Below are positions 1 through 44,200 of a DNA stretch of 44,200 nucleotides, in pieces (the stretch's first letter is position 1; each line of letters starts with the position of its first letter). The notes beneath the pieces were generated by a model. That model made no database searches. It was not told the origin of the DNA and saw nothing but the letters and a program-made list of their open reading frames with translations. The position numbers were made by a program, and so were the translations under genes. Source of the DNA: an uncultured Paraprevotella sp. (GTDB lineage Bacteria > Bacteroidota > Bacteroidia > Bacteroidales > Bacteroidaceae); contig CALUFQ010000024.1 of the NCBI GenBank assembly GCA_944319925.1, positions 1-44,200 of the forward strand, given 5' to 3'.

Positions 1-40
1 TAGCGGGAAAAAGTGCTTCCAAGCCGCCGTCTGAAAAAAA

Positions 41-148
41 CGGGGCCGGGAAAAAAAATTTCGGGGCTTGGAATTTTTTTTTCGGGGCCGGGAATTTCTT
101 TTTCGGGGCTCGGATTTTTTCGTCCCGGCGGCAAGATTTCGGGGCCGG
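41..148. repeat. 21-bp tandem repeat, about four units plus decayed copies
   Basis: Units begin at 41, 62, 83 and 104, each starting CGGGGCYNGG and followed by an A/T-rich tail of about 11 bases; the spacing is exactly 21. A further CGGGGCCGG is at 140-148, out of register, with a degenerate unit between. It alternates G+C-rich and T-rich blocks, unlike the flanks. No coding function is apparent. Confidence 0.7.
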
Positions 149-473
149 ACTGCCTCAAAAAGTAAAAATCCCCCATAAAACATTGCACAAAGGGGCTGTT
201 TTGTACAAAAATTGCCTGTTTCTTTCTCTATTTTGCCTTGCAAACTCAAAAGTAGCGTCACGGAAATCCACCAAAATTCGGCAAAAAGAAACTTGTTCCG
301 CCTTCTGGGTGGCATTTTGACAGATTTGCGTTTCGTCGGATACCGTCTCAAGTCCAGCTGCGACGGATTTGAAATCTGGTGCAACTAAGGGTGCGGATTC
401 GGAATCGCCAAACTATACGGTGATTCCCACTGAATTTCGGCTGCGTCATTTTGTGACTTTAAGCTGGGAGGTC
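149..473. other. intergenic, no gene recognised
   Basis: No convincing reading frame, tRNA or known RNA. It holds weak GGATT...AATC palindromes (around 364-376 and 393-408) that resemble the G hairpin module at 35205-35360. The A/T-rich stretch at 160-250 could hold a promoter for a gene left of the window, but I could not assign one. Confidence 0.4.
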
Positions 474-504
474 TTGTAGGTTTCTGAATGTTTTTCTATT
501 TTTG
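474..504 (+). promoter_or_regulatory. Bacteroidota-type promoter for the candidate RNA
   Basis: TATTTTTG (497-504) matches TAnnTTTG exactly. TTG at 474-476 lies 20 bases upstream, the usual -33/-7 spacing. Transcription would begin near 510, where no good reading frame follows but a structured region does. Confidence 0.6.
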
Positions 505-510
505 CAACAT

Positions 511-809
511 CCAGTTGGCCCCAAAGTGGGTTGGCGGGAAGGTTATTTGATAAAAGGGCGTTTTCAAGCGTCTATCTCCGGTCTGTCAAATCTCGGAATT
601 TGCACAATCCTACCGGAAGATGGAGCAACGGGAATGTCCGCGTGGTATGTTTATGCAGTGTGCAGTCATCCGCCTGCCAAAGGGCGGGCGATTTGTGCAT
701 TGTTTATAATATGTATTGGCGTGGGCTAACTGCGTTGCTTATCTTGGAAGGATGGGCAATGTGAGAGCCTGACAGGCGGGATAAGCAAGAACAGCTCTCA
801 CGCTTTTTT
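511..809 (+). ncRNA. candidate structured noncoding RNA, about 300 nt
   Basis: The region lies between a full promoter match (474-504) and a T-run after a stem (804-809). No frame looks coding; the two short frames here (502-729 and 531-764) have no recognisable domain. Visible pairings: CGCCTGCC with GGCGGGCG (G-U allowed) around a 4-nt AAAG loop near 670-690; TTGCTTATC (735-743) with GATAAGCAA (780-788); and GTGAGAGC (761-768) with GCTCTCAC (794-801). The last two interleave, so the 3' end could form a pseudoknot. I looked for marks of tmRNA, RNase P RNA and the SRP RNA and did not find them; 6S RNA cannot be excluded. It could instead be a long leader of the 894 gene, but the T-run argues for a separate transcript. 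Confidence 0.45.
761..809 (+). terminator. probable intrinsic terminator of the candidate RNA
   Basis: An 8-bp stem (GTGAGAGC 761-768 with GCTCTCAC 794-801) is followed within 3 bases by six T (804-809). The 25-base loop is long for a terminator and contains one strand of a competing helix. Confidence 0.5.
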
Positions 810-893
810 ATCTAAACCGGAGGCCTTAAATGATATAATTGTTTTATGAACCGCTGGATTAGGGGAGCTTGAAGGCGTAAATTTTGAAATGCG

Positions 894-2018
894 ATGAAAA
901 AGAGTTTATTGATTTCGGTGGCTTGCCTGGTGGCAGCAGGGGAATTGCAGGCGCAGGATGGCACAGGAACTGAGGCTGTCGGCGGAGATGCTCCAGTTTT
1001 GTCAGTGACGGATATGGCAGAAGTCAAGGTCATGTCTGAGGTGCCGAATTTTATCCCGACGACTTACACAAAAGGTAATCGGATTCTATTCTATACGGTG
1101 GCCACGGATTATCCGTTTATGAGTTCTGGAAATGCCATTGAGGGAGATTTTGTCATCTATGATGAGAACTTTGAGGAGATAAAGAGTTTCAACGTTCCAA
1201 GTCCGGAATTCACGGCTTATACGATTATCCGGCGGCGGGGAGCAGTGACAGACCCCGGTACTGGAGTCGTGACCTATACAGGGGAGTGGGAAACCGCGCG
1301 TGAGGAGTCCATTCCGGGATTATATTCCCCTTGCCAGTCATTGTCGTTGCGTACGGAAGTAGAGGGGCGGAGCATTCTTCAAAGCAATGATGTCCGTTTT
1401 GTCTTAACCCAGACTTTGTTCAATGAAGATGAAAAGTTCGAATATCTGTATGAGACCTATGAGGTCAAGGAGAGCCCTTCTGGCAAACGGGAGAATGACA
1501 GGGACGGAGACGGCCAAATCGATGAGGTCATAAGCTATTATGGTGTCTATCCGACAGGTTTGGAGATACGGCAGGACGACGGTACCGTTATTTTCCGGCA
1601 TGACAATGAATATGGTGCTGGAGATGCCATCCTTTATTATGTCGGAGGAAAGACGTTCATGGTGGTGTATGAACAATCATCAGAGACTTACCGATATAAA
1701 TATACGGTGTATTCTGTAGCTAAGGAAACGAGCGACATCTCCTACGTGAAATCCGTGTCGGGGCGTCTTCGGACTTATCCCAACCCGGTACGCAAAGGCG
1801 GGATGGTGACGATAGAGCTACCCGTGGGAGGGACTTCCGGCGTGGAAAGAGATGTGCGTATCACGTCTATGGACGGTCGCACCCTGATGCGTAAGCAAGT
1901 GGGAGCTGGCGAGCGTACAATACAAGTGCCTTTGCAGGGTATGGCTTCCGGCGTGTACAATTTTACGCTTACAGAGAATGGTCGTGCAGTGGAGAACAAT
2001 CGCATTATAGTGCGTTGA
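894..2018 (+). CDS. secreted protein with type IX secretion sorting domain
   Basis: 374 aa. The N-terminus (MKKSLLISVACLVAAGELQA) is a signal peptide ending near QAQ. The body (about 25-285) is rich in beta-strand and aromatic residues and matches no family I know; near residues 203-211 is an acidic DRDGDGQID stretch that looks like a calcium-binding loop. The last 80 or so residues begin YPNPVRKGG and end GVYNFTLTENGRAVENNRIIVR-like; this pattern (YPNP, MDGR, SGVYNFTL) is the T9SS type A C-terminal domain, which in known systems directs passage through the outer membrane and is then removed. It stands alone: a possible RNA gene lies upstream, and a terminator and the thiamine operon lie downstream. 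Function of the body unknown. Confidence 0.85.
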   Translation: MKKSLLISVACLVAAGELQAQDGTGTEAVGGDAPVLSVTDMAEVKVMSEVPNFIPTTYTKGNRILFYTVATDYPFMSSGNAIEGDFVIYDENFEEIKSFNVPSPEFTAYTIIRRRGAVTDPGTGVVTYTGEWETAREESIPGLYSPCQSLSLRTEVEGRSILQSNDVRFVLTQTLFNEDEKFEYLYETYEVKESPSGKRENDRDGDGQIDEVISYYGVYPTGLEIRQDDGTVIFRHDNEYGAGDAILYYVGGKTFMVVYEQSSETYRYKYTVYSVAKETSDISYVKSVSGRLRTYPNPVRKGGMVTIELPVGGTSGVERDVRITSMDGRTLMRKQVGAGERTIQVPLQGMASGVYNFTLTENGRAVENNRIIVR

Positions 2019-2086
2019 CTCTTGCGTGGGTAGAAAATAGGATGGGGGTATAGGCCATATAACTCCTGTGCCGGCATAGATTTTTT

Positions 2087-2117
2087 AGGGAAACGGCATC
2101 GCCGTTTCCTTTTTTTG
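2087..2117 (+). terminator. intrinsic terminator after the T9SS protein gene
   Basis: A 10-bp stem (GGGAAACGGC with GCCGTTTCCT, one G-T pair) and a 3-nt loop are followed by seven T. It separates the 894 gene from the thiamine operon. Confidence 0.85.
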
Positions 2118-2119
2118 TG

Positions 2120-2127
2120 TAACTTTG
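2120..2127 (+). promoter_or_regulatory. -7 element for the thiamine operon
   Basis: TAACTTTG is a perfect TAnnTTTG just upstream of the riboswitch. Transcription would begin near 2134. No clear -33 box is seen; that region overlaps the preceding terminator. Confidence 0.6.
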
Positions 2128-2139
2128 GGGCGTAAAATG

Positions 2140-2206
2140 CAAAGGGGTGCCCGGAAGGGGCTGAGATTATACCCTTGAACCTGATGCAGCTCGTACTGCC
2201 GTAGGG
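2140..2206 (+). promoter_or_regulatory. TPP riboswitch (thi element)
   Basis: The conserved thi-box segments appear in order: GGGGTGCC, GGGGCTGAGA, ACCCTTGAACCTGAT, a variable arm, then TGCCGTAGGGA. Known TPP switches bind thiamine diphosphate and turn off downstream genes. The first downstream genes are thiS-thiG-thiH-thiF, which fits. No obvious terminator hairpin lies between the aptamer and thiS, so control may act on translation, but the expression platform is not clear. Confidence 0.93.
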
Positions 2207-2252
2207 ATTGTGGATTACTTTTTTCTCATGGTTGCCCTTGGACGCTTCTTTG

Positions 2253-2260
2253 TACTTTTG
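2253..2260 (+). promoter_or_regulatory. possible internal -7 element between riboswitch and thiS
   Basis: TACTTTTG matches TAnnTTTG, with TTG at 2232-2234 (18-base spacer). If active, transcripts starting near 2267 would reach thiS without the TPP aptamer. It may be chance in an A/T-rich leader. Confidence 0.3.
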
Positions 2261-2284
2261 GCTATAATAAATACGGTATGTGAA

Positions 2285-2482
2285 ATGAAAGTATGGGTAA
2301 ATAACAAGGAAGTGGAGACGGCGGCGGTTTCGTTGGCTTCGTTGGTGGAGGATTTGTCGCTTCCGGCGCAGGGCATCGCCGTGGCGGTGGAGAACCGCAT
2401 GGTGCCCCGGACGCAGTGGGGGGATTATGTCTTGTCTGAAGGGATGCGTGTGGTAGTCGTCAAGGCTGCCTGCGGTGGATAG
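2285..2482 (+). CDS. thiS: sulfur carrier protein ThiS
   Basis: 65 aa, the usual ThiS length. It has the beta-grasp sequence MKVWVNNKEVET...GIAVAVENRMVPR and ends in CGG; the terminal Gly-Gly is adenylated by ThiF and carries sulfur as a thiocarboxylate for thiazole formation. I chose ATG 2285 because ThiS proteins begin with this first strand; a GTG start at 2210 would add 25 residues overlapping the riboswitch end and is unlikely. First gene under the TPP switch; thiG follows after 34 bases. Confidence 0.93.
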   Translation: MKVWVNNKEVETAAVSLASLVEDLSLPAQGIAVAVENRMVPRTQWGDYVLSEGMRVVVVKAACGG

Positions 2483-2516
2483 TTTGAATCAGTAAATAAG
2501 CAGAAAAGGAGAAAAT

Positions 2517-3293
2517 ATGGAAAAATTGGTCATAGCGGGGCGCGAGTTCAGCTCCCGCTTGTTTTTGGGTACGGGAAAGTTTAATTCTAACGCGTTGATG
2601 GCGAAGGCCATTGAGGCTTCTGGCACAGAAATGGTGACGGTGGCCATGAAGCGCGTGGAACTGGAGGACAAGGAGGACGATTTGTTGACCCACGTGGTGC
2701 GTCCCGGCATACAGTTGTTGCCTAACACGTCCGGCGTTCGGAACGCCGAGGAGGCCGTGTTCGCGGCGCAGATGGCCCGCGAGGCTTTCGGGACTAACTG
2801 GTTAAAGTTGGAAATCCATCCCGACCCGCGTTATTTGCTGCCCGATTCCACGGAGACACTGAAAGCGACCGAGGAGTTGGTGAAATTGGGATTCGTAGTC
2901 CTGCCTTATTGCCAGGCCGACCCCACGCTTTGCAAGCACTTGGAAGAAGCCGGTGCGGCCACGGTGATGCCGCTGGGCGCACCCATCGGGACGAACAAGG
3001 GATTGCAGACGCGCGACTTCCTGCGCATCATCATCGAGCAGGCCAACGTGCCCGTTGTGGTGGACGCGGGCATCGGTGCGCCCAGCCATGCCGCCGAGGC
3101 GATGGAGATGGGCGCGTCGGCTTGCCTGGTGAACACGGCGATTGCCGTGGCGGGCGACCCTGTGGCGATGGCTGCGGCTTTCAAGCAGGCCGTGGAGGCA
3201 GGCCGGATGGCTTACGAGGCCGGACTGGGATTGCAGGCAGAAAGCATGGTGGCGGAAGCCAGCTCGCCGCTGACTGCTTTTTTGAACGAATAA
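2517..3293 (+). CDS. thiG: thiazole synthase ThiG
   Basis: 258 aa, full length. ThiG condenses deoxyxylulose 5-phosphate, dehydroglycine (from ThiH) and ThiS-thiocarboxylate into the thiamine thiazole. Seen here: the N-terminal [14 protein letters not shown], the strand LKLEIHPD whose Lys97 is the expected Schiff-base lysine, the [12 protein letters not shown] loop, and the phosphate-binding end of the TIM barrel ([20 protein letters not shown]). It lies between thiS and thiH and is co-oriented with both. Confidence 0.97.
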
Positions 3294-3309
3294 ACAGAGG
3301 AGACGCGAA

Positions 3310-4440
3310 ATGTTTTCAGAAGAATTAGAGAAAATCTCGTGGGACGAGACCACGGAACGTATCAATGCCAAGACTGATGCCGATGTGCGCCGCGCCTTGG
3401 CCAAGGAACACTGCGACGTGGAAGATTTCATGGCCTTGGTGTCGCCGGCCGCCGCACCTTATTTGGAAATCATGGCGCGATTGAGCCGGAAATACACCGA
3501 AGAGCGTTTCGGAAAGACCATTTCGATGTTCATCCCGTTGTATCTGACCAATTCCTGCACCAACTCGTGCGTGTATTGCGGGTTTCACATCAGCAACCCC
3601 ATGCGCCGCACCATCCTGACCGAGGAGGAAATCGTCAACGAATACAAGGCCATCAAGAAGTTGGCACCCTTCGAGAACCTGCTCATGGTGACGGGCGAGA
3701 ATCCGGCCAAGGCCGGTGTGCCATATTTGGCTCGTGCGCTCGACTTGGCCAAACCTTATTTCAGCAATTTGAAAATCGAAGTGATGCCGCTCAAGGCCGA
3801 GGAGTATGCCGAGCTGAAGGGACACGGCATGAACGGGGTCATCTGTTTCCAGGAGACTTACAACAAGGCCCATTACAACATTTATCATCCACGCGGGATG
3901 AAGTCGAAGTTCGAATGGCGGCTGAACGGGTTCGACCGCATGGGGCAGGCCGGGGTTCATTCCATCGGGATGGGGGTGCTCATCGGACTGGAAAAGGAGT
4001 GGCGCACGGATGTCACGATGATGGCTTGCCATCTGCGTTACCTGCAGAAGCATTATTGGCGCACGAAATACAGTGTGAATTTCCCGCGCATGCGCCCGTC
4101 GGAGAACGGTGGCTTCCAGCCGAACGTGGTGATGAGCGACCGCGAGTTGGCGCAGGTGACGTTCGCCATGCGCATCTTCGACCACGACGTGGACATTTCC
4201 TATTCCACGCGCGAGTCCGCTGCCTTCCGCGACCACATGGCCACGCTGGGCGTGACGACCATGAGCGCGGAGAGCAAGACGGAGCCGGGCGGTTATTTCA
4301 CCTATCCACAGGCTTTGGAGCAGTTCCACGTGAGCGACGAGCGGACGGCTGCCGAGGTGGAGGCGGCTTTGCGGCGCGTCGGGCGTGAACCGGTGTGGAA
4401 AGACTGGGATGCCAGTTTCGACCTGAAGTCTTATGCTTGA
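3310..4440 (+). CDS. thiH: 2-iminoacetate synthase ThiH (radical SAM)
   Basis: 376 aa. ThiH cleaves tyrosine with S-adenosylmethionine chemistry to give dehydroglycine for ThiG. The radical-SAM cluster motif CX3CX2C is at Cys83, Cys87 and Cys90 (SCTNSCVYCGF), followed by a GEN/GGE-like loop (MVTGENPAK). The C-terminal part contains the ThiH/biotin-synthase-type MSAESKTEPGGY stretch. Start ATG follows GAGGAGACGCGAA, an acceptable ribosome site. The end overlaps thiF by 8 bases, suggesting translational coupling. Confidence 0.97.
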   Translation: MFSEELEKISWDETTERINAKTDADVRRALAKEHCDVEDFMALVSPAAAPYLEIMARLSRKYTEERFGKTISMFIPLYLTNSCTNSCVYCGFHISNPMRRTILTEEEIVNEYKAIKKLAPFENLLMVTGENPAKAGVPYLARALDLAKPYFSNLKIEVMPLKAEEYAELKGHGMNGVICFQETYNKAHYNIYHPRGMKSKFEWRLNGFDRMGQAGVHSIGMGVLIGLEKEWRTDVTMMACHLRYLQKHYWRTKYSVNFPRMRPSENGGFQPNVVMSDRELAQVTFAMRIFDHDVDISYSTRESAAFRDHMATLGVTTMSAESKTEPGGYFTYPQALEQFHVSDERTAAEVEAALRRVGREPVWKDWDASFDLKSYA

Positions 4441-5164
4441 GGCGGACGGGTTACATACGGCGGCTTGTTCCGGCGGGCGTTATGCCCGTCAGGAAATGTT
4501 GCCGGAGATCGGCCACGCGGGGCAAGCGAAGCTGCGCCGCGCGAAAGTGATGATAGTGGGCGCGGGCGGCTTGGGGTCGCCTGTCGCCCTTTATCTTGCC
4601 GGGGCGGGCGTGGGGACGCTGACGCTGGTGGACGAGGACGTGGTAAGCCTGTCCAACCTGCACCGTCAGGTCCTTTATGCGGAAAGCGAGGTGGGCACGT
4701 CCAAGGTGGCGGCGGCGGCGGTTCGATTGCGGTCGCTCAACGGCGAAGTGGACATCCGGACGCATGCCTGCCGGCTGACGCGGGAAAACGCGGAGTCCCT
4801 GATAAAGGGGCATGATGTCGTGGTGGATGCTTGCGACAACTATGCCACCCGTTACGTGCTCAGCGATGCGTGTGCCGCGCTCGGCAGACCTTATATATAT
4901 GGGGCCATTGAGGGCTTCTGCGGGCAGGTGGCGGTGTTGTGCTGCCCGCCGCGCCGTCGCACCTACCGCGACTTGTTCCCCGACGAGGACGCACTGCGCG
5001 GCATGACTCCTTTCAAAGGTGTGGTGGGAATGACGGCCGCCGTCGTGGGGAGTGTGCAGGCGCATGAAGTGATGAAGCTGTTGTGCGGTTACGGGGATGT
5101 GTTGGCCGGCCGGCTGTGGACGATAGACTTGCGCACGATGGAGTCGTATGTGTTGGATATATGA
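4433..5164 (+). CDS. thiF: ThiF-type adenylyltransferase
   Basis: 243 aa E1-like enzyme (HesA/MoeB/ThiF family). It would adenylate the ThiS C-terminal glycine. The nucleotide loop VGAGGLGSP is at about 42-50, followed by LVDEDVVSLSNLHRQ and VVDACDNYATR, the ATP/Mg-binding segments, and the RDLFP crossover motif. The paired CXXC zinc-binding cysteines of E. coli ThiF/MoeB are not visible: the only nearby cysteines are an adjacent CC pair (VLCCPP), and the C-terminus has none. The neighbourhood with ThiS makes ThiF more likely than MoeB. The start overlaps the thiH stop. Confidence 0.92.
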   Translation: MLEADGLHTAACSGGRYARQEMLPEIGHAGQAKLRRAKVMIVGAGGLGSPVALYLAGAGVGTLTLVDEDVVSLSNLHRQVLYAESEVGTSKVAAAAVRLRSLNGEVDIRTHACRLTRENAESLIKGHDVVVDACDNYATRYVLSDACAALGRPYIYGAIEGFCGQVAVLCCPPRRRTYRDLFPDEDALRGMTPFKGVVGMTAAVVGSVQAHEVMKLLCGYGDVLAGRLWTIDLRTMESYVLDI

Positions 5165-5184
5165 GAAACCAAAATAGAAGGAAT

Positions 5185-6006
5185 ATGAAAAAGATTTGCA
5201 TGTTGGCGTGTGCCTGGTTCGTGGGCATGGCGGTGTCGGCATCGGCGGCTGTGGTGGACACACTTCAAGTGATGAGTGAGAAAATGGGACGTACGGTGAA
5301 CGTCTTGGTCGTGTCGCCTGACCAGGTTAGGGGTGAGGGCGCACCAGTGGTGTATCTGTTGAACGGCCACAGCGGTGATGAGAGGTCATGGTTGGGGCTG
5401 AAGCCTGAAATCCGGGATTATGCCGACCGCGACAACCTGATATTTGTGTGCCCGGACGGGGAGGACAGTTGGTATTGGGACAGCCCGTTGGACAAAGACA
5501 AACAGTTTGAGACGTTTGTCAGCCGCGAGCTGGTGGCTTATGTCGATAGCCATTACCGCACGTTGCCACGACGCGAGAAGCGGGCCATTACGGGCTATAG
5601 CATGGGCGGACACGGGGCGATGTGGCTGGCCATACGCCACAAGGATGTGTTCGGGGCTGCCGGGAGCATGAGCGGCGGGGTGGACATCCGTCCGTTTCCC
5701 GATAATTGGAACATGAAAGACCGCATAGGAGCTCGTGACGGCGGGGCTTGCAATTGGGATGACTACACGGCCATTAACCAAATTGAAAGATTGCGGAACG
5801 GTGACCTCCAATTGCTTATAGACTGTGGCTATGACGACTTTTTCTTTGCCGTCAACAATGCTTTTCACGAGGAATTGTTGAAGCATGGCATCATGCACGA
5901 CTATATCGTGCGTCCCGGTGCGCACACAGGCGAGTATTGGAACAATTCCATTGATTACCACCTTCTGTTCTTCCTGAAGTATTTTGAAAGTCCGCAGCCC
6001 CGTTGA
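5185..6006 (+). CDS. secreted esterase, alpha/beta hydrolase (esterase D-like)
   Basis: 273 aa. The signal peptide is MKKICMLACAWFVGMAVSASA. The fold resembles putative esterases of the esterase D/S-formylglutathione hydrolase type: VVYLLNGHSGDERSW (oxyanion region), nucleophile elbow GYSMGG with Ser139, an aspartate in IDCGYDDFF, and a final histidine in PGAHTGEYW. Probable action: hydrolysis of carboxylic esters in the periplasm or outside; the substrate is unknown. The alternative start at 5161 overlaps the thiF stop (ATGA) and adds eight residues; I chose 5185 for the standard MKK signal start. It is 20 bases after thiF with no terminator, so it may be under TPP control although no thiamine role is known. 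Confidence 0.85.
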   Translation: MKKICMLACAWFVGMAVSASAAVVDTLQVMSEKMGRTVNVLVVSPDQVRGEGAPVVYLLNGHSGDERSWLGLKPEIRDYADRDNLIFVCPDGEDSWYWDSPLDKDKQFETFVSRELVAYVDSHYRTLPRREKRAITGYSMGGHGAMWLAIRHKDVFGAAGSMSGGVDIRPFPDNWNMKDRIGARDGGACNWDDYTAINQIERLRNGDLQLLIDCGYDDFFFAVNNAFHEELLKHGIMHDYIVRPGAHTGEYWNNSIDYHLLFFLKYFESPQPR

Positions 6007-6023
6007 GGCGGCGGACTTTCGTT
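5986..6023. terminator. hairpin spanning the esterase stop codon
   Basis: GAAAGTCCGC (5986-5995) pairs with GCGGACTTTC (6011-6020). The loop contains the esterase stop TGA (6004-6006). The two genes here converge 35 bases apart, so the hairpin may end transcription from both sides; T-runs are short on either strand. Confidence 0.55.
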
Positions 6024-6041
6024 ATAGGCAGTTTGTATCAC

Positions 6042-6995
6042 TTAATGGGAAGTTCCTGTAGGGGTGAACAGGTCGGTGGACAGATAACGTTCGCCGGTGT
6101 CGGGAAGAAGCGCGACAATCGTTTTACCTTCGTTCTCCGTTCGGCGGGCAATCTGCAAGGCGGCTTGCAGCGCGGCCCCCGAGGAGATGCCGGCCAATAG
6201 GCCTTCGTGGCTGGCCAGTATCCGTGCACCTTGGAACGCTTCTTCGTCCGTCACGCGGATGATTTCGTCCGTCAGGCTGCGGTCGAAATTGGCGGGGACA
6301 AAGCCTGCGCCGATGCCTTGGATTTGATGCACCCCGGCTTTTCCGCCGGATAGCACAGGCGAACCGGCAGGTTCCACGGCCACGGCTTTTATCTGCGGGT
6401 TGTGGGTTTTCAGTCCTTTGGCCGTGCCGCTCAGGGTGCCTCCCGTGCCTACGGTGGCCACGAAGAAGTCCACGTGCCCCTCCGTGTCTTGCCAAATCTC
6501 TTCGGCTGTGGTGCGGACATGGGCGGCGGGGTTGGCCGGGTTGTCGAATTGCTGTGGGATGAACGAGCCGAGGTGTGCCGCTTGCAGTGCTTCCGCCTTG
6601 CGGATGGCACCGGCCATGCCTTCGCTTCCTGGCGTGAGCACGAGGGTGGCTCCCAGGGCTTGCAACAGCTTGCGGCGTTCTAGGCTCATGGTTTCCGGCA
6701 TGGTCAGCACGAGCGGGTAGCCTTTGAGCGAGGCAATCCATGCCAGTCCGATTCCGGTGTTCCCACTGGTTGGCTCGATGATGAGGCTGCCGGGCTTGAG
6801 GCGGCCTTCTTGTTCGGCCGTTTCAATCATGCTGAGCGCCGCGCGGTCTTTCACGCTTCCGCCGGGGTTGAAACTTTCTATCTTGACGATGACCTTGGCT
6901 TTCAGTTTTTCGGCTTTTGCGATGCGCCGCACTTCCAGCAACGGCGTGTGTCCGATAAGCTCCGTCAGCGATGAGTAGATTCTTTGTTTTGTCAT
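6042..6995 (-). CDS. cysK: cysteine synthase A (O-acetylserine sulfhydrylase)
   Basis: 317 aa, full length. It makes cysteine from O-acetylserine and sulfide using PLP. The PLP lysine is Lys49 in NPGGSVKDR; the substrate loop is [12 protein letters not shown]; the phosphate-binding loop is VGTGGTLSG; the C-terminal ISSGAAL is typical of CysK/CysM. Start at 6995 is supported by a strong AGGAGGGATGAT ribosome site. Its own promoter is at 7016-7046. The gene converges with the esterase. Cysteine is the sulfur source for ThiS, but regulation appears separate. Confidence 0.97.
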
Positions 6996-7015
6996 ATCAT
7001 CCCTCCTTTTATGGG

Positions 7016-7046
7016 CAAAGTTATAAGAATTGCAACAATTCAGCAA
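7016..7046 (-). promoter_or_regulatory. promoter of cysK
   Basis: On the minus strand, TAACTTTG (7016-7023) is a perfect -7 element and TTGC (7043-7046) lies 19 bases upstream. The 5' leader would be about 15 bases, just including the strong ribosome site. Confidence 0.75.
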
Positions 7047-7117
7047 GAAAATATGGCGATTTGGAAAGATTTGGCTATCTTCGCCAGCGATAAACCAATT
7101 CAAGAAGGAGGATAAAA

Positions 7118-7438
7118 ATGTTGATGACGACTACGGCTCTTGTGGAGGGCAAGCACGTGACGAAATATTATGGAGTGGTGACCGGAGAGGCCATTATCGG
7201 CGCAAATGCCATACGGGACATTTTTGCCAGTGTCCGCGACTTTTTCGGCGGACGTTCCGGTTCATACGAAGAGGTGTTGCGCAAGGCGAAAGACACGGCC
7301 ATGCGGGAAATGGTGCAAGAAGCGGAACGCCTCGGCGCGAATGCCGTGATAGGCATTGACCTGGACTATGAGACGGTGGGCGGAAGCGGCAGCATGTTGA
7401 TGGTGACTTGCAGCGGGACAGCCGTGAGCCTGGAGTGA
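7118..7438 (+). CDS. YbjQ/UPF0145 family protein
   Basis: 106 aa, standard family length. The sequence [24 protein letters not shown], then [24 protein letters not shown] and [16 protein letters not shown], is diagnostic of the UPF0145 (YbjQ) family, which forms pentamers; its role is not established, although it is sometimes called a heavy-metal-binding domain. A good AGAAGGAGG site precedes the ATG. It is divergent from cysK; the best -7 candidate is TATCTTCG at 7076-7083, one mismatch. It converges with the tspO-like gene with 5 bases between the stops. Confidence 0.92.
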
Positions 7439-7443
7439 GTTTC

Positions 7444-7905
7444 TTAGTTGAAGAGATAAATGCAGGCGTTCAGGTAAGTTCCCCAAAGCAGCCATGCAGC
7501 GTATGGCATGAAGCAGATGGAGGCGATTTTGTCTTTCTTGAACGTAGTGAAGATGTAGTCCAGCACGACAGCATCCAGCGCGAGGATAATGCCAAGTCCC
7601 CACAAGGGCTCGCGAAGGGTGAAGAAGGCGATGCTCCAACTGAAGTTCAGCCCCAGTTGCACCCACCATTCTTTGATGTTTGTTTTCAGCCCTTTGTCCC
7701 AGATGCGTCCCATGGAGATGCCGATGAGGACGTAGAGGATGCTCCACACGATGGGGAAGGCGGCATCGGGCGGCGTGAGCCGTGGCTTGAACAGGAAGGG
7801 ATACCATTCTATGAGAGCATCTTTTTGGAAAAAGGACGCGGCGGCCCCCACTAACAAACAAATCAGGATGGGAAGCAGGTAACGGGTCGGACGATTCATA
7901 AGCAT
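7444..7905 (-). CDS. tspO: TspO/MBR family membrane protein
   Basis: 153 aa from this start (151 from the in-frame ATG at 7899, equally possible). Five hydrophobic helices and conserved motifs KPRLTPPDAAFPIVWSILYVLIG, WWVQLGLNFSWSIAFF and PYAAWLLWGTYLNACIY identify the TspO/MBR (translocator protein) family, which binds porphyrins and related ligands; the role in this group is unknown. It is 52 bases downstream of dnaG on the same strand and may be co-transcribed. Confidence 0.92.
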   Translation of the reverse strand: MLMNRPTRYLLPILICLLVGAAASFFQKDALIEWYPFLFKPRLTPPDAAFPIVWSILYVLIGISMGRIWDKGLKTNIKEWWVQLGLNFSWSIAFFTLREPLWGLGIILALDAVVLDYIFTTFKKDKIASICFMPYAAWLLWGTYLNACIYLFN

Positions 7906-7957
7906 ATTTCTTTTCTTTTGATTCTTTTGTAGTTGGAAGGTTTGCCAAAGCAAAAAG

Positions 7958-10063
7958 TCAGGAGATGACGCGGTCGCCCCTTTCGCGGGCAAGGGCGCGT
8001 TCGACCTCTTTCATTTCCTTATAACGGGTCATGACCTCCATGTATTCTTCTTTGTTGGAGAGGATTTCGGGCTGGCGCAGTTTCAGGAGGATTTGTTGCA
8101 GTTCTTCGTCCACGACTGCCAGTTTGAAGTCGGACATCAGGTGCGGGACCAAGTCCGTCAGGCGTTCCTCGTCGCTGGTGATTTTTTTGTATTTCGAGTG
8201 GTATTTGCTTAATTGGTATTTGTCATCGCACAGTTCGAATGCCAGTTGGGCCACGGTGTTTTCGGGATGGTTCAGGAAATAGTGTTCGGCGGAAAAACCG
8301 CTGTCGTGGACATGCGCCAAAGCTTCCTGCAGGATTCGTTTGTGCAAGTCGGTGTGGAAGGAAAGGCCGTCTTCTTCCAAGGCATAGTGGATGTATTCGG
8401 CCACGCTCAGGGGGATGTCTTCGCCTTGCTCGTCTTCCGTGTGGCAGATGATTTTCTCCCCGTAGCGGATGAGGACTTGCATGAGCAGGATTTCTTTTTG
8501 GTAGAACACCATGTTTTTGCCCGCCGCCCCGGGGATGCTGCCGGGGGCAATAGCCATCGGTGTGGTATCCGGCTCTTGTTCCGTATCGGGAACTACGGGT
8601 GGTGTTTCGGGCTGTGTGTCGTTTCCTGTCTGGGCTGTTTCGACGCCCGCGTTGTCGTTTGCTTGTGCTTGCGGCGTGGCGGCGGATGTGGTGCCTGTCG
8701 TCTGTTGGTTTCGCCGCATTTCGTTCTCCCGTTGTTTTTGTTTTTCTTCTTTCGTTTTCGTGATGGCTTTCGCGATGGCAGCCACGAGCGTACGTTCGTT
8801 CATGCCCAGCATGCCGGCGCTTTCCTTGGTATAGACGGAGCGGGTGATTTCGTCCGGGATGACGGAGATGCTGTGCACGATACTGTTGATGAGCCGCGAC
8901 AGCTTGATGGGGTCGCCTTGCGCTTCGTGGAGCAGCAAGTCGGTCTTGTACTTGATGAAATCAACCTGGTGTTCGTTCAGGTAAGCCTGGTATTCCGTGG
9001 CGTTGTGCTTGCGGGCAAAACTGTCGGGGTCGTCCCCGTCGGGGAGGAGCAGCAACTTGACGTTCATGCCCTCGGCGAGCAGCATGTCGATACCACGTTC
9101 GGAAGCCTTGATGCCGGCGGCATCGCCGTCGTAGAGCACGGTGATGTTGTCCGTGAAGCGGTGTATCATGCGGATTTGTTCCGTCGTGAGGGCTGTGCCG
9201 GAAGAAGAGACCACGTTTTCGACCCCCATTTGGTGCATGGAAATCACGTCGGTGTAGCCTTCCACAAGGAAGCACAGGTCGTGGCGGACAATGGCCTGTT
9301 TGGCCAGGAAGAGTCCGTAGAGTTCTTTCTTTTTGGAGTAGATGGCCGATTCCGGGGAGTTTTGGTATTTGACGTTTACGCCTTTTGTGGCTGCGTCCAG
9401 CACCCGTCCACCGAAAGCCACGACTTTCCCGCTCAGGGTATGCACGGGAAAGATGACCCGTCCGCTGAACCGGTCATAGAGCTGGCCGCTGTCGCGTTTG
9501 AGGCACAGGCCGGTCGCGAGCAGGTATTCTTCCTTGTAGCCTTTGGCTTTGGCCGCCTGTGCCAATGCGTCCCGTTGTGTGGGGCAGTAGCCCAGTTGGA
9601 ATTTTTTGATGATGTCATCCCGGAAACCGCGCGAACGGAAGTAAGCCATGCCGATGGCGCGGCCGTCCACGGTGTTGTAGAGTTGGTCTTGGAAAAAACT
9701 GTTGGCCCATTCGTTGACGATGAACATGCTCTCGCGTTCGCTTCGTGCCTGTTTCTCTTCGTCGGACAATTCGCGTTCCTTGATTTCGATGTTGTATTTC
9801 TTGGCCAGGTAGCGCAGGGCATCAGGGAAGGACAATTGCTCATGTTCCATGATGAAATGCACGGCATTGCCGCCTTTCCCGCAGGCGAAACATTTGCAAA
9901 GTCCTTTTGATGGTGATACAACGAACGATGGGGTGCGGTCGTCATGAAAGGGGCACAGTCCCTTGTAGTTGGCGCCTGAGCGGCGCAACGTCACGAAGTC
10001 GGACACGACATCCACGATTTGTGCCGCGTCCATGATGCGTTCCACGGTGGCCCTGTCTATCAT
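7958..10063 (-). CDS. dnaG: DNA primase
   Basis: 701 aa. DnaG makes RNA primers at the replication fork. The N-terminal CHC2 zinc finger uses Cys37, His40, Cys58 and Cys61 (LCPFHDD...CFACGKGG). The catalytic core follows, with TOPRIM residues in LVEGYTDVISM (about 262-272) and YDGDAAGIKA (about 306-315). Between about residue 470 and 530 is a low-complexity Gln/Thr/Pro/Asp linker, longer than in many primases, before the C-terminal helicase-binding region. ATG 10063 gives the standard MIDRATVERI start; longer frames upstream overlap the yjbQ gene. Five bases separate it from yjbQ. Confidence 0.97.
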   Translation of the reverse strand: MIDRATVERIMDAAQIVDVVSDFVTLRRSGANYKGLCPFHDDRTPSFVVSPSKGLCKCFACGKGGNAVHFIMEHEQLSFPDALRYLAKKYNIEIKERELSDEEKQARSERESMFIVNEWANSFFQDQLYNTVDGRAIGMAYFRSRGFRDDIIKKFQLGYCPTQRDALAQAAKAKGYKEEYLLATGLCLKRDSGQLYDRFSGRVIFPVHTLSGKVVAFGGRVLDAATKGVNVKYQNSPESAIYSKKKELYGLFLAKQAIVRHDLCFLVEGYTDVISMHQMGVENVVSSSGTALTTEQIRMIHRFTDNITVLYDGDAAGIKASERGIDMLLAEGMNVKLLLLPDGDDPDSFARKHNATEYQAYLNEHQVDFIKYKTDLLLHEAQGDPIKLSRLINSIVHSISVIPDEITRSVYTKESAGMLGMNERTLVAAIAKAITKTKEEKQKQRENEMRRNQQTTGTTSAATPQAQANDNAGVETAQTGNDTQPETPPVVPDTEQEPDTTPMAIAPGSIPGAAGKNMVFYQKEILLMQVLIRYGEKIICHTEDEQGEDIPLSVAEYIHYALEEDGLSFHTDLHKRILQEALAHVHDSGFSAEHYFLNHPENTVAQLAFELCDDKYQLSKYHSKYKKITSDEERLTDLVPHLMSDFKLAVVDEELQQILLKLRQPEILSNKEEYMEVMTRYKEMKEVERALARERGDRVIS

Positions 10064-10068
10064 CCCCG

Positions 10069-10482
10069 TTATTCTCCTATGATGGTGGCCGTGACGTGGC
10101 GTTCGCCGCCGTAGTCGCGGAACTCGCAAAGGTAAATGCCCTGCCATGTCCCCAAATCCAGTTTGTGGTTGGAGATGGGGATACAGAGGCTGACGCCCGT
10201 GATGCCGCATTTGGCATGGGCCGGCATGTCGTCCGCGCCTTCCAGCACGTGGTCATAGTAAGGTTCGTTTTCCTTGATCAGCCGGTCATAGATTTTGGCC
10301 ATGTCCGAGCGCACGTCCGGGTCGGCGTTTTCGTTGATGGAAAGGGCGCAGCTCGTGTGTTTGACAAACAGGTTGAGCAATCCCGTCCGGGGGAGCTCGG
10401 GCAGATGTCCCAGCACTTCGCCGGTAACGAGGTGGAATCCCCTGCGCCTTGCTTTCAGCGTGAATTTTACTTGTGCAATCAT
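10069..10482 (-). CDS. YjbQ-type protein (UPF0047), possible thiamine-phosphate synthase
   Basis: 137 aa. It has the family signature KHTSCALSINENADPDVRSDM (His42, Glu51) and the central GADDMPAHAK and GTWQGIYLCEFR segments. Members of this family have been shown to have thiamine-phosphate synthase activity and can bypass loss of ThiE; their natural role is uncertain. It is 7 bases after mscS and 5 bases before dnaG, so probably in the same transcript. Its presence is of interest because the thi operon in this window has no thiE. Confidence 0.9.
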   Translation of the reverse strand: MIAQVKFTLKARRRGFHLVTGEVLGHLPELPRTGLLNLFVKHTSCALSINENADPDVRSDMAKIYDRLIKENEPYYDHVLEGADDMPAHAKCGITGVSLCIPISNHKLDLGTWQGIYLCEFRDYGGERHVTATIIGE

Positions 10483-10489
10483 CGTGGGC

Positions 10490-11377
10490 TCAGGCTTGGT
10501 GGATGGTCAGTTGCGGGAACGGGAAGTCGATGCCCTGCTTGTTGAACTCGTCATAAATCTTCTTGTTCATCTCGAAATACACGTTCCAATATTCCGCGTT
10601 GGGCACCCATACGCGGATGGTGACGTTCACGCTGCTGGCATCAAGTGCCTGCAGGGCGATGACGGGCGCGGGAGTCTGCAGGATGCGGCTGTCTGCGGCA
10701 ATCAGTCCTTCCACGATGCGTTTCACCTTGTCGATGTCTTCCCCGTAGTCCACGCCCACGGTCCAGTCCACGCGGCGTGTTTCCATGCGGCTGTAATTCG
10801 TGATGACCCCGCTGCTCATGGCACCGTTGGGGATATAGACCACCTTGTTGTCGGCCGTGGTGACGATCGTGTGCATGATTTGTATGGCGGTCACGCTGCC
10901 AGACGTGCCTTGGGCTTCAATCCAGTCGCCTACTTTGTAGGGCTTGAAGAAGAGGATGATTAATCCGCCCGCAAAGTTCTGCAGGTTGCCGGAAAGTGCC
11001 ATGCCGATGGCCACGCCGGCCGAAGCCAGCAGGGCAGCGAACGAAGTGGTGCTGACGCCCAATGCGCCCACCACGGAGATGATGAGCAGCACGTTCAGCA
11101 GGATGTTCACCATGCTTTTCAGGAACGTCTGGATGCTGATTTCCACCTTGCGGCGCGACAGCATGTTGGCCAGCACTTTTTGAATCAGGGAGATGAGGAA
11201 CCGCCCCACGATATAGACCACAACGGCCATGAGGATGTTTTTCCCCGCGCTGATGCTTAATTCCACCAGTTTGTCTATGATGAGGTCTGCATGTCCGGAT
11301 TTGATGACCGATTCGACGGTCTCGATTTCTTTGGCCACGTTTACGCTGTCTTTCGCGATTTGTAAGAACTGTATCAT
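10490..11377 (-). CDS. mscS: small-conductance mechanosensitive channel (MscS family)
   Basis: 295 aa. An MscS-type channel that releases solutes when membrane tension rises. After an amphipathic N-terminus (1-30) come membrane helices near 42-65 and 85-110, then the pore helix TM3 with the small-residue pattern ASAGVAIGMALSGNLQNFAGG, and the beta domain KPYKVGDWIEAQGTSGSV. The C-terminal alpha/beta domain ends with FPFPQLTIHQ, typical of the family. The start at 11377 is the only one giving a standard N-terminus; upstream sequence is repeat-rich and not coding. First gene of the mscS-yjbQ-dnaG-tspO run. Confidence 0.94.
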   Translation of the reverse strand: MIQFLQIAKDSVNVAKEIETVESVIKSGHADLIIDKLVELSISAGKNILMAVVVYIVGRFLISLIQKVLANMLSRRKVEISIQTFLKSMVNILLNVLLIISVVGALGVSTTSFAALLASAGVAIGMALSGNLQNFAGGLIILFFKPYKVGDWIEAQGTSGSVTAIQIMHTIVTTADNKVVYIPNGAMSSGVITNYSRMETRRVDWTVGVDYGEDIDKVKRIVEGLIAADSRILQTPAPVIALQALDASSVNVTIRVWVPNAEYWNVYFEMNKKIYDEFNKQGIDFPFPQLTIHQA

Positions 11378-11419
11378 CGTTTGAGTTGAAAAGTGATTTG
11401 TTTGCTGGATAGATGTTTG

Positions 11420-11427
11420 CAAAGTTA
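11420..11427 (-). promoter_or_regulatory. -7 element for mscS
   Basis: TAACTTTG on the minus strand, a perfect match, about 43 bases before the start codon. No clear -33 box is seen. Confidence 0.6.
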
Positions 11428-11605
11428 GGGAAAATCCATGGAAAAACCGCTGAAATTCGGCAGAAATGCGAACAAGCCTTGAAAACGAAGATATACTGAA
11501 GTTGTCCAATAAGTATATCTTCGTTTGGGAACATATCAAAATGAAGAAATTGAGTGACGCGAAGTTTCTCGTAGATGAATGTCCGCAGTCAAAGCCGGCA
11601 GGAAT

Positions 11606-11673
11606 GAACTGTCCCGTCTCGCAGGGGGACGAGCCCCGAAGGGGCGGAGGGGGTCTTACGCCCACGGGAACAA
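11606..11673 (-). repeat. Q module, copy 1
   Basis: Contains the hairpin GCCCCGAAGGGGC beside GGAGGGGGTC and a GACTGTCCCG-like edge. The same module is at 15289-15350 (plus) and 43857-43914 (minus). Confidence 0.75.
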
Positions 11674-11791
11674 CACCGGACGCATCTGCGGATAACATAA
11701 ACGGGTCGGAAAAAGAGGAAAGTCACTCTTGTGCATGGGAAACCCCTCCGGCCCTGCGGGCCACCTCCCCTACAAGGCGGAGGAGTTTTGC
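11609..11791 (-). repeat. 183-bp long repeat, copy A
   Basis: This Q-linker-R block recurs at 43858-44040 in the same orientation and length, with 4 mismatches and no gaps by eye. Confidence 0.9.
11737..11791 (-). repeat. R module, copy 1
   Basis: Minus-strand copy of the CTCCGCC...GGAGGTGGCC module. Its inner hairpin is GGCCC-GCA-GGGCC on the minus strand. Confidence 0.85.
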
Positions 11792-11807
11792 CTCCGGACG
11801 GACAAAC

Positions 11808-11889
11808 CTTTGTTGCGATGGATCTCAAATCTGTCGCAGCATATCAGAGGGGTAGCATGAAACCGTTTCCCCACTGAATTTCTACTGAC
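11808..11889 (+). repeat. S module, copy 1
   Basis: About 80 bases that recur at 26417-26501: shared blocks include TTTGTTGCGATG, TCTGTCGCAGCATATCAG, GGGGTAGCATGAAACCGTT and CTGAATTTC. Neither copy is coding. Confidence 0.8.
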
Positions 11890-11922
11890 CCGGTTTAATG
11901 ACCGTTGAGTTTGCCATGCGGG

Positions 11923-11998
11923 GGTGTATCAAAACCTGCGAGAAGGAACTGCTTCCCTACAAGGCGGAGCAGTTCCTTCTCGCAAGTTTTGATACACT
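11923..11998. repeat. large palindrome with 29-bp arms
   Basis: Left arm 11924-11952 and right arm 11969-11997 are complementary at 28 of 29 positions, with a 16-base loop containing a fragment of the R module (CCCTACAAGGCGG). The ends (GTGTATCAAAA) match the ends of the element at 31313-31501. Confidence 0.85.
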
Positions 11999-12113
11999 CT
12001 CTTTCAGTTATCTTGCTTTGCCAAGTCAGTATATCTTCGTTTGAAGAGTGGGATTCTTGCAATGTGCAGGCTCCAAAACACACCATGAAGTTGCTGTTTC
12101 GGAGCGAACCGGC

Positions 12114-12145
12114 AAAAAAAGGCCGGACTCAATGGAGAATCCGGC
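12114..12145 (-). terminator. intrinsic terminator after ribH
   Basis: On the minus strand GCCGGATT pairs with AGTCCGGC (8 bp with one G-U) and is followed, after one C, by seven T. It lies 30 bases past the ribH stop. Confidence 0.85.
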
Positions 12146-12174
12146 TTGATATTGTTTGTTGTGGGTGGCTATGA

Positions 12175-12663
12175 TTACATCCTGCGTTTGTAGTCCACCA
12201 TCTTGATGGCATCAATGGCGCATTCGTCGCCTTTGTTACCCAAGATGCCGCCTGCACGGTCTTGCGCCTGTTGCAGGTTGTTGCAGGTGAGCAGGCCGTA
12301 GATGACGGGGATGTCGCCCTGCGCGTTCAGTTCGGCCAAGCCTTGGGTGGTGCCTTGGCAGATGTAGTCGAAGTGGGGCGTGTCGCCGCGGATGACGCAT
12401 CCGATGGCGATGACGGCATCCACTTTCCCGCTTTTTGCCATTTGGCTGGCTCCGAAGATAAGTTCGAAGCTTCCGGGGACACTGCGTACGATGATGTCTT
12501 CTTCCTTCACGCCTTGCTTCAGCAGGGTGTCGTGTGCGCCTTGGAGCAAGGTGCCGGTGATGTTATGATTCCATTCGCTGACCACGATGCCGAAACGCAT
12601 GCCTGCGGCAGTGGGGACGGCAGAGGGGTCGTAGTCGGAAAGATTGTGCAATGCTGTAGCCAT
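12175..12663 (-). CDS. ribH: 6,7-dimethyl-8-ribityllumazine synthase
   Basis: 162 aa, full length. RibH makes the lumazine precursor of riboflavin and forms 60-mer or smaller shells. Seen here: [12 protein letters not shown] (aromatic substrate site), the PGSFEL loop, and [15 protein letters not shown] with the general-base His97, followed by [11 protein letters not shown]. It is 31 bases after the TPR gene, likely in one transcript, and is followed by a terminator. No FMN riboswitch was seen upstream. Confidence 0.96.
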
Positions 12664-12694
12664 TTTCGTGCCTGTTCCTTTCTCGCGGGCGGGG

Positions 12695-13372
12695 TTATTC
12701 GCTCACGCGTTCAATGTATTTGTCGATTTCGGCATACTGCATGGAATTCACGTACTTCGACTTGACTTCCTTGTAGCATTCCAAAGCCTTGTCCTTCTGT
12801 CCTTGCGACTCGAAGATTTCGCCGGCCTGGATGAGGTAGATGGGGCTGAGGCTGTTGTTGTCGGCCTTCTTCGCGGCTTCCATCAGTGTGGCGGTAGCCT
12901 GGTCCAATTGATCCAGTTCCGCATAGCAGTTGCCCAATGCACCGAGCGCGGCGGGCGACACCATCTCGTCGCCGCAGTCTTTGAAGTTCTTCAGGTAGTT
13001 CACGGCTTCCTGGAACTTGCCCATCTTTGCATAGCTCAGCCCGGCATAGAGTTGCGCCAGGTTGCCGGCTTTTGTGCTGCCATATTCGTTGGCGATGCTG
13101 AGGAATCCGGGGAAGCCTTGCCCGTCGCCGTTCAGTGCCTTTTCGTAGTTGTCCGTGGCGAAGTATTGTTGGCCTTTGAATATCATTTCATTGGCTTTTT
13201 CCTTGCGGGGCGTGAGCACGAAGCTGCGATAGAGGAAATATCCGGCAACCAGTACCACAATGACAAGGAAGGTGTACATGATGGGCTTTTTGTATTTCTC
13301 GATGAAAGCCTCGGACGAAATCAAGGTCTGCTCCACATTGAGCGAATCATGATGTGTTGTTTTGTTTGTCAT
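12695..13372 (-). CDS. membrane-anchored TPR protein
   Basis: 225 aa. A single membrane helix at about 31-49 follows a charged N-terminus; the rest faces the periplasm or cytoplasm with tetratricopeptide-like helices ([60 protein letters not shown]). The layout resembles YfgM-type proteins, which act with secretion and periplasmic chaperones in proteobacteria; that role is not shown here. It sits upstream of ribH and divergent from recF, an arrangement I recall from other Bacteroidales. Confidence 0.85.
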
Positions 13373-13446
13373 TTTATTTGGTGAATTTTATTGTTATTTC
13401 CACGTGTTTTCCCTCCTGCCATCGGGCTGTCAGGGGTAAAGCGGAG

Positions 13447-13478
13447 CAAAAGTAGCGATTTTCTCCCGTTTGATGAAA
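13447..13478 (-). promoter_or_regulatory. promoter of the TPR-ribH unit
   Basis: TACTTTTG (minus strand, 13447-13454) is a perfect -7 element; TTTC at 13475-13478 is one base off the -33 box, about 20 bases away. Confidence 0.65.
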
Positions 13479-13493
13479 TTTATGGGCTATTAT

Positions 13494-13525
13494 TTTCAGG
13501 ATATGGGCTATAAACCTTATTTTTG
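13494..13525 (+). promoter_or_regulatory. promoter of recF-DUF721
   Basis: TATTTTTG at 13518-13525 is a perfect -7 element. TTTC at 13494-13497 lies 20 bases upstream, one mismatch to TTTG. It is nearly back to back with the divergent TPR promoter. Confidence 0.7.
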
Positions 13526-13551
13526 CAGCCTGATAGAAGGATGGAGAGAGG

Positions 13552-14649
13552 ATGATACTGAAGAAGATTTCCGTGTTGAACTATAAGAACATCGCGCAGG
13601 CCGACCTGGCCTTTTCGCCGAAGATGAATTGTTTCATCGGGCGGAACGGGGAGGGGAAGACCAACCTGCTCGATGCCATCTGTTTCCTTTCGTTTTGCAA
13701 GAGCGTGACCAATCCCGTGGATAGCCAGAACATCCGCCACGGTGAAGAGTTTTTTGTTTTGCAAGGCGCATACGAGCACGAGACGGGCGATCCGGAAGAG
13801 ATTTATTGCGGGCTCAAGCGCGGACAGAAGAAGCGTTTCCGCCGCAACAAGAAGGACTACAAGCGGTTGTCGGAACACATCGGGCTGGTGCCGTTGGTGA
13901 TGGTGTCGCCCGCCGACGCGGCATTGGTTGACGGCGGAAGCGAAGAACGGCGGAGGTTCATGGACATGGTCATCGTGCAGTATGACCGGGATTATCTCGA
14001 AGCCCTTTCGCGCTATAACAAGGCATTGCAACAACGTAACGCGTTGCTGAAACAGGAAGAAGAACCGGACGAGGAATTGATGGCTCTGTGGGAAGAAGCC
14101 ATGGCGCGAGAGGGAACGACGATTTATGAGAAGCGGCGGGCATACGTGGAGGAGTTCATCCCCGTGTTCCGCGACTTTTACGGTCACATTTCCGGCGGGA
14201 AGGAAGAGGCCGGGTTGCGTTATGTGTCGCATGGCCAGCGGGGCGACTTGTTGGAGGTCATCCGGCGCGACAGGGCCAAAGACCGCATTATGGGTTATTC
14301 GCTCCATGGCATCCACAAGGATGACCTGGAAATGACATTGGGCGGATACCCGCTCCGCCGCGAAGGGTCGCAGGGGCAGAACAAGACTTATCTCATCGCC
14401 TTGAAATTGGCGCAATTCGATTTCCTCCGGCGGACGGGAAGCCGCACGGCTCCTTTGTTGTTACTTGACGACATCTTCGACAAGCTGGATGCCGGTCGGG
14501 TGGAACAGATTGTGCGGCTCGTGTCGGGGGAACGTTTCGGGCAGATTTTCGTCACCGACACCAACCGCGACCACTTGGATCGCATCCTGGAGAAGACGGA
14601 AGGCGAATATAAACTGTTCTACGTGGAGCAAGGGGAGTTCAGGGAATGA
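13552..14649 (+). CDS. recF: DNA replication/repair protein RecF
   Basis: 365 aa. RecF is an SMC-like ATPase that helps load RecA at gaps in DNA. It begins MILKKISVLNYKNI and has Walker A GRNGEGKT at 30-37, a signature region SQGQNKTYLIALKLAQ, and Walker B LLLLDDIFDKLD near 301-312. ATG 13552 is the standard start. The stop overlaps the next gene by 4 bases (ATGA). Unlike many bacteria it is not next to dnaA or dnaN. Confidence 0.96.
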   Translation: MILKKISVLNYKNIAQADLAFSPKMNCFIGRNGEGKTNLLDAICFLSFCKSVTNPVDSQNIRHGEEFFVLQGAYEHETGDPEEIYCGLKRGQKKRFRRNKKDYKRLSEHIGLVPLVMVSPADAALVDGGSEERRRFMDMVIVQYDRDYLEALSRYNKALQQRNALLKQEEEPDEELMALWEEAMAREGTTIYEKRRAYVEEFIPVFRDFYGHISGGKEEAGLRYVSHGQRGDLLEVIRRDRAKDRIMGYSLHGIHKDDLEMTLGGYPLRREGSQGQNKTYLIALKLAQFDFLRRTGSRTAPLLLLDDIFDKLDAGRVEQIVRLVSGERFGQIFVTDTNRDHLDRILEKTEGEYKLFYVEQGEFRE

Positions 14650-14936
14650 GGCGGAACAAGACGGAATGCATCGGAGACCTCGTGCGGCAGTATTTGCGGC
14701 AGGAGGGGTTGGAGACTCCGCTGAACGAGGTGCGCATGGTGGAAGCGTGGACAGAGGTGATGGGACAGGCCGTGGCGCGTTACACGGGCGACGTGTTTGT
14801 GAAAAACCAGGTGCTCTACGTACGGCTGAAATCGCCCGCGCTCAAAGCCAACCTGATGATGGGGCGCGAGGGGCTGGTGCGCAGGCTGAATGACTACGTG
14901 GGTGCGCAGGTCATTGTGAAAATCGTGTTTTGCTGA
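14646..14936 (+). CDS. DUF721 (DciA-like) protein
   Basis: 96 aa. It matches the DUF721 family: MRRNKTECIGDLVRQYLRQEGLE, then VEAWTEVMGQAVARYTGDVFVKNQVLYVRLKSPALKANLMM. Some members (DciA) recruit the replicative helicase in bacteria lacking DnaC, which would suit this position after recF. The start overlaps the recF stop, so translation is probably coupled. Confidence 0.88.
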   Translation: MRRNKTECIGDLVRQYLRQEGLETPLNEVRMVEAWTEVMGQAVARYTGDVFVKNQVLYVRLKSPALKANLMMGREGLVRRLNDYVGAQVIVKIVFC

Positions 14937-15049
14937 GAAGCCAGAAGGGCGAAGATGGCTTCGGCGGCCTGAAACGCCCAAAGCCTGAAACGCCCAGTTC
15001 CAGCCGGGAACACCTAGTTCCAAGCACCTGAAGCAGGAACTGTTCCTAA
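14937..15049. other. gap after DUF721, no gene
   Basis: Contains a GAAGCCA...TGGCTTC inverted repeat (14936-14962) without a T-run, and short direct repeats of CCTGAAACGCCCA and AGTTCCA. No coding frame is convincing. It leads into the repeat cluster at 15050. Confidence 0.4.
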
Positions 15050-15127
15050 TCTTGGGGATTTAACAACTGACGAATATTTGTTTGTAATCGAATGTCTTGC
15101 TTCCTGTCACTTGCCCGTGCGGAGAAA

Positions 15128-15179
15128 AAACTCCTCCGCCTTGTAGGGGAGGTGGCTCGAAGAGCCGGAGGGGTTTCCC
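15128..15179 (+). repeat. R module, copy 2
   Basis: R module with inner hairpin GGCTC-GAA-GAGCC, a stem variant in which both sides differ from copies 1 and 5-7. Confidence 0.85.
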
Positions 15180-15196
15180 ACCCACGTGTCATTCCG

Positions 15197-15288
15197 CAAG
15201 GCAAACAAAAGGGGCGTTACGCCCCCGCAGGGGAAACAGGACGACTATTATGGCCACCGCACGGCGAACAGAAGGGGCGTTACGCCCC
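15197..15288 (+). repeat. P module array, three units
   Basis: Units centred on TTA at 15217, 15248 and 15280 (spacing 31-32). The first and third have the hairpin GGGGCG-TTA-CGCCCC (15211-15225 and 15274-15288); the middle one is decayed. Each follows an A-rich leader such as GCACGGCGAACAGAA. Confidence 0.85.
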
Positions 15289-15350
15289 CGTGGGTGTGAG
15301 ACCCCCTCCGCCCCTTCGGGGCTTGTCCCCCTGCGAGGCGGGACAGTTCT
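15289..15350 (+). repeat. Q module, copy 2
   Basis: Plus-strand copy with hairpin GCCCC-TTC-GGGGC and the edge GGCGGGACAGTTC. Confidence 0.8.
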
Positions 15351-15510
15351 TCCTGCCAGCTTCGACTGCCGACATTCAGAAGTTTGTAAAGGCAGGAACT
15401 CTGTATCAATCAATTCCTCAATTCGTTTTTCCAGATGATGTTAAATCCCCAAGAATGCGGGCTGTTCCCTGAAGCATCTGGTTTCAAGCGCAGGCATGCG
15501 GCATGTATTT

Positions 15511-16050
15511 TCAGATAACCTCGTCCATGGGGATGTCGTGGGCTTCCGTGGGCACATGGTCCACCCGCTGGAAGTCGAAGCATATACCTATCATATAAAT
15601 AGGATATTCGCGCAACCGTGCCAACAGGCGGTCGTAGAACCCGGCTCCGCGTCCCAGGCGGTTGCCTTGCGCGTCGAAAGCCACGCCGGGAATGACGGCA
15701 AGGTCGATGGAAGCATAGTCGGTGAACAGTTCGCCTGTGGATTCCTGTATGCCGAAGGGGCCGCTTTCCAGTCCGTCACCGGGCGCATAACGGTGCAGCT
15801 CGATGTCCTTTCCTTTGACGGAGGGGAGCAGGATGTTTTTCCGCAGGCTCCAGTACCGGACGAAGTCGGACGTGTCAACTTCATCGGGCAGGGAATGGTA
15901 GAGCAGCACGGTGCGGGCTGCCGTGAAGCGGGGATGCACTGCCAGTCGCCGCAGGATGGGTCCCGAGAGATCCAAGCGCGCGGCGGGGGCGGTGGTATGT
16001 TTCTGTTGGGCCATCATGGCCCGTAGTTCTTTTTTATTCATGTCGTTCAT
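15511..16050 (-). CDS. 5-formyltetrahydrofolate cyclo-ligase
   Basis: 179 aa. It converts 5-formyl-THF to methenyl-THF with ATP. Motifs: the N-terminal KKELRAMMAQQK basic helix, YHSLPDEVDT, the acidic LELFTDYASIDLAVIPGVAFDAQGNRLGRGAGFYDR-type segment (PGVAFD and GRGAGFYDR), typical of the family. The start overlaps the stop of the S41 peptidase gene (ATGA), so I prefer 16050; ATG 16041 is possible. It is the last gene of the large minus-strand operon. Confidence 0.95.
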   Translation of the reverse strand: MNDMNKKELRAMMAQQKHTTAPAARLDLSGPILRRLAVHPRFTAARTVLLYHSLPDEVDTSDFVRYWSLRKNILLPSVKGKDIELHRYAPGDGLESGPFGIQESTGELFTDYASIDLAVIPGVAFDAQGNRLGRGAGFYDRLLARLREYPIYMIGICFDFQRVDHVPTEAHDIPMDEVI

Positions 16051-17702
16051 TTGTTTTTGCCGGTTTCAGGGATGGAGTCCTGAGGGGCTTGCGGGAACGA
16101 TTTGCCTTCCTTTAGCAAGGTGATGGCGTGTTCCACAGTCGGGTCGTCGCTGTTGATGTATTCATAGAATTGGCTGGTGTCCTTCACATTGTTGATAATG
16201 TTACCGTAAATCACCCGTTTGAACAGGTGGCGCGACTTGTAGAGCATCAGGTTGCGGCGGCGAAGCCCGCGTTGGTTGGCGAAGTCCGCAAACTTGCCCA
16301 CTACGTTTTGGCGGTCAAGGTAGCGCACGATTTCTTCGTTCGAGTCCATCTCGTTCAGCTCTTTGCGGTGCTCGTCGGTGAATCGGAAAGCATATTGGTG
16401 TACCAAGCCGCTCAGCATGGCTTCGCGGTAGTAGGAGGTCACCTCCGACGTGTCTTCGGGAATGAAGATGTCCGGCATGATGCCTCCGCTGCCATAGACG
16501 GTGCGTCCCAGCCGTGTCTTATATTGCGGGCCGCTCTGCTTGATGCTGTCGGCCGAGAAGAATTCCCCGCGTTCGTAGCGTTCCAGCAGGTCGTTTTCGT
16601 ATTCCTCGCCGTGCCCTTTCTCGTAGGGCTTTTGGATGCAACGTCCTGAAGGTGTGTAATAGCGGGCGATGGTGAGGCGTATCAAGCTGCCGTCGCGGAA
16701 CTCAATGGGTTGTTGCACTAGTCCTTTGCCGAAGGTGCGGCGTCCGATGACGGTGCCGCGGTCATTGTCCTGGATGGCTCCGGCGAAGATTTCGCTGGCC
16801 GATGCGGATGTCTCGTCCACCAGGACTACTAGCGGGAGGCTTTGGAATGCCCCGCGCCCGTCGCTGACGTATTCTTCGCGGGGCGACTTCCGTCCTTCTG
16901 TGTAGAGTATCAGGCGGTTCTTGGGCAGGAAGATGTTGGCCATTTGTATGGCCGTCTGCATGATGCCTCCGACATTCCCGCGCAGGTCAATCACCAGGTT
17001 TTTGAAACCTTTTTGGTTCAGCTCGGCCAGCGACACGAGGAGTTCCGGATAAGTTGTTTCACTGAAGCTGTTGATTTTGACATAGCCGGTTTCCGGGGTC
17101 AGCATATAAGTGGCTTCGATGCTGTGGACGGGGATGTCTCCACGCGTGACCGTGTAGAACAGCGTTTTTTCCTCGCCCATTCGCCGGATTCCCAAGCGCA
17201 CGTTGGTGCCTTTCTCGCCTTTCATGAGTTTTTGGCAGTCTTCGGCCGTGACGTCTTTACCCGTGATGGGTTTGCCGTCCACGCTGATGATGCGGTCGCC
17301 GGCCAGCAGTCCGACTTTTTCCGACGGGCCGCCTTTGATGACGCTGATGATGCGGGCCGTGTCGTCCTGCATGGTGAAAGACACGCCGATTCCGGAGAAA
17401 CTGCCCCGCAGGCTTTCTTCCGAGGCTTCGGCCATTTTTGCGCTGAGGTAGGCCGAATGCGGGTCAAGTTCCGCCAGGATGCGGGGCATGGCGCTTTCCA
17501 CGAGGTCGGTCATGTTGACGGTGTCCACATATTTGTCGTCGATGATGCGCAAAAGGTCGTTCACCTTGTTGCTGCTGGTGTTGATGATGTTCAGCCGGTT
17601 GCCCGCGAAGTGGTTGGCATAGAACGTGCCGATGAGGATGCCGGCCACGAGGCAGAGAGCCAGCAGGAGCGGGGTGAATCGTGAGGAATTATTTTGGCTC
17701 AT
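16047..17702 (-). CDS. C-terminal processing peptidase, family S41
   Basis: 551 aa. An N-terminal helix (about 8-28) anchors or exports it. A PDZ domain spans about 95-185 (GIGVSFTMQDDTARIISVIKGGPSEKVGL...GDRIISVDGKPI). The S41 catalytic domain has LVIDLRGNVGG, the serine in DETSASASEIFAG (about 297-308) and the lysine Lys326 in RRTFGKGLVQ, forming a Ser-Lys dyad. After it is a 150-residue C-terminal domain of helical character. It should cleave envelope proteins at C-termini. It is 12 bases after the deaminase gene and overlaps the cyclo-ligase start. Confidence 0.95.
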   Translation of the reverse strand: MSQNNSSRFTPLLLALCLVAGILIGTFYANHFAGNRLNIINTSSNKVNDLLRIIDDKYVDTVNMTDLVESAMPRILAELDPHSAYLSAKMAEASEESLRGSFSGIGVSFTMQDDTARIISVIKGGPSEKVGLLAGDRIISVDGKPITGKDVTAEDCQKLMKGEKGTNVRLGIRRMGEEKTLFYTVTRGDIPVHSIEATYMLTPETGYVKINSFSETTYPELLVSLAELNQKGFKNLVIDLRGNVGGIMQTAIQMANIFLPKNRLILYTEGRKSPREEYVSDGRGAFQSLPLVVLVDETSASASEIFAGAIQDNDRGTVIGRRTFGKGLVQQPIEFRDGSLIRLTIARYYTPSGRCIQKPYEKGHGEEYENDLLERYERGEFFSADSIKQSGPQYKTRLGRTVYGSGGIMPDIFIPEDTSEVTSYYREAMLSGLVHQYAFRFTDEHRKELNEMDSNEEIVRYLDRQNVVGKFADFANQRGLRRRNLMLYKSRHLFKRVIYGNIINNVKDTSQFYEYINSDDPTVEHAITLLKEGKSFPQAPQDSIPETGKNK

Positions 17703-17714
17703 ATCGTTTGTTTT

Positions 17715-18161
17715 TTATGGTTCTTGGGTGTCGTCCAAAGGGAGGTGGTGCACCTCGATGCCTGCCCGGCGCAGCAGTTCGATGCCATCGGTCAGGCGGT
17801 AGTGGCGGGCGTAGAACACGCGCCGTATGCCGGCTTGGATGATGAGCTTGGAGCATTCGATGCAGGGGGCATCGGTGACGTAGAGAGTGGCTCCTTCGCT
17901 GTTGTTGCCCGAACGCGCGATTTTGGTGATGGCGTTGGCTTCGGCGTGGAGCACGTAGGGCTTGGTCAGGTGGTTTTCGTCCTCGCATACGTTCTCGAAT
18001 CCGGCGGGTGTCCCGTTGTAGCCGTCGGAAATGATCATTTTGTCTTTCACGATGAGGGCACCCACCTTGCGGCGTTCGCAATAGCTGTTTTCCGCCCAGA
18101 TTTGGGCCATGCGCAGGTAGCGCAAGTCCAGTTCGTGCTGTTTCTCTTCTGCGGTTTTCAT
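17715..18161 (-). CDS. dCMP deaminase family protein (ComEB-like)
   Basis: 148 aa. Zinc-dependent cytidine/deoxycytidylate deaminase fold: HAE at 72-74 supplies the zinc histidine and catalytic glutamate, and PCIEC at 99-103 the two zinc cysteines. The YCERRKVGALIVKD start and NGTPAGFEN loop are typical of dCMP deaminases, which supply dUMP for thymidylate. The start overlaps the dcp stop by 4 bases (ATGA), which fixes ATG 18161. Confidence 0.94.
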   Translation of the reverse strand: MKTAEEKQHELDLRYLRMAQIWAENSYCERRKVGALIVKDKMIISDGYNGTPAGFENVCEDENHLTKPYVLHAEANAITKIARSGNNSEGATLYVTDAPCIECSKLIIQAGIRRVFYARHYRLTDGIELLRRAGIEVHHLPLDDTQEP

Positions 18162-20242
18162 TGTCTGTTTTCTCGTTTTGGGTGTATGCCGTTTCTTTCC
18201 AACAAGGCATCGATGGTCGGTGCCTGTCCGCGGAAACGTTTGTAGAGTGTCATGGGAGGTTCCGTTCCCCCGCGCGACAGGATGTTGTCGCGGAAACTTT
18301 GTGCCACTTCCTGGCTGAAGATGCCTTTCTGCTTGAAGAGCGAGAAGGCATCGGCGTCCAGCACTTCCGCCCATTTGTAACTGTAATAGCCTGCGGCGTA
18401 CCCCCCCGACATGATGTGCCCGAACTGCACACTCATGCACGTGCCTTCGGGCTGCGGGAGCAACTGGGCGGCCGCCCATGCTTTTTTCTCGAATGCCTCG
18501 ACGTCTTCGTCGAAAGGTTGTTCCAAGGTGTAATAGGCCATGTCAAGGAGGCCGTAGCCGACTTGGCGCAGGCAGGCGTAAGCCACGTTGAAGTTGCGGC
18601 TTGCCACTATCCGGTCGATGAGCTCGTCCGGCAGCGGTTCGCCCGTTTGGTAATGGAAAGCAAAGGTGTGTAGGAATTCGCGTTCCACAGCGAAGTTTTC
18701 CATGATTTGCGAGGGCAGTTCCACGAAATCCCAATACACGCTTGTGCCGCTCAGGCTCTTGAAGCGTGTGTTGGCGAAGATGCCGTGGAGGGCATGCCCG
18801 AATTCGTGGAGGAAAGTTTCCACCTCGCCCAGTGTGAGCAGGGCGGGACGGCTTTCGGTGGGCTTGGTCAGGTTCATGGTCACGGAAACGTGCGGCCGGT
18901 GGTTCGTGCCGTCGTCGTCAATCCATTGGTCTTTGTACGAAGTCATCCAGGCTCCGCTTTGTTTGCCTTTGCGGGGGTGGAAGTCGGCGTAGAGCACGGC
19001 CAGGAAAGCACCGTCTTTGTCGAATACCTCATAGGCCGTCACGTCGGGGTGATAGACCGGTATGTCCGGGTTTTCCTTGAACGTGATGCCGTAGAGCCGT
19101 GTGGCCAGCCCGAACACGCCTTGTTTCACGCGGGCCAGTTCGAAATAGGGGCGTAGCATTTCCCCGTCAATGTGGTATTTCTCCAGTTGCAGCTTGTGGG
19201 CATAGTAGCCGAAGTCCCAAGGTTGCAGGACGAAATCCGCCCCTTCGCGGTTGCGGGCGGCGGCTTCCACGGCCTTCACCTCTTCGCGGGCGGTGGGGAG
19301 GTAGGCTTGCAGCAGGTCGTCGAGCAGTTGATAGACGTTCTGGCTGTTTTCCGCCATGCGCTTTTGCAGCACGAAGTCGGCAAACGTGCGGCTTCCCAAC
19401 AGTTGTGCGCGTTCGCGCCGCAGGTTGACGATGCGTTTGACGATTTCCGTGTTGTCGTATTCGCTCCCACGGGTGCAGATGGTGTTTTTGGCCATGTACA
19501 TTTTTTTGCGCAGTTCCCGGTTGTCCGCGTAGGTCATGAACGGGTTGTAGCTCGGCGCGTGGAGCGTGAAGAGCCATCCTTCGAGTCCCTTTTCCTTGGC
19601 GGCCGTGGCGGCGGCGTCGAGTGCCGTTTCCGGCAGTCCGGACAAGTCCTCTTCCCGCGTGAGGTGGAGCTGGAAGGCGTTGGTGGCTTTCAGGTTGTTT
19701 TGTGAGAACTGCAGGGTCAGTTGGCTGAGTTCCTTGCTGATGGCGCGGAGTTTTTCCTTGCCTTCTTCAGGGAGTGCAGCCCCGTTGCGGATGAAGCCGT
19801 CGTATTCCTTGTCCAGGAGCATTTGTTCCTCCGGTGTCAGTTCGCGGTGGTGCTCATGCACGGCCTTGACCCGCGCGAAAAGTTTTTCGTTGAGCAGGAT
19901 GTTGTTGGCGTGTTCCGTCAGGATGGGCGACATTTTCTGTGCCAACGCGTCCATCTCGTCGTTCGTTTCCGCGCTCAGCAGGTTGAAGAACACTTCGCTC
20001 ACCCGTCCCAGCAGGTTGTCGGGCACGTCGAAAGCGATGGTATTGTCGAAAGTCGGGGCTTCCGGATTATTGATGATGGTGTCCGTCAGTTCGTCGTCTT
20101 GCCGGATGCCTTCCATGAAGGCCGGTTCGTAGTCTTCCAGGCGGATGTCGCCGAAGGGAACGGTGTCGTGCGGTGTCCCGTAGGGCACGTTGAAAAAAGG
20201 ATTTTTCCTTTCCTGTGTGGCGTGTGTTGCAATGGATTCCAT
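18158..20242 (-). CDS. dcp: M3 family peptidyl-dipeptidase Dcp
   Basis: 694 aa, zinc metallopeptidase of the thimet/Dcp family. The zinc site HEFGHALH is at 479-486 with a downstream glutamate in the family order (YWDFVELPSQIMENFA). C-terminal signatures HIMSGGYAAGYYSYKWAEVLDADAF are present. No signal peptide is seen, so it probably degrades peptides in the cytoplasm. ATG 20242 is preceded by no better start. It lies between the Crp-type regulator (16 bases) and the deaminase (overlap). Confidence 0.96.
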   Translation of the reverse strand: MESIATHATQERKNPFFNVPYGTPHDTVPFGDIRLEDYEPAFMEGIRQDDELTDTIINNPEAPTFDNTIAFDVPDNLLGRVSEVFFNLLSAETNDEMDALAQKMSPILTEHANNILLNEKLFARVKAVHEHHRELTPEEQMLLDKEYDGFIRNGAALPEEGKEKLRAISKELSQLTLQFSQNNLKATNAFQLHLTREEDLSGLPETALDAAATAAKEKGLEGWLFTLHAPSYNPFMTYADNRELRKKMYMAKNTICTRGSEYDNTEIVKRIVNLRRERAQLLGSRTFADFVLQKRMAENSQNVYQLLDDLLQAYLPTAREEVKAVEAAARNREGADFVLQPWDFGYYAHKLQLEKYHIDGEMLRPYFELARVKQGVFGLATRLYGITFKENPDIPVYHPDVTAYEVFDKDGAFLAVLYADFHPRKGKQSGAWMTSYKDQWIDDDGTNHRPHVSVTMNLTKPTESRPALLTLGEVETFLHEFGHALHGIFANTRFKSLSGTSVYWDFVELPSQIMENFAVEREFLHTFAFHYQTGEPLPDELIDRIVASRNFNVAYACLRQVGYGLLDMAYYTLEQPFDEDVEAFEKKAWAAAQLLPQPEGTCMSVQFGHIMSGGYAAGYYSYKWAEVLDADAFSLFKQKGIFSQEVAQSFRDNILSRGGTEPPMTLYKRFRGQAPTIDALLERNGIHPKRENRQ

Positions 20243-20258
20243 GATGCGTTTGTGGTTT

Positions 20259-20939
20259 TTAGGTGTGTCGGGACTGGATGAGTTTCTCCAGGGCCGGGAC
20301 AATGATTTTTTTTCGTTTAAGCAGGATGAGGCCTTTTTGTTGCAGGCTGTTCAAGGCCGCGGAAACATTCATGCGCGGCTCGTTGATTTGCCGTCCGAGG
20401 TAATCCATGCTGATTTCCAGTACCTTTTCCCCTGCGGGATAGACGCTGTGGGTGTGGATGAAGTCCACGATGCGTTTTTCCGTGTTGCCGTCCATGTTGT
20501 GCCACAGCCACCGTCCTTGGCGATAGACGTAGGTGGAGAGCAGGTTGATGATGTTCAGCCGGAACACCTCGAAGCGGCTGAAAAGCCGGGTCACCCCGTC
20601 CTTGGGGATGATCAATGCCTGCAGGGAGGTTTGCGCCACGAACGTGTGGGTGTAGTGTGGGCTGATGCCGTACAGGGCTTCCGGCTGAAGGGCCACGGGC
20701 GACTGCAACCGTTCATACACGGTGAAGCGGTTGTTGTCAGAGAGGGTGTGCATCCGCACGGTGCCCCGTATGGTCAGGATGAGTTGGCGGCACGGGCTGT
20801 CTTGTGAGGCCAGCGTTTCTCCTTCTTTGTATTCCGCGATGGAGTGGGGAATCGAAGAAGAAAACTGTGCCAGCTCGTTTTTCCCGATGCCTTGGAACAG
20901 CGGAAGGTCGGTCAACAGGTCTAGACTGAAACTTTCCAT
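20259..20939 (-). CDS. Crp/Fnr family transcription regulator
   Basis: 226 aa. N-terminal cyclic-nucleotide-binding-like beta barrel (about 20-125, PLFQGIGKNELAQFSSSI, ILTIRGTVRMH) and C-terminal winged helix (about 150-220) with the recognition region MDYLGRQINEPRMNVSAALNSLQQKGLI. No Fnr-type cysteine cluster is visible, and residues expected for cAMP contact are not clear, so the effector is unknown. It lies inside the large operon between apbE and dcp and may regulate this or other loci. Confidence 0.93.
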   Translation of the reverse strand: MESFSLDLLTDLPLFQGIGKNELAQFSSSIPHSIAEYKEGETLASQDSPCRQLILTIRGTVRMHTLSDNNRFTVYERLQSPVALQPEALYGISPHYTHTFVAQTSLQALIIPKDGVTRLFSRFEVFRLNIINLLSTYVYRQGRWLWHNMDGNTEKRIVDFIHTHSVYPAGEKVLEISMDYLGRQINEPRMNVSAALNSLQQKGLILLKRKKIIVPALEKLIQSRHT

Positions 20940-20950
20940 GTCCGTTTGTC

Positions 20951-21976
20951 TTAGCGTGTGACCAAGGTTTCCACGCCTGGGGTCATATAGGTCTTGTTTT
21001 CGCCCTTTTCATCCGCGTAGATGAAGTAGGCTTGGATTTCAGGATGCGCGTCCAGCACTTTTTTTGACCCTTCGAGCCCCAACACCATGAAAGCCGTGGC
21101 GTAGGCATCGGCCGTGGCGCAGTCTTTGGCCAGCACTGTCGAAGAGAGGATGGAATGCTGCACGGGGTAGCCGCTGTGCGGGTCGATGGTGTGTGCATAC
21201 TTCTTTCCGTCGCGGTAGTAGAAGTTCCGGTAATTCCCCGACGTGGCGACGGCGGCATCGGTCAGGTGCAGGATGGTCTGTACGCCGCCCGCCGTGCCCA
21301 GCGAGTCTTCCACCGGCTTGTTGATGCCCACTTTCCACTTCTCGCCTTTGGGATTGACGCCCTTCACCACGATTTCTCCGCCGATTTCCACCATGTAGTT
21401 GGTGATGCCTTTGCGGTCGAAAGTCTGCGCGATCACGTCGCTGCCATATCCTTTGGCAATGGCGCTGCAGTCGAGGATGACGCGCGGGTCTTGTTTGACG
21501 ATTTGTCCGTTGACGAGGTCTATTTTCCGGAATCCCACGAATTGCAGCAGGCTGTCAATCATTTCGTGGGAGATGTTTTTTTCATTCTTGAAACCGAATC
21601 CCCAGGCGTTGACCAGCGGGGCTACGGTGATGTCGAACGCGCCTTGCGTGTATCCGCTGATTTCCTTTGCCAGGCGGAACACGTGGGTGAACATGCTGTC
21701 CGGCGTGACTTCTTCGTTGCGGTTGATGCGCGAAATCACGGAAGCCGTGTTGAACGGCGAGAGCGAGGCGTCAACCTTCCGCAGTTCGCTTTCTATTTCG
21801 TGTTGCAGGCTGGAGTCGCATTGGTAAGTCACGTGGTAGAACGTGCCGAAGACGGCACCTTCTTCCTGTTGGTAAGGCGTGGCCTGCCTGTTGGTGCGGA
21901 TGACATAAATGGTGCCGATGACCAAGAGGAGGAGGAAGGGCAGTTGCCAGCGCAGTTTTTTTCTTTTATTGTCCAT
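20951..21976 (-). CDS. apbE: FAD:protein FMN transferase (ApbE)
   Basis: 341 aa. ApbE attaches FMN to threonine residues of exported flavoproteins such as Na+-NQR and Rnf subunits. It has an N-terminal membrane helix (about 9-26, FLLLLVIGTIYVI), then ApbE motifs SGYTQGAFDITVAPLVNAWGFG, VILDCSAIAKGYG, and TSGNYRNFYYRDGKKYAHTIDPHSGYP followed by ATADAYATAFMVLG. It acts at the outer face of the inner membrane. It is 8 bases downstream of mntP; no target flavoprotein gene lies in the window. Confidence 0.96.
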   Translation of the reverse strand: MDNKRKKLRWQLPFLLLLVIGTIYVIRTNRQATPYQQEEGAVFGTFYHVTYQCDSSLQHEIESELRKVDASLSPFNTASVISRINRNEEVTPDSMFTHVFRLAKEISGYTQGAFDITVAPLVNAWGFGFKNEKNISHEMIDSLLQFVGFRKIDLVNGQIVKQDPRVILDCSAIAKGYGSDVIAQTFDRKGITNYMVEIGGEIVVKGVNPKGEKWKVGINKPVEDSLGTAGGVQTILHLTDAAVATSGNYRNFYYRDGKKYAHTIDPHSGYPVQHSILSSTVLAKDCATADAYATAFMVLGLEGSKKVLDAHPEIQAYFIYADEKGENKTYMTPGVETLVTR

Positions 21977-21984
21977 GATGGGTG

Positions 21985-22551
21985 TCAGCTTAAATGTTCT
22001 ATGATGATTTTCACTCCGATGCCGATGAGGATGAGGCCGCCGACGGGGGCGGTGTGGAACGGGATTTTACGTCCGGCCAGGATTCCTGCCGCCAGTCCTG
22101 CGACGGTGAGCAGCGACGACAGAAGGGCAATCACGCCGGCCGGCATGGCGATGGAAGCCCATGTCCCAAGGCCCATGAAGGCCATGGAGACGCCCACGGC
22201 CATGGCGTCGATGCTGGTGGCCACGGCGAGGGTGAGGATGACTTTGTAGTCGAAAGGATTGAACTTGTGTTCTTCTTCCTTGCGGAAGCCTTCGCGGATC
22301 ATTTGGAAACCGATGAAAGCCAGCAGCCCGAAGGCTATCCAATGGTCAATGGGTTCAAGGATGCGGCTGAAGAGCGAACTGACAAACCACCCCCCGACAA
22401 CCATTCCCCCTTGGAACAGGCCGAACAGGAGCACCATGGCCAGCATGGGGCGGGCCACCACGCGCTTGGCGATGGTGCCCGACGTGAGGCTCACCGTGAA
22501 ACAGTCCATGGCGAGTGCCAGTCCCAACAATATGGCTTCTGTGAGGTGCAT
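21985..22551 (-). CDS. mntP: manganese efflux pump MntP
   Basis: 188 aa with six predicted membrane helices. Two repeated halves carry the acidic signatures LALAMDCFTVSL (Asp16) and TLAVATSIDAMAVGVS, as in MntP. It should export Mn2+. ATG 22551 is chosen because the family begins MHLTEAILLGLALAMD; longer frames extend into the DUF6048 gene. One base separates it from that gene. No manganese riboswitch is seen, as expected for a gene inside an operon. Confidence 0.94.
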   Translation of the reverse strand: MHLTEAILLGLALAMDCFTVSLTSGTIAKRVVARPMLAMVLLFGLFQGGMVVGGWFVSSLFSRILEPIDHWIAFGLLAFIGFQMIREGFRKEEEHKFNPFDYKVILTLAVATSIDAMAVGVSMAFMGLGTWASIAMPAGVIALLSSLLTVAGLAAGILAGRKIPFHTAPVGGLILIGIGVKIIIEHLS

Positions 22552-22552
22552 G

Positions 22553-23266
22553 CTAAATGTCGAAGATGATGTTGAATGTACCGCCGAGACTGGAGTTCCC
22601 GTATTTCCCGAAGCCGGGGACATACCACGGCCGCCCTTGCGGCGCGTCCTTGTGGCTGATGCGGATTTTGTAGCGCACGTTCCATCCGAGCCTGAAAATT
22701 CCCCAAATCTTGGCTTCAATGCCGAACACGACCTCGCCCCAGTGCGCGTTGGCGGAAAGCCCGTTGTAATCGAACGGGACTTCCACGTCCCACACGGGGT
22801 CGGTGAAATTCTCCGCGCTGATGTCGTACCTGAAAGAGGTGAAGGCGTAGCGCACCCCTAGGTAGTACCGGTTGCCGGTTTGCCATTTCCGGGTGTTGAA
22901 ATTATAGTCCAGGCCGATGCGGAAGTAAGGCGCATGGGTTTGGAAGCGGTTGCCGGTTTCCACGCCTTGGTTGTCGCTTTCCCCGTAACCCAGTTCGAAC
23001 ACGGGGAAATAGCGTTCCTTGAAGTTCAGGCGCGCGGCCACCTCCATTTGCGAGTAGTCCGAGCCAAGCATTTTCATGGCGACACCCACGACATCGCCCG
23101 ACACGGCCACGCCGCCAAACACCGGCGGCTCCTTTTCCGCCTGGTCTTCCACCGCTTCCTTGGCCTCCTCCTCTTGTGTGGTCTGTTCCTCTTGCGCATG
23201 GAGGGGAAAGGCCAGGAGCAGGCTAATAGCTGTTGCGGAAATATATCTTGAAATTCTCGGATACAT
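22553..23266 (-). CDS. DUF6048-like outer membrane protein
   Basis: 237 aa. Signal peptide 1-24 (ISRYISATAISLLLAFPLHA). An acidic Glu-rich stretch (25-46) precedes a region of alternating beta-strands (VSGDVVGVAMKM, FPVFELGYGESDNQG, PYFRIGLDYNFN, NRYYLGVRYAFTSFRY, FGIEAKIWGIFRLGWNVRYKIRI), ending FNIIFDI, as outer membrane barrels do. I recognise it as the DUF6048 type from Bacteroidales; function unknown. The first 44 bases overlap the DUF6452 gene, and no later ATG would keep the signal peptide. Confidence 0.8.
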   Translation of the reverse strand: MYPRISRYISATAISLLLAFPLHAQEEQTTQEEEAKEAVEDQAEKEPPVFGGVAVSGDVVGVAMKMLGSDYSQMEVAARLNFKERYFPVFELGYGESDNQGVETGNRFQTHAPYFRIGLDYNFNTRKWQTGNRYYLGVRYAFTSFRYDISAENFTDPVWDVEVPFDYNGLSANAHWGEVVFGIEAKIWGIFRLGWNVRYKIRISHKDAPQGRPWYVPGFGKYGNSSLGGTFNIIFDI

Positions 23267-23732
23267 TATAGTTGATGTTCGGGTTTACGGTTTGTACGGA
23301 GTCGATGAGCCTGTGGGTGCAGCGTACGCCCGTCACATGATGGAACATGGAGGCGGGGCAGGTGGGAGATTCGTAATGGGGGATGTTTTCTTTCTCAATC
23401 CATATCGTGTCCCTGCGCGTCCGGCTCAGCGTGTTGGTGAAGTGGAAGATGAGGGTGTCCACCGCCGCGCTGTAGCTGACCGGGAGTTCCACACCGCTGG
23501 CGTTCACCATCCGGTTGAGCAACACGGAATCGGTGCCCGCCGCCGTGATGGTCAGCGTGTCCAGGATGCTGACTTGGCTTTCGCCCTCGTCGGTGATGGC
23601 ATAGAATCCATAGGTGCTGTAAACGACATTGTTGAGCGGGCAGTCCGTTGTCTCGCATCCGGCAGCGATGATGGCCAAGGCTGCGGCCGTGGCAGTGGCG
23701 AGTGCGGCATGCCGGGTCAGTCTTTTCCTCAT
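23223..23732 (-). CDS. DUF6452-like lipoprotein
   Basis: 169 aa. A lipoprotein signal (ALAIIAAGC, Cys26) precedes a domain with five or so beta-strands and paired cysteines (CETTDCPLNN at the start, SPTCPA and GVRCTH later). It resembles the DUF6452 family of Bacteroidales, usually found beside DUF6048; function unknown. The start overlaps the GT2 stop (ATGA) and the end overlaps DUF6048 by 44 bases, so the three are translationally linked. Confidence 0.8.
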   Translation of the reverse strand: MRKRLTRHAALATATAAALAIIAAGCETTDCPLNNVVYSTYGFYAITDEGESQVSILDTLTITAAGTDSVLLNRMVNASGVELPVSYSAAVDTLIFHFTNTLSRTRRDTIWIEKENIPHYESPTCPASMFHHVTGVRCTHRLIDSVQTVNPNINYNVSENFKIYFRNSY

Positions 23733-24682
23733 ATTTCCTTCTCGATTTGGTAATTGTTGCGTTCGGGGGAACTGCGGCTGATGAGCTCGCCCAAGAACCC
23801 GGTGAGGAAGAGCTGGGTGCCCAGCAGCATGGCGGTCAGTGCGATGAAGAAATAGGGGGAGTCCGTGATGAGCCGGTAGGGGTTGCCGCAGGCCATGTCG
23901 TGCAATTTGTTCGCCCCGATGACGCATACGGCGACAAAGCCGAGGAAGAACATGATGGAGCCGAGGAAGCCGAAGATGTGCATGGGCTTCACGCCGAACT
24001 TGGAGAGAAACCACAATGAGATGAGGTCCAGGTAACCGTTGAAGAAGCGGTTCAGGCCGCCGAATTTGGTCTTCCCGTATTTGCGCGCTTGGTGGTGCAC
24101 CACCTTTTCACCGATTTTGTCGAATCCGGCGTTTTTGGCCAGGTAGGGGATGTAGCGGTGCATCTCGCCATAGACTTCGATGCTTTTCACCACATCCTTG
24201 CGGTAAGCCTTCAGGCCGCAGTTGAAGTCGTGCAGGTTCTTGATGCCGCTCACGCGCCGCGCCGTGGCGTTGAAGAGTTTCGTGGGGATGGTTTTCGACA
24301 GCGGGTCATAGCGTTTCTGCTTGTAGCCCGACACGAGGTCGAATCCGTCCACCGTGATCATGCGGTAGAGGGCGGGTATTTCGTCCGGAGAATCTTGCAG
24401 GTCGGCATCCATGGTGATGACCACGTCGCCCTCGGCGCGTTTGAAACCGCAGTAGAGGGCCGGGCTTTTGCCATAATTCCGGCGGAACTTGATGCCTTTC
24501 ACGCAGCTGTGTTTTTCCTGCAGTTCTTCTATGATTTGCCAGGAATGGTCCGTGCTGCCGTCATTGACGAAAATGACTTCGTACGTGAATCCGTTGGCAT
24601 TCATCACGCGCTCTATCCATGCGTAGAGTTCCTGCAAGGATTCCTCTTCGTTGTAGAGGGGGATTACGACTGAAATATCCAT
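23729..24682 (-). CDS. family 2 glycosyltransferase (polyprenyl-phosphate type)
   Basis: 317 aa. GT-A fold: MDISVVIPLYNEEESLQELY, VNDGSTD, and TMDADLQDSPDEIP with the metal-binding DAD at 92-94. Two membrane helices lie near 235-255 and 268-292. This matches DPM1/GtrB-like enzymes that move a sugar from a nucleotide onto a lipid phosphate at the inner membrane for later modification of surface polymers. The donor is not deducible. It is 6 bases after the DUF4199 gene. Confidence 0.93.
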   Translation of the reverse strand: MDISVVIPLYNEEESLQELYAWIERVMNANGFTYEVIFVNDGSTDHSWQIIEELQEKHSCVKGIKFRRNYGKSPALYCGFKRAEGDVVITMDADLQDSPDEIPALYRMITVDGFDLVSGYKQKRYDPLSKTIPTKLFNATARRVSGIKNLHDFNCGLKAYRKDVVKSIEVYGEMHRYIPYLAKNAGFDKIGEKVVHHQARKYGKTKFGGLNRFFNGYLDLISLWFLSKFGVKPMHIFGFLGSIMFFLGFVAVCVIGANKLHDMACGNPYRLITDSPYFFIALTAMLLGTQLFLTGFLGELISRSSPERNNYQIEKEI

Positions 24683-24688
24683 GTTTTC

Positions 24689-25249
24689 TTATTGGTTTTG
24701 GCTTGGGGATGCGGGCGTCTTCCCGCTTTTTCCGATCCACGAGGCCGGAAAGGCGAAGATGAAGCTCGACATGAGGTTATAAATCAGAAATTCGAAAGTC
24801 AGTTGGATGGGCGAGATGCTTTGCAACAGGCCGACGACCTCATTGCCCACTTGGGTCACGTCCTCGCCCGGCATCATGCTCTGCATCATGGCCACGGCTT
24901 CCGGCTGTTGCAGGATGGAGGCGTAGGTGTCCACCAGCAGGCCGTTGTCGATGTAACGGAAATAGATGAACTGGGCCACGGCCATCAGCAGGGAGGCGTA
25001 CATGAAAACCAGTGTCGCCATCCACCAGGTTTGCCAAAAGCGCAGGGGGGCCACTTCGTGCCTGAATTTGCGGATGAGGTAACCTGCCGCAGCGATGGAC
25101 AGAATGCCCACCAGCAGCGAGAGGTTGCCCATCAGGGGTTGGGTAAGCCCGATGATAAACAGGGAGAAGCTGGCAATCCAGATCAGCCCCACGATGAGGC
25201 CGTACTGGGCGGCGTAGGCCCGTTGTTGTTTATAGCTTGTGATGTCCAT
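24689..25249 (-). CDS. DUF4199 membrane protein
   Basis: 186 aa with four membrane helices (about 17-35, 38-57, 70-95, 145-167) and a soluble loop (100-140) with PEAVAMMQSMMPGEDV. DUF4199 proteins are common in Bacteroidota, often beside a DPM1-like glycosyltransferase, as here. Function unknown. It is the first gene of the eleven-gene minus-strand run. Confidence 0.88.
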   Translation of the reverse strand: MDITSYKQQRAYAAQYGLIVGLIWIASFSLFIIGLTQPLMGNLSLLVGILSIAAAGYLIRKFRHEVAPLRFWQTWWMATLVFMYASLLMAVAQFIYFRYIDNGLLVDTYASILQQPEAVAMMQSMMPGEDVTQVGNEVVGLLQSISPIQLTFEFLIYNLMSSFIFAFPASWIGKSGKTPASPSQNQ

Positions 25250-25282
25250 GTCGTGATATTGATGTTAAAAAGTCATATCGTG

Positions 25283-25290
25283 CAAAATTA
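25283..25290 (-). promoter_or_regulatory. -7 element upstream of the large operon
   Basis: TAATTTTG on the minus strand, a perfect TAnnTTTG, 34 bases before the DUF4199 start. The -33 position has no clear TTTG. Gaps in the following eleven genes are all 16 bases or less, so this may drive the whole run. Confidence 0.6.
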
Positions 25291-25385
25291 CGAAAAAAAA
25301 GGCAGTGGGGCGACAGTTTTTGGGATTTTTTGTGCGATGGGGACAGAGAATGCTTTTGCAGGAATGAAAAAAGAAAGGGCTAAAG

Positions 25386-25417
25386 TTTGGCCGGGAAAGA
25401 AAAAGTTCCTACCTTTG
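25386..25417 (+). promoter_or_regulatory. promoter of the SRP RNA-tRNA unit
   Basis: TTTG at 25386-25389, a 20-base spacer, and TACCTTTG at 25410-25417: both boxes match the Bacteroidota consensus. Transcription would begin at about 25424, right at the start of the SRP RNA fold. This is the strongest promoter match in the window. Confidence 0.85.
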
Positions 25418-25424
25418 CAGCCAC

Positions 25425-25526
25425 AAACGGGAAAGTCCTGCACGGCCAGCTCCCTTCGAATCCCCCAGGGCTTGATCGCAGCAAGGGTAGTTGGTTGTAG
25501 CGGCGCGATGCAGTAAGCTTTCCCAC
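25425..25526 (+). ncRNA. ffs: signal recognition particle RNA, small bacterial type
   Basis: About 100 nt that folds into one long hairpin: GGGAAAG (25429-25435) pairs with CTTTCCC (25518-25524) and CTGCA with TGCAG just inside. The tip has the conserved asymmetric loop strands CAGG (near 25466) and AGCA (near 25480) around a short stem-loop GCTTGATCGC, the SRP S-domain where Ffh binds. The tetraloop is not the usual GGAA. I recall this type of sequence from Bacteroides SRP RNAs. It is followed directly by tRNA-Thr and shares its promoter. Confidence 0.85.
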
Positions 25527-25528
25527 CC

Positions 25529-25602
25529 GCCTCTTTAGCTCAGTTGGCCAGAGCACGTGATTTGTAATCTCGGGGTCGTTGGTTCGAATCCGACAAGAGG
25601 CT
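25529..25602 (+). tRNA. tRNA-Thr (anticodon UGU)
   Basis: Complete cloverleaf: acceptor GCCTCTT with AAGAGGC, D stem GCTC with GAGC, anticodon loop TTTGTAA (anticodon TGT), T stem GTTGG with CCGAC around TTCGAAT. The anticodon stem CGTGA/TCTCG has a U-U mismatch at its third pair. CCA is not encoded. It reads ACA (and other ACN by wobble) for threonine. Confidence 0.95.
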
Positions 25603-25616
25603 CGAAGACAGGGTGA

Positions 25617-25650
25617 AGGCGAAACGGAAGGGTTTCGCCTTTTTATTTTT
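25617..25650 (+). terminator. intrinsic terminator of the SRP RNA-tRNA unit
   Basis: AGGCGAAAC (25617-25625) pairs with GTTTCGCCT (25632-25640), a 9-bp stem, followed by a T-rich run. Confidence 0.85.
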
Positions 25651-25660
25651 TGGAAAGTCA

Positions 25661-26377
25661 ATGACGGAGGGTAAGTATTACAATCGGGCGATGGAGGCGC
25701 GGCTCGGAATGTTTTTCGAGGCGATGGACTGGGACGGGCTGACCGCTTATCTGGGCGGGTTGTCCCACAAGGATTTCCGCATGGCGGGCGACATCATCGG
25801 CGAACGGCTGTTGCCGCAGGTCGCGCCGCCCGTGTTTTGGGGTGCCTTCCATGCCTTGTTGGCTTTTCATGCCAAGGCTTTTCTGGGGACGATGCTCAAG
25901 TCGGCGCCGGTGCGCAGGCAGACGGTGGGGTTCACGCTCCGCGACGGTGGTTTCCTGCTGGTGGCGGATTTCCTGAACCTGCAGGGGACGGCTTTGGACC
26001 GCAGCAAATTCATCGTGGCCATGTTGCGTTTGTTTGGCGAGGACGTGGCGGAGCTGGAGCATCTTTTCCAATGCCTGCACGTGGAAGACGGGCAGGGGCG
26101 GATGGATTATCTGTTGCAGGGCGATGGCATGGCATGTGCCTACTTGCTTTTCCGTGCCATGCGCCATGCCGAACACGACCACGAGCTTTTGGCGCGTTGT
26201 TGCCGCCTGCTGATGAAGAAAGGCGACAGGCTTTCGTTCAATTTGGCCAGCTTGGCCAAGGTCTATTTTGATTTGCCGCAGGTGAAGGGCACGTTTTCCT
26301 TGCGTGTCAGCCCCTACCAGCTTGGGCGTTTGGAGTCGTCCTACGCGGATTTCAAGAAGATGATGTCTTTGGTGTAA
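25661..26377 (+). CDS. conserved-looking protein of unknown function
   Basis: 238 aa. I do not recognise it. It starts MTEGKYYNRAMEARLGMFFEAMDWDGL at ATG 25661; a longer frame from 25613 would run through the terminator hairpin, so it is rejected. It has no signal peptide or membrane helix. It is rich in helix-forming segments (AFHALLAFHAKAFLGTML, YLLFRAMRHAEHDHELLARCCRLLMKKG) with several His and Cys (HAEHDHELLARCC). Codon use resembles its neighbours. It follows the ffs-tRNA terminator by 11 bases with no good promoter motif in the gap, so read-through may supply it. Confidence 0.75.
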   Translation: MTEGKYYNRAMEARLGMFFEAMDWDGLTAYLGGLSHKDFRMAGDIIGERLLPQVAPPVFWGAFHALLAFHAKAFLGTMLKSAPVRRQTVGFTLRDGGFLLVADFLNLQGTALDRSKFIVAMLRLFGEDVAELEHLFQCLHVEDGQGRMDYLLQGDGMACAYLLFRAMRHAEHDHELLARCCRLLMKKGDRLSFNLASLAKVYFDLPQVKGTFSLRVSPYQLGRLESSYADFKKMMSLV

Positions 26378-26394
26378 GTTGGGCGTTCCGTTGC

Positions 26395-26417
26395 TTGTCC
26401 GTCCGGAGGCAAAACTC
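26395..26417 (-). repeat. short inverted copy of the S-flank unit
   Basis: TTGTCCGTCCGGAGGCAAAA here is the reverse complement of the sequence just before the S module at 11786-11805, where it reads TTTTGCCTCCGGACGGACAA. See the micro-inversion finding. Confidence 0.65.
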
Positions 26418-26501
26418 TTTGTTGCGATGAATCTCGAATCTGTCGCAGCATATCAGCGGGGTAGCATGAAACCGTTCTTCCCCCCTGAATTTCGACTGAG
26501 C
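26417..26501 (+). repeat. S module, copy 2
   Basis: Second copy of the 11808-11889 module, with scattered substitutions. Confidence 0.8.
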
Positions 26502-26507
26502 CCCCTT

Positions 26508-26553
26508 TCAGGCGGGACAGTTTTTTCATGGCGCACAAACAGCCATTATCGCC
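26508..26553 (+). repeat. degenerate Q edge plus P module
   Basis: AGGCGGGACAGTTT matches the Q edge; CATGGCGCACAAACAGCC then TTA (26546-26548) matches the P leader and loop, but the stem is broken (GCCA with TCGCC). Confidence 0.5.
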
Positions 26554-26588
26554 AAAAAAATCCCCGGAAGTCAGGGCGACTTCCGGGG
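26554..26588 (-). terminator. intrinsic terminator after the M16 peptidase gene
   Basis: On the minus strand CCCCGGAAGTC pairs perfectly with GACTTCCGGGG (11 bp, 5-base loop), followed by A and seven T. Confidence 0.9.
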
Positions 26589-26606
26589 ATTTCAATTTTG
26601 ATTTGT

Positions 26607-29441
26607 TTATTTTGTTTGCTCTTCCTTTTTGCATCCGGCAAAAATCAGGTCAATGACATCTGCCTTTTTGAAGAATTTCTTGGCGAACGCCTGCACGTCC
26701 TTCGTGGTGATGGACGCGATGAGGTTCTCGCGGTTCTTCGGGTCGTTGGAATCCACACCAGTCCGGTAGTAGTTGTAGAGCACCGTCATCCAGTAACTGT
26801 TATGCGGCTTGCTCTGTTCAAGCTCCTTCAAGGTGTTCTTGACCACTTTGTCCAGTTCCTCCTGCGTCACGCCTTCTTCGAGGATGTTGTCCACCTCCTT
26901 GTAGAGGAGCGGCTTCAGTTCGGTAGCCTTTTCGGGGTCGCATTCAAACGTCATGTACATGCTGTAGCTGTTATACGGCTCGCGCGAAGCACTGCCGCTT
27001 ACGCCCACGCCGTATGTGCCTCCGGCTTCCTCGCGGATGGTCTTGGTGTAACGCGTGGTGAGGATGTTGCCGAGAATGCTGATGATGTAGGCATCTTTCA
27101 GGTCATACTTCATTTCCTTGTTGAAGATGACCGCCACGGTGCTCTTGGGCGTTTCCATCGGCACGTTGATGACTTTCTCCGTCCGTCCTTTGGGGCTGCG
27201 CACGTTGCGGTCCACCCATTTCTCATGTCGGTAGAGCGACGGGATGGCTCCGATGTATTTCTCTGTCATGGCCTTGGCCGTGTCCTTCCCGATGTTGCCC
27301 ACGATGAAGAAGGTGAAGTCGCTAGCGTCGCAGATGCGGTCGCGGTATGCCTTTTCGATGCGGTCGATGGTCAGCTTGTCCACATATTCGTCGTTGAACA
27401 GCTGCAGGCGCGGACTGTAGTTCGACACGATGCGCGACATGGAGTCGCGGATGACGGTCTGCGGTTGCCCGGCGAGCAGTTTGGCATAGATGTGGTTACG
27501 CTCGATGAGCACCTTGTGGGTCAGCGTGTCGAAACGCGGAGCCGTGAAACGGAGGTAGAGCAGTTGCATCATCGTCTCGAAGTCCTTGGGTGTGGAGCTT
27601 CCGCCGACGGTTTCATACAGGGTGCTGATGTCCACCTTGCAGCTGGCCCTCTTGCCGGTGAGCAGCTTGTCCAGCTGTACGTCGCTGTAGTCCCCCAGGC
27701 CATAGCTGGACGCGAAGTCGCCGGCCGAGGATGCGGCGGGCAGGAAGTCGATGTCGGTGTAGAGCGATGTGCCGCCCGGGCTGTAGGCCATGAGGGATAC
27801 GGCATCCTTTTCGAACTCGGCTTTGCGATAAATCACTTTTGCCCCGTTGCTCAGGGTCCATTCTTCGGCTCCGAACTGCGGGAGTTCCTTCACGGCAGTG
27901 ATGCTTCCGCCTTGCGGTTCGTTTTCAATGAGCTTGCCTTCCACGTGGTTGTCCTCGTATGCGGCCACGGTCGTTTTCTCCATTTCGTCCACGATGGCCC
28001 GTGCTTCCTGTTCTGTCAGGTGGGTGACCCCTTCGCTCGGCCCGCTGACGATGATGGTGCGGTTATCGGCTTTCCACCATCTCCGTGCCTGGGCGGCCAC
28101 TTCTTCCGGCGTGATGGTCGGAAGGATCTCTTTCACGGCTTCGGCGTAGTCCGTGACGTCAACGATGCCTTCGTTTTCAAGGAAGTGCGATTGCATTTCC
28201 TCGGCATACGAGTCATTGGTGGTCTTGTCTTTATCCTTCACGGCCGATTCCAGCATGGTCAGGAAATTGGCTTTCACCCGTTCCAGTTCCGAGGCGGTGA
28301 AGCCGTGCTGATAGACTTGCTCGTGGGCTTCCAGTGCGCCGCGCAGGGCTGCGGCTTCCTCGTTGGGCTTGGCCGTGGCCATGATGTAGTAGCCATAATA
28401 CCCGCGTGCCACGCTATAGAGTCCGACGGACGCGCTCACGTAGGGTGCTTTGCCGCTTTGCACGAGTTCGCCGATGCGGGCGGACATCATGCTCTTGTAG
28501 AAGCTGATCAAGAGGCTGTTCTTGATGTCCTCGTAAGTGGTGTAGCCCTTGCCGTCGTATTCCTTCTCACGGAAGATGCGCACGACCTGCACGTTGGACG
28601 AGGTGGCTTCCTTGTCCGTGGCCAGGCAGAAGTAGGTCTCTTCGTGCGAGGGAATGTCGAAGAAAGGACGCGGCGTGGGATTTTCCACGGCGGGGATGGA
28701 CGAGAACACGTCTTTGATTTTCTGTTCCATCTTCTTGAGGTCGAAGTCGCCCACCACGACGATGGCTTCCAAGTCCGTGCGGTACCACTGGTGGTAGAAG
28801 TTGCGCAGTGTCTCGGGCTTGAACGTGCGGATGACGGCCGTGTCGCCGATCACGTCGCGTTCGGCATACATGGAACCCTTGTAGAGCACGGCGGCCTGTT
28901 GGTTGTACAGGCGGGTGGAACTCTTGTCGCGGCTGCGCCATTCTTCGGTGATTACGCCGCGTTCCGAGTCAATGTCCTTGGGGTCGAGGGTCAGGTAATA
29001 CGACCAGTCGTGCAGGATGAGCAGGCAGGTGTCGGTCAGTGTCTCGTCGGCCATGGGCACGTCGCTGATGTTATACACCGTTTCGTTCTGCGTGGTGTAG
29101 GCATTCAGGTTGCCACCGAAGGAGACACCGTGGCGTTCCAGCGTGGAAATCATGCTGTTGCCAGGGAAGTTCTTACTGCCGTTGAAGGCCATGTGTTCCA
29201 GGAAGTGGGCCAGGCCGTCTTGGTCGTCGTTCTCGAGCAGCGCACCGGCATTGCGGATGATGAAGAAGCTGGCGCGATCCTTGGGCTCTTCGTTGTGGCG
29301 TAAATAATAGGTAATCCCGTTAGGGAGTTTCCCCACATGGACGTTGGGGTCTGCCGGAAGCTTTTTGTTCCAGTCTATGGGCTGTGCGTAGCCCACAAGG
29401 CTGATGAAAAGCAAAGCCAGCAAAAGGACTTTTTGTTTCAT
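26607..29441 (-). CDS. M16 family zinc peptidase, fused two-half form
   Basis: 944 aa. Signal peptide MKQKVLLLALLFISLVGYAQ. The first M16 half has the inverted zinc motif HFLEH at 79-83 and a downstream glutamate in the GVITEEWR helix. A second M16 domain (from about 500) lacks HXXEH, as in pitrilysin/PqqL-type proteins. It should act in the periplasm or outer membrane on peptides. ATG 29453 is 4 codons upstream; 29441 gives the standard signal. It lies 30 bases (18 from the upstream ATG) after the acyl-CoA ligase stop, so is probably co-transcribed with it. Confidence 0.94.
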   Translation of the reverse strand: MKQKVLLLALLFISLVGYAQPIDWNKKLPADPNVHVGKLPNGITYYLRHNEEPKDRASFFIIRNAGALLENDDQDGLAHFLEHMAFNGSKNFPGNSMISTLERHGVSFGGNLNAYTTQNETVYNISDVPMADETLTDTCLLILHDWSYYLTLDPKDIDSERGVITEEWRSRDKSSTRLYNQQAAVLYKGSMYAERDVIGDTAVIRTFKPETLRNFYHQWYRTDLEAIVVVGDFDLKKMEQKIKDVFSSIPAVENPTPRPFFDIPSHEETYFCLATDKEATSSNVQVVRIFREKEYDGKGYTTYEDIKNSLLISFYKSMMSARIGELVQSGKAPYVSASVGLYSVARGYYGYYIMATAKPNEEAAALRGALEAHEQVYQHGFTASELERVKANFLTMLESAVKDKDKTTNDSYAEEMQSHFLENEGIVDVTDYAEAVKEILPTITPEEVAAQARRWWKADNRTIIVSGPSEGVTHLTEQEARAIVDEMEKTTVAAYEDNHVEGKLIENEPQGGSITAVKELPQFGAEEWTLSNGAKVIYRKAEFEKDAVSLMAYSPGGTSLYTDIDFLPAASSAGDFASSYGLGDYSDVQLDKLLTGKRASCKVDISTLYETVGGSSTPKDFETMMQLLYLRFTAPRFDTLTHKVLIERNHIYAKLLAGQPQTVIRDSMSRIVSNYSPRLQLFNDEYVDKLTIDRIEKAYRDRICDASDFTFFIVGNIGKDTAKAMTEKYIGAIPSLYRHEKWVDRNVRSPKGRTEKVINVPMETPKSTVAVIFNKEMKYDLKDAYIISILGNILTTRYTKTIREEAGGTYGVGVSGSASREPYNSYSMYMTFECDPEKATELKPLLYKEVDNILEEGVTQEELDKVVKNTLKELEQSKPHNSYWMTVLYNYYRTGVDSNDPKNRENLIASITTKDVQAFAKKFFKKADVIDLIFAGCKKEEQTK

Positions 29442-29471
29442 TTTGTGTATCATTAAAAAATAGAAATAATG

Positions 29472-31133
29472 TTATTTTTGCGTATTGTCTTTTTCGCGGA
29501 TTTCCACCCTCCGGATTTTCCCGCTGATGGTTTTGGGCAGCTCGTCCACAAACTCTATGACGCGGGGGTATTTGTAGGGGGCGGTCACTTGCTTCACGTG
29601 GTTTTGCAGGGTCTTGGCCAGGTTTTCCTTGTCCACGTCCCGGTAGTCTTTGGCCAGCACGATGGTGGCTTTCACCACCTGCCCGCGGATTTCGTCCGGC
29701 ACACCGGTGATGGCGCATTCCAGCACGGCGGGATGGGTCATCAGCGCGCTTTCCACCTCGAAGGGGCCAATGCGGTAGCCCGAACTTTTGATTACGTCGT
29801 CCACACGACCGACGAACCAGTAGTATCCGTCTTCGTCGCGCCAGGCCACGTCGCCCGTGTGATAAATGCCGTCGTGCCACACTTCGTGGGTCAGTCCCGG
29901 GTTGCGGTAGTATTCCTTGAATAGTCCTAGCGGCTTGCCTTTCGACGTGCGGATGACGATTTGGCCTTGCTCGTTCGGTGCGGCGGGAGTCCCGTCGTTT
30001 TTCAGCAAATCCACCTCATATTCGGGGTTGGGCACACCCATCGAGCCGGGTTTCGGCTCCATCCACGGGAAGGTGGCGATGGTCAGTGTCGTCTCCGTCT
30101 GCCCGAAACCTTCCATGAGCTTGATTCCCGTCAGTTTATAAAAGGTGTCAAACACCGAGGGGTTGAGGGCTTCGCCCGCGATGGTGCAGTATTGCAGCGA
30201 AGAGAGGTCGAATTGCGACAAGTCTTCGTGGATGATGAAGCGGAAGATGGTGGGCGGCCCGCAGAGTGAAGTGATGTGGTAGTCCTGTATCATCTTCAGG
30301 ATGTCCGCCGCGTGGAATTTCTCGAAGTCATAGACGAACACCGTCGCGCCGGCTATCCATTGCCCGTAGAGCTTGCCCCACACGGCTTTCCCCCATCCCG
30401 TGTCGGCCACGGTCAGGTGGAGGCTGTCTTTGTGCAGGTTGTGCCAATAGCATCCCGTGACGATGTGTCCCAACGGGTAAGTGAAGTCGTGGGCCACCAT
30501 TTTGGGCTCGCCGGTAGTCCCCGAGGTGAAGTACATCAGTGAGATGTCATCGTTCGAGTTCGGATGTTCCGGCCGCACAAACGGCTCGGCCCCCAACACG
30601 CCTTTTTGGAAATCCTCGAATCCGTTGGGTACGATAGGGCCTGCGGAAATCAGGTACTTGATGGACGGGGAGTAGGGGAGCGCGTCTTTCACGTGTTTGA
30701 GGATGACTTCTTCCCCGGCGCAGACGATGGCCTTGATGTCGGCCGCGTTGTTCCGATAGACGATGTCCTTGCCCGTCAGCAGATGGGTGGCAGGGATGGC
30801 CACGGCACCGATTTTATGCAGGGCGATGATGGAGAACCAGAACTCATACCGCCGTTTCAGGATAAGCATCACCATGTCGCCGTGGCCGATGCCCAACGAT
30901 TGGAAATAAGAGGCAGTGCGGTCGGTGTAGTCTTTGAGTTCGGCGAAGGTGAAATCGTGGTGTACGCCGTGGTCGTTGGTCCAGCAAAGTGCGATCTTGT
31001 TTGGTGCTTCGGCAGCCCAAGCGTCCACCACGTCATATCCGAAATTGAAATTTTCCGGCACTTTTACGTGGAAGTGCTTCACGAAGTCTTCTTGCGACGT
31101 AAAAGTAGTTTGACTTAGAAATCTTTCCAACAT
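29472..31133 (-). CDS. AMP-binding acyl-CoA synthetase
   Basis: 553 aa. ANL superfamily ligase of the acetyl/medium-chain type. It activates a carboxylic acid to the acyl-AMP and then to acyl-CoA. Motifs: the P-loop YFTSGTTGEPKMV, GFGQTETT (adenine-binding region), YHTGDVAWRDEDGYYWFVGR and VDDVIKSSGYRIGPFEVE (hinge), and the catalytic lysine in LPKTISGKIRR. The Trp-rich YHTGD context resembles medium-chain or acetyl-CoA synthetase-like ligases in gut Bacteroidales; substrate not fixed. ATG 31133 follows AAGGATT, and a promoter is close upstream. Confidence 0.93.
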   Translation of the reverse strand: MLERFLSQTTFTSQEDFVKHFHVKVPENFNFGYDVVDAWAAEAPNKIALCWTNDHGVHHDFTFAELKDYTDRTASYFQSLGIGHGDMVMLILKRRYEFWFSIIALHKIGAVAIPATHLLTGKDIVYRNNAADIKAIVCAGEEVILKHVKDALPYSPSIKYLISAGPIVPNGFEDFQKGVLGAEPFVRPEHPNSNDDISLMYFTSGTTGEPKMVAHDFTYPLGHIVTGCYWHNLHKDSLHLTVADTGWGKAVWGKLYGQWIAGATVFVYDFEKFHAADILKMIQDYHITSLCGPPTIFRFIIHEDLSQFDLSSLQYCTIAGEALNPSVFDTFYKLTGIKLMEGFGQTETTLTIATFPWMEPKPGSMGVPNPEYEVDLLKNDGTPAAPNEQGQIVIRTSKGKPLGLFKEYYRNPGLTHEVWHDGIYHTGDVAWRDEDGYYWFVGRVDDVIKSSGYRIGPFEVESALMTHPAVLECAITGVPDEIRGQVVKATIVLAKDYRDVDKENLAKTLQNHVKQVTAPYKYPRVIEFVDELPKTISGKIRRVEIREKDNTQK

Positions 31134-31154
31134 AATCCTTGTCTTAAAAGCCTG

Positions 31155-31191
31155 CAAAGTTACGCTTTGCACTTAATTGGGTACAAAGGTA
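31155..31191 (-). promoter_or_regulatory. promoter region of the acyl-CoA ligase gene, two -7 motifs
   Basis: Minus strand TAACTTTG (31155-31162) with TTTG (31184-31187) 21 bases upstream. That TTTG is also part of a second perfect -7 motif, TACCTTTG (31184-31191). Either or both could start transcription. Confidence 0.65.
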
Positions 31192-31331
31192 ACAAATAAT
31201 GTCTTATTTTGCATCGGCAAGTGTGGAAAAATGCTAGCATGGCAGGCTTTTCCGGTTTCCGGGGAGGCATTCCCCGCTCGTAATCCCCGGGAAGCGTGGA
31301 AGGAAAAAAGAAAAAGAGGGTGTATCAAAAT

Positions 31332-31379
31332 AAACTCCTCCGCCTTGTAGGGGAGGTGGCGCGAAGCGCCGGAGGGGTC
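31332..31379 (+). repeat. R module, copy 3
   Basis: Inner hairpin GGCGC-GAA-GCGCC, another compensated stem variant. Confidence 0.85.
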
Positions 31380-31422
31380 TCACGTCCACAAAGACATAGT
31401 TTATGAGTGTGCCCGTGGGGGT

Positions 31423-31471
31423 GAAACCCCTCAGGCCCGTTGGGCCAGCTCCCCTACAAGGCGGAGCAGTT
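31423..31471 (-). repeat. R module, copy 4
   Basis: Inverted copy with hairpin GGCCC-AAC-GGGCC on the minus strand; outer sequence slightly different (GGAGCAGTT). Confidence 0.8.
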
Positions 31472-31501
31472 GCTTCTCGCAGGTTTTGATACACCCTCTT
31501 T

Positions 31502-34051
31502 CTAATCGAGGTCCACCACCGTGATGCCCGCCCCGCCGAACTGCACGTGTTCGTCGCGGCAACTTTTCACGCCGGGGACGGTTTGCAGGTATTGCCGGAT
31601 GAGGGTGCGCAGGATGCCGGAGCCCGTGCCGTGCAGGATGCGCACACGCGGAATGCCCAGCAGGATGGCGTCGTCGATGAAGTAAGTCACGGCGTTGATG
31701 GCTTCGTCGCCCCGCATGCCCCGCACGTCGATGTCCTGTTTGAAGTTCAGCTTTTTGTCATACACGGCATCTTGGGTCTGTTTGCTGAGATACGTGGCGG
31801 TTTGTATCTGCGCCTTGGGTTCGGGTGCGGCGGCACGTTCCAGCCGTTCGGTCTTCACGTTGGTGCGCATCATGCCGAAGGTGACGATGGCGTTAGCCCC
31901 ATTTATCTCTTCTATCCGTCCCACTGTCGTTTGCCCTTTGAGCCGCACCGTGTCGCCTGCCTGCAGGGGCTGTTCGGCCTGTCGTGCCGCGCGGGCGCCT
32001 TCGGCCAGCGGGTCGGTTTTCCCTTTTTGTTGTGCGGCCTTTTTCTCCTTGCGTTCGGCCTGCCTTTTCCGGCGTTCCTCCAACTGTTGCATCTTGCGGG
32101 CGATTTTCTCGTCCTCCTGCGCCTTGTCAAACGCTTCCACGGAGGTCTTGAAATCCTCCAGTTCCCGCCTTGCGCCTCGCGTCTTTTCTTTTTCGGCCTG
32201 TGCTTCGCGGATGGCCTGGATGGTATGTTCGATTTTGGCGTTCGAGGCTTTCAGCAGTTGTTCGGCCTCTTCTTTTGCCTTTTGCAGGATTTCTTTCCGT
32301 TCGCGTTGCAGCTCGTTGATTTCCGTTTCATAGCGGGCAATGGTCTTCTCCATTTCCTTTTCCCGCTGGTGGATGGTCTGCCGTTTGGTTTCCCAGTAGC
32401 GTTTGTCGCGCACGATGTCCTGCAGGTATTTGTCCGCGTTGATGTATTCCTTGCCCACGATGTCCGAGGCATCGGCAATCACGTCTTCAGGCAGCCCTAT
32501 CTTGCGGGCGATTTCCACGGCGAAGGAGCTGCCGGGGTTGCCGATTTGCAGTTGGAAGAGGGCCTGCATGTGCTGCCGGTCGTAGAGCATGGCACCGTTG
32601 ACCACCCCTTCGTGGTCTTCGGCAAAATGCTTCAGGTTCTGGTAGTGGGTCGTGATGATGCCGAACGCCTTTTTCTGGTTGAAGCGTTTCAGCACGGCCT
32701 CGGCGATGGCGCCGCCGATTTGCGGTTCCGTGCCGCCGCCGAACTCGTCGATGAGCAGCAGGCTGTTGCCGCCGCACGACTTCATCATGTTCTTCATGTT
32801 CAGCAGGTGGCTGGAGTAGGTGCTCAGGTCGTCTTCGATGCTTTGTTCGTCGCCGATGTCGATGAAGATGCTGCCGAAGATGCCCGTGCGCGAGTTTTCG
32901 CCGACGGGGACGGGCAGCCCGCATTGGAGCATGTATTGGATGAGGCCCACAGTCTTCAGGCACACGGACTTTCCGCCCGCGTTCGGGCCAGAGATGACGA
33001 GGATGCGCCGGCGGCTGTCCAGCTCGATGTCGAGCGGCACCACTTTCTTGCCGTGGCGCGCCAGCGAGAGTTGCAGCAGCGGGTGGCAGGCCATGGTCCA
33101 GTCGATGAGCGGCTTGCCTTTGATGTCGGGGGGGATGGCGTTGAACTGCCGGGCCAGGCAGGCTTTGGCACGGATGAAGTCTATTTCGGCCAGGAACTCG
33201 TAGGATTGCAGGATTTCCTCGTAAGAGGGGCGCACCTCGGCCGTGAACACCTGCAGGATGCGGATGATTTCCCGCCGTTCCTCGCCTTCCAGTTCCCGCA
33301 CGCGGTTGTTGGCCTCCACCACTTCCGTGGGTTCGATGAACACGGTGCGGCCCGTGGCCGACTCGTCGTGCACGATGCCTTTGATTTTCCGTTTCAGGGC
33401 CGGGGCGACGGGGATGACCAGCCGTCCGTCGCGCATGGTGGGTGCCACGTCCTTATCGACCACCCCGCTCTGTTGGGCATTGCGCAGGATGCTGTGCAAC
33501 GTGCGCGAGATGCTGCTTTCCGTGGCGGCCAGTTCCTGGCGGATGCGGGCCAGCTCCGGCGAGGCGGAGTCTTTGATTTTCCCGTACTTGTCAAGTATCG
33601 TGTCGATGCGCCGCACGAGTTGGGGGAAGGTCGCCACCCCTTCGGCCAGCCGGTGCAGGGCGGGGTATTCGCCCTGGTATGCTTCCGTTTCATCCCCAGC
33701 CTCTTCTTCGTCTTTTTCCTTGTCCAGGAAACTGATGATGTCGATGATGGTCGTCAGGGAGCGTTTCAGGTCGAACAGTTCCGTTTCGTCCAGGTAAGTG
33801 CCTTCGATGCGGATGCGCCGGATGGCCGGTCGCACGTCGTAGAAGTCCTGTTCGGGGAAATCCTGCCCGCTGTCCATGATGCGCAGAAACTCCCGTGTGT
33901 GTTCCTGCAGTTCGCGCAGGGGTGCGATGTCGGTGAGGAAGCGCATTTGTTCCACGCGTTCCCGTCCGAGAGGGCTGAGGCAGTGCCCGCCCAATATGGT
34001 GCGGATTTCGTCGAATCCGATTTTCTGTTCGAAGTTTTGTGGATAAATCAT
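31502..34051 (-). CDS. mutS2: endonuclease MutS2
   Basis: 849 aa. MutS2 is a MutS-like ATPase with a C-terminal nuclease domain; it suppresses recombination in some bacteria and splits collided ribosomes in Bacillus. Walker A GPNAGGKS (near 350), Walker B LLLIDEFGGGTEP (near 430), then a long charged coiled coil (about 520-640, many K/E/R) and a C-terminal Smr domain with DVRGMRGDEAI and RILHGTGSG. The start MIYPQNFEQKIGFDEIR is standard for the family. A -7 element is 24 bases upstream. Confidence 0.96.
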   Translation of the reverse strand: MIYPQNFEQKIGFDEIRTILGGHCLSPLGRERVEQMRFLTDIAPLRELQEHTREFLRIMDSGQDFPEQDFYDVRPAIRRIRIEGTYLDETELFDLKRSLTTIIDIISFLDKEKDEEEAGDETEAYQGEYPALHRLAEGVATFPQLVRRIDTILDKYGKIKDSASPELARIRQELAATESSISRTLHSILRNAQQSGVVDKDVAPTMRDGRLVIPVAPALKRKIKGIVHDESATGRTVFIEPTEVVEANNRVRELEGEERREIIRILQVFTAEVRPSYEEILQSYEFLAEIDFIRAKACLARQFNAIPPDIKGKPLIDWTMACHPLLQLSLARHGKKVVPLDIELDSRRRILVISGPNAGGKSVCLKTVGLIQYMLQCGLPVPVGENSRTGIFGSIFIDIGDEQSIEDDLSTYSSHLLNMKNMMKSCGGNSLLLIDEFGGGTEPQIGGAIAEAVLKRFNQKKAFGIITTHYQNLKHFAEDHEGVVNGAMLYDRQHMQALFQLQIGNPGSSFAVEIARKIGLPEDVIADASDIVGKEYINADKYLQDIVRDKRYWETKRQTIHQREKEMEKTIARYETEINELQRERKEILQKAKEEAEQLLKASNAKIEHTIQAIREAQAEKEKTRGARRELEDFKTSVEAFDKAQEDEKIARKMQQLEERRKRQAERKEKKAAQQKGKTDPLAEGARAARQAEQPLQAGDTVRLKGQTTVGRIEEINGANAIVTFGMMRTNVKTERLERAAAPEPKAQIQTATYLSKQTQDAVYDKKLNFKQDIDVRGMRGDEAINAVTYFIDDAILLGIPRVRILHGTGSGILRTLIRQYLQTVPGVKSCRDEHVQFGGAGITVVDLD

Positions 34052-34074
34052 GTCCTTTCCAAAGTTTGCGGGTG

Positions 34075-34082
34075 CAAAGTTA
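34075..34082 (-). promoter_or_regulatory. -7 element for mutS2
   Basis: TAACTTTG on the minus strand; no clear -33 box. Confidence 0.6.
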
Positions 34083-34140
34083 AGAAAAAATGGGGCATTT
34101 GGTTTAATCAGCCTGATAGGTATTTTGCCTAATTCGAACA

Positions 34141-34162
34141 CTTTCCATGAACTTTTGGAAAG
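34141..34162. promoter_or_regulatory. inverted repeat between mutS2 and the AraC-type gene
   Basis: CTTTCCA, 8 bases, TGGAAAG. Located in the divergent gap upstream of the regulator; could be an operator, but only position supports this. Confidence 0.25.
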
Positions 34163-34246
34163 CCTTTATGAAGAATCAGGTCAGTTCGTATGCGCAAACT
34201 TGCTTACTTTGCATTTTCAAAACAGTTGAGGTAAGAGGTAAAGAGA

Positions 34247-35140
34247 ATGAAAGAAGACGTTTGGTTGATTAATGGAGACTTTGGCGTGTCGCGCGAGCAT
34301 AAGGTGCTTGTTGATGATGGTATCTTGATGTTGAAGTCGTTGCCATCCGATGCACGTTCGGAATCGTCCAAGCCGCGCAAGATGGAATGGGTGGTGGTGT
34401 GTGTGCTCTCCAGCGGAAGTGCCGGCTGTGTCATCAATGGGGAAGAATGCACCTTGCATGCCTATGACATGCTTTTGGCTTTGCCCGGAACGGTATTGTG
34501 GAACAGGGAACGGTCGGCCGATTTGCTGATGGACAGCCTGTGCATCTCCCGGAAAATGTTGCAAGAGGCGTTGCCTTTTTCCATGTATAACTGGGACGTG
34601 ATGGCTTTCGTGGCCACGCATCCGGTGTTCAGCCTTTCGGAAGAGGAATACGCCCGTTTTTCTTTGTTCTACTCCCTTATGTTCGACAAGCTGAAACACC
34701 AGGACGAGGCGTTTTACAAAGAATCCATGCGGTGCCTGCTGAAGGCTTTCCTTTATGACTTTTCCAATGTCATCGCCCGTTTCATGCCGTCGCAAGGAAG
34801 TGTGCACTACTCGCAGGGGACGAACTTGTTCAAGCGGTTTCTCGACATGCTTGCTTCCACTCACCCCAAGCCCCGTACCGTGACGTTTTATGCGGAAAAA
34901 CTGAATGTCACGCCCAAATACCTGTCTGCCGTGTGCAAGAATGCGTCCGGCTACACCGCTTCGGATTTGATACACAAGGCCGTGACGAAGGAAATCGCCG
35001 ACCTCTTGTCGTATTCGGACAAGAGCATCAAGGAGATTATGGTGGAGATGGATTTCCCTTCGCTTTCTTTCTTCGGCAAGTATGTGAAGAAACATTTCGG
35101 CATGGGGCCGAAGGAGTTCCGCGCCAAGCGGTCAACCTGA
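34247..35140 (+). CDS. AraC-family transcription regulator
   Basis: 297 aa. The N-terminal part (1-180) is a cupin-like sensory domain (GSAGCVINGEECTLHAYDMLLALPGTVL). The C-terminal AraC domain (about 195-295) has two helix-turn-helix units: VTFYAEKLNVTPKYLSAVCK and IKEIMVEMDFPSLSFFGKYVKKHFGMGPKEFR. It probably activates nearby or distant genes; ligand unknown. The best -7 match is TTACTTTG (34204-34211), one base off. It is divergent from mutS2 and converges on the ZIP transporter. Confidence 0.94.
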   Translation: MKEDVWLINGDFGVSREHKVLVDDGILMLKSLPSDARSESSKPRKMEWVVVCVLSSGSAGCVINGEECTLHAYDMLLALPGTVLWNRERSADLLMDSLCISRKMLQEALPFSMYNWDVMAFVATHPVFSLSEEEYARFSLFYSLMFDKLKHQDEAFYKESMRCLLKAFLYDFSNVIARFMPSQGSVHYSQGTNLFKRFLDMLASTHPKPRTVTFYAEKLNVTPKYLSAVCKNASGYTASDLIHKAVTKEIADLLSYSDKSIKEIMVEMDFPSLSFFGKYVKKHFGMGPKEFRAKRST

Positions 35141-35204
35141 TTGTGCCCTTCCGCTTGGTGCACAAAACGGCCATTTTTGCTGCGGGGGACAGATAGTATG
35201 TTGG

Positions 35205-35360
35205 GGGGGATTTGTAATCCCCCGCAATGGAGTATCAGGATTTGTAATCCGCAAAAAACATACCTATTAAATATGGGCATTGTATTGTGTCTTTAGAAAG
35301 CCTTTTAGGGCTTGCGGATTCGGAAATCCGCCCCTCGTTTTGCGCCGGATTACAAATCCG
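35205..35360. repeat. G hairpin modules, four copies
   Basis: Stem-loops on a GGATT/AATCC core: 35205-35223 (8-bp stem GGGGGATT, loop TGT), 35238-35250 (loop TGT), 35314-35331 (GCGGATT with AATCCGC, loop CGGA) and 35346-35360 (CGGATT with AATCCG, loop ACA, inverted orientation). Outer pairs differ between copies but remain paired. Confidence 0.7.
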
Positions 35361-35377
35361 TCGCAGCGGAACCGCCC

Positions 35378-35407
35378 GCATGGCGAACGAAAGGGGCGTT
35401 ACGCCCC
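35378..35407 (+). repeat. P module, single copy
   Basis: CGCATGGCGAACGAAA then GGGGCG-TTA-CGCCCC (35393-35407), 2 bases from the stop codon of the ZIP gene. On that gene's strand the hairpin is followed by TTTCGTTCG, a weak terminator-like tail. Confidence 0.85.
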
Positions 35408-35409
35408 CC

Positions 35410-36192
35410 TTAACCTAACACCACGTCGAGCACCATCATCAGCGCGAACCCTGCGGCAAAGCCGATGGTGCCCAGGTTGGAATGCTTCCCTTGCGAGGCT
35501 TCGGGAATCAGTTCTTCCACGACGACATAAATCATCGCCCCTGCGGAGAAGGCCAACAAGTAGGGCAGGATGGGCGTCACATACGAAGCCAGCAAGATGG
35601 TCAGCACGGCACCCACAGGTTCCACGATGCCGCTCAATGTCCCGATGGCAAAAGCGCGGAGGCGGCTGTTGCCTTCGGCCCTGAGGGGCATTGACACGAT
35701 GGCACCTTCCGGGAAATTTTGGATGGCGATGCCCAACGAGAGGGCGATGGCACCCGCCATGGAGAGGACACCGCCTTCGCCTGCCGCTGCGGCCAGGGCC
35801 ACGCCCACGGCCATGCCTTCGGGCAGGTTGTGCAGGGTGACGGCCAATGCCATCATGCCGGTGCGCGAGAGGCGGCTGTGCGGCCCTTCGGGAGAAGAGC
35901 TGCCCAAGTGGAGGTGGGGAATCACGTGGTCCATCAGGAGCAGGAAGCCGATGCCGGCCAGGAAACCGCACACGGCGGGAATGACCCGTGCGGCTTCCGT
36001 GTCTGTCCCGCCCATCTCCATGGCGGGGATAAGCAGCGACCACACAGAGGCGGCCACCATGACTCCCGAAGCGAAGCCCAGCAGGATTTTCTGTACCAAG
36101 GCAGGTATCTGCCGTTTCATCAGGAACACGCAGGCTGCACCTAGCGTCGTGCCTGCAAGAGGTAACAGCAGGCCTATCGTCAGTCCGTTCAT
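35410..36192 (-). CDS. ZIP family metal transporter
   Basis: 260 aa with about eight membrane helices. The metal-binding helix motifs are HNLPEG (121-126) and QNFPEG (158-163), and a histidine-containing loop HVIPHLHLG lies between helices 3 and 4. It would import zinc or other divalent metals through the inner membrane, like ZupT. Upstream is an imperfect inverted repeat (GCCAATT...AATTGGGC at about 36247-36272) that might be an operator; no Zur box could be confirmed. Confidence 0.93.
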   Translation of the reverse strand: MNGLTIGLLLPLAGTTLGAACVFLMKRQIPALVQKILLGFASGVMVAASVWSLLIPAMEMGGTDTEAARVIPAVCGFLAGIGFLLLMDHVIPHLHLGSSSPEGPHSRLSRTGMMALAVTLHNLPEGMAVGVALAAAAGEGGVLSMAGAIALSLGIAIQNFPEGAIVSMPLRAEGNSRLRAFAIGTLSGIVEPVGAVLTILLASYVTPILPYLLAFSAGAMIYVVVEELIPEASQGKHSNLGTIGFAAGFALMMVLDVVLG

Positions 36193-36364
36193 GGTTGTGT
36201 CAGTTTGTCATTTGCCAGGCTAAGATACAAAAAAAGCGGGAAACAGCCAATTCGGCAATGGACAATTGGGCCAATGGGCTTCCCCTTCCAAATTCCTTAA
36301 AAAAGACTAATGCCAAGACGAATGCCGCCTTTTGGCGCGTATTCTAGAAAAAAATAACGGAATT
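36193..36364. other. divergent promoter region, ZIP and GH28-like genes
   Basis: Contains the imperfect palindrome GCCAATT...AATTGGGC near 36247-36272. A weak -7-like TATCTTAG lies on the minus strand near 36221-36228. No strong promoter for the plus-strand gene was found. Confidence 0.3.
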
Positions 36365-37801
36365 ATGCAAGGAAGATTTTTTGGAATGTTGTGCTTGTGC
36401 GGGGGGCTGCTGGGGCTTTCGTCGTGTATGCACGTGGAGGAAAAAAGGGCGGAGGCGAAGATTGTGACGGCTTCCGTGCCCAAGGAAATGTATTACAGGT
36501 ACCACAACGATGATTTCACCGTGCGTGTGCGTCCCGTCGGGGAAAAGGAGTGGACGGACTTGTATGAATATAAGGTGAAGGTCGATATGGATACCAATTC
36601 CGAGGCCACGATGGTGCAGTTTGATTTCTCCGGCGAGGTGGAGGTCTGTGTGCAGCTGAACAACGGCACACTGCGCGAGGCGGTGGTGCACCCGCTTTCG
36701 CGCGGCATACGCCCGCAGGTGGAAGGCAACAGTCTGACGTTCCGCCTGGACAAACCGCAGAAACTGTCGGTGGAGTGCAATGGCGACCGCCTGCATAACC
36801 TGCACCTGTTTGCCAACGCCTTGGAAACGGATGTCCCGAAGGAGGGCGACCCCGGCGTGATGTATTTCGGGCCGGGCATGCATGAGCCTACGGATGCGGC
36901 GACACGGACATTCCGTGTGCCGTCCCACACCACGGTCTATCTGGCACCGGGTGCCGTCTTGCGCGGGGCGTTGAACTGCGACAGCACGGAAGGGGTGCGC
37001 ATCTGCGGGCGCGGCATGATCTTGGAAGCGTTTCACGGCGTGTCGGCCAATTGGGTGAAGGATTTGACGGTGGAAGACATTGCCGTGGTGAATCCCCGCT
37101 ACAACACCATGACGGCGGCGGTGGCCGAGGGCGTGACGGTGCGTGGCCTGAAGTCGTTCAGCTACCAAGGCTGGGGCGACGGGCTTGATTTCTATTGTTG
37201 CCGCAATGTGCGGGTGGACGACGTGTTCCTGCGCAATTCCGACGATTGCATCGCCATCTATTCCCACCGTTGGGATTTCTATGGTGACACGGACAGCATC
37301 CTGGTGACCAATTCCACGCTGTGGGCGGATATCGCGCATGCCATCAACATCGGGACGCATGGCAACACGGCGACCGAGGGCGAGACCATCGAGCACGTGA
37401 CGTTCCGCAACATCGACGTGTTGGAACACGACGAGGATGACCGCGACTACCAAGGCGTGATGACCATCAACGCGGGCGACCATAACCTGGTGCGCCACGT
37501 GACGTTCGACAGCATAAGGGTGGAACACATTCAGGAAGGCCAGCTTTTCCACTTACGGGTGATGAACCTGCCACGTTACTGCACCGGCCCTGGCCGCCAC
37601 GTGGAACACATCACGTTCCGTAACATCTCCTATGCCGGAGGCAACGAGAATCCGTCGGTCGTGCAAGGTTATTCGCCCGAAGGCATGGTGCGCGACGTGA
37701 CATTCGAGAACGTGGTCATCGGCGGACGGCGCGCAACCTGCTTGGAAGACCTGCACTTGAAGGTGGGTGATTTCGTGGAAGGAATCCGCGTGGTCAATTA
37801 G
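36365..37801 (+). CDS. GH28-like parallel beta-helix lipoprotein
   Basis: 478 aa. Lipoprotein signal with lipobox GLSSC (Cys21). After an N-terminal beta domain (about 30-150) is a right-handed beta-helix of pectate-hydrolase type. GWGDGLDFYCC (about 266-276) and NSDDCIAIYSHR (about 291-302) correspond to the GH28 catalytic aspartates (DG...D and DDC), and IAHAINIGTHGN to the RGHGISIGS region, with Ala-His in place of Gly-His. It could cleave a polyuronide or similar glycan at the cell surface. GH49 or another helix family is possible. Start 36365 gives the lipoprotein signal. Confidence 0.8.
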   Translation: MQGRFFGMLCLCGGLLGLSSCMHVEEKRAEAKIVTASVPKEMYYRYHNDDFTVRVRPVGEKEWTDLYEYKVKVDMDTNSEATMVQFDFSGEVEVCVQLNNGTLREAVVHPLSRGIRPQVEGNSLTFRLDKPQKLSVECNGDRLHNLHLFANALETDVPKEGDPGVMYFGPGMHEPTDAATRTFRVPSHTTVYLAPGAVLRGALNCDSTEGVRICGRGMILEAFHGVSANWVKDLTVEDIAVVNPRYNTMTAAVAEGVTVRGLKSFSYQGWGDGLDFYCCRNVRVDDVFLRNSDDCIAIYSHRWDFYGDTDSILVTNSTLWADIAHAINIGTHGNTATEGETIEHVTFRNIDVLEHDEDDRDYQGVMTINAGDHNLVRHVTFDSIRVEHIQEGQLFHLRVMNLPRYCTGPGRHVEHITFRNISYAGGNENPSVVQGYSPEGMVRDVTFENVVIGGRRATCLEDLHLKVGDFVEGIRVVN

Positions 37802-37831
37802 GCCGCAGGCTGACTTTATGCGGAGAATCGG

Positions 37832-37884
37832 AAAACTCCTCCGCCTTGCAGGGGAGGTGGCCCGCAGGGCCGGAGGGGTTTCCC
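37832..37884 (+). repeat. R module, copy 5
   Basis: Inner hairpin GGCCC-GCA-GGGCC. Together with the 65-base linker after it and the P unit (37950-37964), it closely matches the block at 39136-39270. Confidence 0.85.
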
Positions 37885-37934
37885 CTGCACAAGAGTAACC
37901 TATTTTCTCAGCGTCATGCTTTCCCGTGCCTATC

Positions 37935-37964
37935 CGCATGGCGGAGAAAGGGTCGTTACGACCC
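37935..37964 (+). repeat. P module, GGGTCG variant
   Basis: CGCATGGCGGAGAAA then GGGTCG-TTA-CGACCC (37950-37964). It lies 14 bases from the ansA stop. Confidence 0.85.
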
Positions 37965-37977
37965 CGTGGGTGGTTTG

Positions 37978-39018
37978 TCATAGGGTGATTTCCCCGGCCA
38001 GGTTGGTAGCCATGAGACGCCGCACCTCTTCGGGTGTCAGTTGGTGTCCGAGGAGGAACATCAGTTTGGTGAGTGCGCACTCGGGGGTGCTGTCATAGCC
38101 GCTGATGACACCGGCTTCGAGGAGCTGACGCCCCGTCTCGTAGCGTTCCATCTCCACGCTGCCCGACTGGCACTGCGTGATGTTGATGATGACCACGCCG
38201 CGCCGTGTCGCCTCCTTGATGAGTTGGATGAGCCAGGGCTTCTGCGGGGCGTTGCCCGAGCCGAAGGTCTTCATGACCACGGCCTTCAGTCCGGGGGTGC
38301 GGAACACCGAGGAGATGATGCCTTCCTGGATGCCCGGGAAGAGGGTGAGCACCACGACGTTCGTGTCGAACAGGTAGTGCGCCTTGAGCGGCCGCGAGGG
38401 GTCGGGACGGCGGATGCGTTCCGGTTTGAACTTGATGTCGATGCCGCTATGTCCCAAGCAGGGGTAGTTGAACGACTTGAAGGCGTTGAACTTCTCCGCG
38501 TTGATTTTGGTGGTGCGGTTGCCGCGCATCAGGTCCCTTTCGAAATAGATGCACACCTCGGGCACGGCGGCGCGGCCGTCGGCATCCTTTGCGGCTGCGA
38601 TTTCGATGGCCGTGATGAGGTTCTCCTTCCCGTCCGTGCGGAGCATGCCCATGGGGAGTTGCGAGCCGGTAAGGATGACCGGTTTGCCCAGGTTCTCGAG
38701 CATGAAGCTCATGGCCGAGGCCGTGTAGGCCATGGTGTCCGTGCCGTGGAGGATGACGAAACCGTCGTATTGGTCATAATTCCGTTCCACGATGCGCACC
38801 AGCCGTGCCCAATGGTAAGGCTCCATGTCCGACGAGTCAATGGGCGGGTCGAAGGAATAGGTGTTGATGTGGCAGTTGAAGCGTTTCAGTTCGGGCACGA
38901 ACGTCAGCAGGTGGTCGAAGTTGAAGCTTTCCAAAGCCCCTGTTTCGGGATTTTCAATCATGCCGATGGTGCCGCCGGTGTAAATCAGTAAGATGGAAGG
39001 GGCGCGATGTGTCGTCAT
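37978..39018 (-). CDS. ansA: type I L-asparaginase
   Basis: 346 aa. It hydrolyses asparagine to aspartate and ammonia. Threonine nucleophile region YTGGTIG (Thr14), second site HGTDTM (Thr93, Asp94), and a lysine in the GMLRTDGKENL helix, all standard for the family. No signal peptide, so it is the cytoplasmic AnsA type. The C-terminal domain has the allosteric-type ITQCQSGSVEM stretch found in E. coli AnsA. Its -7 element is at 39047-39054. Confidence 0.95.
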   Translation of the reverse strand: MTTHRAPSILLIYTGGTIGMIENPETGALESFNFDHLLTFVPELKRFNCHINTYSFDPPIDSSDMEPYHWARLVRIVERNYDQYDGFVILHGTDTMAYTASAMSFMLENLGKPVILTGSQLPMGMLRTDGKENLITAIEIAAAKDADGRAAVPEVCIYFERDLMRGNRTTKINAEKFNAFKSFNYPCLGHSGIDIKFKPERIRRPDPSRPLKAHYLFDTNVVVLTLFPGIQEGIISSVFRTPGLKAVVMKTFGSGNAPQKPWLIQLIKEATRRGVVIINITQCQSGSVEMERYETGRQLLEAGVISGYDSTPECALTKLMFLLGHQLTPEEVRRLMATNLAGEITL

Positions 39019-39046
39019 TCCTTGATGTTTTAGTGCGTTCAGGATG

Positions 39047-39054
39047 CAAAATTA
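39047..39054 (-). promoter_or_regulatory. -7 element for ansA
   Basis: TAATTTTG on the minus strand, 28 bases before the start codon; no clear -33 box. Confidence 0.6.
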
Positions 39055-39135
39055 ACAAAAAAGCGTTTATGCCACTCCTTCCCGCCTTTTGTTTTCTTGC
39101 TTTGCCAGCTTCAGAGGGTGGGTTACAGGATTTGC

Positions 39136-39188
39136 AAAACTCCTCCGCCTTGTAGGGGAGGTGGCCCGCAGGGCCGGAGGGGTTTCCC
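39136..39188 (+). repeat. R module, copy 6
   Basis: Same inner hairpin as copy 5, followed by the same linker (GCACAAGAGTAAC...CAGCGTCATGC) and then P units. Confidence 0.85.
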
Positions 39189-39239
39189 GTGCACAAGAGT
39201 AACTTATTTTTCTCAGCGTCATGCTTTCCCGTGCCTATC

Positions 39240-39335
39240 CGCATGGCGAACGAAAGGGTCGTTACGACCCCCGCATGGCGAACGGAAGGGTCGTTACGAC
39301 CCCCGCATGGCGAACGGAAGGGGCGTTACGCCCCC
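39240..39335 (+). repeat. P module array, three tandem 32-bp units
   Basis: Each unit is CGCATGGCGAACGRAA plus a hairpin. Stems: GGGTCG/CGACCC at 39256-39270 and 39288-39302, GGGGCG/CGCCCC at 39320-39334. Spacing is exactly 32. The last hairpin ends 2 bases from the HAD gene stop. Confidence 0.9.
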
Positions 39336-39336
39336 C

Positions 39337-39759
39337 TCAGAACGGCCACCACCGTTTTTGGGGAGTGCGGGGGGCTTGTTCCTCCATCTCCTCTGTCAAG
39401 ATTTGCGCGAGCGACTTCCTCTCGTTGATGATGCGGTAAATCGTGCCCCAATCCGGCAGGCCGCCCAGGTTGCGGTCATCGATGAAAAGGTCAACTTTCA
39501 GCTTGCGGCTGTAGTGTCGGTTTTTCTCCGTGTCTTCTTCGGGGAAGTCTTTGTTCACGGCATAAAATTCCACGCCGCGCCGGCGGCACCATTCCACGGC
39601 CTCGTCCAGCAAGCGGCCTTCGCGCACGGTCCACAGGATGAGTTGGTGGCGGTCCTTGATGAGTTGTTTCAGCGTTTCGACAGCAAAGGGAAGCTCGCGC
39701 CCGATGTCCGGATAGCGGTGTTCCACGATGGTGCCGTCGAAATCCACGGCTATGACCAT
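39337..39759 (-). CDS. small HAD-superfamily hydrolase
   Basis: 140 aa. The N-terminus MVIAVDFDGTIVEHRYP carries the HAD nucleophile motif DxDGT (Asp6, Asp8). ILWTVREGR is motif II and the C-terminal DLFIDDRNLGG is the acidic motif IV. No cap domain is apparent, so the substrate could be large or phospho-sugar-like; unknown. ATG 39759 is chosen because longer frames add sequence from the promoter region. A -7 element is 28 bases upstream. Confidence 0.9.
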   Translation of the reverse strand: MVIAVDFDGTIVEHRYPDIGRELPFAVETLKQLIKDRHQLILWTVREGRLLDEAVEWCRRRGVEFYAVNKDFPEEDTEKNRHYSRKLKVDLFIDDRNLGGLPDWGTIYRIINERKSLAQILTEEMEEQAPRTPQKRWWPF

Positions 39760-39786
39760 ATCCTTTATATTATAATGATTATCCGG

Positions 39787-39794
39787 CAAAGGTA
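39787..39794 (-). promoter_or_regulatory. -7 element for the HAD gene
   Basis: TACCTTTG on the minus strand; no clear -33 box. Confidence 0.6.
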
Positions 39795-39869
39795 CGAAAA
39801 AAATGCGTTGCGGGAGGCTGGAAACGTTAAAAATGGCGGTCATTGTGATTTTTTCCAAAAAAAATATTT

Positions 39870-39897
39870 TTTGGTTCGGAAAATAAGTGTATTTTTG
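39870..39897 (+). promoter_or_regulatory. promoter of the 1224-aa protein gene
   Basis: TATTTTTG at 39890-39897 is a perfect -7 element. TTTG at 39870-39873 is 16 bases upstream, shorter than usual. Confidence 0.6.
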
Positions 39898-39952
39898 CTC
39901 TCACATAGAATTGTGAACTATTTATCGTTTTATTAACTTAATTTCTGGCAGA

Positions 39953-42900
39953 ATGAAAAACAGATTACTAGCAGTCATGGCTTTATGCTGTGCGACATCG
40001 GTTACGTCCCCCTTGTGGGCGCAGACCGAGTGGGCTGATCCTGTCGTGAAAATCTCCACACCCAATTTGGAGCAACATGAGGGGATTCAGCAGTTCTACA
40101 TCTACCATCCCGCTACGGGGCAGTTCGTGACCAACGGGAACGAAGCGGGCACACAGTTGAGCGTGGGAACCACCGGGCAGATGATTACGTTGGAATGGGG
40201 CGCAGAACGTCCGCCTTTGTATAATTCATCGGTGACGGTGACGGGCGAAGGCTGGAAGCTGAACATGTTGCAGGGTCCGACCAATAGCGGTTTCCATGAA
40301 ATCTTTGTGCGCGACGCGACAAGTGCTTTCGTGGATGCCAATGCCCAAGGGCACATGTTGTGGCAAATCCAGCCCCAAGGCGACCAGCTCTACCGCATCA
40401 AGATTGTGGACCAGGACACCAGCTTCGGCTTGGAGTCGGGCAACACGGTGACGATGAACGGCGTATGGGGTGTCATTGAGACTAGCACCGTCATCTATCC
40501 TTTCGCCGATCTGAACGGAGATCAATATGCCGGCGCGGAGATGGATTGGCAGTTCGTCACTCCCGAAGATTATGATGCCTATCAGGCACGCCTAGATTTG
40601 AAACCTATGTTGGAAGAAGCACGGGATTTGGGATTCGACGACGAGTTGGACGAATACACTGCGCTGTATAACAACCAGTCCGCCACGTCCGAAGACTTGG
40701 AAGCGGCTATTGCCGGATTGCCGATGGACATCATCCTGTGGCAGACCGGCGGGGCGAGCGAGACCTCTCCGGCCAATTTCACTCCGATTGTCGCGAATGC
40801 CGATTTCGCGGACAATGGCAACGGGTGGACGCTTACCAACATGAACAACGACCAGCACCGTGATCCGGCCGACCTCTATGAGGATCCCGAGGATGCCACC
40901 CACTTCTTGAACTATTTCTTGGAGGCATGGGTCGGCAGCGGCTCTGCGGAAAACCCGGCCAGCGTGGACGAGGGGCGCACGGTGCGTGCCGAACAAGCGT
41001 TGACAGGTTTGCCCGCAGGTGTTTACCGCCTTACGGCCGATTGTTTCGGTGTCATGCAGGCTACGGTGAGCACTTCTGCGGCGAATGGTCGCGGGGTCTA
41101 TCTCTTTGCCGGTGCCAAGGGGCTGGAGATGATTGCCGACGCACACACGCTGGAATTCTATGGCGACAACAACGACCGTCCGGTGCCGCGTCCGGTGTCG
41201 GTGGAATTTTATTCCCCGGATGGCACCATGACAATCGGTTTCAAGGCCGAGAACTCAAACTGTAACTGGGTGGGCTTCGACAACGTGAAGCTGGAATACT
41301 TGGGAGAAGGCTCGGGCGACATGACCATGGGCACCATGTTGCAAACGGTCGTGGACAATTTTGAAACGCAGATACAAGGCTACAGGGATAATAACTTGGT
41401 ATGGTCCGCAGCGGGTGAACAGCGTGCGAGCGAGCTGCTCGAGACGGCCAAGGCTGCAATCACCGTTCCGGAGAGCGACGACTCCTTGGCTTCCTTGGGC
41501 AATGCCTTGCAGGCTGAAATGGTTGCCCTGCAGGCTGACGTGGACGCTTACACGAGGCTGAACACTTTCCTTAACGAGGACGCGATGGAATATTTCAACG
41601 GAGAATACGGCAGTTATGCTTTGGAGGCATTGAACAACTACCTTCTGGGGTTGACCGACGAGTTGGGTAACTTGGCTTTCGACCCCGCTGACATCGACAG
41701 CGTGGAAATCATTGCCGACAGCCTCTACCAGGTGGGCGTTGAACTGGCTATCACCCAAGAAGGTGCCACGGCCGTGACCGGAATGGGTGTCAACATGGAC
41801 TTCACGGGAAGTGCCAATGGCTGGACCAAGACGGGGGCCAGCAAACTGGGTTATGGTAACAATACGGGCGAGGTGTTCCGTCAGAATCCAGACGGGGGCT
41901 TCGAGGTTTACCAGGAAATCACGGGGCTGCCTTCAGGTTCTTATAAGGTGACCGCGCAGGCATTCTATCGTCCTGCAGGCTATGCTGACGCGTCCAAGAC
42001 CTTCGATGCCGCAGACCCGCAGGCCGATGTGACGGCTTATTTGGATGTCAACGGCGCACGGACGAAAATTCACAGCTTGTTTGAAGTGACGTTCGACAGC
42101 AGCGAGGGCATGGCGGGTCGTTTCGCTACCATTTCGGACAGCGGCACGGAGTTGGACGGCAAGCTCGTGGCCGACGACTTGGCTTCCGCAGAGGCCGTGC
42201 TGACGGCTGGCGACCGCACGAACTATGAGGTGTCGGTTACCGGTTATGTGGGCGAGGACGGTGTGCTCCGTTTCGGTATCATCGCCGATGCGACTTCTTT
42301 GTCCAGCAGCTGGTGCCTGTTCGACAACTTCCGTGTGGAATACATGCCGGGTGACATGACGGGTATGGAGTTTGCCTTGCAGTCGAAGCGAAGCCAGGCT
42401 GAGGCCATGATGACTGCTGACATATTCTACACAGACGAATCCGAGACTGCTCTTTTGACCGCAATACAAAATGCGACCAATGCTTTGGATGGCGGGTTGA
42501 CGGATGAAACCTTTGTCGCAGCCAACAACGGGCTTGACGAGGCAATCACTTTGGCTACGGAGACCGATGAGACCGTGAAGTCGGTGGAAACTTGGTTTAA
42601 CGAATATGATGAAGTGTTGGCGGCTATTGAAGCCGGGGATGACAAGAACAATTATGACCCGGAAAAGGTTGCAGATCTCGAAGGTGCCGTGGCTGCCCAA
42701 ACAGACTATGTGGACAAGTATGAGATTTATGCTGATTTGGCCGAAGTCAACCAGGCTATCCTCGACATGAACAATGCTTACGGCGCAATGGTGCAGTCTC
42801 TATTCGACTTCGCGAATGTTTCCAAGGAAGATTCGACGGATGTATCTATGTTGTTGCGTAACCCGCGCTTGCAGAAAGTGGTGAGCGGAGTGGATCAATC

Positions 42901-43627
42901 GTCTCATGAATATTGGGAGCATAATCCTGCTTTGACCAACGAAAATGCTACGGCGGATTCTTTGTTCGAATACTTTAACACGAAGGAATTCGATTTCCAT
43001 CAGACTGTATATAACTTGCCGCAAGGATATTACTCTTTGTTTGTATCCAGCTTCTACCGTTACGGTGACATGACACCTGCCGGCGTGGCTCGTCGCGACG
43101 GGGAGGAGCAATTGTTCGCGCAGGTTTATGCAACTACGGAAGAAAAGGATTATTTCACGCCGATTGTTTCCATCTACGAGCATGTGATGGATGCGAAGTT
43201 CACGTCTTCGAGTGCCGTGCTGCCGGACAGCCTCTTCACGTACATGGAGCCGCAGGCTTACTATTGCGTGGCTAATGCGGTGGATGACGCCAACGTGGCC
43301 TTTAACTTCGGCTTCTATCGCAACGAAGTATCCTTCTATGTGAAGGAAGGTGGTTCCGTACAGCTGGGTATCCGCAAAGCCGATGGTGTGACCAACGACT
43401 GGTGTCCGTTTGATGACTTCTCATTGATTTACTGGGGCGACGGTGATGAAAATGCTCCGACCGCAGTGGACGATGTGATTTCCGAAAATGCGGCTATCGT
43501 GTTGGCTACCGAATGGTACACCATTGACGGCATGCGGGTTGCAGAACCCAAGAAGGGTGGTATTTACATTCGCGTGAACAAGATGAGCGACGGTTCGAAG
43601 AAAGCCATGAAGGTAATGGTGAAATAA
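39953..43627 (+). CDS. large secreted protein with three carbohydrate-binding-like modules
   Basis: 1224 aa. Signal peptide 1-24 (ends LWAQ). An N-terminal beta-rich domain (about 25-215) resembles a beta-trefoil lectin. Then come three similar modules, at about 278-450, 608-800 and 966-1165, each beginning NxDF/NPRL-like, containing GLP.G.Y or LPQGYYS, and ending in a W/C..FD[ND]..[LV].Y signature (NWVGFDNVKLEYL, SSWCLFDNFRVEYM, NDWCPFDDFSLIYW). Helical FIVAR-like spacers separate them. The last 50 residues (WYTIDGMRVAEPKKGGIYIR...KVMVK) resemble a T9SS sorting domain. No catalytic domain is recognised. It may bind host or plant glycans. Confidence 0.85.
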   Translation: MKNRLLAVMALCCATSVTSPLWAQTEWADPVVKISTPNLEQHEGIQQFYIYHPATGQFVTNGNEAGTQLSVGTTGQMITLEWGAERPPLYNSSVTVTGEGWKLNMLQGPTNSGFHEIFVRDATSAFVDANAQGHMLWQIQPQGDQLYRIKIVDQDTSFGLESGNTVTMNGVWGVIETSTVIYPFADLNGDQYAGAEMDWQFVTPEDYDAYQARLDLKPMLEEARDLGFDDELDEYTALYNNQSATSEDLEAAIAGLPMDIILWQTGGASETSPANFTPIVANADFADNGNGWTLTNMNNDQHRDPADLYEDPEDATHFLNYFLEAWVGSGSAENPASVDEGRTVRAEQALTGLPAGVYRLTADCFGVMQATVSTSAANGRGVYLFAGAKGLEMIADAHTLEFYGDNNDRPVPRPVSVEFYSPDGTMTIGFKAENSNCNWVGFDNVKLEYLGEGSGDMTMGTMLQTVVDNFETQIQGYRDNNLVWSAAGEQRASELLETAKAAITVPESDDSLASLGNALQAEMVALQADVDAYTRLNTFLNEDAMEYFNGEYGSYALEALNNYLLGLTDELGNLAFDPADIDSVEIIADSLYQVGVELAITQEGATAVTGMGVNMDFTGSANGWTKTGASKLGYGNNTGEVFRQNPDGGFEVYQEITGLPSGSYKVTAQAFYRPAGYADASKTFDAADPQADVTAYLDVNGARTKIHSLFEVTFDSSEGMAGRFATISDSGTELDGKLVADDLASAEAVLTAGDRTNYEVSVTGYVGEDGVLRFGIIADATSLSSSWCLFDNFRVEYMPGDMTGMEFALQSKRSQAEAMMTADIFYTDESETALLTAIQNATNALDGGLTDETFVAANNGLDEAITLATETDETVKSVETWFNEYDEVLAAIEAGDDKNNYDPEKVADLEGAVAAQTDYVDKYEIYADLAEVNQAILDMNNAYGAMVQSLFDFANVSKEDSTDVSMLLRNPRLQKVVSGVDQSSHEYWEHNPALTNENATADSLFEYFNTKEFDFHQTVYNLPQGYYSLFVSSFYRYGDMTPAGVARRDGEEQLFAQVYATTEEKDYFTPIVSIYEHVMDAKFTSSSAVLPDSLFTYMEPQAYYCVANAVDDANVAFNFGFYRNEVSFYVKEGGSVQLGIRKADGVTNDWCPFDDFSLIYWGDGDENAPTAVDDVISENAAIVLATEWYTIDGMRVAEPKKGGIYIRVNKMSDGSKKAMKVMVK

Positions 43628-43662
43628 GTTTTATCATATTTTTTAATAGGTTCATTTAATGT

Positions 43663-43696
43663 GGGGGAAGTCGATGTGAATCGCCTTCCCCTTTTT
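43663..43696 (+). terminator. intrinsic terminator after the 1224-aa protein gene
   Basis: GGGGAAG (43664-43670) pairs with CTTCCCC (43685-43691), with an inner CGAT/ATCG helix and a GTGA loop, followed by five T. Confidence 0.85.
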
Positions 43697-43784
43697 CTGT
43701 TGCGTGGGATTTGTAACTCCACTCTTGCTGTGGAGGATTTGTAGGGACAGTAGAGATTTAGTGGTGATTTACTAAATTCTGCGC

Positions 43785-43831
43785 GGGACGTAACGCCCCT
43801 TCTGTTCTCCATGCGGCGGCCATAATGGCCG
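43785..43831 (-). repeat. P module pair, with a third stem variant
   Basis: On the minus strand: CGGCCA-TTA-TGGCCG (43817-43831) and GGGGCG-TTA-CGTCCC (43785-43799, one G-T pair). The TTA centres are 32 apart. Each is preceded by CGCATGGAGAACAAAA or similar. Confidence 0.85.
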
Positions 43832-43857
43832 TTTTGTTCTCCATGCGGATGGCCCAA

Positions 43858-44040
43858 CTGTCCCGCCTTGCAGGGGGACGAGCCCCGAAGGGGCGGAGGG
43901 GGTCTTACGCCCACGTGAACAACACCGGACGCATCTGCGGATAACATAAACGGGTCGGAAAAAGAGGAAAGTCACTCTTGTGCATGGGAAACCCCTCCGG
44001 CCCTTCGGGCCACCTCCCCTACAAGGCGGAGGAGTTTTGC
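43858..44040 (-). repeat. 183-bp long repeat, copy B (Q copy 3 + linker + R copy 7)
   Basis: Same length and orientation as 11609-11791, differing at 4 positions by eye. The R hairpin here is GGCCC-GAA-GGGCC. No gene is contained. Confidence 0.9.
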
Positions 44041-44200
44041 AGCCGACCCCTGCATTGTTGATTAACAAACTAAAAAACGGGATATCACCAAAAACTGCCG
44101 CATGGGAAAAACTGTCCCGCCTCGCAGGCTACCCATTATACACATCTTTTTAACATTTGCACATTACTGAAACACAATTATTTGCTTGTGTGTTTAAAGA
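44041..44200. other. A/T-rich tail, probable upstream region of the next gene
   Basis: Contains a partial Q module on the minus strand (AACTGTCCCGCCTCGCAGG, 44110-44128) and then about 70 A/T-rich bases. No gene begins inside the window. Confidence 0.4.

Follow-up and report, generated by a model that had tools for sequence, protein, structure and literature searches.

Why the two arms of a short tandem hairpin should change together from copy to copy is the question raised by positions 39239-39335 (+ strand) of the window, the whole stretch of 44,200 nucleotides that was analysed, which is contig C24 of a 3.11-Mb Paraprevotella draft genome (G000, the own genome; G010 is the genome of a sister species). 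Three 32-bp units, here called P units, lie there head to tail, each consisting of the leader CCGCATGGCGAACGRAA, a 6-bp stem arm, the loop TTA, and the second arm. An earlier note on this DNA had described three exact tandem copies and took the joint changes of both arms for selection on a fold or for an amplification process that keeps palindromes. The tandem is present and the 6-bp stems around TTA at 39256, 39288, and 39320 are confirmed, but the copies are not exact: the leader of unit 1 (39239-39270) ends in GAACGAAA, with CGAA, those of unit 2 (39271-39302) and unit 3 (39303-39335) end in GAACGGAA, with GGAA, and unit 3 carries the stem GGGGCG/CGCCCC instead of the GGGTCG/CGACCC of the other two.

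Further units are found elsewhere in the window, where the named stems at 15211, 15274, 35393, 37950, and 43817 all proved perfect. Two units stand alone on the + strand, one at 35376-35408 with GGGGCG/CGCCCC and one at 37934-37964 with GGGTCG/CGACCC, the latter 3' of an S-arm module; positions 37825-37952 largely recur at 39129-39257. Three units at 15194-15289 (+ strand) carry GGGGCG/CGCCCC, the degenerate CGACTA/TGGCCA, and again GGGGCG/CGCCCC. On the - strand, 43784-43848 holds two units: the one at 43816-43848 has CGGCCA/TGGCCG, and its neighbour, at about 43784-43816, is of the G class and has a broken stem. Read on the + strand, this stem (43785, GGGACG/CGCCCC) joins the two at about 15248 and 26546 that were the only broken ones noted before. 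The leader 10-mer CATGGCGAAC occurs at 13 sites in the window with at most one mismatch, against 4.4 expected, and the window contains 24 perfect 6-bp stems around a 3-base loop, of which seven have TTA (+ strand), every other loop occurring at most twice. A spacing of six bases between CATGGCGAAC and the stem, as assumed before, matched nothing as an exact pattern, the real gap being four bases. A tandem of another kind, the 21-bp unit TTTCGGGGCTCGGAATTTTTT in three copies, occupies 59-120.

Genome-wide, the exact 10-mer was found 57 times, compared to two for its reversed control. A covariance model, R1, built from 23 units and giving rough E-values, yielded at least 150 scored matches in 88 clusters of the own genome, from 3356 first-look candidates; 37 of the clusters hold more than one match, and none is of mixed orientation among the matches listed. 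The stretches around all R1 clusters outside the window were fetched, and a 17-base leader profile blind to the stem revealed 205 units of at least 16 bits in 254,755 fetched bases, while the reversed-sequence control gave zero. These 205 units come only from stretches picked by model matches, plus the window, so that genome totals are lower bounds. They form 93 arrays of one to eight units (39 single, 21 double, 19 triple, and 14 longer), neighbours being spaced by 31-33 bp in 101 of 112 cases. Using stricter filters, R1 returned at least 124 matches in G000 and at least 108 in G010, but at most four in each of 59 other genomes among the matches listed, only eight of the 59 having any at an E-value of 0.01. 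A strict pattern run against a collection of 84,980 genomes, from which the own genome is possibly left out, hit the records of one MAG only. The P-unit family is a lineage-specific expansion. At locus L143 of another genome (G008, contig C73), at about 1774-2532, three single P-like units stand about 360 bp apart in like surroundings and account for three of the at least four matches in G008; they are possibly an older form. No published description of these Paraprevotella elements was found among the literature matches listed; a search on Paraprevotella and MITE returned listed matches that nowhere name Paraprevotella, and an ISAon1 query returned nothing.

The stems of these units fall into three main haplotypes, GGGTCG/CGACCC, GGGGCG/CGCCCC, and CGGCCA/TGGCCG. 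A first alignment of 23 units appeared to argue for selection that maintains the hairpin as an RNA or DNA fold, be it a regulatory RNA, a stabiliser of mRNA ends, or a protein site, with compensatory stem changes: 94.9% of its cells are paired, it outscores arm shuffles and slid registers by far, and 25 cells changed on two sides compared to 9.5 in shuffles. The rows had, however, been fetched through one leader 10-mer and represent few stem haplotypes, and the signal is gone after the leader-only scan, haplotype-wise permutation, and comparison of orthologs. Among the 205 leader-defined units, counted in the register that favours pairing, 93 stems are perfect, 57 have five pairs, and 55 have fewer, so the earlier list of exceptions understates the broken stems: in the stretches fetched, 112 of 205 are short of one or more of the six Watson-Crick pairs. 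Five or six pairs are nevertheless kept in 150 of the 205 units, which speaks for a selected fold. Hybrid stems are among the imperfect ones, GGGTCG/CGCCCC in 12 units and GGGGCG/CGACCC in six.

Covariation, the check proposed at the outset, was run as mutual information and permutation, leaving out G000 units that were out of register (offset not 0), and pair-specific compensatory substitutions did not emerge. Among 106 distinct units, the column pairs 27-32 and 18-27, both unpaired, rank first and second of 496, followed by 23-27 (paired) in third place, 18-23 (unpaired) in fourth, 18-32 (paired) in seventh, and 21-29 (paired) in thirteenth. Covariation equally strong between unpaired columns argues against a selected fold; the ranking is the pattern expected from whole-hairpin blocks. 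Within haplotypes, both species together show 124 one-sided departures, seven two-sided ones with pairing, and one two-sided one without, while permuting right arms within haplotypes gave means of 4.3 paired (P = 0.12) and 4.4 unpaired; this test covered 153 of 163 distinct units, ten lying more than three bases from every haplotype being dropped. Taken alone, G000 has 80 one-sided and one two-sided departure (four of its 106 distinct units, more than three bases from every haplotype, being dropped), and G010 has 54 one-sided, six two-sided paired, and one unpaired. Within haplotypes, stem sites deviate at a rate similar to that of loop sites and of leader sites that are not diagnostic, the mean deviation for stem, loop, and leader being 0.028, 0.016, and 0.024 in the C class and 0.040, 0.048, and 0.032 in the G class. 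As a side observation, the one-sided departures in G000, which are not independent events, comprise 29 G-T and 14 A-C mispairs on the + strand, possibly a strand bias of mutation or of tolerance.

Folding of RNA gave a divided picture. Shuffled sequences fold less well than the window array on both strands (z -4.6 for the -, -2.3 for the +) and less well than a single unit read on the - strand (z -2.2), which is in favour of a selected fold. For a single unit read on the + strand there is no such gain (z -0.4), and for 15194-15289 (- strand) no clear one (z -1.5). No Rfam family lies at the units, the only window matches being SRP RNA, a TPP riboswitch, and tRNA. The Bacteroidales small SRP RNA is located at 25422-25602, with the tRNA directly after it, and the TPP riboswitch at 2133-2224. 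With departures mostly one-sided, the top couplings unpaired, and stems as variable as leader and loop, the part of the earlier note that proposed selection on a fold is not supported, and we consider such selection very improbable.

Transcription termination offers another role for the hairpin, as the - strand of many units reads as a GC-rich 6-bp stem followed by TTTT, so that the units could be tandem intrinsic terminators (hairpin, then TTTTGTT) on that strand. Units with an AAAA leader resemble a terminator there, and a scan of 34000-44200 flagged one unit, at 43815-43833, as terminator-like. The same scan, though, counted 13 terminator-like sites against 12.0 in shuffles, hence no excess, and leaders with GGAA, CGAA, or CAGAA break up the T run, as in each of the three units at 39239-39335. 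By crude ORF calls, genes run into the - strand in 24 and into the + strand in 32 cases among 51 arrays, so that no - strand preference is apparent; in this count, a flank call was missing for 38 of the 89 arrays, and 13 were located within a called ORF. A terminator function is therefore quite unlikely.

If selection does not keep the arms paired, DNA template switching across the hairpin might do so, copying one arm from the other and restoring palindromes; such a mechanism has been described for RNA stems (PMC8794818). Two-sided paired alleles (CAGCCA/TGGCTG, CGGTCA/TGACCG, GAGTCG/CGACTC, and GGGACG/CGTCCC) do stand beside the main haplotypes, and there is one two-sided unpaired case where permutation gives 4.4. 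The seven paired cases against one unpaired lean towards palindrome restoration at P 0.12, an excess that is not significant. The loop TAA, the inverse of TTA, occurs in 6 of 205 units, yet is only one base from TTA and proves nothing. With 112 of 205 stems imperfect and hybrids persisting in both species, any restoration must be slow. Palindromes may be weakly favoured, G010 showing more sign of this than G000, and a few events may have restored them, but as the source of the stem pattern we regard template switching as unlikely.

What the units do over time can be followed between the sister species, whose clear orthologous loci share about 91-98% identity across long flanks. In about ten orthologous unit pairs, compared by eye at loci fetched in both genomes (L095/L197 and others being left out of the unit-by-unit comparison), not one two-sided change with pairing kept in both species was seen; units changed on one side or lost pairing, which again speaks against a selected fold. 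The window units at 15194 and 15257 (GGGGCG/CGCCCC) correspond to GGGTCG/CGTCCC and GGGTCG/CGCCCC in G010, and the middle unit of 15194-15289 shows a one-sided difference at two pairs. The unit at 35376 is identical in G010, as are both units of L129/L206; L070/L209 has one identical unit and one differing in leader and one arm, and at L071/L205 the number of units differs and both arms differ without keeping the pairing. The flagged array itself has three units in the window and a single hybrid, GGGTCG/CGCCCC, in G010. Since this hybrid has the CGAA leader tail and GGGTCG of window unit 1 and the CGCCCC of unit 3, the array seems to have contracted there, the join falling within the hairpin. 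The flanks of this array agree less well than elsewhere, the left one being shared over only about 15 bases near the unit and the right one showing 80.8% over 1517 bases. A given leader is found with more than one stem: GGAA arrays are mostly CGGCCA at contigs C84 and C86 and GGGTCG at C34, and the GGAA-leader units of the window have GGGTCG, then GGGGCG.

Many P units lie inside MITE-like mosaic elements with two types of TIR, type I having GGAACTGTTCC at its ends and type II GGGTCAGTAGAAATT. The three units at 15194-15289 belong to a complete type I element of 433 bp at 15036-15468 (+ strand), also found in the sister species (L195), with a left TIR at 15036-15065 (GGAACTGTTCCTAATCTTGGGGATTTAACA), a right TIR at 15439-15468 (GGAACAGCCCGCATTCTTGGGGATTTAACA on the - strand), and the 8-bp target-site duplication (TSD) CTGAAGCA on both sides, at 15028-15035 and 15469-15476. 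These 30-bp type I TIRs lie outside two modules, an upstream one ending in GCCGGAGGGGTTTCCCACCCACGTATCATT and a downstream one starting with GTGGGTGTGAGACCCCCTCCG, which by eye is an imperfect inverted copy of the first. Young type II elements are 365 bp long, reach from GGGTCAGTAGAAATTCAGTGGGG to CCCCACTAAAAATCTACTGAGCC, and contain a single unit near the right end. In the window, a type II-like repeat at 43744-43766 (+ strand, GGGACAGTAGAGATTTAGTGGTG), assigned by resemblance, lies beside the units at 43784-43848, its partner end not being found, and a mosaic copy at 11869-11891 (- strand) matches TCAGTAGAAATTCAGTGGGG exactly over 20 bases (11869-11888). No clear P unit was seen in the 330 bases inspected beside the latter repeat; a degenerate P-like unit (CCGCATGGCAAACTCAACGGTCATTAAACCGGG, - strand, about 11889-11921) abuts it, as if the type II element had landed in a P unit. 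A 30-bp inverted repeat (GGGTGTATCAAAACCTGCGAGAAGGAACTGCT), almost perfect, occupies 11922-11997 and has relatives at 31417-31502; it appears to be a small mobile palindromic element of a third kind. No recognisable complete element surrounds the arrays at 35376, 37934, and 39239. Directly 3' of many P arrays, in both sister genomes, we also observed a dispersed repeat of 600-700 bp starting near AAAATCAGGATGTCATGAAATGC, for example at about 5776-6490 of L209 and at about 20 loci of the own genome, such as 1523-2222 of L070.

Within two mismatches, TCAGTAGAAATTCAGTGGGG has 40 sites in the genome and its control none. The 34 fetched loci of G000 and G010 contain 39 TIR pairs, 28 of type I and 11 of type II, some of them overlapping, and perfect 8-bp TSDs flank ten of the 39, compared to 6 of 1482 mismatched flank pairs given the same boundary slack. 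The ten represent nine independent sites, because the window element and L195 are one ancestral insertion, and by coordinates all ten contain P matches; the other 29 pairs lack a perfect TSD, for which nesting or decay is assumed. The perfect-TSD elements span 365-611 bp, are mosaic inside, and showed no transposase gene; the 126-aa ORF of the window element, the one of 39 elements that was scanned, matched no Pfam family. With TIRs at both ends, a target-site duplication, and a short length without a transposase gene, these elements are MITEs in form. The ends of several G000 contigs (C8, C10, C34, C47, C52, C79, C81, C97, and others) lie inside near-identical type II elements, by which the draft has thus been broken.

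Insertions also differ between the sister species. The type I element at contig C30 of G000 (L060) is absent from G010 (L212), whose empty site has flanks of 92.7% and 93.7% identity that overlap by eight bases at a single target copy, the target being ATAATGAC on both sides in G000 and AAAATGAC once in G010. The interval that in L104 of G000 holds a four-unit type I element is occupied in G010 (L216) by a type II element of 365 bp flanked by a TSD of its own, TTTTTTGT, the two being compared by shared interval and not by exact base of insertion. For the type II copy at L108, no empty site was found in G010 or G008 upon searching its 761-bp left flank, of which 35 bases matched in G010 and nothing in G008.

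As for the enzyme, the genus has an insertion sequence of the ISAon1/ISL3 family whose TIRs are matched by those of type II. In G008, L249 encodes a 333-aa ISAon1/ISL3 transposase ORF (PF01610 at 3e-52) bounded by the type II-like TIRs GGGGGCAGTAGAAATTCGGTGGGG and GGGGGCAGTAGAAATTTAGTGGGG, with one mismatch each, and L237 has an ISAon1 gene with a stop, flanked by TIRs with three mismatches each. The starting peptide of L237, MENDYLNMLASIVLPTQ, is shared by L177, a contig end of the own genome at which a type II TIR is followed by the start of an ORF, and a second copy of this TIR and ORF start, at L179, is interrupted by a type II element. Of these ORF starts, the 26-residue one resembles the ISAon1 N-terminal region with 12.5 of 55 bits (E 0.16) and the 43-residue one gave no family match, while a 71-residue fragment elsewhere in the own genome hits the ISAon1 transposase at 5e-28 with 98 bits against a cut-off of 250. 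An intact ISAon1 or ISL3 transposase was not found in the own draft, only fragments; the family reaches an E-value of 0.001 or better in 12 of 18 genus genomes and exceeds its cut-off in two of the 18, the own genome not among them. At L238 of genome G001, which has an intact ISAon1 gene, the 4-kb locus contains no such TIR within five mismatches, and inspection of L237 and L249 by eye revealed no TSD. Given that the own genome yielded only transposase fragments, and given the missing TIR in G001 and the missing TSDs, we only infer that type II elements are mobilised in trans by an ISAon1-type enzyme. As drafts break at these repeats, the youngest copies and any intact helper insertion sequence may hide at contig ends. 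A transposase with type I ends was not found.

The short, high-copy palindromes also recall REP sequences moved by a RAYT (IS200/IS605-like) transposase, an origin that we hold to be hardly conceivable here and rejected, as Y1_Tnp (PF01797) is absent from the own genome, which is 99.4% complete, while being found in 5 of 14 control genomes. The tags GTAG or CGTC described for the foot of REP hairpins (PMC3733652) are missing by inspection from the unit consensus, and orientation is never mixed in clusters among the matches listed.

In our view, it is highly probable that the P unit is a variable-number internal minisatellite of non-autonomous, MITE-like mosaic elements and that the paired stem changes mostly reflect copying and swapping of whole hairpins. 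An ISAon1-type transposase would move type II elements in trans and another transposase those of type I, each jump carrying the whole array, hairpins included. At each site, the array would then gain or lose units by replication slippage or unequal crossing-over, and whole hairpins would pass between leaders as blocks, which is why both arms would change together, while an exchange inside a hairpin would leave hybrid, mismatched stems. The pattern needs no cellular function of the hairpin, and none was detected. The palindrome-keeping amplification suggested at the start thus survives in outline, with transposition, array turnover, and hairpins behaving as whole blocks, but block movement alone does not account for three perfectly paired founding haplotypes. 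A bolder version, which is possible though doubtful, sees the transposon-borne hairpins as exchangeable cassettes, in which slippage or template switching swaps stems, makes hybrids at contractions, and sometimes restores palindromes; if true, replication errors directed by hairpins would be naturally recorded in the arrays, and false covariation would arise with no selection on a fold.

For the discovery of structured RNAs by covariation in repeat families, this is a warning, as seemingly compensatory stem changes can stem from whole-hairpin copying in a mobile minisatellite. In addition, an abundant MITE family of Paraprevotella is now described; its TIRs are of two types, an ISAon1 sequence is plausible as its helper, and its polymorphic P arrays separate two sister species.

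Among known systems, ISAon1-family insertion sequences (ISL3 group; NCBIfam NF049917, Pfam PF01610) have TIRs like those of type II, as at L249 and L237, and complete type II copies here have an 8-bp target duplication; unlike these insertion sequences, our perfect-TSD elements are mosaics of 365-611 bp in which no transposase gene was seen. REP and BIME sequences share with P units the short high-copy palindromes in mosaics, whereas P units have no tag, no RAYT, and no mixed orientation, and many lie inside TIR-bounded elements. Streptococcus pneumoniae, the host of BOX, belongs to another phylum than Paraprevotella. In BOX (PMC3049150), end modules surround a variable number of tandem boxB units, as here, and array length varies between strains, a likeness that rests on the described architecture. 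BrickBuilt of Porphyromonas gingivalis (PMC4596501) is like the P elements a MITE of Bacteroidales, and it likewise contains a minisatellite that varies in unit number, modules serving as leader and tail, TIRs, and predicted stem-loops, with few relatives outside its species. It differs in its repeat unit (23 nt compared to about 32 nt), its copy number (19 elements compared to 93 arrays), and its TIRs (AGACCTTTGCA-like, of the IS5 group, compared to GGGTCAGTAGAAATT, ISAon1/ISL3, and GGAACTGTTCC), and in Paraprevotella every unit by itself forms a near-perfect hairpin, with target duplications and one empty site also observed. Identity with BrickBuilt was rejected, the spacing being 31-33 bp and not 23 and the TIRs being different. 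The Paraprevotella elements are MITEs with an internal minisatellite, of the kind of BrickBuilt and, by its described architecture, BOX, with BrickBuilt as the nearest described kind.
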